A stretch of 64,000 nucleotides of DNA. Origin: Sulfuricella denitrificans. Lineage in GTDB: Bacteria > Pseudomonadota > Gammaproteobacteria > Burkholderiales > Sulfuricellaceae. A model generated the notes under the pieces. It ran no database searches. It worked only from the letters and a program-made list of their open reading frames with translations, and was not told where the DNA came from. Position numbers and translations under genes: made by a program. The stretch covers positions 62,001 to 126,000 of the forward strand of contig NSJJ01000003.1 in assembly GCA_002632355.1 (NCBI GenBank). Reading direction: 5' to 3'. Shown piece by piece: positions 1-64,000 of the stretch (positions within the stretch are counted from its first letter, which is position 1; every line of letters starts with the position of its first letter).

Positions 1-392
1 TGGTTGCGTTTCATCCTGGCCTGGGTGAAAAGTTCGGCTTTTTCAATTCTGGCATCATATTCGATGCGCAGGCCATAGCCTTCGATATATTCATCCGTGC
101 CCTCGCGCTTCTGGCGAAAACTGGCCGGGTTGCCATAGGCGGTGGCATGCTGCAAGCCTGCAGTATCCTCTTTGATCACCAGTTTGTCTGCGCGAATCAG
201 GAGCGTGCCCTGAGTCAACTGTACGTTACCCTGGTAGACGCTGACCTTGTTCGCATCATCAAGATTGACGGTATCCGCTTCAAGGTTGATCGGCTTGTTG
301 CGATCCGCCAGTTCGGCATGTCCTGCGGCTGAAAAAAGGATGAAAATCAGGCAGCCAATCGCAGCGGTTGGCCTAGTTCTTGGGTTTTTCAT
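1..392 (-). CDS. lptA: LptA, periplasmic LPS-transport bridge protein (C-terminus cut by window edge)
   Basis: About 130 N-terminal residues are present; the rest lies left of base 1. The product begins with a Sec signal peptide (basic MKNPRTRP, hydrophobic core, cleavage near AGHA) and continues into the beta-jellyroll OstA/LptA repeat (RNKPINLEADTVNLDDANKV, then YQGNVQLTQG). LptA polymers carry lipopolysaccharide across the periplasm between LptC and LptD. The ATG overlaps the end of lptC by 20 bases, as expected for a co-translated kdsD-kdsC-lptC-lptA operon. By the usual order lptB and rpoN would follow beyond the edge; that is inference. Confidence 0.93.
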   Translation of the reverse strand, partial: MKNPRTRPTAAIGCLIFILFSAAGHAELADRNKPINLEADTVNLDDANKVSVYQGNVQLTQGTLLIRADKLVIKEDTAGLQHATAYGNPASFRQKREGTDEYIEGYGLRIEYDARIEKAELFTQARMKRN

Positions 393-963
393 AATGACCT
401 TTCACGCGGGAAAGCAGTTTGATCGTCTGGGTCCGGTTGTCGAATTCCATTCCGGTGGCGGTGATGAATGCGGCTGGCGTTTTAATCCTGACTTCATTGT
501 CGGTGCGGGCTAGCTCCTGATCAGGCGTAATGTGCAGGGAGTCGGTGCTGACTGTCAGCCAGTCCTTTCCTGTGCCGGCTTCGCGCCTGATTTCGACTTC
601 ATGGGTAAAATATACCTCCCCGCCATCGCGGGAGACCAGCCCTTGCTGAGCCTGGATATGTACCGGGGGTTTGTTTTCATTCATGGCTGTGAAATGCGGA
701 CGGGTCAGATGCGCGGTGTCATCGTCCGGAAAATGCTCGAGTTTGGTGGCGGCCAGGGTATGCTGAGGCAGCCCATCTGGCCCCATGCGCCGGGCAAAAA
801 AGTTCTCTACCCAGTAATCCGGGTCGTGGCGGGTACTGCCATCGCGTTTCGACAACGGCGCCTGAACGGTGCTGTTGAGCCAGAAAGTGAGCAGCGCGAG
901 CAGTCCCAGCAGCGCGAGCGGGGACCACAGCGAGAGGCGTTCGCTTATTTTAGATAAACGGAT
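373..963 (-). CDS. lptC: LptC, inner-membrane LPS-transport protein, probable ATC start
   Basis: LptC anchors the LPS transport bridge to the LptBFG transporter. The frame encodes one N-terminal membrane segment (SLWSPLALLGLLALLTFW) and a periplasmic LptC domain ending HYEKPKN. No ATG, GTG or TTG occurs between the upstream in-frame stop (about 1012-1014) and the membrane segment. The first conventional candidate, a TTG at 855, would remove the anchor. ATC at 961-963 has GGAGG seven bases upstream and gives 196 residues, close to the family length, so I place the start there. ATA at 946-948 and CTG codons are alternatives. The start overlaps the 3' end of kdsC. Confidence 0.85.
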   Translation of the reverse strand: MRLSKISERLSLWSPLALLGLLALLTFWLNSTVQAPLSKRDGSTRHDPDYWVENFFARRMGPDGLPQHTLAATKLEHFPDDDTAHLTRPHFTAMNENKPPVHIQAQQGLVSRDGGEVYFTHEVEIRREAGTGKDWLTVSTDSLHITPDQELARTDNEVRIKTPAAFITATGMEFDNRTQTIKLLSRVKGHYEKPKN

Positions 964-1469
964 AGCTGGGCCTCCAGGGTGTCTTGCGACTGCATGATCA
1001 GTTCGCAGATTTCACGGGCAGCACCGTGCCCCCCTTCCTTGACGGAAACATAATGGGCATGCTGTTTTACCCGATCCGGCGCCTGAGGTACCGTGAGCGC
1101 CAGACCGCAGCGGCGCATGGCGGGCAGGTCCACGACATCATCCCCCATGAATGCGCATTGCTCGAAGCGCATGGCCAGCTTTTCCGTGAGGTGCTGAAAT
1201 GCTTCCAGCTTGTCATGTACACCCTGATAAACATGGGTGATGCCGAGATTCTCGGCGCGGTGAATCACGACTTTCGAGGTGCGCCCGGTAATGATGGCGA
1301 TTTCCACACCGCTGTTTTTGAGCATCTTGATGCCATGCCCATCGTGTGAGTTGAAGGCCTTGTATTCCTGGCCATCGTCGCCGAGGAACAGGCTGCCATC
1401 GGTGAGCACGCCGTCCACATCGAAAATCAGCAGCTTGATGTTGCGCGCCAGTTCGTAAACCGCTTGCAT
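945..1469 (-). CDS. kdsC: KdsC, 3-deoxy-D-manno-octulosonate 8-phosphate phosphatase
   Basis: A 174-residue HAD-superfamily phosphatase that hydrolyses Kdo-8-phosphate to Kdo for the LPS inner core. It shows HAD motif I (LLIFDVDGVLTDG, nucleophile Asp17 and Asp19), motif II (AIITGRTS) and motif IV (FMGDDVVDLPAM). It is the compact C0 type without a cap domain, as KdsC tetramers are. It lies 15 bases downstream of kdsD and overlaps lptC, so Kdo synthesis and LPS export genes appear to share one transcript. Substrate assignment rests on family length and gene order. Confidence 0.94.
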   Translation of the reverse strand: MQAVYELARNIKLLIFDVDGVLTDGSLFLGDDGQEYKAFNSHDGHGIKMLKNSGVEIAIITGRTSKVVIHRAENLGITHVYQGVHDKLEAFQHLTEKLAMRFEQCAFMGDDVVDLPAMRRCGLALTVPQAPDRVKQHAHYVSVKEGGHGAAREICELIMQSQDTLEAQLSVYLK

Positions 1470-1484
1470 TGCAATGCTCCGTGA

Positions 1485-2459
1485 TCAGACCACGCCTGCA
1501 CGCAGCAGGTCGTGCATGTTGAAGGCGCCAACCAGTCTGCCCGATTCGTCGGCAACCAGCAGCCCATTGATCTTGTGCTGTTCCATGAACTGTACTGCCT
1601 CCGCTGCCAGACGTTCCGGCCGGATGCTGAATGGTTTTTCAGTCATGATTCCGCGAATGGGCGTTGTGCGGATATCCAGTGGCGAGTCGAGGTGGCGGCG
1701 CAGATCGCCGTCGGTGAACAGCCCGAGGATATGGTCGCCTGTATCCACAACCGCAGTCATTCCCAGCCCCTTCCTGGTCATCTCCAGTAGCGCTTCGCTC
1801 AGGCTGGCGTCCGCATGGACTTTGGGCAAATCTTCGCCCTGATGCATCACGTCCTGCACATGCACCAGCAGGCGACGGCCAAGTGCTCCGCCGGGATGCG
1901 AACGGGCGAAATCCTCCTTGCCGAAGCCGCGCGCATCCAGCAGCGCCACCGCCAGCGCATCGCCCAGCGCCAGTGTCGCCGTTGTGCTGGCGGTCGGCGC
2001 CAGACCCAGCGGACAGGCTTCCTGGGTTACGCTGGCATCGAGATGAATATCGGCTTCGCGCGCCATGGTGGACTGAGGATTGCCGGTCATGGTGATGAGC
2101 CTGGCACCAAGGCGCTTGATGAGCGGCACGATGGATACCAGTTCCGGGCTTTCTCCGGAGTTTGACAAGGCAATGACTACATCCTGTGGCGTGATCATAC
2201 CCAGGTCGCCGTGACTGGCCTCGCCCGGATGGACAAAGAAGGAAGGTGTTCCGGTGCTGGCAAGTGTGGATGCGATTTTGCCTGCGATATGGCCGGATTT
2301 CCCCATGCCGCTGACAATGATGCGGCCAGTGCAGGCCAGGCATAATTCGACCGCATGGGTAAAGTTGGAATCGAGGCGCGCACTCAAGGCATGGATCGCA
2401 TCGGCTTCGATGCTCAGAACCTGGCGTGCCAGGCCCAGTATTTTTTCGGGTGTTGTCAT
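1485..2459 (-). CDS. kdsD: KdsD, D-arabinose-5-phosphate isomerase
   Basis: A 324-residue SIS-fold isomerase that converts ribulose-5-phosphate to arabinose-5-phosphate, the first step of Kdo synthesis. The SIS domain occupies about residues 35-180 (GRIIVSGMGKSGHIAGKIA, SNSGESPELV, CPLGLAPTASTT). Two CBS domains fill about 205-320 (VMHQGEDLPKVHADASLSEA and IMTEKPFSIRPERLAAEA). Length and architecture match KdsD/KpsF. It is the first gene of the leftward kdsD-kdsC-lptC-lptA set and is divergent from the antiporter gene across 109 bases that must hold both promoters. Confidence 0.95.
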   Translation of the reverse strand: MTTPEKILGLARQVLSIEADAIHALSARLDSNFTHAVELCLACTGRIIVSGMGKSGHIAGKIASTLASTGTPSFFVHPGEASHGDLGMITPQDVVIALSNSGESPELVSIVPLIKRLGARLITMTGNPQSTMAREADIHLDASVTQEACPLGLAPTASTTATLALGDALAVALLDARGFGKEDFARSHPGGALGRRLLVHVQDVMHQGEDLPKVHADASLSEALLEMTRKGLGMTAVVDTGDHILGLFTDGDLRRHLDSPLDIRTTPIRGIMTEKPFSIRPERLAAEAVQFMEQHKINGLLVADESGRLVGAFNMHDLLRAGVV

Positions 2460-2568
2460 TCGGTTGGGCAGAGAACGAGGCTCGACTGGCGTTAAATAAA
2501 GTCATGATAGTATAAGGCCGAACGCACACGGGAGAAAGCTGTGCCGCTTTTCAAGGACCCAATGTTTC

Positions 2569-4545
2569 ATGCCGCATGACGCTCCAAACACTCTCCAGGC
2601 TGTACTGGTGCTGCTTGGAGCCGCTGTCTTTGCGGTAGCCCTGTTCCGCAGCCTGCGTCTGCCCCCGCTGCTTGCCTATCTGCTGGTAGGCATGGTGGCG
2701 GGTCCCCATGCACTGGGGTGGATCTCAGATACGGAAGAAACCCGCTATCTGGCAGAATTCGGCGTGGTGTTCCTGATGTTCAGTATTGGCCTGGAATTTA
2801 GCCTGCCGCAGCTCAAAGGCATGCGCGGCGTGGTGTTCGGCCTGGGGGGCGCGCAGGTGCTGGTAACGCTGGCACTGATTCTGGCGGCTGTCGTGTTGTC
2901 CGGGTTTTCCTGGCGTGCAGGGGTCGCGCTGGGGGGTGTGCTCGCCATGTCATCCACGGCGATTGTCAGCAAGATGATGGCCGAACGCCTCGAATTGCAG
3001 TCGCGCCATGGGCGGCTGGTGATTGGCGTTCTCTTGTTCCAGGATCTGGCAGTGGTGCCCCTGCTGATCCTGATCCCGGCTCTGTCAGCTACCGGTGGAG
3101 ACCTGACTCAGGCAGTAGGCGCGGCTTTTCTTAAAGCGCTGGTGCTCCTGATCGGCCTGCTTTATTTCGGGCAGCGCCTCATGCGCCGCTGGTTCCACTG
3201 GGTGGCACGGCACAAATCGCCCGAACTGTTCATGCTCAATGTGTTGCTGGTGACACTAGGCTTGGCTTATCTGACCGGTCTGGCCGGACTTTCCCTTGCG
3301 CTGGGTGCGTTTCTTGCGGGGATGTTGATCTCCGAAACGGAGTATCGCTACCAGGTGGAGGCGGACATCCAGCCTTTTCGCGATGTCCTGCTGGGGCTTT
3401 TTTTCGTTACAGTCGGAATGCTGCTGGATATGGCGGTCGTTGCGGCGAACCTGGGCTGGGTAGTGCTTGCGCTGCTGATCATGGTCCTGGGGAAGGGCGC
3501 GATCGTGACGCTGTTAAGCCGGCTTTTTCGTCACGATCTCAGCGTGTCGTTGCGGACCGGATTGTTTCTGGCCCAGGCGGGCGAATTTGGCTTTGTTCTG
3601 ATGACACTTGCCAATGAAGGCAGACTGGTGCCGCCCTACATTGCGCAGATAATTCTGGCCGCGATGCTGCTTTCCATGGTGGTTGCCCCTTTTCTCCTGC
3701 AGCATAGCGCTGCTATCGTGACACGCCTGTGCCGCAACGACTGGAACTACCGCGCACTGGAGCTGCACGATATCGTGGTTAAGAGCGCGGGCAAGGAAGG
3801 GCATGTGATCGTTTGCGGCTATGGCCGTAGCGGCCAGAACCTGTCGCGTTTTCTCGAACTTGAAGGCATCTCCTTCTTTGCCCTGGATCTCGACCCGCAA
3901 CGTGTACGCGCCGCCGCCGCTGCAGGCGAGAACGTGGTCTATGGCGATGCCTGCCGGCGGGAAGTGCTGATGGCTGCAGGTTTGCAGCGCGCGCGGGCAG
4001 TCGTGGTGTCCTACGCCGATACGGCTTCGGCGCTTAAAGTGTTGCATCAGGTGCATGAACTGCGTCCGGACTTGCCCGTGGTTGTGCGAACCCTGGATGA
4101 TTCCGATCTTGAGCGGCTGCAACAGGCCGGCGCGGCAGAAGTTGTGCCCGAAGTGCTGGAGGGCTCGCTTATGCTCGCTTCCCATGCCCTGATGTTGCTG
4201 GGCGTACCGCTCGCCCATGTTTTGCGGCGCATTCGCGAAGTGCGCTCACAACGTTATGGGTTGTTTCGCGGCGTATTCCGTGGCGAAGCCGAAACCAGCC
4301 TGGAAGAGCATGAACAGCCACGCCTCTCTTCCGTGTCACTGGGAGATAATGCCGCAGCGATCGGCAAGGCCCTGTCAGAACTTGAACTGGACAGCCTGCT
4401 GGTGGAAGTCACGGCGATTCGCAGAAGGGGGATCCGTGGCGTGGAGCCTTCTCCTGATATGAAGCTGATGGCGGGGGATATCGTAGTGTTGCTGGGCGCG
4501 GCAGAAAATCTGGCTTTGGCGGAAGCCAAACTGTTGCAGGGCTAG
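2569..4545 (+). CDS. Kef/YbaL-type monovalent cation:proton antiporter (CPA2) with RCK domain
   Basis: A 658-residue inner-membrane protein. Residues about 1-390 form the multi-pass Na+/H+ exchanger domain (LLAYLLVGMVAGPHALGW, SSTAIVSKMM, FLAQAGEFGFVL). About 405-525 is a TrkA-N/RCK nucleotide-binding domain (GHVIVCGYGRSGQNLSRFLE). About 565-658 is a TrkA-C domain (MAGDIVVLLGAAENL). This layout matches KefB/KefC/YbaL potassium efflux systems. It has no adjacent KefF/KefG-type quinone reductase, so glutathione gating cannot be assumed. A CPA2 antiporter divergent from kdsD is a common neighbour in related genomes. The ATG at 2569 has AAGGA upstream, though the spacing is long. Confidence 0.9.
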   Translation: MPHDAPNTLQAVLVLLGAAVFAVALFRSLRLPPLLAYLLVGMVAGPHALGWISDTEETRYLAEFGVVFLMFSIGLEFSLPQLKGMRGVVFGLGGAQVLVTLALILAAVVLSGFSWRAGVALGGVLAMSSTAIVSKMMAERLELQSRHGRLVIGVLLFQDLAVVPLLILIPALSATGGDLTQAVGAAFLKALVLLIGLLYFGQRLMRRWFHWVARHKSPELFMLNVLLVTLGLAYLTGLAGLSLALGAFLAGMLISETEYRYQVEADIQPFRDVLLGLFFVTVGMLLDMAVVAANLGWVVLALLIMVLGKGAIVTLLSRLFRHDLSVSLRTGLFLAQAGEFGFVLMTLANEGRLVPPYIAQIILAAMLLSMVVAPFLLQHSAAIVTRLCRNDWNYRALELHDIVVKSAGKEGHVIVCGYGRSGQNLSRFLELEGISFFALDLDPQRVRAAAAAGENVVYGDACRREVLMAAGLQRARAVVVSYADTASALKVLHQVHELRPDLPVVVRTLDDSDLERLQQAGAAEVVPEVLEGSLMLASHALMLLGVPLAHVLRRIREVRSQRYGLFRGVFRGEAETSLEEHEQPRLSSVSLGDNAAAIGKALSELELDSLLVEVTAIRRRGIRGVEPSPDMKLMAGDIVVLLGAAENLALAEAKLLQG

Positions 4546-4571
4546 GCCGGCAAGTTTATAACCTGCTAATT

Positions 4572-5318
4572 TCAGAAGAGATTCGCGCCGCCACAGTTGT
4601 CAGAATTGCTGTCCACCCTCCAGTTTCCATTGTCAGTCGAGTAACAGAGGCTTTCGTCCGGGGCTGTGGTCGCACCGTTAAAGGCGCTGTAACGAAAGGC
4701 GCCCTGCATGGCATTGCCGTCGTCAATTTTCCTGTCGATTTCAGCCAGAATATCCACCGGGATTCGATTCCCCGTTTTGATGTTGTTTCTTGCGGTTGAA
4801 GCTGTCTGGGCAAAGTTTTCATCGTGCGCGATTTGCAAAAACGCATTGAAGATGTTTTTTGGCGTATTTTTAATCGTGACGCTTTCAGTGGCGCTGCTCA
4901 TGGAATATTCCGCAGCCAGAAAACCGGCTTTCGACAGGTGGGTCCAGGCGATAGTTTGTTCATTGCTGGATGTGTTCAGGATTTTTCCATCGCCGTTTCC
5001 GCCAATACCCGGCGCAACGTCTTTAATGTTGCGCGAGGCATCCACTCCGGGATAATCGCCGGGCAGGGCGCGGAAACGGTCCTGGAAGCCCAGAAAAGCG
5101 GCCCGGATGGCGTCCTGTTGAGCAATGACATTCCGCGCTCGACTGTTTGAGATCAGTTCCGCACCTTTAAGCGCCCCGCTTAACAGCATGCCGATGATGA
5201 CCATGACGATGGCCATTTCAATCAGGGTAAAACCGTGCTGGAAATATTCTGGTCTCAAGCCGAGGGGCAATAAAAAACCCGCCGCTGCGGGTTTTTTATT
5301 GGGTAGCCGGTCTGACAT
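4572..5318 (-). CDS. Type II/IV pseudopilin, second of a tandem pair
   Basis: The protein contains a prepilin peptidase site and hydrophobic helix (HG|FTLIEMAIVMVIIGMLL), followed by a pseudopilin body ending SNSDNCGGANLF. It is a paralogue of the gene at 5318-5986: both have ARxRN(V/M)I.QQD, LPGDY, (I/V)DRK(I/V)DDGN and a C-terminal NCG motif. Two starts are plausible. ATG at 5318 overlaps the upstream stop (TGATG) and gives a 29-residue leader that reads through a terminator-like palindrome. TTG at 5258 gives a 9-residue leader but has no clear ribosome site. No secretin or ATPase lies next to it; PilD at 28516-29394 could process it. Function of the pair is unknown. Confidence 0.82.
   Translation of the reverse strand: MSDRLPNKKPAAAGFLLPLGLRPEYFQHGFTLIEMAIVMVIIGMLLSGALKGAELISNSRARNVIAQQDAIRAAFLGFQDRFRALPGDYPGVDASRNIKDVAPGIGGNGDGKILNTSSNEQTIAWTHLSKAGFLAAEYSMSSATESVTIKNTPKNIFNAFLQIAHDENFAQTASTARNNIKTGNRIPVDILAEIDRKIDDGNAMQGAFRYSAFNGATTAPDESLCYSTDNGNWRVDSNSDNCGGANLF
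5268..5301 (-). terminator. Perfect terminator-like inverted repeat between (or inside) the two pseudopilin genes
   Basis: Two exactly complementary 15-base arms (5268-5282 and 5287-5301) flank a four-base loop; each arm joins CCCGC/GCGGG to an A-rich or T-rich run. On the minus strand this is a textbook intrinsic terminator, 17 bases after the stop of the first pseudopilin. It would limit transcription of the second pseudopilin, and it falls inside that gene's leader if translation starts at 5318. Confidence 0.75.
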
Positions 5319-5986
5319 CAGAAAATGCTGGCAGCGCCGCAATTGTTTTCTTCACCGGAAACCTTCCAGCTTGCCGGAGTGGTCGTGGTGTCGATGCAGG
5401 TTGCAGCAGTCGGTGCAGTCGCGCCACCTGCATACACGGAGAAGCGGAATGCGCCACCTTGTGGATTGCCATCGTCAACCTTGCGGTCCACTTCGGCCAG
5501 AATGTTGACCGGGACTTGTATGCCGGTTTTCAGGTTGTGGCGTTTGGAGGCGGTGCCCGCGTCGCTGTAGACATCGTCATAAATGAGTTGCAGATAGCCG
5601 GCGTATGGATTCTTTGGTGTGGTGGTGTCGTTTACCGTGCCTGCGGTGAAAACATAGCTGCCGTTGATGAATCCGGCATGGCTCAGGTGGTCCCATACCA
5701 TGATGGCTTCGTCACCCAGAATCTGGCCGTCGCCATTGCCGTTGGCCGTGGCAGCAACGCCCTTGATGTTCGTGGAAGCCACTGCATAGTCGCCAGGCAG
5801 CGCGCGGTAGCGATCGAGAAAGCCAAAATAGGCTGCCTTGATGCCGTCCTGCTGCGAAATCATGTTTCGCACACGAGCGCTGGTAATCAGTTCCTGGCCC
5901 TTGAGCACCCCGCCCAGAAGCAGGCCGATAATCACCAGCACGATGGCAATCTCAATCAGGGTGAAGCCTTGCTGTCGGTTTTTCAT
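5318..5986 (-). CDS. Type II/IV pseudopilin, first of a tandem pair
   Basis: A 222-residue prepilin-like protein with a six-residue basic leader, cleavage site Gly7|Phe8 and the hydrophobic stem FTLIEIAIVLVIIGLLLGG. The body carries LPGDY, GNGDGQILGDE, VDRKVDDGNPQGGAFRFSV and a C-terminal ENNCGAASIF. A leader peptidase such as PilD would cut and N-methylate it before assembly into a type IV pilus or type II secretion filament. It is 222 residues against 140 for the major pilin at 40656-41078, so it is more likely a minor pilin or pseudopilin. A near-consensus sigma-54 promoter lies just upstream. Confidence 0.88.
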   Translation of the reverse strand: MKNRQQGFTLIEIAIVLVIIGLLLGGVLKGQELITSARVRNMISQQDGIKAAYFGFLDRYRALPGDYAVASTNIKGVAATANGNGDGQILGDEAIMVWDHLSHAGFINGSYVFTAGTVNDTTTPKNPYAGYLQLIYDDVYSDAGTASKRHNLKTGIQVPVNILAEVDRKVDDGNPQGGAFRFSVYAGGATAPTAATCIDTTTTPASWKVSGEENNCGAASIF

Positions 5987-6037
5987 TTTGTTGAGTATCC
6001 TAAAATAACTGAATATATGTTTGCCTGATTGTTTATC

Positions 6038-6053
6038 AGCAATTTACGTGCCT
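6038..6053 (-). promoter_or_regulatory. Sigma-54 (RpoN) promoter of the pseudopilin pair
   Basis: The minus strand reads AGGCACGTAAATTGCT, matching TGGCACG-N4-TTGCW at all but the first base, with the essential GG and GC ten bases apart. The start of transcription would fall near 6026, about 40 bases before the ATG at 5986. It resembles the element upstream of pilA in this window. Confidence 0.8.
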
Positions 6054-6097
6054 GAACTTCCAGGCTCTACATGACTGATAAGTTTGGTGTGCGAATT

Positions 6098-6838
6098 TCA
6101 GTCTTGTTGCATTTTCGACAGGGGTGGTGATTTCTCGACGATCCCTGTTTCCATTTCTTTAAGCCGCTCGGTCAGGAATCGAATCTCGTGCGGGTCGTCG
6201 AGGGTGTTGTTGGCAAGCAAGCCGCCGAGCAGAATCTTAGCACTTTCTGTTTCACCCATCTCTTGCAGAATGAAAATTGGCATCTGCTGCGCCCAGTGGG
6301 GAACGCCCGGCCCATTGGCATGCCGGGCGATGGCCCGGGAATACTTGAGCGCAAGGGGCAAATCGTGCAGACGGTGTTTTGCGACAATGGCAGCGTGGGC
6401 CAGCCATTGCCAGCGCAGGTCGGGGGCAGCAAAAAAATGCCGGTAGGTGAATTCCAGCATTTGTTTCTGCCGGGCAGGGTCCGGTACCTGGGTGTAGAGA
6501 TGGGTGGCCATCAGCAGGGGATATTGGGCACGGGAATCCAGTTCAAGCATGCGATCGAGCCACTGGATTACTGTCGCATAATCCAGGTTCTGGAAAGGGA
6601 TGCTGATGCCCGGCTGATTGTCGAAGGCCTGCAGGTACAGTGCCATCGATTGAGATGCCACGATGCTCTCGCCGAAACTGGCGACAGCGATTACCTCATG
6701 ATTGGGGGGCGGCGGAAGGGCTTGTGCTTTTGCCTGGGGCAGGGGGGTCCGTAGGCCCCAGTAGATTTGCAGCACAAGAGCCAGCGTGAGCAGGGCCAGT
6801 ATCGGGATTGGAACAGCAGAGAGCGGGCGTTCGGTCAT
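6098..6838 (-). CDS. Membrane-anchored helical (TPR-like) protein of unknown function
   Basis: The 246-residue product has one N-terminal membrane helix (PILALLTLALVLQIYWGL) without a lipobox, then a helix-rich region with TPR/SEL1 flavour (LDRMLELDSRAQYPLLMATH, LPLALKYSRAIARHANG). I recognise no enzyme motif. It starts seven bases after the stop of the ABC-2 permease gene, so the two are probably co-transcribed and may work together. It could be an accessory or scaffold subunit of that transporter; this is inference from position only. The 3' end faces the pseudopilin promoter region. Confidence 0.7.
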   Translation of the reverse strand: MTERPLSAVPIPILALLTLALVLQIYWGLRTPLPQAKAQALPPPPNHEVIAVASFGESIVASQSMALYLQAFDNQPGISIPFQNLDYATVIQWLDRMLELDSRAQYPLLMATHLYTQVPDPARQKQMLEFTYRHFFAAPDLRWQWLAHAAIVAKHRLHDLPLALKYSRAIARHANGPGVPHWAQQMPIFILQEMGETESAKILLGGLLANNTLDDPHEIRFLTERLKEMETGIVEKSPPLSKMQQD

Positions 6839-6845
6839 GACGGCG

Positions 6846-7613
6846 CTACAGATTTCTGCGTGAAATATCGAAAAGAGCGCCTGCCAGCAAAAGCGCCAGA
6901 TAGATCAGGGTTTGCAATGCGATAGGCCCGAGTTGTGCCCAGGAGCCACTGTTATTCACAAGCCAGGCAGTCTGGGTGAAAGCGTCGAGCCGCGGCAGCA
7001 GCAAGGCAATGGCGTCAAGGGCATGAACCATGTATAGCTGTACCGTGCCGGTTTCATTGATCGGGGCATGGCCGATCATCTGGATGGCGGTCATTGATCT
7101 GGACAGGAGATAAAATCCCAGCACCAGGCTCATGGCCGGCACGATCTGGCTGAAAGTGAGCAGGCAGAACAGGCTCAGAGCGGCCATGATCCATAGTTCA
7201 CCAAGCAGCGACAAACCCCATAACAACACTTGCCCTGCCGGTGCATAGGCAGCCAGTAGCAGGGAAACCGCGCTGGTCAGAAGCAGCGCGATCCCCATGA
7301 AGCCGAGCTGTTTGCCGATGACGTAACTGGTGCGCGGCAGATCCAGTGATAGAATGAGTTCCAGTCCTTTTTCGTTGAATTCCCGTGCCAGGCTGCTGAT
7401 GATGAACAGGCTTAACATGAACACACTGGCGGGGCGCAGGGATGCAGCGAGAAACGCAGTCTGGATGCGCTGGCTGTCCGCAATGGCGATTTCGTTGAGG
7501 AACAGCCCGCCGGCAAAAGCGGTTAGCACAACCAGCAGCAGCAATCGCACAAGGCGTGCGCGTGCCGCCTCAAGAAAGGTGAAATAGGCAATGGTAAAAA
7601 TGGCTCGCGACAT
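6846..7613 (-). CDS. ABC-2 family transporter permease
   Basis: A 255-residue polytopic membrane protein starting MSRAIFTIAYFTFLEAARAR, with about six hydrophobic spans and the amphipathic first segment typical of ABC-2/ABC2_membrane permeases of the NatB/NosY type. EFNEKGLELILSLDLPRTSY is a characteristic cytoplasmic loop. The open frame extends upstream to 8087, but that part overlaps the divergent kinase gene and looks like antisense, so ATG at 7613 is preferred. No ABC ATPase gene is adjacent, so the partner must be elsewhere. The exported substrate is unknown. Confidence 0.82.
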   Translation of the reverse strand: MSRAIFTIAYFTFLEAARARLVRLLLLVVLTAFAGGLFLNEIAIADSQRIQTAFLAASLRPASVFMLSLFIISSLAREFNEKGLELILSLDLPRTSYVIGKQLGFMGIALLLTSAVSLLLAAYAPAGQVLLWGLSLLGELWIMAALSLFCLLTFSQIVPAMSLVLGFYLLSRSMTAIQMIGHAPINETGTVQLYMVHALDAIALLLPRLDAFTQTAWLVNNSGSWAQLGPIALQTLIYLALLLAGALFDISRRNL

Positions 7614-7682
7614 GCGACTTGACTCGATTGGCAGCGTAATTACTGCCAAGTATATCCAAACCATGACACCGAAGGGGTGGCT

Positions 7683-9401
7683 ATGAGCGGCAAAGTTTCC
7701 GTTATGGTGCAACGCATCGGCAGCGAGCGCCCGCAGTGGTTGCTGGCCGGCATGTTGCTGTCCCTGCATCTGGCGCTTGCCTGGGGCGTTGCCGCATGGT
7801 GGGGCAGCGCAGCGCTGTTGGTACATATTGGCTTGTTCCTCCTGTGGCAGCCGATGTGGCGTAGTGAACGCAGGCTTTCCATGAGTCACGTTTTGCTGGT
7901 CGTCCTGGGCGGGAGTGCGCTGATTCTTTTCTGGCATAGCTGGTGGACGGCCACATTGTGGCTGGGCATTATGGTGGGCCTGATCGGGGGCGACGTGGCC
8001 GGCATGACGGAGCGCCGGCAGCGTATGGGGCACCTGTTTGCCCTGCTTTACCTGCTTGCCATGCTTTTGTTGTGGGTGGTGCCTCACCTGTTTGGTGGTA
8101 CAAAAAGCAACGCCGAGCTGTTGCTGCTGGTGCGCTATGTACTCGTAGCGGCAATCGTTCTGGTGGCCGTGTGGCCTGTGGCGCGGCAGAAGGCCAAGCC
8201 ATATTATTCAGTCGATTTTTTCTACACCCTGATGCTGTTTCTGCTGGTCGTGGTGCTGGTTCTGGGCAGCTTTACCGTCAAGATGATCAGCCAGGGAAAT
8301 TATCCCATGGCACTGGCGCAGACCCTGCTGGGGATTGCGGGTGTGCTGATTGCCCTGAGCTGGTTGTGGAATCCGCATGGCGGGTTTGCCGGCGGTGGTC
8401 AGCTGATGTCGCGTTATCTGCTGAGTGTGGGGCTGCCATTTGAGCGCTGGCTGCGCAATCTTGCGTCCCTGGCTGAGCAGGAACGCGATGCTGCAGGTTT
8501 CCTGCGGCTGGCGCTGGATGATATTGCCGCCTTGCCCTGGGTGTCTGGTGGGCGCTGGGAGGCGCCGGGAGGCGGCGGCGAGTTTGGCCAGGTTTCGAAA
8601 TATTCTGTGGAATTTACCTTTCACCAGGTTCACCTGGTGCTTTATGCCCGCTGGTCTCTGAGCCCGGCGCTGGTTCTCCATGTCAAGCTGCTGACGCAGT
8701 TGCTGGGGTATTTCTACGAGGCCAAGCAGCGCGAGCAGGAACAGAAATACAACGCCTACACTCAGGCGATTTACGAAACCGGAGCGCGCCTGACCCATGA
8801 TGTGAAAAATCTGCTGCAATCCCTGAAAACCCTGAGCGCAGCCGTGGAGAGCAGCGACGCAGGACAGGCGCAGGCGCTGCAGGCGCTGATGCAGCGGCAA
8901 TTGCCACAAATCGTGCAGCGTCTGCAACTGACGCTGGATAAGCTCAAGTCACCCAATGTGAATGTGGCAGAGGCCATGGAGCGCGTATCTGCCCGTTCGT
9001 GGTGGGACGCACTTCAGCTGCGTTATGCAGGGGAATTGTTCGAATTCGCGACTTATGGCATGACCAAGGGAGAGCATGTGCATCTTCCCGGCGAGCTGTT
9101 CGATAGCGTGGCGGACAATCTTTTGCAGAATGCGCTGGAAAAGCGCAAGCTGGAACGCGACCTGTCGATCCGGGTCGGCTTTTCCTGCGAGGGAGGCGGC
9201 CGCCTTACTGTGTGCGACGATGGTTCAGCGCTGGAAGAGGATCTGGCCAGTCACGTGCTTACCGCACCCGTGCAGTCTGAAAATGGACTGGGTGTCGGAC
9301 TGTATCAGGCGGAGCGGCTGGCGCGTCAGGCGGGCTATCGCCTCAGCATGACCAGCAATCAGGCTGGCCGGGTATGCTTTGAGCTGATCGGCTCCTCCTG
9401 A
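7683..9401 (+). CDS. Multi-pass membrane sensor histidine kinase
   Basis: A protein of about 572 residues with six or seven N-terminal membrane helices (to about residue 235) and a GAF-like linker (about 255-345). The phosphoacceptor helix is RLTHDVKNLLQSL (His372), and the HATPase_c domain shows DSVADNLLQNALEK and NGLGVGLYQAERLA. The H-box HDVKNLL resembles the HDLKN type of PrsK-like kinases rather than the usual HELRTP. ATG at 7683 has GAAGGGG upstream; a GTG at 7677 is also possible. No response regulator gene adjoins it, so it is an orphan kinase here. The signal is unknown. Confidence 0.86.
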   Translation: MSGKVSVMVQRIGSERPQWLLAGMLLSLHLALAWGVAAWWGSAALLVHIGLFLLWQPMWRSERRLSMSHVLLVVLGGSALILFWHSWWTATLWLGIMVGLIGGDVAGMTERRQRMGHLFALLYLLAMLLLWVVPHLFGGTKSNAELLLLVRYVLVAAIVLVAVWPVARQKAKPYYSVDFFYTLMLFLLVVVLVLGSFTVKMISQGNYPMALAQTLLGIAGVLIALSWLWNPHGGFAGGGQLMSRYLLSVGLPFERWLRNLASLAEQERDAAGFLRLALDDIAALPWVSGGRWEAPGGGGEFGQVSKYSVEFTFHQVHLVLYARWSLSPALVLHVKLLTQLLGYFYEAKQREQEQKYNAYTQAIYETGARLTHDVKNLLQSLKTLSAAVESSDAGQAQALQALMQRQLPQIVQRLQLTLDKLKSPNVNVAEAMERVSARSWWDALQLRYAGELFEFATYGMTKGEHVHLPGELFDSVADNLLQNALEKRKLERDLSIRVGFSCEGGGRLTVCDDGSALEEDLASHVLTAPVQSENGLGVGLYQAERLARQAGYRLSMTSNQAGRVCFELIGSS

Positions 9402-9417
9402 GTATGTTGATGCGGGC

Positions 9418-12400
9418 TCAGTCCTCAGCCATTCTCGGATGGCGCTTCTGCCAACGTTCGATGCCGCCTTCGACCAGGGAATAGACCGCCGGCACCACCA
9501 CCAGGGTGAGCAGGGTCGAGGTGATCATGCCGCCGATCACAGCCACGGCCAGCGGGCCGTTGGTTTCCGCTCCAGCCCCCAGTCCCAGCGCCGCAGGCAG
9601 CAGTGCCAGGATGACCGTGAGCGAGGTCATCAGCACGGGCCGCATCCGGATCGGGCACGCTTCAAGCAGTGCAGCGTCGATTTCTTTGCCCTCTTCCCTG
9701 CGCTGATTGGTAAGGTCCACCAGCAGAATGGAGTTCTTCGCCACCAGCCCGATCAGCAGCACCAGCCCGATCATGGAGTAGATGTTCAGGGTATGATTGA
9801 ACAGCCACAGGGCCATCACCCCGCCAATGATGGCCAGCGGTTGCGCCACCATGATGATGAAGGGCTGGATGAAGGAATTGAACTGGCTGGCGAGCACCAT
9901 GTAGAGCAAGATCAGCGCCAGGGTAAAGGCGAAGATCATGTACTGCACGGTCTTGCCGAATTCTTCTGCCTGACCCACCATTTTGAGGGTATAGCCCATG
10001 GGCAGGATGGATGCGGCAGCGGTTTTGACCTTGTTTACAGCATCGCCCAGCGGAACGGTTGGCGTGGCGTAGAAAGTCGCCGCGTACTGCAGATCGAAGC
10101 GCCCGATAATCGCCGGCCCGAGGGTTTGCCGGATGCTGGCCACGGTATCCAGCCGAACCAGCGATCCATCGCGCGAGCGCAGATAAATCCTGCCCAGGTC
10201 ATTTGCTTGCTGGAACGATCCGTCTTTTGCCTTGACACGGATATCGTAACGCTGACCATCACCGGGCTCGTCGTTGTATTTGGCGATATCCACCCCGCCG
10301 CTGAGCATGTTGAGCGTCAGCGCCACATCCTGGGTTGTCAGGCCGGCTGCGCCAATGCGCGTGCGATCCGGGTTGAGCACCAGCTGCGGCAAGTCGAGCT
10401 GCAGGTCCAGATCCATGCGTCCGAGGCCGGGGTCGCCCGAGAGTTTTTGCTGCAATGTTCTGGACAGCCGGCCCACCTCATCCAGAAGGGGCCCGCTGAT
10501 GACGAACTGCAATGGCTCGCCGCGCTGTCCGCCCACCATGGGGTAAGGGGCGGCAAAGGCGCGCGCACCGGGGATCTGCGCCAGCTCCTTGCGGATGACG
10601 GGGATGATCTCCTGCTGCTTGATGGTGCGTTCGCCGCGCGGTTTCATCCTTGCCACCACCATCGCCTGATTCACCTGCCCTGCATTGCCCAGGCCGATCA
10701 GGGCAAACTCGGTGACGATTTCCTTGTGACCGAAAAGAATGTTTTCGACCATGCGCAGCCGGGTATCGGTGTATTCGATGCTTGAACCGAGCGGGGTTCT
10801 CAGGTTGATCAGGAAGCGTCCTTCGTCTTCATCCGGCACGAAAGTCTTGCCCACGCTGGAAAAGAAATAGCTGCTTCCCAGCACCGTCAGCAGGGTCAGG
10901 AACACCACTTTCCAGCGGTGCCGCAGGGCCTTCTCGAGCAGGTAACGGTAGATGTTGTCCATGCCATGGAAAAAGCGGTCGAGGACGTAATACAGCCTGC
11001 CGTGCTGTTTTTCCACCCTGAGATAGCGCGAGCACAGCATCGGCGTCAGCGTCAGGGAAACGAACAGGGATACCAGCACGCCGAAGGTCACCACCACGGC
11101 GAAAGATTTGAAAAACTGGCCGATGATACCGCCGAGGAAGATCACCGGGGCAAAAATCGACACCAGAGAGAGCGTGGCAGCGATCACCGCGAACACCACT
11201 TCGCGGCTGCCATTGACGGCGGCGGTGACGGGGTCGTGGTCGATTTCCTGGCGGTGACGGAAAATGTTCTCCAGTACCACAATCGCGTCGTCCACCACCA
11301 CGCCGATCAGCAGCAGCAGGGCGAGCATGGTGAGCGAGTTGAGGGTGAAACCGAAGAAATAGATCACGGCCACCGCCCCCATCAGGGAAACGGGAATGGC
11401 CGTGGCAATGATCAGGGTGGAGCGGATCGAGCGCAGGAACAGCCAGACGACCAGCGACGCCAGCAGGGTGCCTTCAAGCAGGTGTTCCTTGAGCGAATTG
11501 ATGATTTCCTGGATGAAAATGGCATCGTTGGAAACGACTTCCAGCGTCATGCCTGGTGGCAATTGAGGAATAATCTCGCCGTTGATACGCTTTTTGATGG
11601 ATTCGACGATTGCCACGGTGTTGGTGTTGGATACTTTGACAATGCCCAGACCGATGGTGGTCTTGCCCATGAAGCGGGCCAGCTGGCGGTAATCCGTCAG
11701 GCCATCTTCGATTTCAGCGACATCGCGCAGCAGTATCGGTGCGCCATCCCGGTAGGTGATCACCATTTTTTCCAGGGCATCGAGCTGATGGAATTCGAGA
11801 TCGAGCTTGATCAGGTTTTCCGTCTTGCCGCTGACCAGGAAGCCGCCAGCCAGTTGCACGTGCTCATTGGCAAAGGCGAGGTTGATGTCCTGTGCGGTGA
11901 TCTTGAGCGCGGCCATGCGTGATGGCAGCAGATTGACGCGGATAGTACGGTCGCGCCGGCCGCCCAGGCGCACTTCGCCGACGCCGTCGATGGTTTCCAG
12001 GCGTTTCTTGATGATGTTTACAGCATACTGGTTGAGTTGCTGCTGGGTGCGGTCGCCGCGCAAGGCCAGCCACATGATCGGCATTGCATTGGTTTCCACC
12101 TTTGCCACCACCGGGGGGTCGGCATCCTTGGGCAGGCGCCGCAGCACCTGGTTGACCTTGGCCTGCACCTCGTTGAAAGCGACATCCACTTTCTTGTCGA
12201 GGGCGAAAGTGATGTTGATGACCGATACGCCGGGAGAAGACGTCGACTGAATATGCTCGATGCCCGGCACGCTGTTGATGGAGGTTTCGAGCACGTTGGT
12301 GACGCTGGAATCGACGATATCCGGGTTGGCGCCCTTCAAAGTGGTGGCGATCGAGATGATGGGAAATTCAATGTAGGGAAACCGGTCCATGCCGATGCGC

Positions 12401-12489
12401 TGGTAGCTGATGTAGCCGAACAGGACCAGTACGGCGGACAGCATGAATGCCAGCACATGACGTTTGATGGCAAGTTCTGGCAGGGTCAT
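9418..12489 (-). CDS. RND-family (HAE1/AcrB-like) efflux transporter
   Basis: A 1023-residue inner-membrane proton-driven pump. The N-terminal helix (HVLAFMLSAVLVLFGYISY) is followed by a first periplasmic domain, a membrane block with the proton-relay motif GVVVDDAIVVLENIFRHR, a second periplasmic domain (VGKTFVPDEDEGRFL) and a C-terminal block (QPLAIIGGVMALWLFNH, VLMTSLTVILALLP). Length and DD motif match hydrophobe/amphiphile efflux pumps rather than heavy-metal CusA types. Its ATG overlaps the TGA of the adaptor gene (ATGA), so the pair is translationally coupled. No outer-membrane channel gene is adjacent; a TolC-like protein must be encoded elsewhere. Confidence 0.93.
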   Translation of the reverse strand: MTLPELAIKRHVLAFMLSAVLVLFGYISYQRIGMDRFPYIEFPIISIATTLKGANPDIVDSSVTNVLETSINSVPGIEHIQSTSSPGVSVINITFALDKKVDVAFNEVQAKVNQVLRRLPKDADPPVVAKVETNAMPIMWLALRGDRTQQQLNQYAVNIIKKRLETIDGVGEVRLGGRRDRTIRVNLLPSRMAALKITAQDINLAFANEHVQLAGGFLVSGKTENLIKLDLEFHQLDALEKMVITYRDGAPILLRDVAEIEDGLTDYRQLARFMGKTTIGLGIVKVSNTNTVAIVESIKKRINGEIIPQLPPGMTLEVVSNDAIFIQEIINSLKEHLLEGTLLASLVVWLFLRSIRSTLIIATAIPVSLMGAVAVIYFFGFTLNSLTMLALLLLIGVVVDDAIVVLENIFRHRQEIDHDPVTAAVNGSREVVFAVIAATLSLVSIFAPVIFLGGIIGQFFKSFAVVVTFGVLVSLFVSLTLTPMLCSRYLRVEKQHGRLYYVLDRFFHGMDNIYRYLLEKALRHRWKVVFLTLLTVLGSSYFFSSVGKTFVPDEDEGRFLINLRTPLGSSIEYTDTRLRMVENILFGHKEIVTEFALIGLGNAGQVNQAMVVARMKPRGERTIKQQEIIPVIRKELAQIPGARAFAAPYPMVGGQRGEPLQFVISGPLLDEVGRLSRTLQQKLSGDPGLGRMDLDLQLDLPQLVLNPDRTRIGAAGLTTQDVALTLNMLSGGVDIAKYNDEPGDGQRYDIRVKAKDGSFQQANDLGRIYLRSRDGSLVRLDTVASIRQTLGPAIIGRFDLQYAATFYATPTVPLGDAVNKVKTAAASILPMGYTLKMVGQAEEFGKTVQYMIFAFTLALILLYMVLASQFNSFIQPFIIMVAQPLAIIGGVMALWLFNHTLNIYSMIGLVLLIGLVAKNSILLVDLTNQRREEGKEIDAALLEACPIRMRPVLMTSLTVILALLPAALGLGAGAETNGPLAVAVIGGMITSTLLTLVVVPAVYSLVEGGIERWQKRHPRMAED

Positions 12490-13547
12490 TGCTTCTGGCC
12501 TTTCGGGCTGTCGCTGGGCTTGACGCTTACTTTTGCCTGATCAGTGAGAAAACCGGCCCCGTCCACGGCGACAGTCTCGCCAGCCTGAAGCCCCTTCAGT
12601 ATTTCAACCTCACCGTTTTGTGTCACGCCGGCAGTGACGATGCGTTGCGCGACCTGATCGTTGGCGAGCACATAAACCACCTTGCCGGCGGGGCGCAGCA
12701 CCACACTCACAGCAGGAACCGCGACTGCCTGTTCATGCTCTTCGATGATGACCATGCCATTGACCGATGCGCCGGGCTTCCAGTCGCCCGGGTTTTTGAT
12801 TTCGACCACCGCGTTGAAGGCGCGATTGCTGCTGCCAACCAGTTGCTGGATTTGCTGAACCTTGCCGGAAATGCCTGAATCCGGTGCGGTCGGTGTGGAA
12901 AGTTTCACTGTCTGGCCAATCTTGATTCTGTTTGCCACGGATTCGGGGAATGGCAGGCGGATACGCAGATTCTCGCCGGTGGATAGCTGGAAAACCGGCT
13001 TCCCCAGTTCGATCCAGTCGCCTACCGAGACCATGCGATTATCGACCCGCCCATCAACCGGAGAAACGATACGGGTACGAGACAGATTCTTTGCACCACG
13101 AGTGAGTTGCTCGCGCGCGGCAATATTCTGGGCGTCATAATTCTCAAGCGCAGAAGGGGAAATGAACCCCTTTTTTGCCAGTTCGCGATAGCGTTCGGTC
13201 AGTTTTTGCTGGCTGAGTGCTTGTGCTTCAAGCCGTTTTGCATCGGCAGAATAATCCACCGGATCGATCTCTGCCAGCAACTGGCCTTTCTTTACCGGAT
13301 CGCCTATGTCGGCGTAAACCCTGATGATGCGTCCGGCAACCTCGGCACCCACTTTGGGTGCGGTAACACTTTCCGCTTCTCCGATCGATTGTTCATAAAC
13401 CCGCATGGTGCGGGACTGGGCCTGGACAACAGTGATGATGGCAGGCGGTGGGCCGGATTTCTTTTCTTCGGGTTTTTTCCCGCAGGCCGAAAACAAAAGT
13501 GCAGTGCAGATATATGCAAGTGCCAGGCGTAAATGTGCGGAGTTCAT
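12486..13547 (-). CDS. RND efflux periplasmic adaptor (membrane fusion) lipoprotein
   Basis: A 353-residue HlyD/AcrA-family adaptor. It has a lipoprotein signal peptide with lipobox LFSAC (acylated Cys about residue 25), a lipoyl/barrel-sandwich segment (APKVGAEVAGRIIRVYADIG), a coiled hairpin (ALSQQKLTERYRELAKKGFI) and beta-barrel plus membrane-proximal domains ending SVKPSDSPKGQKQ. The ATG at 13547 has AGGA upstream; the frame is open to 13856, but that part shows no protein character. It forms a two-gene operon with the RND pump and would bridge the pump to an outer-membrane channel. Confidence 0.92.
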   Translation of the reverse strand: MNSAHLRLALAYICTALLFSACGKKPEEKKSGPPPAIITVVQAQSRTMRVYEQSIGEAESVTAPKVGAEVAGRIIRVYADIGDPVKKGQLLAEIDPVDYSADAKRLEAQALSQQKLTERYRELAKKGFISPSALENYDAQNIAAREQLTRGAKNLSRTRIVSPVDGRVDNRMVSVGDWIELGKPVFQLSTGENLRIRLPFPESVANRIKIGQTVKLSTPTAPDSGISGKVQQIQQLVGSSNRAFNAVVEIKNPGDWKPGASVNGMVIIEEHEQAVAVPAVSVVLRPAGKVVYVLANDQVAQRIVTAGVTQNGEVEILKGLQAGETVAVDGAGFLTDQAKVSVKPSDSPKGQKQ

Positions 13548-13704
13548 TGTTGTGGTCCTGTCTGTGTGCGTTGTTGCGTGACCTGGCCGTAGTATACCGC
13601 GCAAAATAATGTCTTCAGAGGGAGATGCGAATAAGTTTCGCCTGCGGATGAACACGGTGTTTATCTGCATGGCGCAGGCAGACCGGCTGTACTTTGAATG
13701 GGCG

Positions 13705-13733
13705 AAAAAAAACCGGCGCAAGGCCGGTTTTTT
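13705..13733 (-). terminator. Intrinsic terminator of the soe-rhd-tusA-dsrE2 block
   Basis: Complementary arms at 13707-13717 and 13723-13733 (CCGGC/GCCGG extended by A/T runs) surround a five-base loop, 22 bases past the dsrE2 stop. The minus strand ends in a run of T. The structure is symmetric, so it could also stop rightward transcripts. The rest of 13548-13755 holds only the promoter region of the efflux operon. Confidence 0.85.
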
Positions 13734-13755
13734 CTTGATCATCCAGTATCTTAAT

Positions 13756-14268
13756 TTAGATGAACAGGCTGATGTCTGCTTCGCCGCCGTATTCGAAGTA
13801 GGTGGCTGCACCGACGTATTCGATGCCGTCGATGAAGTCGCTATGCTCGAAACCAAACAGTTCGACTGTCATCTGGCAGGCCAGGAATTTCACTTCGGCT
13901 TCCTGGCACAGTTCACGCAATTCTGCGATGGTGGCCACGCCATTATTGGCGATGGTTTTTTTCATCAGTGCAGTGGCCACGTCTTCGTACCAGGGAATGG
14001 ATGCCTGAATGATGTTAGGGATATTCCAGTTGATATCCTTGAACCATTTTGGTCCGAACGGCATTTTCATCGGCATGCCAGGATTGCCCAGGGGGCTGAC
14101 CTTCAAGCAGGACAGATCCTTGCGCAGGCATTGCAGGCCGTAGAAGGTGAAGAAAATTGTCGCTTCGTAGCCCAATGCCGCCGCCGTGGAAGCCAGGATG
14201 AAGGGCGGGTAGGCCCAGTCCAGTGTCCCCTTGGTGGCGATAATCGTCAGTTTCTTTTGATCATCCAT
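13756..14268 (-). CDS. dsrE2: DsrE2, DsrE/F/H-like sulfur-trafficking protein
   Basis: A 170-residue DsrE/DsrF/DrsH-like (peroxiredoxin-like fold) protein starting KKLTIIATKGTLDWAYPPFI. Cysteines in GLQCLRKDLSC and in KFLACQMTVELFG are candidates for persulfide binding; the latter matches the conserved late Cys of DsrE2-type proteins. In sulfur oxidisers DsrE2 is encoded with a rhodanese and TusA and is thought to take part in cytoplasmic sulfane-sulfur transfer. Here the order rhd-tusA-dsrE2 is exactly that cluster. It is the last gene before a strong terminator. Its precise biochemical role is not fixed by sequence. Confidence 0.88.
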   Translation of the reverse strand: MDDQKKLTIIATKGTLDWAYPPFILASTAAALGYEATIFFTFYGLQCLRKDLSCLKVSPLGNPGMPMKMPFGPKWFKDINWNIPNIIQASIPWYEDVATALMKKTIANNGVATIAELRELCQEAEVKFLACQMTVELFGFEHSDFIDGIEYVGAATYFEYGGEADISLFI

Positions 14269-14339
14269 TTCTAAACCCCTTGTTGCTGTCTATTTATGAG
14301 TATTAGCGGACGCATGTTTCTGTTCGGTTATATTTATTA

Positions 14340-14567
14340 TTATTTTTTCTTCATGAAGAAGGTGTACTCGCCGCCAGCTTCGGTGGATGACATCAGTTCA
14401 TTGCCGGTCTGCTTGGCAAATGCCTGGAAGTCTTTTACGGAACCTGGATCGGTGGACAGGATTTTCAGTACTTGACCGGAGCCGATCTCGGCCAGGGCTT
14501 TCTTGGCGCGCAGAATCGGCAGGGGGCAGTTCAGGCCGCGGGCGTCCAGTTCTTTATCAGCATTCAT
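14340..14567 (-). CDS. tusA: TusA-family sulfur carrier protein
   Basis: A 75-residue protein with the diagnostic CPxP motif (LDARGLNCPLPILRAKKAL), whose Cys14 carries persulfide sulfur. The C-terminal half (VLKILSTDPGSVKDFQAFAK) is the usual TusA/SirA alpha-beta sandwich. In sulfur oxidisers TusA accepts sulfur from a rhodanese and passes it to Dsr or Hdr-like oxidation machinery. It sits between rhd and dsrE2 with gaps of 82 and 71 bases. It could also serve tRNA thiolation, but the neighbours favour dissimilatory sulfur transfer. Confidence 0.93.
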   Translation of the reverse strand: MNADKELDARGLNCPLPILRAKKALAEIGSGQVLKILSTDPGSVKDFQAFAKQTGNELMSSTEAGGEYTFFMKKK

Positions 14568-14649
14568 GTAAGTCTCTCCTAAGCAGGTTAATTGTTACCA
14601 ACGAAAAAGGGGATTATTTATAGTTTGGCGAATTATTGCAACCTAAAAT

Positions 14650-14973
14650 TTAGGCGGGCACGGCTAACATCTGGCCGGAACGCATCCAGGCCATGATGCC
14701 GCCTTGCAGGTTCATGACGTTGCGGAAGCCCTGTTGCGACATGAATGCCGTGACCTGGCCGGAACGTGCGCCGCTCTGGCAATAAAACACGGTTGGCGTC
14801 TCGCCGCAAAACTCGCCGGCCCTGATCGGGATGAGATGCATCGGAATGTGTTCGGCGCCTTCGATGTAGCCACGTGCAACTTCACCTTCCGAGCGGACGT
14901 CGATTAGCTTGATCCTGCCTTCCGATTTCAGTTTTTCCAGGCCGTTAATATCAATTTCAGGAATGCCGAACAT
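14650..14973 (-). CDS. Single-domain rhodanese (sulfurtransferase)
   Basis: A 107-residue rhodanese with the motif KLIDVRSEGEVARGYIEGA and an active-site loop VFYCQSGARSGQV, whose Cys would form the persulfide. The size and the neighbouring tusA and dsrE2 match the rhd of rhd-tusA-dsrE2 clusters, which mobilises sulfane sulfur to TusA. No signal peptide is seen, so it acts in the cytoplasm. It begins 103 bases after soeC and could be part of the same transcript or have its own promoter. The C-terminal helix ends GIMAWMRSGQMLAVPA. Confidence 0.9.
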   Translation of the reverse strand: MFGIPEIDINGLEKLKSEGRIKLIDVRSEGEVARGYIEGAEHIPMHLIPIRAGEFCGETPTVFYCQSGARSGQVTAFMSQQGFRNVMNLQGGIMAWMRSGQMLAVPA

Positions 14974-15076
14974 GATTTCTCCTTGCGTTAAATCAGGTTG
15001 AATTTAAGTAACTGCTAATATACCAAATTCCGACTATTATGCAAGCCCTTAAATATAGGGAGTATTTCTGGCCCGC

Positions 15077-16057
15077 TCAGGATATGGCCTGATAGTAGAG
15101 GTTCTGTGGATGATTGGCCTGGGCGAAAAAGAACCATCGCTCGGCGATCAGGCCTGCATATTGCACGGCAAATGTCAGCACGAGCATGCTGGCTGAATTG
15201 ATCGACAGACTCCAGGCGAGAAAAACCAGGGGCAGGGCAAAGGTCAGAACAATAAATATCCATTTTACCGAGCGCAACATGCTGGGAGATTTGCCGTGGA
15301 AAAACTCGCGGGTATTGAATGACCCGCCCATGAAGCCCTGGGCCTTTTGCGCAATTTTCGTGTGGCGCACGCCGATAGCGCTTTGCAGGGTGGATTTGGG
15401 CTTGAGCTTGTGGTTCCTTACCAGTGAGGCGAGTCGCGAGGCAAAGGCAAGCAGGGTGATGATGAGCGTCCACTTGCCGTAAAAGCCAGTGAGTTCGGGT
15501 GCGGCGTAGGCGGCGTAGGCGGTGGCAAGCGCAAAGCCGGATGCGCCGCCCAGTAATATGAAGTTGCTCACGGTGAGCGGAGTGTGCCATTCCTGCAGGA
15601 AGCGCAGGCAGGCGTAAATCATGCCGGTGCAGATGAATAGCGCAAAGCAAAAAAATGTAGCGATGGCGCCGGTCAGCATGATCAGATCGATCTGCAGGGT
15701 TTCTCCCAGCGAAAACAGGGGGGCATTCCAGCCAAAGTAATGCGCCATGCCGTACATGAACACACTTGCCATGAATAATGGCAGTACGATCACTTCACGT
15801 GATAGCCATGATGTCCGCCATTGGCTGGCGGCACGCCAGGCGCGTTCAGGGCGTCCGAGATGAAAAAACGAGGCCACCAGTCCCGCTGCCAGAAAGGCCA
15901 GAACGATGACGCTTCCCACGGCATAAAACCTGTGGTCTCCCTGTGCGGAAAGCACCTGGAACAGGGCATACACCTGGCCGGTATACAAGGCCAGGAATAA
16001 ACCCTGACCGACGCCGATCAGGGTAGTAAGAAAAATTACGGAAAAAGCGGGATGCAC
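15077..16057 (-). CDS. soeC: SoeC, membrane anchor of cytoplasmic sulfite dehydrogenase (DmsC/NrfD-like)
   Basis: A 326-residue polytopic protein with about eight hydrophobic segments, starting MHPAFSVIFLTTLIGVGQGLF, and the DmsC-family signature FFHLGRPERAWRAASQWRTSWLSRE. It anchors the SoeAB catalytic dimer to the cytoplasmic face of the membrane and should pass electrons to the quinone pool. It starts 30 bases after soeB. A DmsC role in DMSO reductase is possible by family alone, but SoeA has no TAT signal and the sulfur-transfer genes follow, which favours sulfite oxidation. Confidence 0.88.
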   Translation of the reverse strand: MHPAFSVIFLTTLIGVGQGLFLALYTGQVYALFQVLSAQGDHRFYAVGSVIVLAFLAAGLVASFFHLGRPERAWRAASQWRTSWLSREVIVLPLFMASVFMYGMAHYFGWNAPLFSLGETLQIDLIMLTGAIATFFCFALFICTGMIYACLRFLQEWHTPLTVSNFILLGGASGFALATAYAAYAAPELTGFYGKWTLIITLLAFASRLASLVRNHKLKPKSTLQSAIGVRHTKIAQKAQGFMGGSFNTREFFHGKSPSMLRSVKWIFIVLTFALPLVFLAWSLSINSASMLVLTFAVQYAGLIAERWFFFAQANHPQNLYYQAIS

Positions 16058-16087
16058 GGTCTGTTACTCCATATGTTCAGATAGCGA

Positions 16088-16819
16088 TTACCATGAAATG
16101 GCATCGTCCAGCGATGGCTCATTCTTGTCCGGTTTGGGCAGCAGGCGCTCCTTCTTGAGCGGATTGTCTGCACGAACCAACTGGTCGTCGTGGATGCGCA
16201 ACTGTGTCTTGCGCCGCGGCAGATAATGGTTGGAAGGGTTGGTACCCCATTCCGGCATGAGCTGGTAGCCGTTGCTTTCGCGGATCGCCACCGAAACTTC
16301 GGATTCCGGATTGTGCACGTCGCCAAAAAGGCGTGCGCTGGTCGGGCAGGCCAGGACGCAGGCGGGCTTGCGTTCTTTTTCCGGCAAGCCCTGGTCGTAG
16401 ATGCGGTCCACGCACAAAGTGCACTTCTTCATCACCTTCTGCTTCTCGTCGATTTCGCGCACGCCGTAAGGGCAGGCCCAGGAGCAGTACTTGCAGCCGA
16501 TGCACTTGTCGTAGTCCACCAGCACGATGCCGTCTTCCTTGCGCTTGTAGGATGCGCCGGTCGGACACACCGGCACGCAGGGCGGTTCCTCGCAATGCAG
16601 GCAGGATTTCGGAAAATGAACGGTTTCCGTATTGGGGAAACTGCCGACTTCAAAGGTCTGCACCCGGTTGAAGAAAGTCCCCGTCGGGTCTGCGCCATAG
16701 GGGTTGAAATCGGACAGCGGCCCGGCCATGCCGGAGGTATTCCATTCCTTGCAGTTGGTGACACAGGCATGGCAGCCGACGCACACGTTAAGGTCGATGA
16801 CGAGGGCGAGTTGGGTCAT
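16088..16819 (-). CDS. soeB: SoeB, iron-sulfur subunit of cytoplasmic sulfite dehydrogenase
   Basis: A 243-residue ferredoxin-type subunit with four cysteine clusters suitable for four [4Fe-4S] centres: CVGCHACVTNC near the N-terminus, CLHCEEPPCVPVCPTGA, CIGCKYCSWACPYG and CTLCVDR with a later CVLACPTSA. It passes electrons from the molybdenum subunit SoeA to the membrane anchor SoeC. The ATG overlaps the soeA stop (ATGA), so the two subunits are translationally coupled. There is no signal peptide, consistent with a cytoplasmic enzyme. Confidence 0.92.
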   Translation of the reverse strand: MTQLALVIDLNVCVGCHACVTNCKEWNTSGMAGPLSDFNPYGADPTGTFFNRVQTFEVGSFPNTETVHFPKSCLHCEEPPCVPVCPTGASYKRKEDGIVLVDYDKCIGCKYCSWACPYGVREIDEKQKVMKKCTLCVDRIYDQGLPEKERKPACVLACPTSARLFGDVHNPESEVSVAIRESNGYQLMPEWGTNPSNHYLPRRKTQLRIHDDQLVRADNPLKKERLLPKPDKNEPSLDDAISW

Positions 16820-19707
16820 TTCCAGTCTCCTTTTCCGGCAAAGAAGGCAAACCAGTTCGGTCTCTTTTGTGCCATTCCCGGTGCCGGTTTGAGGGGGGCG
16901 AATTGCGGCGAGGTTTGTTGCGGCTCACCCTCTTCGGCGGGGTAGATACGCACCCGCACATCGAACCAGCCGGCCTGCCCGGTGATCGGGTCGGAGTTGG
17001 AAAGATGGTCACCGGCCTCATGAGGCGGCAATTCTTCGCCGATCAGGTGATTGAGAAGGAAGCCCTTTTGCGACTCGTTGGCATCGGCATCCAGACCCCA
17101 TGCGCCGGCAGCCTTGCCGATGGCGTTCCAGGTCCATACCGTGCCCGGCTCTACCGCCTCGGAGTAGCGGCACATGCAGCGTACCTTGCCATGCATGGAC
17201 TCGGTCCACATCCAGCCGCCGTCGGCAATACCCTGCGCGGCAGCGGTTTTTGGATTGACGAAGAGGAAATTATGGGCGTGGATCTGACGTAGCCAGGCGT
17301 TCTGCGAATCCCACGAGTGATACATCGCCATGGGCCGTTGCGTAATGGCATTAAGCGGATACTTCTGGGTATCGGAGAGCTGGGACTCGAGCGTCTCGTA
17401 ATAAAACGGTAGCGGATCAAAATAGGTCTCGATGCGTTTTTTCAGATGCGGCGGCGGCTGGCGGCCATCCGTCCTGCCTTGCGCGGCCATGCGGAATTTC
17501 TGCAGCACTTCCGAATAGATATGGATCGAGATCGGCTCGGCGTAGCGCGTGATACGGTTGCGTTGCGCCCATTCCAGATAACCCTGGTTCCAGTTGCGCA
17601 TGTATTGGTAGGAGCGCGGCAGTTCGTAATGGAAAAAGCCGCCATTCTGGGCGTACATTTCCCACTGGCGCGGGTTGGGCTCGCCGCGCATGGTTTTCTC
17701 GCCGCCCTTGCCGCGCCAGCCGGAGAGGAAGCCGATGCCGGAACCGGGTTCCGTCTCATAGTTGACGATGAAGTCAGGATAGTCGCGATATTTGCGTGCG
17801 CCATCCGGCTGTGTGAAAGCGGGCAGTTTCAGGCGCGTCCCCAGCTCGATCAGCACTTCCTGGAAGGGCTTGCAGTCACCCTTGGGCGGCACGATCGGGA
17901 TGCGCACCGCATCCACCGGGCCGTCGAATTCGGAAATCGGCCGGTCGAGGATGGACATCACATCATGGCGTTCCAGATAGGAAGTGTCCGGCAGCACCAG
18001 ATCTGCGAAGGCGGTCATTTCGGAGTGGAACGCGTCGCACACGATCAGGAACGGGATTTTGTATTCGCCGTCCTCACGCTTGTCGTTGAGCATGTCGCGT
18101 ACCGAAACAGTATTCATGGTGGAATTCCATGCCATGTTCGACATGAAAATCAGCAAAGTGTCGATGGTGTAGGGGTCGCCACGCCATGCGTTGGTGATGA
18201 CGTTATGCATCAGGCCGTGTACCGCCAGCGGGTGCTCCCAGGAAAATGCCTTGTCGATGCGTACCGGTTGGCCATTTTCGTCCACGAACAGATCGTCCGG
18301 TTCTGCCGGCCAGCCCAGCGCCATGCCGTCGAGCGGCATATTCGGGCGCACGCCTTCCGGCCCCTTGGGCGTTTTGGCGCAGGGTGGAATGGGGCGCGGG
18401 AAAGGCACCTTGTGGCGGAAGCCGCCGGGGCGGTCGATGGTACCGAGCAGCGACATCAGAATAGCCAGCGAGCGTATGGTCTGAAAGCCGTTGGAGTGTG
18501 CTGCCAGGCCGCGCATGGCATGAAAGGCAACCGGGTTGCCGGTAATGGTTTCGTGTTCCTTGCCCCAGGTGTCGGTCCAGGCAATGGGCAGCTCGATGCG
18601 CTGGTCGCGCGCGGTGACGCCCATCTCATGCGCCAGACGGCGGATGGTGTCGGCGGGAACGCCGGTAATGCTTTCTGCCCATTCCGGGCTGTAGTCCTTG
18701 ACCCGCTCCTTCAGCAACTGAAATGCGGGCTTGAGCGGTGTGCCGTCCTTGAGCTGGAATTCGCCCAGCAGAAAGGGGTCTGCGTCCGGGGTATGGGTCA
18801 CCACCGGCTTGTTGCTGTTTCGGTCCCACCACAGTTTGTTCTGGGGGTCGAAGCAACCTTCTTCCTCTGGCACTTCGGTGCGCACGAACATGCCATATTC
18901 GCTGCTGGATTCATCCAGGTTCACCAGTTCTGCCGCATTCGAGTACTGCACCAGAAAGTCGCGGTCGTACAGGCCCTGGCGAATGATCTCGTGAGTCAGT
19001 GCCTGCAGCAGCGCGCCATCCGTGCCGGGGCGGATCGGTATCCACTCGTCGGCGATGGCGGAATAGCCGGTACGAACCGGGTTGATCGAGATGAAGCGGC
19101 CGCCGTTGCGCTTGAACTTGGACAGGGCGATTTTCATCGGGTTGGAATGGTGATCCTCGGCAGTGCCGATCATCACGAAAAGCTTGGCGCGGTCGAGATC
19201 AGGACCGCCGAATTCCCAGAACGAGCCGCCAATGGTGTAGATCATGCCCGCCGCCATATTGACTGAGCAGAAACCGCCGTGAGCGGCATAGTTGGGCGTG
19301 CCAAACTGCTTGGCGAACAGACCGGTCAGCGCCTGCATCTGGTCGCGCCCGGTGAAAAGGGCGAATTTCTTCGGGTCAGTGGAACGGATCTGGGCCAGTC
19401 GCTGCTCCATCATGTCGAACGCTTCATCCCAGGAAATCGCTTCAAACTCGCCTGCACCGCGCTCGCTACCTGGTTTGCGGCGCAGCGGTTTGGTGAGGCG
19501 TGCCGGGGAATACTGCTTCATGATGCCGGATGAACCCTTGGCGCAAATGACGCCCTGGTTGAGTGGGTGGTCCGGATTGCCCTGGATGTAGCGCACTTCG
19601 CCATTTTTCAGCGTGACGCGAATGCCACAGCGGCAGGCGCACATGTAACAGGTCGTGTTTTTGACTTCCTGCTTGTCGTGGTTTTCGAACTGTACCTGAG
19701 CGTTCAT
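16816..19707 (-). CDS. soeA: SoeA, molybdopterin catalytic subunit of cytoplasmic sulfite dehydrogenase
   Basis: A 963-residue DMSO-reductase-family (CISM) molybdoenzyme. The N-terminal [4Fe-4S] site is CYMCACRCG with a later CAKG (Cys20, 23, 27, 55). Cys147 in HGGFCSVNMAAG sits where the molybdenum ligand is expected. A molybdopterin dinucleotide-binding domain fills the C-terminal part (LNAITQRPMAMYHSWDSQN onward). No twin-arginine signal is present, so it should stay in the cytoplasm, as in SoeABC. With SoeB and SoeC it would oxidise sulfite to sulfate and reduce quinone. Thiosulfate or polysulfide reductase is the main alternative within the family. AAAAGG lies seven bases before the ATG. 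Confidence 0.9.
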   Translation of the reverse strand: MNAQVQFENHDKQEVKNTTCYMCACRCGIRVTLKNGEVRYIQGNPDHPLNQGVICAKGSSGIMKQYSPARLTKPLRRKPGSERGAGEFEAISWDEAFDMMEQRLAQIRSTDPKKFALFTGRDQMQALTGLFAKQFGTPNYAAHGGFCSVNMAAGMIYTIGGSFWEFGGPDLDRAKLFVMIGTAEDHHSNPMKIALSKFKRNGGRFISINPVRTGYSAIADEWIPIRPGTDGALLQALTHEIIRQGLYDRDFLVQYSNAAELVNLDESSSEYGMFVRTEVPEEEGCFDPQNKLWWDRNSNKPVVTHTPDADPFLLGEFQLKDGTPLKPAFQLLKERVKDYSPEWAESITGVPADTIRRLAHEMGVTARDQRIELPIAWTDTWGKEHETITGNPVAFHAMRGLAAHSNGFQTIRSLAILMSLLGTIDRPGGFRHKVPFPRPIPPCAKTPKGPEGVRPNMPLDGMALGWPAEPDDLFVDENGQPVRIDKAFSWEHPLAVHGLMHNVITNAWRGDPYTIDTLLIFMSNMAWNSTMNTVSVRDMLNDKREDGEYKIPFLIVCDAFHSEMTAFADLVLPDTSYLERHDVMSILDRPISEFDGPVDAVRIPIVPPKGDCKPFQEVLIELGTRLKLPAFTQPDGARKYRDYPDFIVNYETEPGSGIGFLSGWRGKGGEKTMRGEPNPRQWEMYAQNGGFFHYELPRSYQYMRNWNQGYLEWAQRNRITRYAEPISIHIYSEVLQKFRMAAQGRTDGRQPPPHLKKRIETYFDPLPFYYETLESQLSDTQKYPLNAITQRPMAMYHSWDSQNAWLRQIHAHNFLFVNPKTAAAQGIADGGWMWTESMHGKVRCMCRYSEAVEPGTVWTWNAIGKAAGAWGLDADANESQKGFLLNHLIGEELPPHEAGDHLSNSDPITGQAGWFDVRVRIYPAEEGEPQQTSPQFAPLKPAPGMAQKRPNWFAFFAGKGDWK

Positions 19708-20052
19708 CTAAGAGCCTTTTTGTCGTTGGCGAGCCCGGAATGCACAAGGCTCTTTGCGTCCACAAGTATCAGACGGCTTCCCGTTTATTAATAAAACAGG
19801 GTTTTCTAATTTAGTGGATCAAACTCTTCCCCTCGCCGGTCTGGGTTCCGGGCGCAGATTTTTCCATTATTTCGGGGGAAATCAGGCGGCTTGAGTTTGA
19901 TCGTACTCCCATGGCTGAACCACGGGGTGGGCAGAAAGGGCATGGCACATTCCCGCTACATCGTTTGAATTTATCAAGAAAAGCTGCATATACTCAACCG
20001 AAATTTTTTAATCAGTCAATAAGTAGACCTGATCTAAATTTTCGGGCGCTCG
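19708..20052. other. 345-base intergenic region upstream of soeA
   Basis: No gene is seen here. The stretch is A/T-rich near 19780-19815 and 19970-20040 and must hold the leftward soeA promoter, but I find no clear -10/-35 pair. The decamer GATCAAACTC at 19817-19826 recurs inverted (GAGTTTGATC) at 19893-19902, which might be an operator; its significance is uncertain. Confidence 0.5.
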
Positions 20053-20454
20053 CTAGCGTTTGCACACTGGGCCATCTTCGGGGTTTTCCACGCTGAGGGC
20101 AATAGCGTTGACCAGTTCCTGCATTTCCTCCAGCGTAAATGCAGCAAGCAGGCGATTGGCAAGAGCGGGTTCGAGTTTGATCATGCAGGGACGCCCGTCG
20201 GAGAGGGTGACGCGAACTCCTGCCGCCTGATGGGTTGCTTCTCCATCGAGCATATCCACCCGCTCGGCCTGTTCTTCCATCAGTTCGTCGTAATAAGCAT
20301 CAAGTTCGTCATAAACAGCTTCTTCCATATCTTCTGGCGCGGCGGCCAGTAGTCCCATCCCGTCTGAGGGAAGGGTGCATTCAACACCCCGGGAGCGGGC
20401 ATGAGTGACAAAACGCTGACGCAGCTCCTCATCAAAAAACATATACTCGAACAT
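20053..20454 (-). CDS. Small acidic conserved-looking protein of unknown function
   Basis: A 133-residue protein beginning MFEYMFFDEELRQRFVTHAR, with a strongly acidic middle (EDMEEAVYDELDAYYDELME) and a C-terminal helix LLAAFTLEEMQELVNAIALS. I recognise no named family. It starts 26 bases after the stop of the Hpt-REC-REC-GGDEF gene and probably belongs to that signalling operon. Codon use is like that of its neighbours and the length is compact, so it looks genuine. It could be an adaptor or an unrelated passenger; nothing in the sequence decides. Confidence 0.72.
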   Translation of the reverse strand: MFEYMFFDEELRQRFVTHARSRGVECTLPSDGMGLLAAAPEDMEEAVYDELDAYYDELMEEQAERVDMLDGEATHQAAGVRVTLSDGRPCMIKLEPALANRLLAAFTLEEMQELVNAIALSVENPEDGPVCKR

Positions 20455-20480
20455 GGGGAAGACCTTTTGCTGGTGTGGTG

Positions 20481-22136
20481 TTATGGGGTTGCCATGGCCA
20501 CGCGGTTGCGGCCATCCTGTTTGGCGCGATAAAGCGCTTTGTCGGCGGCGTTGTTGATGGCTTCCGGCGTATCGAACCCAGGATAAGAAGCAACGCCGCA
20601 GCTGAATGTGACGCTAAATTCCGTTTTCTCTCCATGCTGGCGGATCTGTTCAAGATCCTTGCGGATGTTATCCAGAATGCGGACTGCGTCAGGGCCGCTG
20701 GTGTCGGTTAGAATAACCGCGAATTCCTCGCCCCCGTAACGCCCGATGACATCCACTTTGCGCAGGCGTTGCTGTAACAGGCGCGCCAGGCTTTTGAGCA
20801 CCTTGTCGCCGGTAGGGTGGCCATAAGTGTCGTTGACGTGCTTGAAATGGTCGAGGTCGATCATGGCAAATGAAAGCGGGCGTTTCTGACGCCTTGCCCG
20901 CTCGAATTCGACATCCAGTTGTTCCTTGATTTTGGTGTGGTTGAGCAGGCCTGTCAGGCTATCCCGCACCATGAAATTGCGCAGCACCCGGTAACGCTCG
21001 ATACGGCTCCTGACAGCCGAGATAAGATGTGCAGGCTGTATCGGTTTGACGAGAAAATCGTCCCCGCCAAGGCTCATGGCGGCAAGCTGTTTGTCCATGT
21101 CTTTTTCGCCCGAGAGAAAAACGATGGGCACGCTGGCATGAATATCCTGCTGTCGCAACACCTGCGCGACTTCCTCGCCGCTGGCGCCCTGCATGTTGAT
21201 ATCCATCAGGATCAGTTCGGGGTTGAAGTCGTCGAGTGCTTTCATGATCTGCATCGGGTCGGTCACCTGGCGCGTCACCATGCCTGCCTGTTCCAGTGTT
21301 TCGGCATAGAATGCGGCCAGAATGGCGGCGTCATCCACGATAAGCACCCTGAAGGGCTCCGCTTGTGCCGTCGATGTCAACTGGTCGAGCTTGTCGATCA
21401 GTCCGCTGATATCCACGGGCTTCCCGAAATAAGCCAGGCCTCCGGCCCTTATGGCTTCCAGTCGTGTCAGGAAGTCTGTGCGCGAAGAGATGAATATCAG
21501 CGGCGGCAAGGCTAACCCCTCGCGGCGCAGGGCTAGCATGGACTCGATACCGGCTTTTTCCCCCTCGACAAAGGTGATGTCCGCAATGATGGCGGCAGGG
21601 ATTTTCTGACGGATATGTTTCAGCGCCGTTTCAGTTTGGGAGCAGGTGCGCACGGTATAACCAAAGTGGCCGATCTGGGTGGTCAGATGTTCGGCAAGAA
21701 GCGCATCGTCTTCAATCAGGTAGATCAGGCGTTCATCGTCCGCCTGAAAGGTTTGCCGGGTCGGTGCGTCCTCTGTGCCGAGCATGTCGATCAGGCAAAC
21801 CTCTGGATTCGATTGGGTACTATTGCGTACATGCTGCAACAGTGTGCTGATCTGTGCGCGTTGTTCTTCCCCGCAGGCGGAGCCGGAATCCAGCAGTTTT
21901 TGCAACACCAGTTCAAGGGTGCGTGAAACTCGGCTCAATTCGGTAAAGCCAAAAGTCGCTCCCGAGCCTGCCAGACTGTGCACGCACTGGTGCAGTCTGG
22001 GTAACAGGCTCAAGTCTCCAGCCTCGATCATTTTCCAGGTGGTATCGAGTTGCTGGACTTTTTCCGGTAACTGACGTGCGAACTTATCCTGCAACAACTG
22101 CAACCGCTGAGCGAGATCGGTTTTGATTAAAGTCAT
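20481..22136 (-). CDS. Hpt - receiver - receiver - GGDEF diguanylate cyclase
   Basis: A 551-residue multi-domain signalling protein. The N-terminal Hpt domain carries CVHSLAGSG (phosphoacceptor His53). Two receiver domains follow (about 135-250 and 265-385; Asp in AAIIADITF and in LILMDINMQG). The C-terminal GGDEF domain (about 395-550) has an intact GRYGGEEFAVIL active site and should make c-di-GMP. ATG at 22136 has GAGGAGG upstream; the frame is open to 22226 but overlaps the preceding gene. A phosphotransfer domain fused to a cyclase suits a relay fed by the hybrid kinase upstream. Confidence 0.9.
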   Translation of the reverse strand: MTLIKTDLAQRLQLLQDKFARQLPEKVQQLDTTWKMIEAGDLSLLPRLHQCVHSLAGSGATFGFTELSRVSRTLELVLQKLLDSGSACGEEQRAQISTLLQHVRNSTQSNPEVCLIDMLGTEDAPTRQTFQADDERLIYLIEDDALLAEHLTTQIGHFGYTVRTCSQTETALKHIRQKIPAAIIADITFVEGEKAGIESMLALRREGLALPPLIFISSRTDFLTRLEAIRAGGLAYFGKPVDISGLIDKLDQLTSTAQAEPFRVLIVDDAAILAAFYAETLEQAGMVTRQVTDPMQIMKALDDFNPELILMDINMQGASGEEVAQVLRQQDIHASVPIVFLSGEKDMDKQLAAMSLGGDDFLVKPIQPAHLISAVRSRIERYRVLRNFMVRDSLTGLLNHTKIKEQLDVEFERARRQKRPLSFAMIDLDHFKHVNDTYGHPTGDKVLKSLARLLQQRLRKVDVIGRYGGEEFAVILTDTSGPDAVRILDNIRKDLEQIRQHGEKTEFSVTFSCGVASYPGFDTPEAINNAADKALYRAKQDGRNRVAMATP

Positions 22137-22197
22137 GACCCGGCCTCCTCGGCCGATGTCAGGTTCAGCCAGAAATTTCCGGATGTCTGGTAAATCT

Positions 22198-22587
22198 TCA
22201 TTTTTGTGCTTGCGCCCATGTAGCACTGACTGTCGCAGCCAGCGTCATCGGGTCGAAAGGTTTCGGGATCACACCCAGTGCACCCATGGATTTGTAGTCC
22301 TGTATCTCGGAAGGCTGTACCTTGGCCGTCATGAAAATGACCGGCGTTGCTTCCAGGCTGGGAATTTCACGCATTTTTCTGAGCGTGTCCGGGCCATTCA
22401 TGCCGGGCATCATGACGTCCATCAGGATCAGTTGTGGCGCGCAGGATGGGGCTTTTTCCAGCGCTTCCTGCCCGCTGTTGCAGACCTCCACCGTGAAGCC
22501 GCCAATGGCTTCCAGTGCCAGACGGGCGACTGCCTGGATATCGGGCTCATCTTCCACGTAGAGGATGCGCTTAAGATCAGTGCTCAT
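22198..22587 (-). CDS. Single-domain response regulator (CheY-like receiver)
   Basis: A 129-residue stand-alone receiver: acidic pocket in LYVEDEPDIQ, phosphoacceptor Asp in QLILMDVMMPGMNG, Thr/Lys switch residues in PVIFMTAKVQ and GVIPKPFDP. There is no output domain. It lies between the CHASE hybrid kinase and the Hpt-REC-REC-GGDEF protein, with gaps of 50 and 61 bases, so it is probably a shuttle or sink in the same phosphorelay. The end of the longer open frame for the next gene overlaps it, but that gene's true start is downstream. Confidence 0.9.
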   Translation of the reverse strand: MSTDLKRILYVEDEPDIQAVARLALEAIGGFTVEVCNSGQEALEKAPSCAPQLILMDVMMPGMNGPDTLRKMREIPSLEATPVIFMTAKVQPSEIQDYKSMGALGVIPKPFDPMTLAATVSATWAQAQK

Positions 22588-22637
22588 TATCGGGCTTCCT
22601 TGCGAAGGTAACTGTTATCTTAACTTCGTCTGGATCG

Positions 22638-25600
22638 CTAGGGTTGTTTTTTCGAATACACCAGGCTGCGAATGGTTTCCAGCAGTTTCTCATTGCTGGT
22701 ACGTGATTTTACCAGTGCCGCACTGATTCTGCTGGCCATATCCTTGCTCATTTCCTGTGCCGAAAAGATCAGCGCGGGTACGGCCGGGCTGCAAGCGGAC
22801 AAGAGTGGCAGCAACTCCAGTCCCGAGCCGTCCGGCAGGCCGACATCCAGAATCACCAGGTCAAAGCGCTGACCGGCAAGCTGTTCTTTTGCCTGAGCCA
22901 GATTTTCTGCCGCGAAGATGTGCGCCTGCCCGTTCAGCAGGGTGGCTGTGACCTGACGGATATCTGCATCGTCCTCGACATGCAGGATGCTCGGCAGTTC
23001 GTTTTGGGCGCGCGTTGCCCTTTGCAGTGCTGCCAGGAGGCGCTGCGGCTCGATGGGTTTGCTGATCCAGTCGCTTACAGCGAAACTGGCGCTGTCGAGC
23101 TGGTGCTTGCCCTCGCTGGCGCCGGCGGAAACCACTACGATAGGCAAGGTTCGCGTGCCTTCCTGCGTGCGCAGTTCGTGAATAAGCGCGAGGCCGTCCT
23201 GTCCCGGCATGGATAAATCCAGGGTCATGGCGTCGAACCGGATCTGGCCGAGCAGTTTCTTTGCCTCTGCTGCGCTATATGCCAGTTCGCAGTCAAAGCC
23301 ATCACCTTCCAGCATGATGCGCAACAGGGCGGCAATATCCCGGTCATCTTCGCAAATTAAAATGTGCGCTTTGTTGCTGCCCGCGTCAGCGCTGGGCTGT
23401 GATGTAAGGGGGGTTTGCAGGGGAAGATCGAAAAAGAAAGTCGTGCCGCTGCCGGGTTCGCTTTCAAAGTCGATGAAGCCATGCATTTTTTCCACCAGTG
23501 TCTTGCTGATGCTGAGCCCCAGTCCGGTTCCCCCTTTCTGGCGCGTATCCGAGGAATCCGCCTGGGCAAATTTCTGGAAAATGCGTTCATGGAATTCAGG
23601 CGGGATGCCGGGGCCATGATCTTTTACCGCCACTCTGATCCATTCCGGCCGGGGCTGGCTGACAACCACGCTGACCGTTTCGCCGTGTGGAGAAAATTTT
23701 GCGGCATTGGAAAGCAGGTTGGCCATGACCTGCAGCAGGCGGTCGCTATCAACGTCGACCACTGCGTCAGGAATTTCCTGCGTCAAGGTGAAGCACACGC
23801 CCAGTTGGGCCCCATAAGCGTGGTTGGCAGCCAGGGACTGTTCCAGCAGCGGAATCAATTCATGATTCTGGTTGCGAAACTCGAGTTTTCCGGATTCGAT
23901 CTTATCTACATCAAGAATGTCATTGATCAGGCGCACCAGACGCTCAGCGTTGTTATGGGCGATGTCCAGCAGTGTTTTTGCCTGGGGTGGAATTTCCCCT
24001 GCCACTCCGCCCGCAATCAGGCCCAGCGAGCCGCGAATGGAGGTCAGCGGTGTGCGCAGTTCGTGACTGACAGTGGAGACGAATTCATTTTTCATGCGCT
24101 CGATCTGCTTGCGTTCGGTGATGTCCTGGCCGATACCGAGAAATCCGCTGATATTTCCTTCCGGGTCGCGCAGCGCGGTTACCGATAGCTGAACCGGAAT
24201 GCGGCCCCCATCCTTGCGGATATAGGACCATTCGTTTTCGTCCGTGCTGCCATGTTGCGCCTTGGCAACGAACACCTCGAAACCGGGCTCGATTTTCTTG
24301 CCAAGCTCGCGCGTCAGTTCGTGAGCCCGCCTGATCACTTCCTGAGGATCGTGGAGGATGGCCGGGGTCATTCTGCCGATCATTTCCCCCGCGGCATAAC
24401 CCAGCATGCGCTCCGCAGCGGCGTTGAATGTCAGGATCAATCCTTCGGGATCGGTGGCGATAATGGTGTAATTGGCACTATTGAGGATTGCATGCTGCAG
24501 GGTTGTGGTTTCCCGCAATATCGCGGCATCGCGTTTACGTTCGGTGATGTCGCGCACGATGCCGGTAAACATGGGTTGGCCGTTCAGTACCACTTCATTG
24601 ACCGCCAGATCCATCGGGAAGGTACTGCCATCCTTGTGGCGTCCGGTGACCTCACGACCGATACCGATGATCTTGCGCTGCCCGGTGGAGACGTAGTTGC
24701 GCAGATAACCGTCATGAGCGCTGTGATAGGGCTCGGGCATCAGCATTTTGATGTTTTGCCCGATGACTTCCTGTGCCATATAGCCGAAGATTTTTTCAGC
24801 TGAAGGGCTGAAGCTTGCGACGATCCCATGCGTGTTGATCGTGATAATGCCATCCAGCACGCTGTCCAGAATGGCCCGGGTGCGGGTTTCGCTGCTATGG
24901 AGTTCTCCTGTGATGTCTTCAGCTATTTTTTGCGCGCGGATCTTGGCATTAGCCAGCGAGCGGATGATGCCAAAGGTCAGCAGCGTGATGCTCAGGCCTG
25001 CCAGCAGGACGAACAGGGGAAGGGATTCGCGGGTATTCAGGTCGCGCCTGCCACCGCGATATTCCAGCATCCATTGGCGACCGCCGACAAGAATTGTGGT
25101 GAGGTATTTCAGTTGCGGATCGAGAGAAAGATCTTTGGTTTTTACCATATTGTCAAAAATAGTTACGCCACCTGTACCGGGGTTTGCGCTAGCCATGCCG
25201 CTATCGGTGATCTGCAATTGATTCCGGGTCAGCAAGTCTGAGGTAAAGACGCCGTTCATCAGATCGCTCATGACAAAGGCGGCATAGAGCACGCCCATGA
25301 ATGCAGAACGACGCTGTTCTTCGGTCTGTACCGGCTGTCCGCGCTGGTATAAGGGCAGCATGAGGATAAAACCGGATTTACGGGTTTCGTCCTGCACCAG
25401 AATGATCCTCCCTGTGGCTGCTGCTTCACCAGTATCACGCGCCCGTTTCAGGGTGGAAAAACGTTCTGTTTCACTGCCAAAATCGAGGCCGAAGGCTTTT
25501 TCATTTCCAGCCATGGGCTGAAGGAAGGTGATCGGAAAATATTCAGGGTGTTCTGCTGCCGGGCGGATAGCAAAGTGTGGATAACCGCCCGGGTCGATCG

Positions 25601-25961
25601 AGGTGTCTTTCCTGACGTTTTCTTCGTACAGACTTTTCTTTTCTGGTGCCACACGTGGGGCAAAGCCGATGACACGGAATCCGGGATAGCGCTTTTGCAG
25701 GTTGAGTTGCATCAAATAACGACGGAACTCTTCACGACCGATTTCGTTTGCTCCATTGAGGTGACCCTGCAGGCCACGCAGCACCTCGGCGTAAGAATCC
25801 ATGCGATGGCGCAGGTTCTGTGTGGCGGACTTCATGTGGTATTCGAAAGTGCTCCTGGCTTCCTGCTCCACGTTTACGCTGGTGTAGCGCCAGCCCAGGA
25901 ATGTGGCAATCAAACCCAGCAGCAGGATTCCGGTCGCCAGCAGGTGGGTCGAACGCGTCAT
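22638..25961 (-). CDS. CHASE-domain hybrid sensor histidine kinase with two PAS and two receiver domains
   Basis: A 1107-residue membrane sensor. A membrane helix (about 8-25) precedes a periplasmic CHASE domain (about 35-300, with [12 protein letters not shown] and [10 protein letters not shown]), then a second helix (about 315-335). PAS domains lie at about 355-475 and 485-615. The kinase core follows (His633 in [13 protein letters not shown]; HATPase box with [13 protein letters not shown]), then two receivers (about 865-980 and 990-1100, Asp in MTLDLSMPG and VILDVGLPD). It lacks an Hpt domain, which the downstream cyclase supplies. CHASE ligands are usually small extracellular molecules; this one is unknown. 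Its ATG overlaps the moaC stop. Confidence 0.93.
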
Positions 25962-26443
25962 CCGGTTTGCCTGAGCCAGTGTCCGGATTTTCCACCCTGT
26001 TTCTCCAGCAGGCGAATGGCGTCGATCTGCATGCCGCGGTCAACGGCCTTGCACATGTCGTAAATGGTCAGCAGTCCGACACTGACAGCAGTGAGCGCTT
26101 CCATTTCCACGCCGGTACGGCCCAGCGTTTCGGCTGTTACCACGCATTCGATGGACGAGTTGCTCTGGTCGATGCTGAATTCGGCGGCCACGCGGGTAAG
26201 GGCCAGCGGATGGCACAGGGGAATCAGGTCGGCGGTGCGTTTCGAGCCCTGGATGGCAGCGATGCGTGCGATGCCGAGCACATCCCCTTTCTTTGTGCTT
26301 CCGGAAAGGATGAGCTGCAGGGTTTCCGGCAGCATGCGGATCTGGCCGGCGGCGCGGGCAATGCGCCGGGTTTCTGTTTTTGTTCCCACATCCACCATGT
26401 GAGCCTGCCCTTGCGCATCGAAATGAGTCAGTTGATTCACCAC
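25958..26443 (-). CDS. moaC: MoaC, cyclic pyranopterin monophosphate synthase
   Basis: A 161-residue protein of normal MoaC length with the signature segments [49 protein letters not shown] and [20 protein letters not shown]. It converts the MoaA product to cyclic pyranopterin monophosphate in molybdenum cofactor synthesis, which SoeA needs. Its TGA overlaps the ATG of the hybrid kinase (ATGA), an unexpected pairing of cofactor synthesis with signalling. The start ATG lies 43 bases from the divergent protease gene. Confidence 0.95.
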
Positions 26444-26486
26444 GTTTCCTCATGAACTTATCTAGGTAAGCGGCTATCATAGCACC

Positions 26487-27917
26487 ATGAAATTGATTTA
26501 TTTACTACCCTTTCTGGGGGTCTTGCTGGCGCAGGCGGGGGCTAGCGAGCTGCCCGATCTGGGCGAATCTTCACAGGCCGTTTTTTCTGCCCAGCAGGAG
26601 CGTCGTATCGGTGAATCGATCATGGCGGATATTCGTCGCAGCCGCGACCTTTATGACGATGCCGAAGTCACTGACTATCTCAATGCTCTGGGCGCCCGGC
26701 TGGTGGCCAACAGCCCGGATTCGGCGCGCCCTTTCGAATTTTTTGTCATTCGAGACAGCACGCTCAATGCTTTCGCGCTCCCCGGCGGGTTTATCGGCGT
26801 GCATACCGGGCTGATCCTTTCTGCGCAGAGCGAGTCAGAACTCGCCAGCGTCCTGGCGCACGAGATTTCGCACGTCACCCAGCGCCATCTGGCGCGCGTG
26901 ATCGCCGGGACCCAGAAAAACACGCTCACTTCTCTTGCCGCCGTTGCCGTCGCCATTCTGGCGGCGCGTTCCAATCCTCAGGTGGCGAATGCGGCTGTGG
27001 CGACGGCAGCGGCGACCGGCGTCCAGAGTCAGCTCGATTACACCCGCGAACACGAACGCGAGGCGGATCGTATTGGTCTTCAGCTTCTGGGGGCTTCCGG
27101 GTTCGATCCCCATGCCATGGCGGATTTTTTCGGGCGTATGCAGAAATACGGGCGCTTGTACGAAAACAACGCCCCGGTGTATTTGCGGACTCACCCGCTG
27201 ACTTCGGAGCGTATCGCCGATGTGCAAAATCGCGTCGAGTCCTTGCCATACCGCCAGGTGCCGGACAGCCTGGATTTCCAGCTGGTGAGAGCCAGGCTGG
27301 AAGCCGAAGAAGGTCCGGCCCAGAATGCGGTCAGTGTGTTTGAGGCAGCACTGGCTGAAAAGAAATACAGCAGCGAAGTCGCGCAGCATTATGGCCTGGC
27401 CAGAGCGTTGCTGCGCACCAAGGATTACACCCGGGCAGAGCGTGAGCTGGCCTTGGCACGCAAGTCGGGAGCGCATCCCATGTTCGATGTGATGGCATTG
27501 CAGATCAAGCTTTCAGCGAAGCAGCCCGCGGCAGCGCTGGATGTCTGCCGCGGTGGACTGAAGCGATTTCCTCAACACCGCGCCCTGATTCATGGTTGCG
27601 CGGAAACCATGCTGCAAACGGGGGCGGCTGCAGAAGCTTTGAGCCTGCTGAGCAGCGCTCTGAAAACTCGCGATAACGATGCCCGCCTGTATCTGCTCCA
27701 GGCCCAGGCCTATGCGGCCCTGGGCAAGGCTGTTCCGCAACACCGTGCCCTGGCGGAGGCTTATGTTCTGCAGGGACATCTCACGGAAGCGGTTGTACAG
27801 TTGCAGATGGCGCTAAAAAACCGGGATGGGGATTTTTACCAGCTTTCAATGGCGGAGGCGCGACTGCGCCAACTGCGCGAGCTGGAAAAGGAATTGCGAA
27901 AACCGCCTCAGCCCTGA
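26487..27917 (+). CDS. bepA: M48-family periplasmic metalloprotease with TPR repeats (BepA/YfgC-like)
   Basis: A 476-residue exported protein: signal peptide MKLIYLLPFLGVLLAQAGAS, M48 zinc-protease domain with HEISH in LAHEISHVTQRHLA and the third ligand region EREADRIGLQLL, then TPR-like helices from about residue 270 to the end. This matches BepA/YfgC, which helps assembly or degradation of outer-membrane proteins such as LptD. The last ten bases overlap convergently with the 3' end of coaE. It is divergent from moaC. Function is inferred from domain order and length. Confidence 0.88.
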   Translation: MKLIYLLPFLGVLLAQAGASELPDLGESSQAVFSAQQERRIGESIMADIRRSRDLYDDAEVTDYLNALGARLVANSPDSARPFEFFVIRDSTLNAFALPGGFIGVHTGLILSAQSESELASVLAHEISHVTQRHLARVIAGTQKNTLTSLAAVAVAILAARSNPQVANAAVATAAATGVQSQLDYTREHEREADRIGLQLLGASGFDPHAMADFFGRMQKYGRLYENNAPVYLRTHPLTSERIADVQNRVESLPYRQVPDSLDFQLVRARLEAEEGPAQNAVSVFEAALAEKKYSSEVAQHYGLARALLRTKDYTRAERELALARKSGAHPMFDVMALQIKLSAKQPAAALDVCRGGLKRFPQHRALIHGCAETMLQTGAAAEALSLLSSALKTRDNDARLYLLQAQAYAALGKAVPQHRALAEAYVLQGHLTEAVVQLQMALKNRDGDFYQLSMAEARLRQLRELEKELRKPPQP

Positions 27918-28513
27918 ACAGAGGCAAGCGCAAGATAGTGCTGATGTAGCTGTTCTGCCTGCCTTTTCAGGGCGGAAAGTTCGCCATGGTTGTCAATGAT
28001 GTCGTCAGCCTGGCGCAGGCGCTCCTGGCGGCTGATCTGATGGGCCATGATGGTTTTGACTTCTTTTTCGGTCAGCCCGCTGCGCGACACGACTCTTTCT
28101 ACTTGTTGTGCTTCGCTGCAATCCACCACCAGAACCCTTTGTACGATCTCACGATAGGCCCCGGTTTCGAACAGCAGCGGTACGGCAACCATGACATAGG
28201 GGGATTGCGCAAGCTTGATGCGGCGCCTGACCTCGCCCCGGATCAGGGGATGAAGAATGGCTTCAAGCCTTGCCTTGGCTTCAGGCGATGAAAAAATCAG
28301 ATGTCGCAGGCGGATTCGGTCCAGTGCGCCGTCCGGCAGCAGACATTCCCTCCCGAAAGCATCGCAGATGGCTTCCAGTGCAGGTGCCCCGGACGCGGTG
28401 AGTTGGTGTGCGATCTGATCGGTGTCGACAATGGGGACGCCCTGTTCGGCGAACAGGCCAGCCACGGTGCTTTTCCCGCAGCCGATCCCCCCGGTCAGCC
28501 CGATTGCCAGCAC
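27908..28513 (-). CDS. coaE: CoaE, dephospho-CoA kinase
   Basis: A 201-residue P-loop kinase that phosphorylates dephospho-CoA in the last step of coenzyme A synthesis. The Walker A motif is GLTGGIGCGKSTV at the N-terminus; VDTDQIAHQL and VPLLFETGAY are CoaE signatures. The GTG start at 28513 lies two bases after the pilD stop. A much longer open frame extends upstream, but it is antisense-like over pilD and is not used. The order pilB-pilC-pilD-coaE is common in beta- and gammaproteobacteria. The 3' end overlaps the convergent protease gene by ten bases. Confidence 0.94.
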   Translation of the reverse strand: MLAIGLTGGIGCGKSTVAGLFAEQGVPIVDTDQIAHQLTASGAPALEAICDAFGRECLLPDGALDRIRLRHLIFSSPEAKARLEAILHPLIRGEVRRRIKLAQSPYVMVAVPLLFETGAYREIVQRVLVVDCSEAQQVERVVSRSGLTEKEVKTIMAHQISRQERLRQADDIIDNHGELSALKRQAEQLHQHYLALASVQG

Positions 28514-28515
28514 GT

Positions 28516-29394
28516 CTAAAGTGCAACGCCGAGGTAGGCTTGGGTGATGGTCTGACCCCAGAACAGTGCGATCAGGCCACCGCCTGCAAGATATGGGCCG
28601 AAGGGAATGGGGATCTGGCGGCCATGGCCGGCGAAGAGGATGAGCGCGATGCCCACCACCGCGCCAACAAGGGAAGAAAGAAGGATGGTGAGTGGCAGCA
28701 TCTGCCAGCCCAGCCACGCGCCGATGGCGGCAAGCAGCTTGAAGTCGCCGAAACCCATGCCTTCCTTGCCGGTGGTGAGTTTGAACAGCCAGTAAACACA
28801 CCATAGCGTCAGGTAGCCAGCAATGGCGCCGATCACGGCAGACTGGAGTCCGGTGAATGTGCCGCTGAAGTTGACCAGCAGGCCAAGCCACAGCAAAGGC
28901 TGGGTAATGCTGTCGGGTAGCAGGTGGGTATCGAAGTCGATGAAGGTCAGGGCAACCAGTGCCCAGATGAATACCAGGGCTGTCAGCGCGGCGGCGCCGA
29001 AGCCGAAATGCCAGGCGGCAAAGGCGCTAAGTAATCCCGTAAGTGCTTCCACAAAGGGATAGCGTGGGCTGATGCGGATTTTGCATTGCGAGCAGCGTCC
29101 TCCAAGCATCAGGTAGCTCAGCACGGGAATATTTTCCAGCGCACGGATCTGGTGCCCGCAGGCAGGGCAGGCTGAGCGCGGCACGACCAGGTTGTAGCGC
29201 GGCCCAACTGGTTCCGGCGGGACCAGCGCCGGATCCGCATCCAGCGAGGCGCACTGCTCGCGCCACTCCCGTTCCATCATCATGGGCAGGCGGTGGATGA
29301 CGACATTCAGAAAACTGCCTACCATCAGTCCCAGCACGCCACAAGTGACGATAAAGGCCATAGGGGCAGTTTGGAACAGTTGCAACATTTCCAT
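28516..29394 (-). CDS. pilD: PilD, prepilin leader peptidase / N-methyltransferase
   Basis: A 292-residue polytopic membrane enzyme that cuts prepilin leaders and methylates the new N-terminus. It has the cytoplasmic zinc-binding region CPACGH plus CSQC, and the two active-site aspartates in TFIDFDTHLLPD and GFGDFKLL. Length and about eight hydrophobic segments fit PilD/GspO. It is the last pilus gene before coaE. It should process PilA and the two pseudopilins at 4572-5986. ATG at 29394 is followed by a second in-frame ATG two codons later. Confidence 0.95.
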   Translation of the reverse strand: MEMLQLFQTAPMAFIVTCGVLGLMVGSFLNVVIHRLPMMMEREWREQCASLDADPALVPPEPVGPRYNLVVPRSACPACGHQIRALENIPVLSYLMLGGRCSQCKIRISPRYPFVEALTGLLSAFAAWHFGFGAAALTALVFIWALVALTFIDFDTHLLPDSITQPLLWLGLLVNFSGTFTGLQSAVIGAIAGYLTLWCVYWLFKLTTGKEGMGFGDFKLLAAIGAWLGWQMLPLTILLSSLVGAVVGIALILFAGHGRQIPIPFGPYLAGGGLIALFWGQTITQAYLGVAL

Positions 29395-29403
29395 GGGAGG
29401 ATT

Positions 29404-29449
29404 ACCCGAAGTTGGCTGGCGCTTCGGGTCCTGAATTCAAAACCCGAAG
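29404..29449 (-). promoter_or_regulatory. Competing hairpins in the pilC-pilD gap
   Basis: The octamer ACCCGAAG occurs at 29404-29411 and 29442-29449, with its exact complement CTTCGGGT at 29422-29429 between them. In the leftward transcript the middle copy can pair with either flank, giving two mutually exclusive hairpins just before the pilD start. This resembles an attenuator or a translation switch. Confidence 0.45.
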
Positions 29450-29462
29450 CTGAACACCTGTA

Positions 29463-30677
29463 TTAGAACACCGAACCCAATTTGAAAATTGGCAGGTACA
29501 TGGCGACGACCAGGCCGCCGATCAGCGTTCCAAGGACTACCATGATGATGGGTTCCATCAGGCTGGACAGCGCTTCTACAGCATCGTCTACCTCTGCCTC
29601 GTAAAAGTCGGCTACCTTGCCCAGCATGGCGTCGAGTGAGCCGGATTCCTCGCCGATGGTCACCATCTGCAGCACCATATTAGGGAAGAGGTTGGTGTTT
29701 TGCATGGCTACCGTGAGACTGGTGCCGGTGCTGACTTCGCCCTGAATTTTCTTGGTGGCGTTGTAGTAAACGATATTTCCGGAAGCGCCCGCGACAGAAT
29801 CCATGGCCTCTACAAGAGGAACGCCGGCGGCAAACATGGTCGCCAGGGTACGGGCCCAGCGTGCAATGGTGGCTTTCTCGATCACAATGCCAAAAATCGG
29901 AAGTTTCAGGAACAGGCGGTCCATGACTTCCTGCATGGCACGCGAGCGTTTCCAGGTATAGAAAAAGAACCAGGATGCGCCGCCGATAGCGCCAAAAATC
30001 AGGTACCAGTAAGCAACGAAGAAGTCGGATATGTTCATCACAACCAGGGTTGGTGCCGGCAGGTCGGCGCCAAAGCTGGTGAACAGTTCCTTGAAGGCGG
30101 GCACCACGAAAATCATGATCACCGCGGTAATTACAAATGCCACAACGATAATCGAGATCGGATAAAACAATGCGGATTTGATTTTTCCCTTGATGGCCTG
30201 GATTTTTTCCTTGTAGGTGGCCAAACGGTCAAGAATGGTATCAAGAATACCTGCCTGTTCGCCGGCGTTGATCAGGTTGCAATAAAGCGCGTCGAAATAC
30301 AGCGGGTATTTCTTGAAAGCCTGGCTCATGCTGCTGCCGGTTGAAATGTCGGATTTGATGTCGAGCAGGAGTTTTTGCACCGCCGGGTTGCTGTGACCTT
30401 TTCCCACGATGTCGAACGACTGCAGCAGCGGCACGCCGGCTTTCATCATGGTGGAGAGCTGGCGGGTAAAAAGGGTGATGTCCTTGTCGGTGATTTTGCC
30501 ACTGCGTGAGCGCTGCTTCTTGATCTTGGCATTCAGCAGGCCTTGCCGCCTGAGCTGCGCGCTGACAACGGTTTCACTCGCCGCCACCATGTCGCCTTTG
30601 ACAATTTTCCCCTTCTTGTCCTTGGCTTCCCAAGTGAAGTTGAATTCTTTTACGGCTGCTTTTTTTGCGATTGCCAT
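29463..30677 (-). CDS. pilC: PilC, type IV pilus inner-membrane platform protein
   Basis: A 404-residue GspF/PilC protein with two repeated T2SSF domains (TRQLSTMMKAGVPLLQSFDI, and ARTLATMFAAGVPLVEAMDS) and three membrane spans (for example ILFYPISIIVVAFVITAVIM-like and IIMVVLGTLIGGLVVAMYLP). It couples the PilB/PilT motors to pilus assembly. The gene starts 28 bases after pilB, in the standard pilB-pilC-pilD order. All signature regions and the length are normal. Confidence 0.95.
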   Translation of the reverse strand: MAIAKKAAVKEFNFTWEAKDKKGKIVKGDMVAASETVVSAQLRRQGLLNAKIKKQRSRSGKITDKDITLFTRQLSTMMKAGVPLLQSFDIVGKGHSNPAVQKLLLDIKSDISTGSSMSQAFKKYPLYFDALYCNLINAGEQAGILDTILDRLATYKEKIQAIKGKIKSALFYPISIIVVAFVITAVIMIFVVPAFKELFTSFGADLPAPTLVVMNISDFFVAYWYLIFGAIGGASWFFFYTWKRSRAMQEVMDRLFLKLPIFGIVIEKATIARWARTLATMFAAGVPLVEAMDSVAGASGNIVYYNATKKIQGEVSTGTSLTVAMQNTNLFPNMVLQMVTIGEESGSLDAMLGKVADFYEAEVDDAVEALSSLMEPIIMVVLGTLIGGLVVAMYLPIFKLGSVF

Positions 30678-30705
30678 GGGTGCTTTCCTGTTTCGTTGGT
30701 CACGC

Positions 30706-32424
30706 TTATTCGTTGGTCACGGCTTCAACTTCTTCCAGCGAGGTCAGTCCGTTCCGGACCTTGCGCAGCCCGGCCTGGCGCAAATCCTGCACGCCTTCAC
30801 GACGGGCCTGGTCGGCGATGTCATGTGCCGTGCCATTCTTCATGATGAGGCGGCTCATGTCTTCGGTGATGGGCATGACCTGATAGATGCCGACCCGGCC
30901 CTTGTAGCCCGATCCCTTGCATTTTTCGCAGCCGACATGACCATAAGGCTGCCAGCTGCCATCCAGTTCTGCTTCGGTAAAACCGGCGCGTAGCAGGGCT
31001 TCACGGGGAATGTCGATCGGTTTTTTGCAGCTGCACAAACGGCGAGCCAAACGCTGCGCGGTGATCATGATCACCGATGAGGCGATGTTGAAAGGCGCCA
31101 CGCCCATGTTCATGAGCCGCGTCAGCGTGGCGGGTGCGTCGTTGGTATGCAGGGTGGAAAGGACCATGTGGCCGGTTTGTGCTGCCTTGATGGCAATGTC
31201 CGCCGTTTCCAAATCGCGAATCTCACCCACCATGATGACGTCAGGGTCCTGGCGCAGAAAGGATTTGAGCGCAGCGGCAAACGTCAGCCCCGCCTTGTCG
31301 TTGACGTTGACCTGGTTGACGCCGGGCAGGTTGATTTCGGCCGGGTCCTCGGCGGTGGAAATGTTGACGCCGGGTTTGTTGAGAATGTTCAGGCAGGTGT
31401 ACAGCGATACTGTCTTGCCGCTACCGGTCGGCCCGGTGACCAGCACCATGCCATAAGGGCGTTCGATGGCGTTAAGCAACGCTTCTTTCTGATCCGGATC
31501 GTAACCCAGTGCATCAATACCCAATGTGGCGCTGGAAGGATCGAGAATACGCATCACGATCTTTTCGCCATATAGCGTGGGCAGGCTGCTGACACGGAAG
31601 TCGATGGCACGGTTCTTGGAAAGAACCAGTTTCATCCGCCCGTCCTGGGGGACGCGCTTTTCGGCAATGTCCAGCTTGGAAATCACCTTGATGCGTGAAG
31701 AAATCTTGTCCTTGATGGCAAGTGGCGGCTGAGCCACTTCATATAGCACACCGTCGGTGCGGTAGCGAATACGATAAAACTTTTCATAGGGCTCGAAGTG
31801 AATATCTGAAGCCCCGCCGTTGATGGCATCCATGAGGATCTTCTGAAGATACTTGACCACCGGGGCGTCGTCGATTTCTGCGCTGGCGCTTTCATCCTGC
31901 TTTGCCAGGGTTTCGTCGTCAGTGAATTCGAGATCGCCAATGTCCTCGACATTCAGGGTCTTCATCGAGGTGTCACTGGATTCGACGAATTTTTCGATCA
32001 GTTTGCCAAGCTTGTTGTCTTCCACCACCACCTGTTCGACGGTGTGATTGGTCTGGAAACGGACATCATTGAGCGTTTGCAGATTGGTGGGGTCGGAGGT
32101 GGCGATGAAAAGATGGGTGCCTCGCTGGTAAAGGGCGAGAATGCGCCGGCTTTGGACGATCGAGGGGTCCAGCACGCCTTTGGGGAGATGGTCTGCGTCA
32201 ACGGTGCTCAGGTCGAGCAAGGGGAAGCCAAAGTTCTGAGAGGCAAATTCTGCTATTTGCAGTGCATTCAGCTTGTTGCTCTGGATCAGCTGGCTGACGA
32301 AGCTGATTTTCGAAATTGCCGCCTGCGCCTGGATGGCATCCGCGTCAGCATCCAGCAACAACCCCTCTTGCACAAGGGAACGAGCCAGACCGCTTAATCC
32401 AGTTGGAACCGTCGCTGCGACCAT
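30706..32424 (-). CDS. pilB: PilB, type IV pilus assembly ATPase
   Basis: A 572-residue GspE/PilB ATPase. An N-terminal T2SSE_N (MshEN-type) domain fills about residues 5-150. The ATPase core follows, with Walker A GPTGSGKTVSLY, Asp box, Walker B (DPDVIMVGEIRDLETADIA) and His box (GHMVLSTLHTNDA). The tetracysteine zinc motif is CSCKKP...CEKCKGSGYKGR. It powers pilus extension. MshEN-type domains can bind c-di-GMP, and this window encodes several c-di-GMP enzymes; direct control is only a possibility. First gene of pilB-pilC-pilD-coaE. Confidence 0.95.
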   Translation of the reverse strand: MVAATVPTGLSGLARSLVQEGLLLDADADAIQAQAAISKISFVSQLIQSNKLNALQIAEFASQNFGFPLLDLSTVDADHLPKGVLDPSIVQSRRILALYQRGTHLFIATSDPTNLQTLNDVRFQTNHTVEQVVVEDNKLGKLIEKFVESSDTSMKTLNVEDIGDLEFTDDETLAKQDESASAEIDDAPVVKYLQKILMDAINGGASDIHFEPYEKFYRIRYRTDGVLYEVAQPPLAIKDKISSRIKVISKLDIAEKRVPQDGRMKLVLSKNRAIDFRVSSLPTLYGEKIVMRILDPSSATLGIDALGYDPDQKEALLNAIERPYGMVLVTGPTGSGKTVSLYTCLNILNKPGVNISTAEDPAEINLPGVNQVNVNDKAGLTFAAALKSFLRQDPDVIMVGEIRDLETADIAIKAAQTGHMVLSTLHTNDAPATLTRLMNMGVAPFNIASSVIMITAQRLARRLCSCKKPIDIPREALLRAGFTEAELDGSWQPYGHVGCEKCKGSGYKGRVGIYQVMPITEDMSRLIMKNGTAHDIADQARREGVQDLRQAGLRKVRNGLTSLEEVEAVTNE

Positions 32425-32500
32425 CTTGAGTTCTCTGCCCCATTAAGTGAAATGATTATCAAATGATGCCCCCTGCATGTTTTTTTGTAAAGGCAGAGCG

Positions 32501-33778
32501 CTAGTGCTCATCTGGTGCGGCGGGGGGGAATATCCGGACGCCTTTTACCGATCGGTCCTGGGTTTGCATGATTTCCAGCGTGACGCCGTTGATTTTCAGG
32601 CTGATGCCGGCTTCCGGAATGTCTTCGAGGTGCTCGAGAATCAGGCCGTTCAGGGTTTTTGGACCATCCAGAGGGAATTGCAGGCCAAGCTTGCGATTCA
32701 GGTCGCGTAACAGGCTGCTTCCGTCAACCAGCCAGCTGCCATCCTCCTGCGGGCGATAAGCGCCAGCTTGTGCCGGGGCGTGGGTTGTGAATTCGCCCAC
32801 GATTTCTTCCAGAATGTCCTCCAGGCTGACCAGTCCGAGTAGTTCGCCGTACTCGTCCACTACCATGCCCATGCGACGCTGGTTTTCCTGGAAATGCTGC
32901 AGTTGGGTAAATACAGCGGTGCTGGCGGGAATGAAATAGGGTTCGCGCATGATGTCGCGCAGCGCCTCTGCGTCGAGTTCTCCGATCTGGGTCTGATGCA
33001 GCACTTTGCGCACATGGACCAGGCCGATGATATTGTCCAGTTGCCCCTGGTAAACCGGGATGCGCGTGTGATGGCTGGTAGAAAGCTGGCGAAGAATTTC
33101 TTCCGCTGGCGCATCGATATCGATGGCCTCGATCTGGTTGCGCGGCGTCATGACGTCGTCGACGGTGATGTTTTCCAGCTCGAACAGATTGATCAAAATG
33201 CTTTGGTGTTTTTTCGGGATGTAATGCCCGGCCTCCAGTACCAGTGTGCGCAACTCCTCCTGGCTCAGGCTGCTGGCGGTAGCTGACCCAGGATTCAGGC
33301 GCAGGATCCACAATAAGCCCTGAACGAACAGGTTGACGAACCATATGATGGGGTAAAAGATTTTGAGCAGGGGGGTCAGCACGAAGCTCAAGGGCAATGC
33401 AATTCGCTCCGGGTAAGCCGCGCCCATGACTTTTGGCGTGATTTCGCTGAAGACCAGAATGGCGAAAGTGACGGTCAATGTGCCAATCGTCAGGGCAAGC
33501 TCCCCTTCGCCGAGCAGGCGGACCGTGATGATGGTGACCAGCGTTGCCGCAGCGGCGTTGACCAGGTTGTTGCCGAGCAGGATTACGCCGAGCAGCTTGT
33601 CTGTTCTGGCCAGTAGTTGCGTGGCGAGCCTGGCGCCACGGTGGCCGGACTGGGCAAGATGTTTGAGGCGGTAACGGTTGAGCGCCATCATGCTGGTTTC
33701 GGAAATGGAAAAAAATCCCGAAAGAATCAGCAGTGCGACGAGTGCGCCAAGCAGCACGCTGGTGGGGGTGTCGTCCAA
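32501..33778 (-). CDS. HlyC/CorC (CNNM)-family membrane protein, probable Mg2+/Co2+ transport
   Basis: A 425-residue protein with an N-terminal DUF21/CNNM membrane domain (SGFFSISETSMMALNRYRL, GNNLVNAAAATLVTI), a CBS pair (VDDVMTPRNQIEAIDIDAPA; DIMREPYFIPASTAVFTQLQ) and a C-terminal CorC_HlyC domain (LVDGSSLLRDLNRKLGLQFP). It resembles the CorB/YfjD branch. The following CcsA-like gene starts within 65 bases on the transcribed strand's upstream side, and that pairing is conserved in many proteobacteria. Ion specificity cannot be read from sequence. Confidence 0.9.
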   Translation of the reverse strand: MDDTPTSVLLGALVALLILSGFFSISETSMMALNRYRLKHLAQSGHRGARLATQLLARTDKLLGVILLGNNLVNAAAATLVTIITVRLLGEGELALTIGTLTVTFAILVFSEITPKVMGAAYPERIALPLSFVLTPLLKIFYPIIWFVNLFVQGLLWILRLNPGSATASSLSQEELRTLVLEAGHYIPKKHQSILINLFELENITVDDVMTPRNQIEAIDIDAPAEEILRQLSTSHHTRIPVYQGQLDNIIGLVHVRKVLHQTQIGELDAEALRDIMREPYFIPASTAVFTQLQHFQENQRRMGMVVDEYGELLGLVSLEDILEEIVGEFTTHAPAQAGAYRPQEDGSWLVDGSSLLRDLNRKLGLQFPLDGPKTLNGLILEHLEDIPEAGISLKINGVTLEIMQTQDRSVKGVRIFPPAAPDEH

Positions 33779-33843
33779 GGGACGGAGTCCTTATATGAAG
33801 AAAAACAGGAAGTGTCTTGAAATGCCAGGCATCAAAAATTCAG

Positions 33844-34659
33844 TCAGCGGCCAAGAAGGATTTCGAGAACGAATTTGCTGCCGATGTAGGCCAGCAGCAA
33901 TGCCACGAATCCGCTCAGTGTCCAGCGTATGGCAGTGCGGCCGCGCCAGCCATAGCGCAGGCGGCCGCCCAGCAGGGCAGCATAAATGCCCCAAGAGATC
34001 AGTGCAAATATGGTTTTATGGCTGAGTTGCAGCGCCTTGCCGAATAACTCCTCCGAAAACAGCATGCCACTCAAGAGCGTCAGCGTGAGCAAGGCGAAGC
34101 CGGCCCACAGGATGCGGAATAACAGGTGTTCCATGGTGAGTAGCGGAGGGAGTCTCTGTAGCAGGGGCGCAGGTGATTTGGAGTGCAGATGTTGCTCGGC
34201 AACGGCCATCAGAAGCGCATGCATGGCGGCGATGGTAAACAGGCTGTAGGCCAGGATGGCGATGAACAGGTGCACCTTGAACAACACTTGCCCGGTATGC
34301 AGCAGGGTATGGGTGGCGGGGAATAGCAGGGGGGCCGCTAGGCTGAGTGCGGCAAACGGCAGCACGAATCCTTGCAGTGCTTCGATATTGTTACGCAGGC
34401 TGCCCAGCCAGTACACCAGCACCGTGAGCCAGGCAATGGCGGAGATGGCATGCCCGACGCCGAGTTTGATCCCGTCGGGCTGAATCACGAAGTGCAGCAG
34501 CAGCCAGGCGTGGAGCAACAGGGGAAGAAGAATGGCAGCTTTTTCCCAGGACTGGGGAGCTGCGGCAGCATTCTTCCCCAGCCAGAGCACACGCCAGAAA
34601 TAGGCGCTAAGTCCGATATAGAGAAGTGCGGTCAGGAAAAGAGGTAATAAATCCGGCAT
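33844..34659 (-). CDS. CcsA/YpjD-type cytochrome c assembly family membrane protein
   Basis: A 271-residue polytopic protein of the cytochrome_C_asm (CcmC/CcsA-like) family, with about eight hydrophobic helices and conserved histidines in HTLLHTGQVLFKVHLFIAIL and SHKTIFALISWGIYAALL. It is divergent from ffh across 76 bases, the typical place for ypjD-like genes in proteobacteria. Haem handling is suggested by family only; no WWD haem motif is obvious, so it is probably not the core maturation protein. Confidence 0.88.
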   Translation of the reverse strand: MPDLLPLFLTALLYIGLSAYFWRVLWLGKNAAAAPQSWEKAAILLPLLLHAWLLLHFVIQPDGIKLGVGHAISAIAWLTVLVYWLGSLRNNIEALQGFVLPFAALSLAAPLLFPATHTLLHTGQVLFKVHLFIAILAYSLFTIAAMHALLMAVAEQHLHSKSPAPLLQRLPPLLTMEHLLFRILWAGFALLTLTLLSGMLFSEELFGKALQLSHKTIFALISWGIYAALLGGRLRYGWRGRTAIRWTLSGFVALLLAYIGSKFVLEILLGR

Positions 34660-34735
34660 GGTTTAGGATAAAATTCGATTTTCCGATTCTACACCAACCG
34701 CTTCCGTCGGCAACACGAGAGCTTGAGGAATTCAA

Positions 34736-36085
34736 ATGTTTGACAACCTCTCCCAGCGCCTTTCCGGCGTTATCAAAAATCTGCGCGGTCAGGCGCGCCT
34801 GACCGAATCCAATATTCAGGACGCCTTGCGCGAAGTGCGCATGGCCTTGCTGGAGGCGGACGTTGCGCTGCCGGTGGTGAAAGACTTCATCACGCAGGTC
34901 AGGGAGCGTGCGCTGGGCCAGGAAGTGCTGTCCAGCCTCACGCCGGGGCAGGCGGTGGTGCAGGTGGTGTATGAAGAACTGATTCGTCTCATGGGCGAGC
35001 ACAATGCTACCCTCGATCTGGCAGCAAGGCCGCCTGCCGTGATTTTGCTGGCGGGTTTGCAGGGCGCGGGTAAAACCACTACTGCCGGCAAACTGGCGAA
35101 ATTTCTGCGCGAGCAGATGAAAAAGAAAGTCCTGCTGACCAGTTGCGACGTGTATCGCCCTGCCGCGATCGAGCAGTTGAAAACCCTGGCGCAGCAGCTT
35201 GAGACAGATTTTTTCCCGTCCGAGGTCGGACAGCAGCCGGAGCAGATCGCCCTTGCTGCGGTGGATTTCGCGCGCAAGCATTTCCATGATGTGGTGATTG
35301 TCGATACGGCTGGCCGTCTGGCGATCGATGAAGCCATGATGGACGAGATCAAGCGCCTGCACGCGGCGCTCGATCCGGTGGAAACCCTGTTCGTGGTTGA
35401 CGCGATGCAGGGGCAGGATGCGGTGAATACCGCCCGTTCTTTCAGCGAGGCGTTGCCGCTCACCGGCGTGATTCTGACCAAGCTGGACGGTGATGCCCGT
35501 GGCGGCGCGGCGCTTTCGGTGCGGCAGGTGACTGGCAAGCCGATCAAGTTCGTCGGCGTGGGCGAGAAGTCGGGCGGACTGGAAGCGTTCTACCCCGACC
35601 GGATGGCCTCCCGCGTACTGGGCATGGGCGACGTGCTGTCGCTGATCGAGGATGCGCAGCGCGGCGTGGACCAGGAAGAGGCGCAAAAACTGGCGAAGAA
35701 ACTCAAGTCCGGCAAGAGCTTCGATCTCGAGGATTTCAAGCAGCAGATGCAGCAAATGAAAAAAATGGGCGGCATGGCCGCCATGATGGACAAGTTGCCC
35801 GGCCAGATGGGAAAAATGGCGGGTGACGCACAAGTGGGCGACAAAATGGTCAATCGCCTGGAAGGTATCATCAACTCCATGACCCCGCTGGAACGGCGCA
35901 AGCCGGAACTGATCAAGGCTGCACGCAAGCGACGTATTGCAGCGGGGGCGGGTGTTCAGGTGCAGGACGTGAATCGTTTGTTAAGCCAGTTCGAGCAAAC
36001 CCAGAAAATGATGAAAATGTTTTCCAAGGGCGGCGGGATGGCGAAAATGATGCGCGGCATGAAAGGGATGCTTCCCGGCATGTGA
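34736..36085 (+). CDS. ffh: Ffh, signal recognition particle GTPase
   Basis: A 449-residue SRP54 homologue. The N-domain leads into the G-domain with Walker A GLQGAGKTTTAGKLA, the DVYRPAAIEQL insertion, DTAGRLAIDE and TKLDGDARGGA. The methionine-rich M-domain (about 300-449, for example MQQMKKMGGMAAMMDKLPGQ) binds 4.5S RNA and signal sequences. It directs nascent inner-membrane proteins to the translocon. It is followed by the rpsP operon, a usual order. Confidence 0.97.
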   Translation: MFDNLSQRLSGVIKNLRGQARLTESNIQDALREVRMALLEADVALPVVKDFITQVRERALGQEVLSSLTPGQAVVQVVYEELIRLMGEHNATLDLAARPPAVILLAGLQGAGKTTTAGKLAKFLREQMKKKVLLTSCDVYRPAAIEQLKTLAQQLETDFFPSEVGQQPEQIALAAVDFARKHFHDVVIVDTAGRLAIDEAMMDEIKRLHAALDPVETLFVVDAMQGQDAVNTARSFSEALPLTGVILTKLDGDARGGAALSVRQVTGKPIKFVGVGEKSGGLEAFYPDRMASRVLGMGDVLSLIEDAQRGVDQEEAQKLAKKLKSGKSFDLEDFKQQMQQMKKMGGMAAMMDKLPGQMGKMAGDAQVGDKMVNRLEGIINSMTPLERRKPELIKAARKRRIAAGAGVQVQDVNRLLSQFEQTQKMMKMFSKGGGMAKMMRGMKGMLPGM

Positions 36086-36159
36086 AAACGCCCTTGCCAT
36101 CTGTGCCGGTAATGTCGTAAAATCGCGCTCTTTTTCAAGAATTTAAGCAGGCTGAAACT

Positions 36160-36408
36160 ATGGTTATCATTCGACTCGCCCGTGGCGGCGCTAAAAAGCG
36201 CCCATTCTATAATCTGGTAGTGGCTGATTCGCGCGAGCGTCGCGACGGCCGTTTCATCGAGCGCGTGGGGTTTTTCAACCCCGTAGCGCCTGAAGGCCAG
36301 GAAGCAATGCGCATCAATTCGGAACGCGTGGCCTACTGGCAAAGCCAGGGCGCGCAGTTGAGCGATGCCGTGGCCAAGCTGGTCAAGCGCGCAGGCGCCG
36401 CAGCCTAA
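36160..36408 (+). CDS. rpsP: 30S ribosomal protein S16
   Basis: An 82-residue protein with the S16 signature [20 protein letters not shown] and [20 protein letters not shown], normal in length. It is the first gene of rpsP-rimM-trmD-rplS, the classical ribosome and tRNA-modification operon. It lies 74 bases after ffh, so it may have its own promoter. The C-terminus ends RAGAAA. Confidence 0.97.
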
Positions 36409-36418
36409 AAACCTTTAG

Positions 36419-36931
36419 GTGCCGCAGCCGCCTGATAATCTGGTTGTCATGGGGCACATTGGTGTCCCGTTCGGAGTGCGCGGCTGGGTCAAGATTTACG
36501 CACACACCGAATACAGCGACAGCCTGCTCGATTACCCGGCATGGTGGCTGGGCAAAAATGGCCAGTGGCGTGAAGTCAGGGTTCAGGATTCCGAGGTGCA
36601 CAGCAAGTCGCTGGTCGTGCATCTGGAAGGCTGCGATGACCGGGATGCGGCGGCTGCACTGCGCGGCAGTGAAATTGCCGTGCCGCGTGATGCGCTGCCG
36701 GAGCCGGCCGAGAATGAATATTACTGGGCTGACCTGATCGGCCTGAGCGTGCTCAATAGCGAGCAGCAGGCCTTGGGTATGGTGAGCGAACTGCTGGAAA
36801 CCGGTGCCAATGACGTACTGGTGGTGCAGCAGGGAGAGCAGGAGAGGCTGATTCCTTTCGTGCCTCACGTGATACAGGAAGTGAACCTGGCTGCCGGCAC
36901 GATCCGGGTGGACTGGGGTCTGGATTGGTGA
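36419..36931 (+). CDS. rimM: RimM, 16S rRNA-processing factor
   Basis: A 170-residue protein with the N-terminal RimM barrel ([20 protein letters not shown]) and a C-terminal PRC-barrel ([20 protein letters not shown] ... [20 protein letters not shown]). It aids maturation of the 30S head and binds S19. The frame starts with GTG at 36419, ten bases after rpsP; an ATG at 36449 would give a product starting at MGHIG, so the exact start is uncertain. The TGA overlaps the GTG of trmD. Confidence 0.94.
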
Positions 36932-37695
36932 CACCTTACCAGTTCGACGTTATTACCCTGTTTCCGCCGATGTTCGAAGCTGTGACCGCAAGCGGCATCA
37001 CGCGGCGGGCGCAGGAGCAGTCGAGCTACCAGTTGCGCTTGTGGAATCCGCGTGATTTCACCAGCAACAATTACCGTACGGTGGATGACCGGCCCTATGG
37101 CGGCGGTCCCGGCATGGTGATGCTGGCGGAGCCGCTGGAACAGGCCATCACCGCGGCACGTCAGGCGCAAAGCGATGCGGGGGGCACGAAACCCCGCGTG
37201 GTTTACCTTTCGCCGCAGGGTAAATTGCTGGATCATGCGCTGGTGATGGATCTGGTAGGCACGGGCGGACTGGTTTTACTCGCCGGGCGTTACGAAGGGG
37301 TGGATGAACGCCTTCTGCGGCGTCAGGTGGATGAAGAAATTTCCATTGGCGACTATGTGCTTTCGGGGGGTGAACTTCCGGCCATGGTGTTGATGGACAG
37401 CATTATCCGGCAATTGCCGGGGGTGCTGGGCGATGCGGAATCGGCCGAGCAGGATTCCTTTGTGAATGGCCTGCTGGATTTTCCACACTACACCCGGCCC
37501 GAGGTTTACCAGGGCGAGCGTGTCCCGGAAGTATTGATGTCCGGAAACCACGCCCTGATACAGAAGTGGCGGCTGAAACAGGCGCTGGGACGCACCTGGC
37601 AACGCCGCCCTGATTTGCTGGCAAAACGCCAGTTGACCAAAGAGGAGTCTCGGCTGCTGACTGAGTATCAGCAGGAACAAGACACCGTAAAATAA
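36928..37695 (+). CDS. trmD: TrmD, tRNA (guanine-37-N1) methyltransferase
   Basis: About 255 residues with the SPOUT trefoil-knot motifs [40 protein letters not shown] and [20 protein letters not shown]. It methylates G37 in tRNAs to prevent frameshifting. I use GTG at 36928, which overlaps the rimM stop (GTGA); a TTG at 36925 is in frame one codon earlier. The gene precedes rplS by 12 bases in the usual order. Confidence 0.96.
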
Positions 37696-37707
37696 AAGGA
37701 AGCAAAC

Positions 37708-38070
37708 ATGAATCTGATTGAACAACTCGAACAGGAAGAAATTGCCCGCCTGGGCAAAACCATTCCCAGCTTCGCTCCTGGCGACACCGTCGTGGTGCAG
37801 GTCAAAGTGAAGGAAGGCAACCGCGAGCGTCTGCAGGCCTATGAAGGCGTGGTGATCGGCAAGCGTAACCGTGGCCTGAATTCTTCCTTCATCGTGCGCA
37901 AGATTTCTTCCGGCGAAGGCGTGGAGCGTACTTTCCAGACTTATTCCCCGCTGGTGGCGAGCATTGAAGTGAAGCGCCGTGGCGACGTACGTCGTGCCAA
38001 GCTGTACTACCTGCGTGACCGCTCCGGTAAATCCGCACGTATCAAGGAAAAACTGCCTAACCGCAAGTAA
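37708..38070 (+). CDS. rplS: 50S ribosomal protein L19
   Basis: A 120-residue protein with the L19 signatures [40 protein letters not shown] and [20 protein letters not shown]. It sits at the 30S/50S interface. AAAGGAAGC lies just before its ATG. It ends the rpsP-rimM-trmD-rplS operon; a 12-base-pair imperfect stem at 38099-38126 and an intrinsic terminator at 38156-38181 follow. Confidence 0.97.
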
Positions 38071-38155
38071 GCGGCAGCGTTATTTCCCGCTGGTTTTTCT
38101 GCTGCCCGGATTGCTCCGGACAGCAGGGAAATCACACAATCTGTATGGATACATT

Positions 38156-38181
38156 AAAATGGCGCGATGCGCCTATTTTTT
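38156..38181 (+). terminator. Intrinsic terminator after rplS
   Basis: GGCGC (38161-38165) and GCGCC (38169-38173) close a three-base loop; A residues before and a T tract after (TATTTTTT) extend the stem. It lies about 90 bases past the rplS stop, before ogt. Confidence 0.65.
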
Positions 38182-38264
38182 CGACATTTTTTTGTGGTGT
38201 CGCGTGTGGCTGAAGATCTACCCTGTTCCGGAATGATTCTGACCAGAATGGCGAGGGTACTGGA

Positions 38265-38747
38265 ATGAAGGTTTACCATGCGCAAATGGCCATGCCTTTC
38301 GGCGTGCTGGGGATCGTTACAGAGGATGAATACCTGACGGGAATCGATTTTCTGCCTCCTGCAACGACGCCCCTGACGGCACAAAACGCTTTGGCAAAAG
38401 AAGTCTGCGACCAGTTGCAGGCTTATATCCGCGATCCGGCATTTCGCTTCGATCTTCCGCTTCAAGCTCTTGGTACACCCTATCAGCGCAGGGTATGGCA
38501 GGCATTGATGGAAATCACTGCTGGCAAGACGGAGAGCTACGGCTCACTGGCAACGCAACTCGGCTCCGCGCCGCGTGCCGTCGGCCAGGCTTGTGGCGCA
38601 AATCCTATTCCGGTGATCATTCCCTGCCATCGCGTGCTGGCGAAGGCGGGCCTGGGCGGTTTCATGAACCACGCAGCTGGCGGACCGCTGCAGATCAAAC
38701 GCTGGCTGCTGGAGCACGAACATGTCCGACTCCGCCCTGCTGGATGA
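38265..38747 (+). CDS. ogt: Methylated-DNA--protein-cysteine methyltransferase (Ogt/MGMT type)
   Basis: A 160-residue DNA-repair protein that moves O6-alkyl groups from guanine to its own cysteine. The active-site motif is IPVIIPCHRVLAKAG (Cys121), with the helix-turn-helix region SYGSLATQLGSAPRAVGQAC before it. The short N-terminal domain fits Ogt rather than Ada. Its end overlaps the xerD start by 26 bases, so the two are translated from one message. It could also be called an Ada-C-like MGMT; the reaction is the same. Confidence 0.93.
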   Translation: MKVYHAQMAMPFGVLGIVTEDEYLTGIDFLPPATTPLTAQNALAKEVCDQLQAYIRDPAFRFDLPLQALGTPYQRRVWQALMEITAGKTESYGSLATQLGSAPRAVGQACGANPIPVIIPCHRVLAKAGLGGFMNHAAGGPLQIKRWLLEHEHVRLRPAG

Positions 38748-39615
38748 GTTCTGCGATGCGCTGTGGCTCGAAGACGGGCTGGCGCGCAACACGCTGGAAA
38801 GTTACCGCCGCGATCTGGTCCAGTTTGCCGCATGGCTCGAACGAGAGCGCCAGTTAAGCCTGCCTGAAGCGGGGCAGGCCGAGTTGCTGGCTTACCTTTC
38901 GCACCGCTTTGCTGTGCACCGCAAGGCAACGACAAGCGGCCGCCTGTTATCCAGCCTGCGCCGTTTTTACCGTTACCTGTTGCGTCAGGGAAAAATCCAG
39001 GCGGATCCGACGTTGCAGATAGAAATGCCGAAATTGCCGCGCTCTCTGCCCAAATCCCTGAGTGAGGCAGATGTGGAGGCCCTGCTGAATGCGCCCGATG
39101 TTACCCGACCGCTCGGGCTGCGCGACCGCGCGATGCTGGAAACGCTCTATGCCACCGGCTTGCGCGTATCGGAACTGGTGACCTTGCCGCTGCAGGGGGT
39201 CAGCCTGGAGATGGGCGTGGTGCGCGTGATGGGCAAGGGTTCCAAGGAGCGCCTGGTACCGCTGGGCGCCGAAGCAGTGGACTGGCTGCAGCGCTATCTG
39301 GCGGAAGCCCGCGCCGGCTTGCTGGCGGGAAAGCCCTGCACTGCGGTGTTCGTGACCCAGCGCGGTGGCGCCATGACACGCCAGGCATTCTGGCATCTCA
39401 TCAAACGCTATGCGGCAGAGGCGGGCCTGGCCTGCACCTTGTCGCCGCACACTCTGCGGCATGCCTTCGCCACCCACCTGCTCAATCACGGAGCGGACCT
39501 GAGAGTGGTGCAGATGCTGCTGGGGCACTCGGATATTTCCACAACGCAGATTTACACGCATGTGGCGCGGGAACGCTTGAAACAACTGCATGCCGTGCAC
39601 CATCCTCGTGGATGA
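38722..39615 (+). CDS. xerD: XerD, site-specific tyrosine recombinase
   Basis: A 297-residue tyrosine recombinase. The SAM-like N-terminal core-binding domain (DALWLEDGLARNTLESYRRD) precedes the catalytic domain with the Arg in ATGLRVSELVTL, Lys in GKGSKERLVPL, HTLRHAFATHLL, LGHSDISTTQ and the nucleophile in IYTHVARERL. With XerC it resolves chromosome dimers at dif. Length and motif set fit XerD rather than a phage integrase, and no attachment site or prophage genes are nearby. It overlaps ogt by 26 bases. Confidence 0.93.
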   Translation: MSDSALLDEFCDALWLEDGLARNTLESYRRDLVQFAAWLERERQLSLPEAGQAELLAYLSHRFAVHRKATTSGRLLSSLRRFYRYLLRQGKIQADPTLQIEMPKLPRSLPKSLSEADVEALLNAPDVTRPLGLRDRAMLETLYATGLRVSELVTLPLQGVSLEMGVVRVMGKGSKERLVPLGAEAVDWLQRYLAEARAGLLAGKPCTAVFVTQRGGAMTRQAFWHLIKRYAAEAGLACTLSPHTLRHAFATHLLNHGADLRVVQMLLGHSDISTTQIYTHVARERLKQLHAVHHPRG

Positions 39616-39793
39616 CGCAGATTTGTGGTGTTTAAACGGGTACGCTCTGCACCGTTTTTCGGAAGGGGGCTGAATGCATGATGACGGCAACGGTTGTAAA
39701 ATCCTGGACAGATTTCGCCTGCGAGTGTTGCTTCAGAGCGGAATTTTGCGCTAACGCCATACCCGGAAAATCAATTTCACAGGAGAGCTAACC

Positions 39794-40591
39794 ATGTTCG
39801 ATATCCAGTCTGCCTCCCGCTACCGTGCTGCGGGCGTGCACCTTTCCATCAGTGCCCTGATCGGCGCCGTTACGCTGGCGGTCATGCTGTTCCTGTGGTA
39901 TCCGCCTCCACTGTTTTTTGGCATGGGTGGCAATGAGCTGGCGCTGCTGATCGTTGGCGTCGATATCGCCATCGGTCCGCTGGCAACGCTGGTGGTCTTC
40001 AATCCCGGTAAAAAAACTCTCAAACACCTGCTGTTTGATCTCTCTGTTATCGCCGCGCTGCAACTCGGTGCCCTGAGCTACGGCATTTACGCCATGCATC
40101 AGGGCAGGCCGGTATTCACCGTGTTCACCGGCGAGCGATTAGCGGTGATAAGTCCGACGGAAATCGAAGCCGATGATCTGGCAAAGGGAAGCGCCGAGGA
40201 ATACCGCACCCTGAGCCTGACCGGCCCGCGTCTGGTTGCGACCGAGGCACCTGCCGACCCCGAGGAACAGTCGAGAATTGCTTTTGCGGCTTTTGGCGGC
40301 GGCGGTATCCAGAATTTTCCAAAATACTATGTGCCTTACGCAGGCAAGACCGTCGAAGTGCTTGCGGCCTCGCGTCCCTTATCCGATCTGAATCCCGCTC
40401 CGGCAGACCTTGCGGTGCTGCAGCGCTATCTGGCTACAGCAGGGCGCGCCCCTGAACAACTGCGCTGCCTGCCGGTGAGCACCAAGCGGGAAACCATGAC
40501 CGCGATCATTGATGCCCGCAACGGCGAATTGCTGAAGCTGCTGGATATCAGACCCACCCTGCGCGAAGGTGTTGCAGCCGGGCAGTCCTGA
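39794..40591 (+). CDS. TfpX/TfpZ-like type IV pilin accessory protein
   Basis: A 265-residue membrane protein: hydrophobic helices at about 15-37 (LIGAVTLAVMLFLWYPPPLF), 45-67 and 77-97, followed by a soluble part of about 160 residues with KYYVPYAGKTVEVLAASRPL. This fits the TfpX/TfpZ pilin accessory family, whose members are encoded beside the major pilin and help pilin stability or assembly. Here it faces pilA convergently across a shared terminator, which supports that role. It has AGGAGAG upstream of the ATG at 39794. Confidence 0.82.
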   Translation: MFDIQSASRYRAAGVHLSISALIGAVTLAVMLFLWYPPPLFFGMGGNELALLIVGVDIAIGPLATLVVFNPGKKTLKHLLFDLSVIAALQLGALSYGIYAMHQGRPVFTVFTGERLAVISPTEIEADDLAKGSAEEYRTLSLTGPRLVATEAPADPEEQSRIAFAAFGGGGIQNFPKYYVPYAGKTVEVLAASRPLSDLNPAPADLAVLQRYLATAGRAPEQLRCLPVSTKRETMTAIIDARNGELLKLLDIRPTLREGVAAGQS

Positions 40592-40602
40592 GTGAACGGA
40601 CA

Positions 40603-40636
40603 AAAAAAAGAGGCGCCCGAAGGCGCCTCTTTTTTT
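40603..40636. terminator. Bidirectional intrinsic terminator between the pilin accessory gene and pilA
   Basis: Perfect 15-base arms (40603-40617 and 40622-40636; GAGGCGCC/GGCGCCTC with A and T runs) enclose a CGAA loop. It serves the rightward accessory gene, which ends at 40591, and the leftward pilA, which ends at 40656. Confidence 0.93.
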
Positions 40637-40655
40637 GCTAGCAGACTATATCTGC

Positions 40656-41078
40656 TTATTTCTTTTTGCACCAGCCCTTGGCTTCGCAGGTGCCTGAATT
40701 TTCCCAAGTTATTGGATCGGTCGAGGTTGCGCCTGGAGTTGGGGTCAGGATCGAAGTTACGCTATCGGCCTTGGGTGTGGCAACGCCAGTAATGATGCCA
40801 TCAGCAACAGTAAGGGTAGCAGTATTTTCTGTTGCTGCAGACATAGCCGCCGGTACGCCCAGCGCACCGTTGCTGCAGCCAATCCGGGAGTTGCTATTGT
40901 CAGCAATACAGTTGCCGATATCAACCTTGAGCGCATCGCTCAGGCTCAGCACTTCAGAGAAACGCGCTTTCTTGGTGTAATCCTGGTAGCTCGGAATAGC
41001 CACTGCAGCCAGAATGCCGATAATGGCGATAACGATCATCAGTTCGATCAGGGTGAAACCTTGCTGTACTTTTTTCAT
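40656..41078 (-). CDS. pilA: PilA, major type IV pilin
   Basis: A 140-residue class IVa prepilin: leader MKKVQQG, cleavage before Phe8, then the canonical N-terminal helix [20 protein letters not shown] with Glu5 of the mature pilin. The body has cysteine pairs in [15 protein letters not shown] and at the C-terminus ([13 protein letters not shown]), the latter forming the usual disulfide D-loop. GAGGAG precedes the ATG. A sigma-54 promoter lies about 60 bases upstream, as for pilA of Pseudomonas and Neisseria relatives controlled by PilSR. Assembly genes are at 28516-32424. Confidence 0.95.
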
Positions 41079-41137
41079 GGTGTTTCTCCTCTGGGGTGGT
41101 AAATATACAAAACACGAAAGTGTTTGAAATAGATTAG

Positions 41138-41153
41138 AGCACAATGCGTGCCA
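41138..41153 (-). promoter_or_regulatory. Sigma-54 promoter of pilA
   Basis: The minus strand reads TGGCACGCATTGTGCT; GG and GC are ten bases apart and only one base of the TTGC half differs from consensus. Predicted transcription start is near 41126, leaving a leader of about 48 bases. Confidence 0.82.
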
Positions 41154-41336
41154 GCCATGACTGTACATCGGTATAGCGGGGTTCGCGCGCGATTTTTCGC
41201 TTGCGGCGCGAAGATTCCGGGGCTCCAGGCGAATTTATTTTGTTGAATGATGTTCGCATGGGGTCAGGATGTGACGCTCAGCGTCACTTAGCTGCTCTTG
41301 GTGCAATGCCTGCAATGGCGCACGCCCAATAAAAAC

Positions 41337-41352
41337 GTAGTAACGTTACTAC
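41337..41352. promoter_or_regulatory. 16-bp palindrome, probable operator of the toxin-antitoxin pair
   Basis: GTAGTAACGTTACTAC is a perfect palindrome 17 bases before the antitoxin ATG, next to the ribosome site AGGAGG. Phd/YefM antitoxins bind such sites to repress their own operon. A further 17-base dyad lies at 41271-41287 (GTGACGCT, one base, AGCGTCAC). Confidence 0.6.
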
Positions 41353-41369
41353 TCTAAGGAGGCGTTGGC

Positions 41370-41625
41370 ATGACAATCACAACCCTATCAAGCCGTGAAT
41401 TCAATCAGCACGCTAGCGAAGCCAAGAAGGCGGCCAGGAATGGCCCTGTATTTATTACGGATCGAGGTCGTCCTGCGCATGTGCTGTTGACTATCGAGGA
41501 ATACCAGAAAATGACTGGCGAGCTGGCAAGCATTATCGATATGCTTGCAATGCCTCGGCGTAGAGGATGTTGAGTTCGAGCCGATACGTGCAAAAGCGCT
41601 TTATCGGCCGGCAGATTTATCCTGA
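41370..41625 (+). pseudogene. Phd/YefM-type antitoxin, frameshifted
   Basis: The N-terminal part is a good Phd/YefM DNA-binding domain (SSREFNQHASEAKKAARNGP, VFITDRGRPAHVLLTIEEY). The frame then runs off at 41573 after MLAMPRRRGC. One base in CCTCGGC (41553-41559) appears inserted. Removing it gives a product continuing GVEDVEFEPIRAKALYRPAD and stopping at 41623-41625, overlapping the toxin ATG (TGATG). That C-terminal segment is the usual toxin-wrapping tail, so the antitoxin has lost its neutralising part. A sequencing error is the alternative explanation. Confidence 0.8.
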
Positions 41626-42085
41626 TGTTTATTCTCGATACCAATGTCGTTTCCGAGTTGCGTAAAGCGAAGGCTGACAGGAACGTAACAGTTTGGGCCG
41701 CCAGTGTGTCGCCGGGCAGCCTGTTCCTGTCGGCTATCACGATCCTGGAGCTGGAAACCGGAATACTTCTGGTTGAGCGTCGCGATCCGGCACAAGGTTC
41801 TGTTCTCCGTGCCTGGATGGGTGGTCACGTCCTGCCCACCTTTTCTGGACGTGTGCTGGCGGTCGATACGGCCGTTTCGCTTCTGGACGTGTGCTGGCGG
41901 TCGATACGGCCGTTTCGCTGTGTTGTGCAAGATTTCATGTGCCCCATCCGCGCGCAGACCGGGATGCCTTGATCGCTGCGACAGCGCAGGTGCATGGCAT
42001 GACGGTTGTTACGCGAAATGTTGCAGATTTCGAGCCGACGGGCGTAAGAACCTTCAATCCATGGGCCGGCAGTCCGGATCAGTAA
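41625..42085 (+). pseudogene. VapC/FitB-like PIN-domain toxin, disrupted by a 38-bp tandem duplication
   Basis: The start MFILDTNVVSELRKAKADRN and the end (ADRDALIAATAQVHGMTVVT, then RNVADFEPTGVRTFNPW) are the two halves of a PIN-domain ribonuclease, but in different frames. Bases 41843-41880 are repeated exactly at 41881-41918; 38 is not a multiple of three, so the frame breaks after AVDTAVSLL. Deleting one copy restores a 140-residue toxin. The interrupted product (115 residues) lacks the C-terminal acidic active-site residues. Together with the broken antitoxin, this is a dead module. Confidence 0.87.
41843..41918 (+). repeat. 38-bp perfect tandem duplication within the PIN toxin
   Basis: Copies at 41843-41880 and 41881-41918 are identical from TTCTGGACGTGTGC to GGCCGTTTCGC. 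The exact identity suggests a recent replication-slippage event. Confidence 0.95.
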
Positions 42086-42095
42086 TAGCTCGACG

Positions 42096-42145
42096 AACGG
42101 TCATGGTGAGAGCCACCCCTGATGATGATTTGCGCCATGACCGTT
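42096..42145. repeat. 11-bp inverted repeat after the toxin remnant
   Basis: AACGGTCATGG at 42096-42106 pairs with CCATGACCGTT at 42135-42145. A second stem (CCCCCT/AGGGGG) follows at 42153-42168. They lie between the toxin remnant and the 3' end of dnaJ and may end the leftward heat-shock transcript, although no T run is present. Confidence 0.5.
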
Positions 42146-42227
42146 TTCTTCACCCCCTTGTCAGGGGGAGAGAAAAGGCGCGTACCCCATGCGCCCGTAG
42201 GCAGAAAGAGGCCGGGCTATGACGGAA

Positions 42228-43358
42228 TTAAGGTCCAAAGAATGCCTTGACCTTGTCCATCCACGATTTCGCGCGCGGGTTGTGGCGGTCGCCGTCGGCC
42301 TGGTTGAGGGTTTCGAGTTCGCGCAGCAGTTCCTTTTGCCGTTCAGTCAGGCTGACCGGGGTTTCCACGATGACATGGCACATCAGGTCGCCGTGGTGCT
42401 GGCTGCGCACGCCCTTGATGCCCTTGCCGCGCAGGCGGAAAACCTTGCCGCTCTGGGTTTCGGCAGGGATCTTGATCTTGGCGTGGCCGTCCAGGGTGGG
42501 GATGTCGATTTCTCCGCCCAGTGCGGCGACGGTGAAGCTGATCGGCATTTCGCAGTGCAGGTCGTCGTGATCGCGCTGGAACACGCCATGCGCCTTGATC
42601 TGGATGACGACGTAGAGGTCGCCCGGCGGGCCGCCGTTGACGCCGTCTTCACCTTCGCCGGAGAGACGGATGCGGTCGCCTTCGTCCACGCCGGATGGAA
42701 TCTTGACTACCAGCGTCTTGTGTTGCTTGACGCGGCCGGAGCCCTGGCAGGTGCCGCAGGGGCTTTGCACCATTTTGCCGCTGCCGTGGCAGCGCGGGCA
42801 GGTTTGCTGGATGGAGAAGAAGCCCTGTTGCATCCTGACCTGACCGTGGCCGCCGCAGGTGGTGCAGGTGGTCGGCTGGGTGCCGGGCTTGGCACCGGAG
42901 CCGTTGCAGGTTTCGCACTTTTCCATGGTGGGGATGCGAATCTTGGTTTCTGCGCCCCGTGCCGCGTCTTCCAGCGAGATTTCCAGGTTGTAGCGCAGGT
43001 CCGCGCCACGATAGACGCTGGAACGCCCGCCGCGTCCGCCGCCACCGCCGAAGATGTCGCCAAAGATGTCGCCGAAGGCATCGGCAAACCCGCCCATGCC
43101 CGCACCGCCAGCGCCACCCATGCCAGCTTGCGGGTCGACCCCGGCATGGCCGTATTGGTCGTAAGCGCCGCGCTTGCCGCTGTCGGAGAGGATCTCGTAG
43201 GCTTCCTTGGCTTCCTTGAAATGCTCTTCTGCCTTGGGATTGTCCGGATTGCGGTCCGGATGGTGCTTCATCGCCAGCTTGCGGTAGGCTTTCTTGATTT
43301 CATCATCCGAGGCGTCGCGATTGACACCAAGGACTTCGTAATAGTCGCGTTTGCTCAT
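42228..43358 (-). CDS. dnaJ: DnaJ, Hsp40 co-chaperone
   Basis: A 376-residue type I DnaJ: J-domain with HPD (KHHPDRNPD), a glycine-rich linker ([20 protein letters not shown]), four CxxCxGxG zinc repeats ([32 protein letters not shown]) and C-terminal substrate-binding domains. It stimulates DnaK ATPase. The ATG at 43358 is preceded by CACCCCAAAA, with no Shine-Dalgarno, because a heptad-repeat element ends only seven bases upstream. Last gene of grpE-dnaK-(four-helix bundle)-dnaJ. Confidence 0.96.
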
Positions 43359-43365
43359 TTTTGGG

Positions 43366-43782
43366 GTGAAGTGTGAAGTGTGAAAGGTGAAATGTGGGGC
43401 ATCATTCTCGTTCCTTGAGTGATTTCATGAGCGCATGGGTCAGGGCGGAAACTTCATCAATCTTGAGTTGCACCGCCGAAGTGTCCTGGCAATAGCCAAG
43501 GTTTGGCGACAATTCAAGTTGTGTGTCCAGTTCTGCCAAGGAACCGCTTGCAATCACCAGAAAACGTGTCAGGTCTTTTGTGCTCTGTCTTGCAGCACCT
43601 TCAGCGATGTTGGATGGAACTGAAACAGCGGCGCGACGCATCTGGGAAGAAAGTCCATAGATTTCCTCCTTTGGAAAAGTGGCCGTGAGACGGTAAACCA
43701 TTTCGACCAGTTGCATGGTTGATTGCCAGGCACGCAGGTCTTTGTGATTCCGTCTCACGCTTCACCTTTCACTTTTCACGCT

Positions 43783-43786
<4 letters not shown>
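43366..43786 (-). mobile_element. Heptad-repeat-bounded cassette carrying a four-helix-bundle gene, inserted between dnaK and dnaJ
   Basis: In the leftward direction the segment opens with four GTGAANN heptads (43786 down to 43759: GTGAAGC, GTGAAAA, GTGAAAG, GTGAAGC). One gene follows, and the segment closes with four inverted NNTTCAC heptads (43393 down to 43366). The dnaK TGA lies inside the first heptad, and the last heptad ends seven bases before the dnaJ ATG. The heptads supply AAAGGTGA as ribosome site, and the cargo GTG start falls in a fifth, degenerate heptad. The same bounding arrays without a gene occur between carA and carB (63156-63232). Transposition is inferred, not seen. Confidence 0.55.
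43402..43758 (-). CDS. Four-helix-bundle protein (23S rRNA intervening-sequence / S23 family)
   Basis: A 118-residue all-helical protein starting [20 protein letters not shown], with the family hallmark [20 protein letters not shown] and [13 protein letters not shown]. The family is known from intervening sequences in 23S rRNA genes and is related in fold to the Avd accessory protein of diversity-generating retroelements. Its biochemical role is unsettled. Here it sits inside the heat-shock operon, 24 bases after the dnaK stop, with a GTG start lying in a heptad repeat. It is enclosed by inverted heptad arrays, which suggests a mobile cargo gene rather than a chaperone partner. Confidence 0.9.
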
Positions 43787-45696
<1,910 letters not shown>

Positions 45697-45797
45697 GATT
45701 ATTCCTTGTAAGCAAGATTCATTAAATTGAGCGGGTCTGAAAAACCCTTGCTGCTAAAGTGGGGTTGAGTGTGCGGCTTTCAAGCGGCTTATTCGCT

Positions 45798-46349
45798 TCA
45801 GGCTTCGCGACCTTTTGCGACCATCACCAGCGCCGGGCGCAGGATGCGGTCATGCAACTGGTAGCCTTTCTGCAATACCGTGACCACCGTGTTGGGTTCG
45901 GCATCGCTGTCCACCATGCTGATGGCCTGGTGTTTGTGCGGATCGAATTTCTCTCCGGCCGGATTGAGTTCGGCGATGCTGGATTTTTCGAAGGCCGATA
46001 CCAGTTGCTTGAGGGTCAGTTCGACGCCGCTCTTGAGGCTATCCAGAGTGGCAGTCTCCACCGCCAGCGCAGCTTCGAGGCTGTCTTTCACAGCCAGTAG
46101 TTCATTGGAGAAATTTTCCACGGCATATTTGTGCGCATTGGCGACATCGGCCTGTGAGCGCTTGCGAATGTTCTCGGCATCGGCCTTGGCGCGCAGCCAG
46201 GCATCGTGGTGTTCCTGAGCGGCCAGTTCGGCCTGTTTCAGGAGTTCTTCCATGCTCGGCATGGTTTCCACAGAGTCGGCGGCATCCGGGGTTTGCGTGA
46301 CGCCGTCTTTCTTTTCCAGTTCGGGGGTGTTCTGTTCGTCTTGCATCAA
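45798..46349 (-). CDS. grpE: GrpE, nucleotide exchange factor of DnaK
   Basis: A 183-residue protein with an acidic N-terminus, a long helix ([20 protein letters not shown]), the GrpE signature region ([20 protein letters not shown]) and an end [20 protein letters not shown]. It releases ADP from DnaK and acts as a thermosensor. It is the first gene of the heat-shock operon, with a sigma-32-type promoter upstream. The first ATG is used; the second codon is also Met. Confidence 0.96.
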
Positions 46350-46374
46350 CGGGCTCCTTGTTCAACTCAGAGCG

Positions 46375-46402
46375 ATATGGGAACGGACTTTCCCATTTCA
46401 AG
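46375..46402 (-). promoter_or_regulatory. Sigma-32 (RpoH) heat-shock promoter of grpE-dnaK-dnaJ
   Basis: The minus strand reads CTTGAAA (46402-46396), a 14-base spacer, then CCCATAT (46381-46375), close to CTTGAAA-N13/15-CCCCATNT. Transcription would start near 46368, about 20 bases before the grpE ATG. No HrcA/CIRCE dyad is seen, although hrcA is at 56606-57622. Confidence 0.78.
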
Positions 46403-46545
46403 CGTAGGGATAAAAGAAATAGGCGGGGAAGTGGGGGCGGATTTCGGGAAATGCCGGTTCGGTCAAACTGGTCTGAAAGGCAATACATAAATCCCGCTGG
46501 AACTTGGGGTTATGTTTCAGGGCGGATTTTTCCGCCCCCTGCTGT

Positions 46546-49242
46546 TTAATGCCCGTTTTCAGGTTTCAGCAAAGCCGTGATTTCATCGGGCGGCACGGGC
46601 CGGCCAAGAAAAAACCCCTGAGCGCGGTCGCAGCCCAGTTCGTGCAGGCGCTGAAGCTGTTGTGCCGTTTCGACGCCTTCGGCAATCACCTTGAGACCCA
46701 GGTTGTGCGCCATGGTGATGATGGCAGTGACAATGGCCGAGTCGTCGCTGTCGGTCATCAGGTCCTTGATAAAGGAACGGTCGATTTTCAGCGTATGCAG
46801 CGGCATTTTCTTGAGCTGGCTGAGAGAGGAATAGCCTGTGCCAAAATCGTCGATCGCAGTCTGCACGCCGATCTGGGTGATGGATTGCAAGGTGTGCATG
46901 GAGTGATCGGTATTTTCCATCGCCACACTTTCAGTGATTTCCAGTTCCAGAAACTCCGGAGGCAGTCCGCACAGGTGCAGGGTGCGGGTTACCAGACCAG
47001 TAAGGTCCTTCTTGTGGAACTGGCGCCCGGAGAGATTGACTGCGACCTGCAGCGGGAACCCCATGTCAAGCCAGTTCCTGGCCTGGCAGCAGGCTTCTTC
47101 CAGCACCCATGCGCCTATTGGCTGGATCAGGCCGGTCTCTTCCGCCACCGGGATGAATTCGATGGGCGGAACCAGACCCAGCGTGGGGTGTTGCCAGCGG
47201 ATCAGGGCCTCGACACCTATGATTTCTCCAGTGACGATATTGGTCTGGATCTGGTAGTGGAGAATGAATTCGTTGCGATCCAGCGCATTGTAGAGCTGAT
47301 TCTGCAATTCCAGGCGGCGCATGGTCTGCAGCGACAGGTCGTTGGTGTATAAATGAAAGCCGGCACGCCCCTGGCCCTTGACGTGGTACATCGCCGTATC
47401 GGCGTTCTTCATCAGGGTGCCTACATTTTCGCCATCATTGGGGTATATGCTGATGCCGATGCTGACTGTGACAAAAATCTCCTGTTCGGAAAGGATGAAA
47501 GGGTGCTTCATGCTTTCCAGTACCTTGGAGGCGACCAGTATGGCTTCGTCAGCGTGATCCACCTCGGGTAGCAGGATGGTGAATTCGTCACCGCCGAGGC
47601 GAGCGACAGTGTCGGTTGCGCGTACGCATTTGCGCAGGCGTTTGGCGACTTCCTGCAGAAGGTGATCGCCGGCATCGTGCCCCAGGGTGTCGTTGATAAA
47701 CTTGAAGCGGTCGAGATCCATGAACAGCACTGCCACATTCTGATGGTGGAGGCGTTGCGCGAAGGCCAGCGCCTGTTCCAGCCGGTCCTTGAAAAGCACC
47801 CGGTTGGGCAGGTTGGTGAGCGCGTCGTGATAGGCCTGGTGGATGATTTTGTCTTCGGACCGTTTGCGCTCGGTAATGTCGCTGAATACGCTGATGTAGT
47901 GCAGGGTGTCGCCATCTTCGCTCTTGACACTGGAAACGTTCATCCACTCGGCGTAGATCTCGCCGTTTTTGCGCCTGTTCCAGATCTCGCCCTGCCATTG
48001 TCCGGTGGTTGCCAGGGAATGCCAGAAATCCATGTAAAAATCGCTGTCATGCTTACCCGACTGAAGAAGGCTGGGGTCCCGGCCCAGCACCTCATCACGG
48101 CTATATCCCGTGACTTCGCTGAATACCCGGTTGACGGTGAGGATTTTCCCCTCGCCATTGGTAATGATGATGCCATCGAGCGAGTTTTCGAAAACCTCGG
48201 CGGCAAGGCGCAGGGAGAGTTCGTCCTTCTTCTGCTGGGTGATGTCGTGGATGGTGAGCTGTATCAGGGTTTCTCCATCCAGCTGCGCGGCGCCCATCAC
48301 GGTATCAGCTGGGAAAATATCACCGTTGTGGCGTTTGAACAGCCACTCGAAATGCTGTGTCTGATTAATGCCGGCAAGTTCGATGCGGTGCTGGATTTCG
48401 CTATCGGTTGGCCTGCCGCCAGTCTGCTTTGGTGCGCTGATGTCGCTGAAAGAGAGTGAGCGAAACAAGACGACAGAGGGAAGATGAAACATGATCAGTG
48501 CCGCCGGATTGCAGTTTACGAAGCCACGTGAGTCCAGCACCAGGATCGCATCATTGGAGGATTCGAACAAAGCCTGATATTTTTTTTGCTCACGCAAGAA
48601 CCCGGCATCCAGCTTTTCCCTGCTGGACACGAAGCGCCAGGCAAAAATGGTGACTACCGTAAAAAACAGGCCGGCAAATATCACGGCAAACAGCAGAATC
48701 AGTTTGCTGCGATGATGATTGGCCATGCTTTCCTGATAAACCTGATCGGTGCGAAACATCAGGTTGCTCGCAGCATCGTCAAGCAGGGTCTTCATCTGCT
48801 GGTACAGGGGGCGTCCCTGTTCCTGAAAGCGCTCCGGCGCATTTTTGGGGTCGGTTTCCTCCTGTTGCTGGAGGACGCTCTGCATGGTTAGCAGTTCCGC
48901 GTAGGTCCGCTGTATTTCAGTCATGATGCCGCGGTTTCTGGGACACTGACAATTGCGCTGCAGTTCGGCAAGATCCTCTTTGGTTTTAGTGGCCAGATAG
49001 GCCATTTGGCCCGACTTGTTCTGATTCCGGCGTGGACTTTCCTGCTGGATTTGCATGGTATTCAGGCTTTGGTGGATCTTTGCCATCAGGTTGATCTGAA
49101 GAAGACTGTTTTTTTCTATCCAGGTGATGTGCTGACGCGATTGCTCCATGCTCCAGTAGCCGATACCGGAAACCAGCATGCCTGCGCCGTTGCCGAACAG
49201 AAATAGCAGCAACAGGACTTTCTTTATGCTGAAACCTGGCAT
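46546..49242 (-). CDS. Membrane PAS-PAS-GGDEF-EAL protein (c-di-GMP turnover)
   Basis: An 898-residue sensor. Membrane helices at about 8-28 and 180-204 frame a helical periplasmic domain that contains CQCP. Two PAS domains (about 220-335 and 345-455) follow, then GGDEF (about 465-625, intact ARLGGDEFTILL) and EAL (about 640-890, with GVEALIRWQHP, NLSGRQF, ELEITES, DDFGTGYSSL). Both active sites look complete, so it may make or degrade c-di-GMP depending on signal. Its ATG directly abuts the stop of the GGDEF-EAL gene upstream (49243), so they form an operon. Confidence 0.92.
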   Translation of the reverse strand: MPGFSIKKVLLLLFLFGNGAGMLVSGIGYWSMEQSRQHITWIEKNSLLQINLMAKIHQSLNTMQIQQESPRRNQNKSGQMAYLATKTKEDLAELQRNCQCPRNRGIMTEIQRTYAELLTMQSVLQQQEETDPKNAPERFQEQGRPLYQQMKTLLDDAASNLMFRTDQVYQESMANHHRSKLILLFAVIFAGLFFTVVTIFAWRFVSSREKLDAGFLREQKKYQALFESSNDAILVLDSRGFVNCNPAALIMFHLPSVVLFRSLSFSDISAPKQTGGRPTDSEIQHRIELAGINQTQHFEWLFKRHNGDIFPADTVMGAAQLDGETLIQLTIHDITQQKKDELSLRLAAEVFENSLDGIIITNGEGKILTVNRVFSEVTGYSRDEVLGRDPSLLQSGKHDSDFYMDFWHSLATTGQWQGEIWNRRKNGEIYAEWMNVSSVKSEDGDTLHYISVFSDITERKRSEDKIIHQAYHDALTNLPNRVLFKDRLEQALAFAQRLHHQNVAVLFMDLDRFKFINDTLGHDAGDHLLQEVAKRLRKCVRATDTVARLGGDEFTILLPEVDHADEAILVASKVLESMKHPFILSEQEIFVTVSIGISIYPNDGENVGTLMKNADTAMYHVKGQGRAGFHLYTNDLSLQTMRRLELQNQLYNALDRNEFILHYQIQTNIVTGEIIGVEALIRWQHPTLGLVPPIEFIPVAEETGLIQPIGAWVLEEACCQARNWLDMGFPLQVAVNLSGRQFHKKDLTGLVTRTLHLCGLPPEFLELEITESVAMENTDHSMHTLQSITQIGVQTAIDDFGTGYSSLSQLKKMPLHTLKIDRSFIKDLMTDSDDSAIVTAIITMAHNLGLKVIAEGVETAQQLQRLHELGCDRAQGFFLGRPVPPDEITALLKPENGH

Positions 49243-50679
49243 TTAAAGGTTTCCCGCGGGAAACTCAAGTGGAATCTGGCTGCTCCAGCAGGTGCTTGGG
49301 GCGGCTGTTTCCCTCTGGCGCAGGAGGATATGGCCAATGTTTTTTGCCGGCATCGGAGGGAAAAAGTAATAACCCTGCACTTCATGGCACTGATAGGAGC
49401 GCAGAAAAATGAGTTGTTTTTCGTTTTCGACGCCTTCCGCTACGACCCTGACACCAAGATTTTGCGCCATGGCGATCACGCCGCGAGTGATGGCCGCATC
49501 GCTGGAATTTGTGGTGATGCCGCCTATAAAAGATCGGTCGATCTTGATGCTGTGGATCGGGAAGTGCCTGAGGTAGGTGAGGGAAGAATAGCCGGTGCCG
49601 AAGTCGTCGATAGCAAGTCTGACGCCCATGTTCTTGAGGATCTTCAGGGTCTCGATGGCAGCGTCGATATCGTGCAGGGCAATGGTTTCGGTCAGTTCCA
49701 GTTCCAGCCAGCGTGGCGCCAGGCCGCTTTCCGCAAGCGCTTCATGAACCAGCCGGTCGAGACCTGGCTTGCTGAACTGCTGTGCAGATAGATTGACTGC
49801 CATGCGCAGGTCGTTGTGTCCCTGTTTGTGCCAGGCGCTGTTCTGGGCGCAGGCACGATGCAGCACCCATTCGCTGATGGGGTGGATAAGACCAATTTCC
49901 TCAGCCAGCGGAATGAATTCTGCCGGAGAAATTGTGCCCAGTTCTGGATGCTCCCAGCGCAGCAGGGCTTCAACGCCGCGCATTTCTCCGCTGTCGAGGT
50001 CGATTTGTGGCTGGTAGTGCAATATCAGTTGCTCTTTTTTCAGTGCGTGGTGCAGGGCCTGTTCCAGTAAGGCGCGGCGTGTCGAGCGGCGGCTCTGGTG
50101 ATGTTCCGGATCGAAAAACAGATGGCTGTCGCGCCCGTGGTCCTTGATCTGATCCATTGCGGTCTTGGCATTTGCGATCAGCTCACAGACGGTTTTCCCC
50201 TGGCTGGGGTAGTGACTGATGCCGATGCTGACGGTGATGAAGGCTTCCTCGCCTTCGATCAGGAAAGGGGTGGAAAGACTTTGTTTGATCTGTTCTGCCA
50301 GAGCGGTGATTGCCTGTCCGTTATCCGAGTTGCCCACCGCCAGGGCAAAAGTATCGCCGCCAAGGCGTGCGAGCGCGCAACTTTCTGCCTGGAATTTTGC
50401 AAGACGCCTGGAACTGGCCTGAAGCACCAGGTCTCCGGCAGCATAACCATAGGTATCGTTGACCTGTTTGAAGCGATCAAGCCCGATGATTACAAGGGCC
50501 ATGTTTTGTGACTTGTGTTCGGCGCGTGACAGGCACAGGTCGAGCTGGTTTCTGAATAGCGTATAGTTGGGCAGCCCGGTCAACGCATCCAGGAACGCCG
50601 GCGCGCTTGGCAGATCCAGATCTGGCGGCTGTTCTGGCAGGTCTTTAATGCAGGCGGCAGTATTGTTTTGAAATTGCAT
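49243..50679 (-). CDS. Soluble GGDEF-EAL protein with degenerate GGDEF, probable c-di-GMP phosphodiesterase
   Basis: A 478-residue cytoplasmic protein. The GGDEF domain (about 28-195) has ARLGGDTFALAV in place of GG(D/E)EF, so cyclase activity is unlikely and it may be a regulatory GTP-binding domain. The EAL domain (about 205-455) keeps GVEALLRWEHP, NLSAQQF, ELELTET, DDFGTGYSSL and KIDRSFI and should hydrolyse c-di-GMP. No membrane or sensory segment is visible. It is immediately followed by the PAS-PAS-GGDEF-EAL gene without any gap, so the two may act as an opposing or sequential pair. Confidence 0.9.
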   Translation of the reverse strand: MQFQNNTAACIKDLPEQPPDLDLPSAPAFLDALTGLPNYTLFRNQLDLCLSRAEHKSQNMALVIIGLDRFKQVNDTYGYAAGDLVLQASSRRLAKFQAESCALARLGGDTFALAVGNSDNGQAITALAEQIKQSLSTPFLIEGEEAFITVSIGISHYPSQGKTVCELIANAKTAMDQIKDHGRDSHLFFDPEHHQSRRSTRRALLEQALHHALKKEQLILHYQPQIDLDSGEMRGVEALLRWEHPELGTISPAEFIPLAEEIGLIHPISEWVLHRACAQNSAWHKQGHNDLRMAVNLSAQQFSKPGLDRLVHEALAESGLAPRWLELELTETIALHDIDAAIETLKILKNMGVRLAIDDFGTGYSSLTYLRHFPIHSIKIDRSFIGGITTNSSDAAITRGVIAMAQNLGVRVVAEGVENEKQLIFLRSYQCHEVQGYYFFPPMPAKNIGHILLRQRETAAPSTCWSSQIPLEFPAGNL

Positions 50680-50834
50680 CAGTGTTGCTCGATAAACGGA
50701 TGGGATTGTCCCGAACGCAAGGATAGCTGTTAATTTCTGTCAGCGCTGCCAGCGCAGTCTGAAAGCGCTGTAAGGTTTGTCGGCCAGGCTGTAGGAATAG
50801 TCTTGCATTGCTCGGGTCACACTGAAATGGCTCT

Positions 50835-51464
50835 TTAGTCAAAAAGCTGGTGCTCAAGGGCATGGCGAATCAATTCAGCATTATTCGTCATGCCCATTTT
50901 TTCCAGAAGGCGTGCGCGATAAGTGCTGATGGTCTTGATGCTGAGGGAGAGTTCCTGGGCAATTTCGGTCAGCGATTTGCCCGCCACGATCTGGCGGAAG
51001 ACAAGATGTTCCCGATCCGATAGCAGGGTGTGCAGTTGTTGCCCGTTGCTGTAAAGCGAATGCAGCAGGTGGTCCGCCAGCGTGCGGCTGGCGTACCTGC
51101 CACCTGCGGCGGCTTTGCGAATGGCGATGAGCAGTTCGTCGGCGTCGGTATCCTTCGAGAGGTAGCCGGACGCGCCGAGCTTGATGGCCCTTACCGCGTA
51201 TTGTTCCTCAGGATGCATGCTGAGAATCAATACAGGCAGATCGGGTTTTTCCGTCTTGATCTGTTTCAGCACGTCCAGCCCGGATTTGCCTGGCAGGTTG
51301 ATGTCCAGCAGAACGACATCCCAGTGCCTGCTTCGCATTTGTTCGAGTGCTTCGTGGCCGCTGCTCGCCTCGTCGCCGACTTCGATGTCGGCGGTATCGG
51401 CAAAGATGCGCTTCAGGCCCTCGCGAAAAATATTGTGATCATCCGCGATGAGGATTTTGATCAT
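50835..51464 (-). CDS. NarL/FixJ-family response regulator
   Basis: A 209-residue regulator: receiver domain (acidic pair in ILIADDHNIFREG, phospho-Asp in VVLLDINLPGKSG, Lys in GYLSKDTDADEL) and a C-terminal LuxR-type helix-turn-helix (LSDREHLVFRQIVAGKSLTE, LSLSIKTISTYRARLLEKM). Its ATG overlaps the TGA of the kinase gene (ATGA), so it is the cognate partner. Target promoters are unknown. The 155-base gap downstream separates it from the GGDEF-EAL gene. Confidence 0.93.
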   Translation of the reverse strand: MIKILIADDHNIFREGLKRIFADTADIEVGDEASSGHEALEQMRSRHWDVVLLDINLPGKSGLDVLKQIKTEKPDLPVLILSMHPEEQYAVRAIKLGASGYLSKDTDADELLIAIRKAAAGGRYASRTLADHLLHSLYSNGQQLHTLLSDREHLVFRQIVAGKSLTEIAQELSLSIKTISTYRARLLEKMGMTNNAELIRHALEHQLFD

Positions 51465-52558
51465 GGCGGGCTATTCTCAGCCGATGCAGGGGGGAGCTGA
51501 AGGTGGACGGTAGTGCCATGGCCTGGCGTGCTATGAATGTTCAGCTTGCCCCCCAGTTGCTTGGCGCGTTCCTGCATGCCGAGGATGCCGTAGGACTGGA
51601 AGGAGGGTATACGGTCCGTATCCATGCCGCTGCCATTGTCGCTGATGATGATACCCAGGGCATCCGTGGTCGGCATGAGTTCAATGGTCACGGAGGTCGC
51701 TGCTGCATGGCGCACGACGTTGGTAAGTGATTCCTGGAAAATGCGGAAAATGGTGGTGGCGCGCTGGTCGTCCAGTTCGACTTCCTGTTGCGGCGGGATG
51801 AGGCTGTAGGCGATCCCCCGTTGCCCAAGCAGCGTTGCCGCATGTTCCTCCATGGCTGCAACCAGACCCAGGTTGTCCAGCGCGGCTGGGCGCAGGTCTG
51901 CGGCAATGCGCCGTGCGGTGTGCAGCGCTTCCATGGTCAGTTGCGACATGGCTTGCGTGCGTTCCAGTAGTGCCTGATCGTGCATGCGCTTGGCCAGCCA
52001 GCCGAGATCCATCTTCAGCGTGCTGAGGATGCCGCCCAGTTCGTCGTGAATTTCCCGCGCGATCTTGGTGCGCTCGTCCTCCCGTGCGCTTTGTACGTGA
52101 CCGGAAAGTTTCTCCAGCAATTCCCGTGCATGCAGGCTTTCATCCTCACGCTGTTTGGAAAGGGTGATGTTGAGAATAATGCCGTCCCAGAGAGTGGAAC
52201 CGTCCGTCACGGTGCGGGGTACGGCACGCAGGTTGATCCATTTGATATCGCCCGGAGGCACGATGACCCGGCCTTCCCAGTTCCAGTGGGTCTGTTTCTG
52301 GGCGGAAAGCCGCATCGCATCGAAGAAGGACGTCCGGTCGTCAGGATGCAGGTTGCTGATGCAGGGGAGCCAGGGAATATCGGAATCCGGATCCGGTTCG
52401 CTGCATACGGCTTTTACTGCCTTGCTGGTGAACAGTGATTTGAGGCCGCCGTCGGCATCTTGCTGTAGCTGGAACACCAGGGCCGGAACGTTGGCGGTGA
52501 TGGCCTCGATCCGCAATCCGTCGTCATGCAGTGAGGCGTCTTGCGCAGAGAGTGTCAC
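51461..52558 (-). CDS. PAS-domain HisKA_3 (NarX/UhpB-type) sensor kinase
   Basis: A protein of about 365 residues with a PAS-like region (about 15-135, HPDDRTSFFDAMRLSAQKQT, RVIVPPGDIKWINLRAVPRT), dimerisation/phosphoacceptor helix KIAREIHDELGGILSTLK (His171) and an HATPase_c domain (IFQESLTNVVRHAAATSVTI, DNGSGMD, GILGMQERAKQLGG). There is no membrane segment, so it senses a cytoplasmic cue. The likely GTG start at 52558 lies four bases after the chemoreceptor stop; the longer open frame covers that gene and is not real. It is coupled to the NarL-type regulator. Confidence 0.88.
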   Translation of the reverse strand: MTLSAQDASLHDDGLRIEAITANVPALVFQLQQDADGGLKSLFTSKAVKAVCSEPDPDSDIPWLPCISNLHPDDRTSFFDAMRLSAQKQTHWNWEGRVIVPPGDIKWINLRAVPRTVTDGSTLWDGIILNITLSKQREDESLHARELLEKLSGHVQSAREDERTKIAREIHDELGGILSTLKMDLGWLAKRMHDQALLERTQAMSQLTMEALHTARRIAADLRPAALDNLGLVAAMEEHAATLLGQRGIAYSLIPPQQEVELDDQRATTIFRIFQESLTNVVRHAAATSVTIELMPTTDALGIIISDNGSGMDTDRIPSFQSYGILGMQERAKQLGGKLNIHSTPGHGTTVHLQLPPASAENSPP

Positions 52559-52562
52559 GCGT

Positions 52563-54203
52563 TCAAACCTTGAATCGGCTAACCGTATTTTGCAAAGATT
52601 CAGCCAGCTGCTCCAGATGTTGCGCTGCGTTGGCCGTCTGGCCCACTGCCAGGCTGTTTTCTGCGGCCATGGCGGCGATCGCCTCGACATTGGCGGCGAC
52701 CTCGCTGCTGGCAGTGCGCTGGCGTTCCGCAATGACCGCCACATCGGCGACCTTGCTGCCGACCTCGTTGACTGAGCTATTGGCTTCAGACAGAACGACG
52801 GCCACGGTCTCCATCGAATCCTGGCTGGAAAGCAGGTGGGACATCCCTCTTTCGATTGCCTGGTCGACCACGACGGACTGCTGGGCAAGGGACTGGGTGA
52901 CAGCGTCGATCTGGCTGGCTGAATGCGCGGATTTTTCCGCAAGTTTTCTCACTTCATCGGCGACCACGGCAAAGCCGCGTCCCTGCTCTCCGGCCCGGGC
53001 AGCCTCGATCGCGGCGTTGAGCGCGAGCAGGTTGGTCTGTTCGGCAATGTCTTTGACCTGCCGGGTCATGGTATGAATGGAAGCGGTGCTGCGGGTAAAT
53101 TCGTTCACTGCGGCAGCAATTTCCTTGACTGCGGATTCTACCTGGTCGATCTCGCCCACCAGCTCGGAAATGCTTTCATTGCCCCGGTGCGAACGTTCAA
53201 GGCTTTGTTCGGAGAGGTGCTGCACTTCATCCGTGCTTTGCGCCACGGTGGAGATGCTGGACGCCATTTCCTCCACGGCGGCGGCCGTGGCCGCGGATTT
53301 GTCGCGTTGCTGCGCGGAGCCGTCGGCGACCTGCTGCGCGCCATGGGCGAGTTGACTCGCTGCTGCTGATACCTGATGCGCGGAGTGGTTGACTTCGCGA
53401 ACCAGGTGGCTGAATTTTTCCATCACCTGGTTGAACAAACCGGAGGCCTCGCCGATTTCGTCCGTGCTGCGTACCTTCAGGCGGCGCGTCAGATCGCCCT
53501 CGCCTTCGGCAATGTCATGCAGGCCGTGGGTCATTTCCTCCAGCGGCCGGGTAACGAAATGGCGAATGAACAAGTAGATGAAAGCCAGCAGCGGCAGGCT
53601 GATCAACACGGCGGCAAAGAAAATCCTGGTTCTGAAATCCGCCACGGACTGGTTGACCTTGTCGAGAGAAATTTTCATGCTGACTGCGCCAAGTACCGTG
53701 CCTTCAGGTACGGTATGGCACATCAGGCAATCCTTGCCAAGATAGTTCTTCGAGGCAGTGACGGGAATCACGGCGTGCAGGCTTTCCTTGTCCCCGCTGT
53801 TTTCCTGAAGCACCTGAAAGTAGGGCTTTGCACTTTGCATGACCTCTTTTTCCAGCTCGTCGGCGCCACTTTCCTCTGCGCTGCCCTGACCAAACTGTTT
53901 GGTCACCGCTTCGCCCCGCAGCACTTTGAGCGAGGTGACGTTGTCAGCCTGCTTGACCTGGTCGAGAAACACTGCGCGTTGCGCAATGGTGCCGGTAATC
54001 ATCATGCCGGTGAGGCTCGACATGGTCATCTGATGTATGGCGAGAGAGAATCCCTTGGCTTCTTCAATGGCGGTTGCGCGCTGTGCATTCGAAGCCCAGA
54101 TGATCACGCCTCCCCAGGCCAGACCCAGCATCAGCCAGATCACGCCCACCAGACGGACCCAGATTTTCAGATTTTTGATTTTGCCAATGCTTGAGCCGGA
54201 CAT
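52563..54203 (-). CDS. Methyl-accepting chemotaxis protein with a c-type haem motif in its sensor domain
   Basis: A protein of about 546 residues with two membrane helices (about 15-37 and 195-215), a HAMP domain ([20 protein letters not shown]) and a signalling domain with the conserved hairpin tip ([20 protein letters not shown]). The periplasmic domain contains [12 protein letters not shown] (Cys159, Cys162, His163), a CxxCH haem-attachment site, so it is probably a redox or gas sensor like the haem-containing chemoreceptors known in Geobacter. ATG at 54203 is preferred; ATG at 54269 adds 22 residues. It is encoded just before a cytoplasmic sensor kinase. Confidence 0.88.
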
Positions 54204-54335
54204 ACTCAGGGATTCTCTTATGTGTTGATCAGGGGAAAGCCTAATAAGGTCACTTACTATATCAGCCATTCAGAAGAAATGGGATGGGACAGAAAGACTA
54301 GCTGGCAATATTTATTGATAGGGCTGTCCGAAATC

Positions 54336-55397
54336 TTAGATGGCAAGGTCGATTTGCTGCAAGGTGCCGACAGAACCGTTTTCGTTCAGATAGATACCGC
54401 TGGCGCGTAACTGGCCATCGAGCCGGTTTTCCGTGTTCTTGAGGCTGAATTCGGTGGCGGCGCTACCCAGATATAATGCGCCCACCCCCGCTGCTTTCAG
54501 GCTGGTTAGCTGGTCATTCCCCTGGGCGTCTTTGCTCCATATCCCGAGATGCGAATACACGGCATCATTTTCGTCGATCCACTGGTTGCCATCCTGATCG
54601 TAGGCAGCCAGTTCGCTGAAGCCATTGCCGCTGGTTGGGCCGAACAGTTCGCCGCCATTGTTGATTTTCCCGTCCTGGTTTTTGTCCAGCGCAAGAAAGC
54701 CGCTGCCAGGCGCGACGAAGGAAATCTGTTCGGAATGCCCGTCGGAATCGAGGTCGAAGCTGAATTTCGTGGCGCTCAGTTGCGCTGTGTCGCCATTGAA
54801 GTTGATCACCAGCGGGTCTTTTGCCTGACGCGCGGCATCGCCCAGACGCACGCTGACATCGTTTTGCTCCAGATGTTCGCGGCTCATGGAAAGTTGCAGC
54901 TTGAAAGTGATTTCCCTGCCGTCGGCGGTTTTGACCACGCCCTGGGCCTGGAAGCGGGTCTGCTCGGCTTCATAATGGGTTTCATGGCGTTCGTATTCGG
55001 CGCTGAAACCGGCTGGTCGCGATGCTGCCGGTTTGCTGGTGCTATCGGGGGGGTGCGGTAATTCCGTAGGCGGCGCATCGGTGGCTTGCAGGTCCTTCAA
55101 GGAAAGGATGCGAATTTTTTTGCCGGTCATGGCTTCCACCATGCTGATGAGCAATTGCATGCGCGGGTCGTTTTCAACCGCATCCTGTGGTTCCGATACG
55201 GCATCCGGTTGCTGCGCCGACCTGCCTTGAGCAGAAATCGAGACCGTGTCCGCCAGCGGGCGGTTTTTGAGTCTGTTGTGCCCATCGGAGTCCGGGCGTT
55301 CCGCGCTGATCCAGGCGCGTAGCGACTCGCGCAGCGAATGCCTTTCCACGCTGAGGTGCTGGCTGGACAACAAGATATCCGAGTTTTCGATTTTCAT
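54336..55397 (-). CDS. EF-hand/VCBS-like calcium-binding protein of unknown function
   Basis: A 353-residue protein with a low-complexity N-terminal half and no signal peptide. The C-terminal half holds three calcium-loop-like motifs: DLDSDGHSE (about 215-223), DKNQDGKINNGGE (238-250) and DQDGNQWIDEND (267-278). Similar aspartate-rich loops occur in large adhesins and in VCBS-type proteins, but I recognise no full family match. ATG at 55397 has AGGG upstream. A sigma-28-like promoter precedes it, hinting at expression with motility genes. It is not obviously linked to the chemoreceptor operon. Confidence 0.75.
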   Translation of the reverse strand: MKIENSDILLSSQHLSVERHSLRESLRAWISAERPDSDGHNRLKNRPLADTVSISAQGRSAQQPDAVSEPQDAVENDPRMQLLISMVEAMTGKKIRILSLKDLQATDAPPTELPHPPDSTSKPAASRPAGFSAEYERHETHYEAEQTRFQAQGVVKTADGREITFKLQLSMSREHLEQNDVSVRLGDAARQAKDPLVINFNGDTAQLSATKFSFDLDSDGHSEQISFVAPGSGFLALDKNQDGKINNGGELFGPTSGNGFSELAAYDQDGNQWIDENDAVYSHLGIWSKDAQGNDQLTSLKAAGVGALYLGSAATEFSLKNTENRLDGQLRASGIYLNENGSVGTLQQIDLAI

Positions 55398-55474
55398 GAT
55401 CAATCCCTAATTAAAGAAAGACGCAAGTCTCCTGCTTTTTTTGGGATTGTTGGATGGGGAAGCTTGCCCTGGTT

Positions 55475-55501
55475 TCAACGGCAAGTTGGAGCAGAACTTG
55501 A
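55475..55501 (-). promoter_or_regulatory. Possible sigma-28 (FliA) promoter for the calcium-binding-like gene
   Basis: The minus strand reads TCAAGTTC, an 11-base spacer, then GCCGTTGA, against TAAAGTTT-N11-GCCGATAA (six of eight in each box; the -35 also fits the Pseudomonas TCAAG form). It lies just after the hemH stop, about 70-100 bases before the ATG at 55397. Confidence 0.4.
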
Positions 55502-55505
55502 GCGC

Positions 55506-56597
55506 TTAATTCTTTGCGCCCATGGCCATTGCCCGTGCCTTGCTTTCCTCCCCGGATGCGGGATCGGGTGTTTCCTGCAGCCAGCCCTGCAGGTGGTTGA
55601 GGGTGATGTCGCACAAGGCGCGTAACCAGTCGTCACGCTCGTTGAGGCAGGGAATGTAGTGGAATTCCTGGCCGCCGGCACGGAGGAAGTCCGCTTTGCA
55701 TTCCATGGCGATTTCTTCCAGGGTCTCCAGGCAGTCGGCTGCAAAGCCGGGGCAGATCACGTCCACCCGTTTGACGCCTTTTTTACCCAACATTTTCAGG
55801 GTGGGTGCGGTGTAGGGCTGAACCCATTCGGCGCGCCCGAAACGTGACTGGAACGTGATCTGGAAGTTGTCGGGCTTGAGGCCCAGCGCCTCCGCCAGCA
55901 GGCGCCCGGTCTTGTGACATTCGCAGTGGTAGGGGTCGCCCTTGTCCAGTGTGTAACGGGGCACGCCGTGAAAACTCATGATCAGCTGGTCCGGGCGGCC
56001 ATGCTGTTGCCAGTGCTCGCGCACGCTGTTGGCGAGAGCTTGTATATAGCCGGGGTGGTCGTGGTAGTGTCGTACGGTGCGCAGTTCCGGCATGTTGCGG
56101 CTCTGCAGCAGGGTCTGGAATACCGCATCCAGCGCCGATGCGGTGCTGCTCGCCGCATACTGCGGATAGAGCGGCAGGGCAAGGATGCGCTCGCAGCCCT
56201 GTTTGCGCAGCGAGGCGATTGCCGATGGCACGGACGGGTTGCCGTAACGCATCGCATATTCCACCACCAGCGGCACCTGCGTGCGCTCACCCAGATAGCC
56301 TTGCAGCATCTTCGCCTGCTTGCGAGTGTGTGCAAGCAGAGGCGAACCTTCCGGGGTCCAGATCTGGGCATATTTCTGTGCCGATTTGCCGGGACGGGTG
56401 TTAAGGATCACGCCGTTAAGTATCAGCCACCACAGCCAGCGCGGGATCTCGACCACGCGCGGGTCGCTGAGAAATTGCTTGAGGTAGGGACGCAGCGCCT
56501 GCCGGGTAGGGGCCTCCGGGGTGCCGAGGTTGATCAGCAGGATGCCGGTTCTGGATGGAATTCCGTGTGTGTGAGGCGGTTCGGCGAGGAAGGGCAT
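55506..56597 (-). CDS. hemH: HemH, ferrochelatase
   Basis: A 363-residue enzyme that inserts Fe2+ into protoporphyrin IX in the last step of haem b synthesis. Signatures include [15 protein letters not shown], the active-site His in [17 protein letters not shown], and [18 protein letters not shown] with [16 protein letters not shown] at 56597 lies eight bases after the hrcA stop; the frame is open further upstream, but that part is antisense-like within hrcA. The hrcA-hemH pairing is usual in betaproteobacteria. Confidence 0.95.
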
Positions 56598-56605
56598 TAT
56601 TTTTT

Positions 56606-57622
56606 TCAGTGATAAGAAAGCGCGCTGCCCAGCAGCTTGGCGGTGACATCCACGATCGGAATGACGCGTTCGTAGGCCATTCGGGTCGGGCCGATGACGC
56701 CCAGGGTACCGACGACCTGCCCATCCACTTCGTAAGGTGCAGTAACGACGCTGCATTCATCGAGCGGGACGTGGCCGGATTCGCCGCCGATGAAGATTTG
56801 CACACCCTGGGCGCCCTGGCTGACATCCAGCAACTGGATCAGCGTGGTTTTCTGCTCGAAGGCATCGAACAGCTTGCGCAGTGATGTCATGTTGGAAGAC
56901 AGGTCATCGACATGCAGCAGGTTTTTTTCGCCTGACAGAACGTAACCTTCGCTGGGCTGCAGTGCCTGGCTGCTGGCGTCGAGAGCGGCGGACATGAGTG
57001 CGGTCATGTTGATGTGCAGGCGTTTAAGTTCCTCCTGCATGCGGGTTCGCGCGTCTTCCAGGGTGTGGCCGGCGTAATTCTGATTGAAAAAATTGGCGGC
57101 CTGGGTCAGTTCTCCTGCGGTATAGGCTTTGTCTGTCAGGAGAATACGGTTCTGCACGTTGTCGTCGGTGGTGACGATGATGAGCAGGATGCGTTTTTCC
57201 GATAGCGGCAGAAACTCAAGATGGCGGAAGGCTGGCGAGTGGCGTTTTGGCGTCATCACGATGCCCGCGAACTGGGTCAGGTCCGATAGCAGTCGCGAAG
57301 CAGAGGCAATAAGCTGCTGCCTGTCAGCCGGATGCAACTGGTTTTCAAGCTGGTGCATCTGGGCCGCGTCGAGCGGCTGTATTTTGAGCAGGGTGTCGAC
57401 GAAGAAGCGGTACCCGCGCGGCGTCGGAATTCTTCCTGCAGAAGTGTGCGGGCTGATGATGAAGCCCATTTCTTCCAGATCCGCCATGGCGTTGCGGATG
57501 GTGGCGGCGGAAAGGTCGAGGCCGGAATATTTGGACAAAGTGCGCGAGCCGACAGGCTGACCTTCAGCGATATAGCGTTCGATCAGGGTCTTGAGCAGGA
57601 GTTGTGCGCGTTCGTTAATCAT
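56606..57622 (-). CDS. hrcA: HrcA, heat-inducible transcription repressor
   Basis: A 338-residue repressor with an N-terminal winged helix ([38 protein letters not shown]), the signature [20 protein letters not shown] and a GAF-like C-terminal domain ([20 protein letters not shown]). HrcA normally binds CIRCE dyads in front of groESL or dnaK genes and needs GroEL for activity. The grpE-dnaK-dnaJ promoter in this window shows no CIRCE, so its target is probably elsewhere. It is divergent from nadK over 52 bases. Confidence 0.95.
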
Positions 57623-57674
57623 CGTTCCATTTTACTGATGACCTTAACTTCCGGGCAAGGCTATAATTCGAGTC

Positions 57675-58547
57675 ATGAAAACGCCCTTCCAAACCGTTGC
57701 CCTGATTGGCAAATACAATAGTGCCGAGCTCGGCGAGCCGTTGTTGCGGCTGGCCTCGTTCCTCAAGCAGCGCAATCTTGAAGTGCTGCTGGCGCAACAG
57801 ACTGCGGAGCGCATCGGTTCTGTTCCCTATGAGGCAGTGAGCATGACGGAAATCGGCGCACGCGCCGATCTTGCCGTGGTCATGGGGGGGGATGGCACGA
57901 TGCTGAATGTGGCACGCGAGCTGATCGAGTTCAACGTGCCTCTGGTGGGCGTGAACCAGGGGCGTCTGGGTTTTCTGACCGATGTTTCCATTGAGCATAT
58001 GCTGGAGACTATAGACGAAATCCTCGCGGGAGAATACGCGCCCGAGGAGCGTTTCCTGCTTCAGACTGCCGTGCGCCGCCAGGGGCAGATCATTTCAGAG
58101 GCCTACGCCTTCAATGATGTGGTGGTAAGCAAGGGCATGTCAGGACGCCTGATCGAACTGGAAGTCTTCATCGATGGGCAGTTTGTCTATAGCCAGCGTT
58201 CTGATGGCCTGGTGGTAGCTACGCCTACCGGGTCGACGGCTTATGCCCTGTCGGCCGGCGGCCCCATCCTGCATCCCACGCTGGAGGCGATGGCGCTGGT
58301 GCCGATCTGTCCGCATACCCTGAGCAACCGGCCGATTGCGATCAATAGCCACAGCGTGGTGGAAATTCTGGTGCTGCACGCGGTCGATGCCAGTGTTCAC
58401 TTCGATGGTCAGAGCCACATGGACTTGCAGCAGAATGACTGGGTGGTGGCGCGGCGCTCCGAAAACAATGTCCGTCTGCTTCATCCTCTTGGGCACAGTT
58501 ATTACGATACTTTGCGCCAGAAGCTGCGCTGGGGCGAGAAGCTTTAG
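57675..58547 (+). CDS. nadK: NadK, NAD kinase
   Basis: A 290-residue enzyme that phosphorylates NAD to NADP. It has the GGDGT motif (AVVMGGDGTMLNVARELIEF), the second glycine-rich motif (VVATPTGSTAYALSAGGPI) and the NQGRLGFLTDV loop. Length is normal. The stop codon directly abuts the recN ATG (58548), and nadK-recN next to hrcA is a common order in proteobacteria. Confidence 0.96.
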   Translation: MKTPFQTVALIGKYNSAELGEPLLRLASFLKQRNLEVLLAQQTAERIGSVPYEAVSMTEIGARADLAVVMGGDGTMLNVARELIEFNVPLVGVNQGRLGFLTDVSIEHMLETIDEILAGEYAPEERFLLQTAVRRQGQIISEAYAFNDVVVSKGMSGRLIELEVFIDGQFVYSQRSDGLVVATPTGSTAYALSAGGPILHPTLEAMALVPICPHTLSNRPIAINSHSVVEILVLHAVDASVHFDGQSHMDLQQNDWVVARRSENNVRLLHPLGHSYYDTLRQKLRWGEKL

Positions 58548-60206
58548 ATGCTGCTTTCCCTGAGCATTCGCGATTTTGTCATTGTCGATCGGCTGGATCT
58601 GGAATTCCTGCACGGTTTCACCGTGCTTACGGGTGAAACCGGCGCGGGAAAGTCGATTCTGATCGATGCGCTGGCGCTGGTGCTGGGAGAGCGGGCGGAT
58701 GCCGGAGTGGTGCGGGCAGATTGTCAGCGGGCTGAATTGTCGGCGGAGTTCGATTGCACAAAAATCCCCGCACTCCAGGCGTGGCTGGACGAAAATGGCC
58801 TGGTGGACGATGCCGGCTTATGCCTGATGCGTCGCGTTATTGATGCGAGTGGGCGCTCACGTTCTTTTATCAATGGCAGTGCCGTGACCCTGCAACAGCT
58901 ACGCGAGGCAGGGGAGTATCTGGTCGATATCCATGGCCAGCATGCGCATCAGTCCCTGCTCAAACCCTCGGCACAGCGCGAACTGCTCGACGGTTACGCC
59001 GGGCTGGGGGATCAGGCGCGTGAAGTGGGCCGTTATTATCGTGAATGGCAGGGGTTGCGTAGCCGCTGGCAGGCGTGGGAGAAGGATTCGGCTGCGGCTG
59101 CGGCTGAGCTGGAGCAGCTCGAGTGGCAGGTGCGCGAACTGCAGGCGCTTGATCTCGGACCGGAGGAGTGGCTGGAGTTGCAGGCGGAACATGCCCGTCT
59201 CGCCCATGCCGCGAGCCTGCTGGAAAATGCTCAATATGCGGTGGAGCTGCTTGCAGAGGGGGATCAGGCCATGTTGTCCCAGCTTAATGGCCTGATCGGG
59301 CGGATCAACAAGGTGGTGGAGTTTGATCCTGGTCTTGGCGAGCCCCTGGCGATTCTGGATTCGGTTGCTGCGCAGATGCAGGAGGCGGCCTATGGCTTGC
59401 GACACTATCTGCAGCGCCTCGATATGGACCCGGATCGGCTGCGTCAGACCGAGCAGCGTCTGGAGCAGGTGCATGACATGGCGCGCAAGTACCGGGTCGC
59501 GGCCGAGCAACTTCCTCAGTTATTAAGGGAGGGTTCGGCCCGGTTGAGTGAATTGCAGCAGCTTGGCTCTGCAGATGCCTTGCAGCGCCAGGAAGCCGGG
59601 GCACAGGCGGCCTATTTGACCCAGGCCCAAGCGCTGAGCGCATCCCGGAAGCGGATGGCGCAGGAGCTGGGATTGAAAGTGAGCGAGGCGATGCAGGCGC
59701 TGGCAATGGCCGGCGGCCGCTTTGAGGTCGCGCTTCATGCGCTGGCAGAGGGCAATATGCATGGCCTGGAACAGGTGGAATTTCTGGTGAGCTCGCATGC
59801 CAGTCTGGCACCCAGGCCCCTGGTGAAGGTGGCTTCAGGCGGCGAATTGTCACGCATCAGTCTGGCGATTCAGGTGGTGACCAGCAAAGTGGCGGCCGTG
59901 CCAACCCTGATTTTCGATGAGGTGGATGTGGGGATTGGCGGTGGTGTGGCGGAAGTCGTAGGGAAGATGCTGCAGGGACTGGGGGGCGAACGCCAGGTAC
60001 TGTGTATCACCCATCTGCCCCAGGTCGCAGCGCTCGGTCGTCAGCACTGGCAGGTGAGCAAGGATGCATGCGATGGTCAGGTGGTGAGCCGGATCGCGGT
60101 GCTGGAGCCGTCACAGCGCATCGAGGAGGTGGCACGCATGCTGGGTGGCGTGACGATCACCGATACGACCCGGCAGCACGCTGCGGAGATGCTGGGGGTG
60201 CAGTAA
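58548..60206 (+). CDS. recN: RecN, DNA double-strand-break repair ATPase
   Basis: A 552-residue SMC-like protein: Walker A LTGETGAGKSILIDALALVL near the N-terminus, long coiled-coil arms (about 155-370), and the C-terminal signature LVKVASGGELSRISLAIQVV with Walker B LIFDEVDVGIGGGVAEVVGK. It bridges broken DNA ends during recombination repair. It follows nadK without a gap and ends two bases before the convergent fur gene. No LexA site is seen between the two genes. Confidence 0.96.
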   Translation: MLLSLSIRDFVIVDRLDLEFLHGFTVLTGETGAGKSILIDALALVLGERADAGVVRADCQRAELSAEFDCTKIPALQAWLDENGLVDDAGLCLMRRVIDASGRSRSFINGSAVTLQQLREAGEYLVDIHGQHAHQSLLKPSAQRELLDGYAGLGDQAREVGRYYREWQGLRSRWQAWEKDSAAAAAELEQLEWQVRELQALDLGPEEWLELQAEHARLAHAASLLENAQYAVELLAEGDQAMLSQLNGLIGRINKVVEFDPGLGEPLAILDSVAAQMQEAAYGLRHYLQRLDMDPDRLRQTEQRLEQVHDMARKYRVAAEQLPQLLREGSARLSELQQLGSADALQRQEAGAQAAYLTQAQALSASRKRMAQELGLKVSEAMQALAMAGGRFEVALHALAEGNMHGLEQVEFLVSSHASLAPRPLVKVASGGELSRISLAIQVVTSKVAAVPTLIFDEVDVGIGGGVAEVVGKMLQGLGGERQVLCITHLPQVAALGRQHWQVSKDACDGQVVSRIAVLEPSQRIEEVARMLGGVTITDTTRQHAAEMLGVQ

Positions 60207-60208
60207 AC

Positions 60209-60634
60209 CTAAACCTTGTGCGGGCACTTGTCCTTGAGACAGTCGGCGTAGAGGTAAAGCGAGTGCTCCTGGATGCGGAATCCGCGTTCCTTTGCAATCT
60301 GCTCCTGACGACGTTCGATTTCCGGGTCGTAGAATTCTTCCACCAGTCCGCATTGCAGGCATACCAGATGGTCATGATGGTGGCCCTGATTGAGCTCGAA
60401 TACGGCCTTGCCGCCCTCGAAGTGGTGGCGTACCAGCAGGCCTGCGGCCTCGAACTGGGTCAGAACGCGATAAACCGTTGCCAGGCCCACATCGACATCC
60501 TCTGCAAGCAGGATGCGGTAGACGTCCTCAGCCGTCAGGTGACGCACTTCGCTGGTCTCGAACAGATTGAGGATCTTCAGCCTTGGCAGCGTGGCCTTGA
60601 GGCCGACATTCTTCAGGTCGTTGGGTTGGCTCAT
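60209..60634 (-). CDS. fur: Fur, ferric uptake regulator
   Basis: A 141-residue Fur protein. The winged helix lies at about 1-80 ([38 protein letters not shown]). The metal-binding part has [12 protein letters not shown] and a second cysteine pair in [13 protein letters not shown], as in zinc-structured Fur. With Fe2+ it represses iron-uptake genes. It is divergent from bamE over 60 bases, a standard arrangement. Confidence 0.96.
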
Positions 60635-60694
60635 AATTGGCTGGCTCGAATGTACCCGGAGGAATAAATTAAGCTATCATAATATAAGACCTTC

Positions 60695-61930
<1,236 letters not shown>

Positions 61931-61948
61931 TTTTCGGAATTAATGGGA

Positions 61949-62005
61949 GCGGGACGGGCAGCAAGCCTGTCCCGCTTTGCATGTCCGGGGGCGGTTCGCG
62001 CCCCC
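61949..62005 (+). promoter_or_regulatory. Two-hairpin leader of carA
   Basis: Hairpin 1 has 11-bp arms (61949-61959 and 61965-61975, GCGGGACGGGC with GCCTGTCCCGC, one G-T pair) followed by only three T. Hairpin 2 is GGGGGCG/CGCCCCC (61987-61993 and 61999-62005), just ahead of the GGAGAG ribosome site. Attenuation or translational control is plausible. Confidence 0.5.
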
Positions 62006-62028
62006 CGATACAGATTCGGAGAGTTCTT

Positions 62029-63159
62029 GTGCCGCAACACCAGCCAGCCATACTCGTGCTCGCAGATGGGACAGTGTTTCGCGGTATTTCCATTGGTGCA
62101 TCAGGCCATGCCGTAGGTGAGGTGGTATTCAATACCGCACTTACCGGGTACCAGGAAATCCTTAGCGACCCCTCATACTGCCGTCAGATCGTTACCCTGA
62201 CCTATCCTCATATCGGCAATACCGGTACCAATCCTGATGATGCGGAATCCACAGGGATCCACGCGGCGGGGCTGGTGATTCGCGATCTCCCTTTGCTGTC
62301 CAGCAACTGGCGCGAGACGGAATCTTTGCCGCAATATCTCCAGCGCCACAATGTGGTGGCGATTGCCGATATCGATACCCGCAAGCTGACCCGCATCCTG
62401 CGTGACAAGGGTGCCCAGAGCGGTTGTTTGATGGCGGGAGAGATTGATGAATCCAGGGCGCTGGAACTGGCGCGCGGTTTCGCCGGCCTGGCGGGCATGG
62501 ATCTGGCCAAGGTGGTGAGCCGTGCTCAAAGCGAGGTCTGGCTTGAGGGTGAGTGGCGTCTGGAGGGCGGCTTCGGGCAGCAGGAATCGCCAAAATATCA
62601 CGTCGTGGCTTACGATTATGGCGTCAAGCGCAATATCCTGCGCATGCTGGCCGAACGCGGCTGCAAAGTGACTGTGCTGCCCGCCCAGACGCCGGTTGAA
62701 GAAGTATTCAAACTCAATCCGGATGGCGTGTTTCTTTCCAACGGCCCGGGTGATCCCGAACCCTGTGACTACGCCATCAGTGCGATTCAGGCCGTGCTGG
62801 AGAAAAAGATCCCTACTTTCGGCATCTGCCTTGGACACCAGTTGCTGGCACTGGCTTCCGGCGCAAAAACCATGAAAATGAAATTTGGCCACCACGGCGC
62901 CAATCATCCGGTGCAGGATCTGGATAGCGGCCGGGTGATGATTACCAGCCAGAATCACGGTTTTGCAGTCGATCCGGCAACGCTGCCCGCCAATCTTCGC
63001 GTCACGCATAAATCTCTGTTCGACGGCAGCAATCAGGGTATTGCCCGCACCGATGTGCCGGCGTTCAGCTTTCAGGGCCACCCTGAAGCGAGCCCAGGGC
63101 CGCACGACGTGAGTTATCTGTTTGACCGCTTTATACAATTAATGAGGGAAAGATCGTGA
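62029..63159 (+). CDS. carA: CarA, carbamoyl-phosphate synthase small subunit (glutaminase)
   Basis: A 376-residue subunit that supplies ammonia from glutamine to CarB. The N-terminal domain begins [18 protein letters not shown]; the C-terminal class I amidotransferase domain has the nucleophile in [12 protein letters not shown] and the His/Glu of [16 protein letters not shown] at 62029 is chosen because GGAGAG lies five bases upstream; the frame is open further left but covers the hairpin leader. Its TGA is embedded in the first heptad of the repeat array that separates it from carB. Confidence 0.96.
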
Positions 63160-63232
63160 AATGTGAAATGTGAAATGTGAAATGCACAATTCCTGTGCTT
63201 CACCCTTCACCCTTCACCCTTCACCCTTCACG
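63156..63232 (+). repeat. Empty heptad-repeat element between carA and carB
   Basis: Four perfect GTGAAAT heptads (63156-63183), a short stem-loop (GCACA-ATTCC-TGTGC, 63184-63198) and five CTTCACN heptads (63198-63232; four CTTCACC, one CTTCACG) form a long interrupted hairpin. The carA stop TGA is bases 63157-63159 in the first heptad; the array ends five bases before the carB ATG. The layout matches the gene-bearing element at 43366-43786, without cargo. Confidence 0.8.
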
Positions 63233-63237
63233 CATTC

Positions 63238-64000
63238 ATGCCAAAACGTACCGACATAAAATCCATTCTCATCATAGGTGCCGGACCGATCGTTATCGGC
63301 CAGGCCTGTGAATTCGATTACTCCGGAGCCCAGGCTTGTAAAGCGCTGCGCGAAGAGGGGTATCGCGTCATTCTGGTCAATTCCAATCCCGCTACCATCA
63401 TGACCGACCCGGGCATGGCAGATGCAACCTATATCGAGCCGATCACCTGGCAGGTAGTGGAAAAAATCATCGAGAAAGAGCGACCTGATGTGCTGCTGCC
63501 GACCATGGGTGGTCAGACCGCGTTGAACTGCGCGCTAGACCTGGCCAAGCATGGGGTGCTGGAAAAATACTCGGTGGAAATGATTGGCGCCACCAAGGAA
63601 GCGATCGACAAGGCCGAGGACAGGGAAAAGTTCAAGAAGGCGATGGAAAAAATCGGCCTTGCCTGCCCACGCGCGGCCATTGCCCACAGCCTGGAAGAGG
63701 CTTTCCAGGTGCAGGCCATGGTCGGGTATCCCACGATTATCCGGCCTTCCTTCACCATGGGCGGCTCCGGCGGCGGCATTGCCTACAACAAGGAAGAATT
63801 TGTCGCTATCTGCGAGCGCGGCCTGGAAGCCTCGCCCACGCGCGAACTGCTGATCGAGGAATCGGTGATCGGCTGGAAAGAATACGAGATGGAGGTGGTG
63901 CGCGACAAGAAGGACAACTGCATTATCATCTGTTCGATCGAGAACTTCGATGCCATGGGCGTGCATACCGGCGATTCCATTACTGTCGCGCCGGCCCAGA
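63238..64000 (+). CDS. carB: CarB, carbamoyl-phosphate synthase large subunit (N-terminal part; cut by window edge)
   Basis: About 254 N-terminal residues are present. They show the CarB opening ([40 protein letters not shown]), the [19 protein letters not shown] segment and the start of the ATP-grasp fold ([40 protein letters not shown]). It makes carbamoyl phosphate for arginine and pyrimidines. The bases before its ATG are CTTCACGCATTC, with no Shine-Dalgarno, because of the heptad element. The remainder lies beyond base 64000. Confidence 0.97.

Follow-up and report, generated by a model that had tools for sequence, protein, structure and literature searches.

Among the described systems closest to the chemoreceptor analysed here are GSU0935 and GSU0582 of Geobacter sulfurreducens (PDB 3B42 and 3B47), which have the same layout of transmembrane helix, sensor, transmembrane helix, HAMP and MCP domains, a CxxCH motif, a Cache/PAS-like fold and an axial methionine that aligns with one in our receptor (PMC8396549). 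The spin change of GSU0935 upon reduction is ascribed there to the probable binding of Met60, which CO and NO replace, and a redox-linked change of ligation is the proposed signal (PMC8396549). The likeness has limits, in that sequence similarity is marginal and the profile alignment leaves five residues ahead of the receptor's CxxCH unmatched. A wider family, sCache_heme (DUF3365/Tll0287, PF11845), was defined in a 2026 preprint; its members likewise have an extracytoplasmic Cache domain with a motif for covalent haem, joined to signalling outputs, and the one signalling representative examined there was reported to bind NO without forming a stable complex with oxygen (PMC12889525). The present receptor differs in falling below the PF11845 cut-off and in having a candidate axial Met where Tll0287 has a reported axial Cys (PMC12889525).

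In H-NOX neighbourhoods, too, the gene of a haem NO sensor adjoins that of a kinase, a regulator or an enzyme of c-di-GMP turnover, and the sensor is described as binding and regulating its partner (PMC8738867), whereas what is seen here is gene adjacency, and the sensor is a membrane protein with a c-type haem motif. A further point of comparison comes from two loci of the same family (L064 in genome G010 and L066 in genome G018), each encoding one protein with a PF11845 haem sensor, PAS, HisKA_3 and HATPase domains, followed by a NarL-type regulator (a call made by Pfam for the L064 regulator only). The haem-c Cache-type sensor, the kinase class and the regulator class are common to these loci and ours, but what is one protein there is divided here between a kinase and a separate sensor, the latter a membrane protein with an MCP output. 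The fusions indicate that this type of pathway exists in fused form and are no proof that the split proteins interact.

The locus compared with these systems lies on the minus strand of the window, the whole 64,000-nucleotide stretch of DNA that was analysed. Its receptor belongs to a known kind, the haem-c chemoreceptors, and its gene arrangement is lineage specific. In a search of mainly open-access literature, no listed report described the genes of a haem-c chemoreceptor and a kinase pair together. On balance we favor the view that the receptor is a haem receptor of the CheA type, and that its transcript also encodes an EAL phosphodiesterase and a separate switch that senses the cytoplasm.

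Gene content

55506 to 56597, minus strand: hemH, left flank of the variable interval (locus comparison)
54336 to 55403, minus strand: X, a 355-amino-acid protein with no Pfam match, the second variable tenant of the hemH-grpE interval
54256 to 54261, minus strand: TATAGT, a promoter-like -10 element about 55 bases 5' of the receptor start (from conservation; function putative)
52563 to 54203, minus strand: predicted haem-c chemoreceptor, 546 amino acids, with transmembrane helix, Cache-like haem sensor, transmembrane helix, HAMP and MCP signalling domain (Pfam HAMP and MCPsignal)
54000 to 54002, minus strand: codon of Met68, a residue proposed as the sixth (axial) ligand of the haem (from invariance and profile alignments to GSU0935 Met60)
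53715 to 53729, minus strand: codons of residues 159 to 163, CLMCH, the motif for haem attachment (sequence)
51461 to 52558, minus strand: soluble sensor kinase, 365 amino acids, PAS_3, HisKA_3 and HATPase_c (Pfam)
50835 to 51464, minus strand: NarL/FixJ-type response regulator, 209 amino acids, receiver and GerE helix-turn-helix (Pfam)
49243 to 50679, minus strand: GE1, GGDEF-EAL protein in which the EAL motifs are intact and GGDEF is degenerate (GGDTF) (Pfam)
46546 to 49242, minus strand: GE2, PAS-GGDEF-EAL protein, an optional member of the block found in two of the four kinase-bearing loci (Pfam)
45798 to 46349, minus strand: grpE, right flank of the variable interval (locus comparison)

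In the sense of transcription the order is hrcA, hemH, X, chemoreceptor, kinase, regulator, GE1, GE2, grpE and dnaK; the names hrcA, hemH, grpE and dnaK are presumptive and were given from familiar sequence features. The initial annotation described a three-gene operon of receptor, kinase and regulator. All of the features that it reported stand: the receptor stop codon (TGA, 52563 to 52565) and the kinase start codon (GTG, 52556 to 52558) leave a gap of four bases, the kinase is free of membrane domains by Pfam, and the regulator start sits within the kinase stop in an ATGA overlap. The interval assigned to the operon, 51461 to 54203, does need correction, ending as it does before the regulator. 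The two further genes on the same strand, GE1 (49243 to 50679) and GE2 (46546 to 49242), were not mentioned in that annotation. A tRNA scan of the 64-kb window found none.

The sensor domain and its predicted haem

Taken singly, the sensor sequence matched nothing significantly in PDB or Pfam, and profiles and a structure model were needed. Against PF11845 (Tll0287-like) it scores 12.9 bits, below the gathering cut-off of 24.1, and for this reason we do not file it in that family and call it only a divergent relative of haem-c Cache sensors. A profile of 20 related sensors placed GSU0935 second (E 0.32), and a profile of 31 sensors searched against all PDB sequences ranked 3B47 (GSU0582, E 0.017) and 3B42 (GSU0935, E 0.021) first, scores that are marginal by sequence alone. 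The membrane position of the receptor was assigned from its sequence and from the helix pattern of an AlphaFold model of residues 1 to 215 (mean pLDDT 73.5), in which the sensor fold is Cache/PAS-like. With the sensor model as query, Foldseek ranked 3B42 (GSU0935) second (E 4e-5), behind a WalK model (E 1.7e-5), and a second structural comparison gave a Z score of 10.3 over 121 residues for Tll0287, with WalK domains higher, at 11.2 to 13.4. We take the outer domain of WalK to be haem-free, as are presumably many of the other Cache domains among the best structural rows. The fold alone is no proof of haem, since haem-free Cache domains match as well. The claim of a haem rests on the CxxCH motif.

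That motif, which the initial annotation had placed in the periplasmic domain, is present as CLMCH at residues 159 to 163. The chance expectation for CxxCH, calculated from the receptor's own composition, is 0.0002, and its observed frequency is far above this. All 50 rows with similarity to the sensor contain it (the rows overlap between searches), and both CxxCH and Met68 are invariant in all 46 aligned sensor relatives, an alignment that spans different outputs (31 MCP, 11 GGDEF and two HD). Loss of the motif from orthologues, which the initial annotation had named as a ground for refutation, was seen in no aligned row. A separate set of 46 receptor loci was examined, and CxxCH was present in 18; in the other 28 the match to the query was confined to the HAMP and signalling half, and these proteins have other sensors. 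In profile alignments Met68 falls on Met60 of GSU0935, with Cys 140, Cys 143 and His144 in register (GSU0935 residue numbers as in PMC8396549), and it is a candidate for a switchable axial ligand.

On this sequence evidence the receptor very probably senses redox state or NO through an attached haem; the haem would be covalently loaded, with the ligand as predicted above. The suggestion in the initial annotation of covalent haem with redox or gas sensing is supported by the similarity to GSU0935 and GSU0582, by the invariant CxxCH and Met, and by the published biochemistry of relatives (PMC8396549, PMC12889525). Redox and NO are both candidate signals because of the Met60 chemistry of GSU0935 (PMC8396549) and the reported binding of NO by the signalling representative of sCache_heme (PMC12889525). 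Three cytochrome d1-domain (nitrite reductase-like) genes are located on the same contig as the receptor and make periplasmic NO plausible. A haem-c redox or NO receptor would thus be placed, with a plausible source of NO, in a lineage that we presume, from the names of the records and general knowledge, to consist of sulfur oxidisers.

Receptor output

The cytoplasmic half of the receptor contains a HAMP domain (residues 212 to 262) and an MCP signalling domain (residues 372 to 511), the latter with a Pfam E value of 3.5e-36 when the whole protein is searched. Its signalling tip is canonical when compared with what we take to be the canonical motif. The same genome encodes a CheA with Hpt, dimerisation, ATPase and CheW domains and has 11 CheW-domain matches, so that the MCP domain, the canonical tip and the CheA/CheW partners of a CheA-coupled chemoreceptor are all present. 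On a Gallionellaceae contig (L016), a more distant haem receptor, with 41% identity across residues 36 to 546, lies inside a motA-motB-MCP-cheV-cheV-cheY-cheZ-cheA cluster (Pfam, with the names cheV and cheY read from domains), and two other loci, L013 and L015, resemble it by eye. The motAB-che context of L016 supports CheA coupling for this receptor group, and the receptor of the window would be expected to signal in the same way.

Conservation of the arrangement among relatives

The content of the hemH-grpE interval varies among related genomes. In the genome of the window it consists of X, receptor, kinase, regulator, GE1 and GE2; two genomes (G004 and G005) lack GE2 from this series, and a third (G002) lacks X. 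Among the genes sought, only the receptor was found in G006 and G040, preceded in G040 by one small open reading frame, and only X in G001, G003 and G007, while the interval is empty in G059 and holds a Fic-domain gene in G048. We considered hemH as a functional neighbour of the receptor and rejected it, since hemH and grpE are adjacent without a receptor in G059.

Against this background, the gene order that the initial annotation had proposed for a conservation check proved constant, and extends to a fourth gene: receptor, kinase, regulator and GE1 follow one another in four of four kinase-bearing loci, GE1 being the next gene after the regulator in each, and only X and GE2 vary. The ATGA junction of kinase and regulator is kept in all four, and, measured up to the first start codon of the kinase, the gaps that follow the receptor are 4, 9, 16 and 19 bases. 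Kinases of the other genomes with this four-gene order are 68 to 84% identical to that of the window. That the short gaps and the order have been kept despite such divergence suggests selection for the arrangement. It also argues against the explanation that hemH-grpE is simply an insertion hot spot, in which the genes came together by chance and were inherited together within one genus. The empty interval of G059, the intervals with X alone of the genes sought and the Fic-domain gene of G048 are what a hot spot would give, and the presence table for the genus falls short of significance (two-sided Fisher p 0.14); we nevertheless regard chance assembly as very improbable.

In the receptor tree, G006 and G004 are sisters, and the genome of the window, G005 and G002 are joined, both groupings with support of 100/100. 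Because G006 is sister to the kinase-bearing G004, loss of the kinase block is the simplest reading of its locus. The hemH-grpE tree is poorly resolved and gives no order for the gains and losses of the whole block. The series of gains and losses at a single locus offers a clean test of cooperation between receptor and kinase.

When the regions upstream of the receptor were aligned, the sequence TATAGT was the same in five of five genomes, including the kinase-less G006; an automatic promoter scan did not have the element at 54256 to 54261 among its predictions. This invariance before the receptor, G006 included, indicates that the receptor probably heads the transcript, and the kinase block is probably co-transcribed with it. 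Retention of the element in a genome without the kinase pair is a difficulty for a different view, in which the pair mainly controls expression of the locus and c-di-GMP turnover through GE1, with the receptor among its targets. The fixed order of the four genes beside the variable X and GE2 agrees with that view, as do conserved stretches within the gap of about 130 to 155 bases between regulator and GE1. The intergenic alignments, searched by eye for a regulator binding site, gave conserved blocks with no clear repeat, which counts against such control, and we consider it rather unlikely.

The kinase, the regulator and GE1

A kinase with HisKA_3 and HATPase_c domains adjoins a regulator with receiver and GerE domains, as in HisKA_3/NarL pairs generally. 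In the 22 genomes of the family, orthologues of the kinase occur in four (that of the window, G002, G004 and G005), all of one genus and always adjoining the receptor; in 399 sampled genomes of the order, matches that are not orthologues reach at most 45% identity. Only the genome of the window matched the kinase at an E value of at most 1e-80 among 369 genomes sampled across the class, a thin sample in that G002, G004 and G005, which would match, gave no row. A close sensor (E at most 1e-69) was found in 13 of 61 relatives, and in 12 of these at least one is an MCP. The kinase orthologue accompanies the close receptor in four of these 12 genomes and is absent from eight, two of which are assemblies less than 90% complete (G009, 80; G015, 89). 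Beyond the genus, a search for the receptor-kinase link in 82 loci (a set with many repeated genomes, in which L018 to L020 have no haem sensor and those from L078 up have flanks of about 1.5 kb) gave a kinase match in only 10 loci, from the same four genomes. A search of plasmids matched 176 records; in two of these the match, with some 26% identity, extends over 80% or more of the query.

Outside the genus, the nearest kinase homologues are up to 45% identical over the protein and 49% over the kinase part and include REC-PAS-HisKA_3 and PAS-HisKA_3 proteins. A similar regulator is encoded within the fetched stretch at 42 of 45 kinase loci, the four orthologous loci included. Scores for the kinase part were 199 bits for L108, 198 for L109, 191 for L111 and 191 for the haem-kinase L064, the REC domain having been identified by Pfam in L111 and by reading of the sequence in L108 and L109. 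We considered whether the kinase pair derives most directly from the haem-kinases L064 and L066 and rejected this, since other kinases and regulators score equally or higher. In the four GE1 orthologues GGDEF is replaced by GGDTF or GGDSF, and the EAL motifs are intact in the three that were read fully; GE1 is a probable c-di-GMP phosphodiesterase.

One sensor or two

The initial annotation had raised the possibility that motility and transcription are both under the control of one haem sensor, a proposal left unsupported by the finding that most relatives with a close receptor, eight of 12, have it without the kinase. In its serial form, the receptor would supply the soluble kinase with its input from the membrane, as a haem-c sensor kinase split in two, with motility controlled through CheA and transcription through the kinase. 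All four kinase orthologues directly follow this receptor, and the fused proteins of L064 and L066 indicate that a sensor of this type can, when fused, drive such a kinase. However, the receptor occurs alone in those eight genomes, G006, most simply read as a loss, among them; some REC-PAS-HisKA_3 proteins score equally with or slightly above the fused haem kinases, which are not clearly the nearest kin; and membrane, HAMP and CheW-like parts are all missing from the kinase. We judge a serial pathway quite unlikely. A chemoreceptor array acting as membrane input of the kinase, in which the receptor recruits and controls the kinase besides CheA and a single periplasmic haem would govern swimming, transcription and c-di-GMP together, seems to us very doubtful; in its favor are the fusion of a haem-c sensor to the same class of kinase and regulator in another genus of the family and the presence of the receptor beside the kinase in four of four cases.

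We favor instead a kinase that reads a cytoplasmic signal by its own PAS domain, and independence of the receptor and kinase arms is the most likely state. In the model that we propose, the periplasmic Cache-like domain of the receptor would carry one c-type haem on CLMCH, its axial ligands being His163 and probably Met68. Met68 would be displaced when the haem is oxidised or binds NO, which would change the receptor's state and send a signal through the second transmembrane helix and HAMP to the CheA/CheW array. The kinase, the regulator and the degenerate-GGDEF EAL phosphodiesterase would form a block acquired or kept between receptor and grpE, probably on the receptor transcript yet constituting a separate pathway, in which the PAS domain would respond to a cytoplasmic signal and the NarL-type regulator would alter transcription. 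The link between receptor and kinase would then be one of coordination, through one promoter and a common theme of motility versus attachment, and not a phosphorelay. Every kinase orthologue found (four of four) adjoins this receptor, an association that a direct functional link would also predict and that weighs against independent arms.

Related sensors on other outputs

At an E value of at most 0.01, one of the 46 sensor relatives matches PF11845, and where haem-c Cache sensors have been counted with that model the totals may for this reason be low. The Betaproteobacteria would accordingly have a group of haem-c sensors that is mostly missed by the standard Pfam model. Similar sensors are fused in relatives to GGDEF, PAS-GGDEF-EAL and HD-GYP outputs, and the genome of the window itself encodes, at a second locus (L195), a similar sensor with the motif CLQCH, fused to HAMP and GGDEF.

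Variable genes of the hemH-grpE interval

The stretch between the genes that we take to be hemH and grpE, which holds the haem-c chemoreceptor and its kinase pair, has a second variable tenant, protein X, that comes and goes among relatives:

54336-55403, minus strand, protein X, 355 aa

No Pfam match was found for X, which contains EF-hand-like stretches. Comparison of this interval across loci revealed X without the receptor in three relatives (G001, G003, and G007). X adjoins the receptor in locus L009, on a contig binned as Desulfobulbus, where receptor and X show 50 to 53% identity to the window's betaproteobacterial-type locus; this contig is possibly mis-binned. In the relative G048 (locus L190), a Fic-domain gene is among those lying between hemH and grpE, which suggests that insertions recur at this site, as in a hot spot.

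Related proteins and cytochrome d1-domain genes elsewhere in the genome

Within the same genome, the best other match to the window's kinase (38%) is encoded on contig C4, in the following locus:

L198:2600-12480, paralogous kinase and NarL-type regulator, with an MCP-cheY-cheA-MCP-cheW cluster

The pair lies immediately upstream of the cluster and is a second kinase pair adjoining chemotaxis genes. Matches to its regulator at E<=1e-60 were found in 5 of 20 other relatives, at only 52 to 57%.

A second protein of this genome with the receptor's haem sensor type (L195:1558-3465) carries the motif CLQCH and has HAMP and GGDEF domains. Three cytochrome d1-domain genes (nirS-like group) lie together on one contig of this genome (locus L196, C12:218879-229478).
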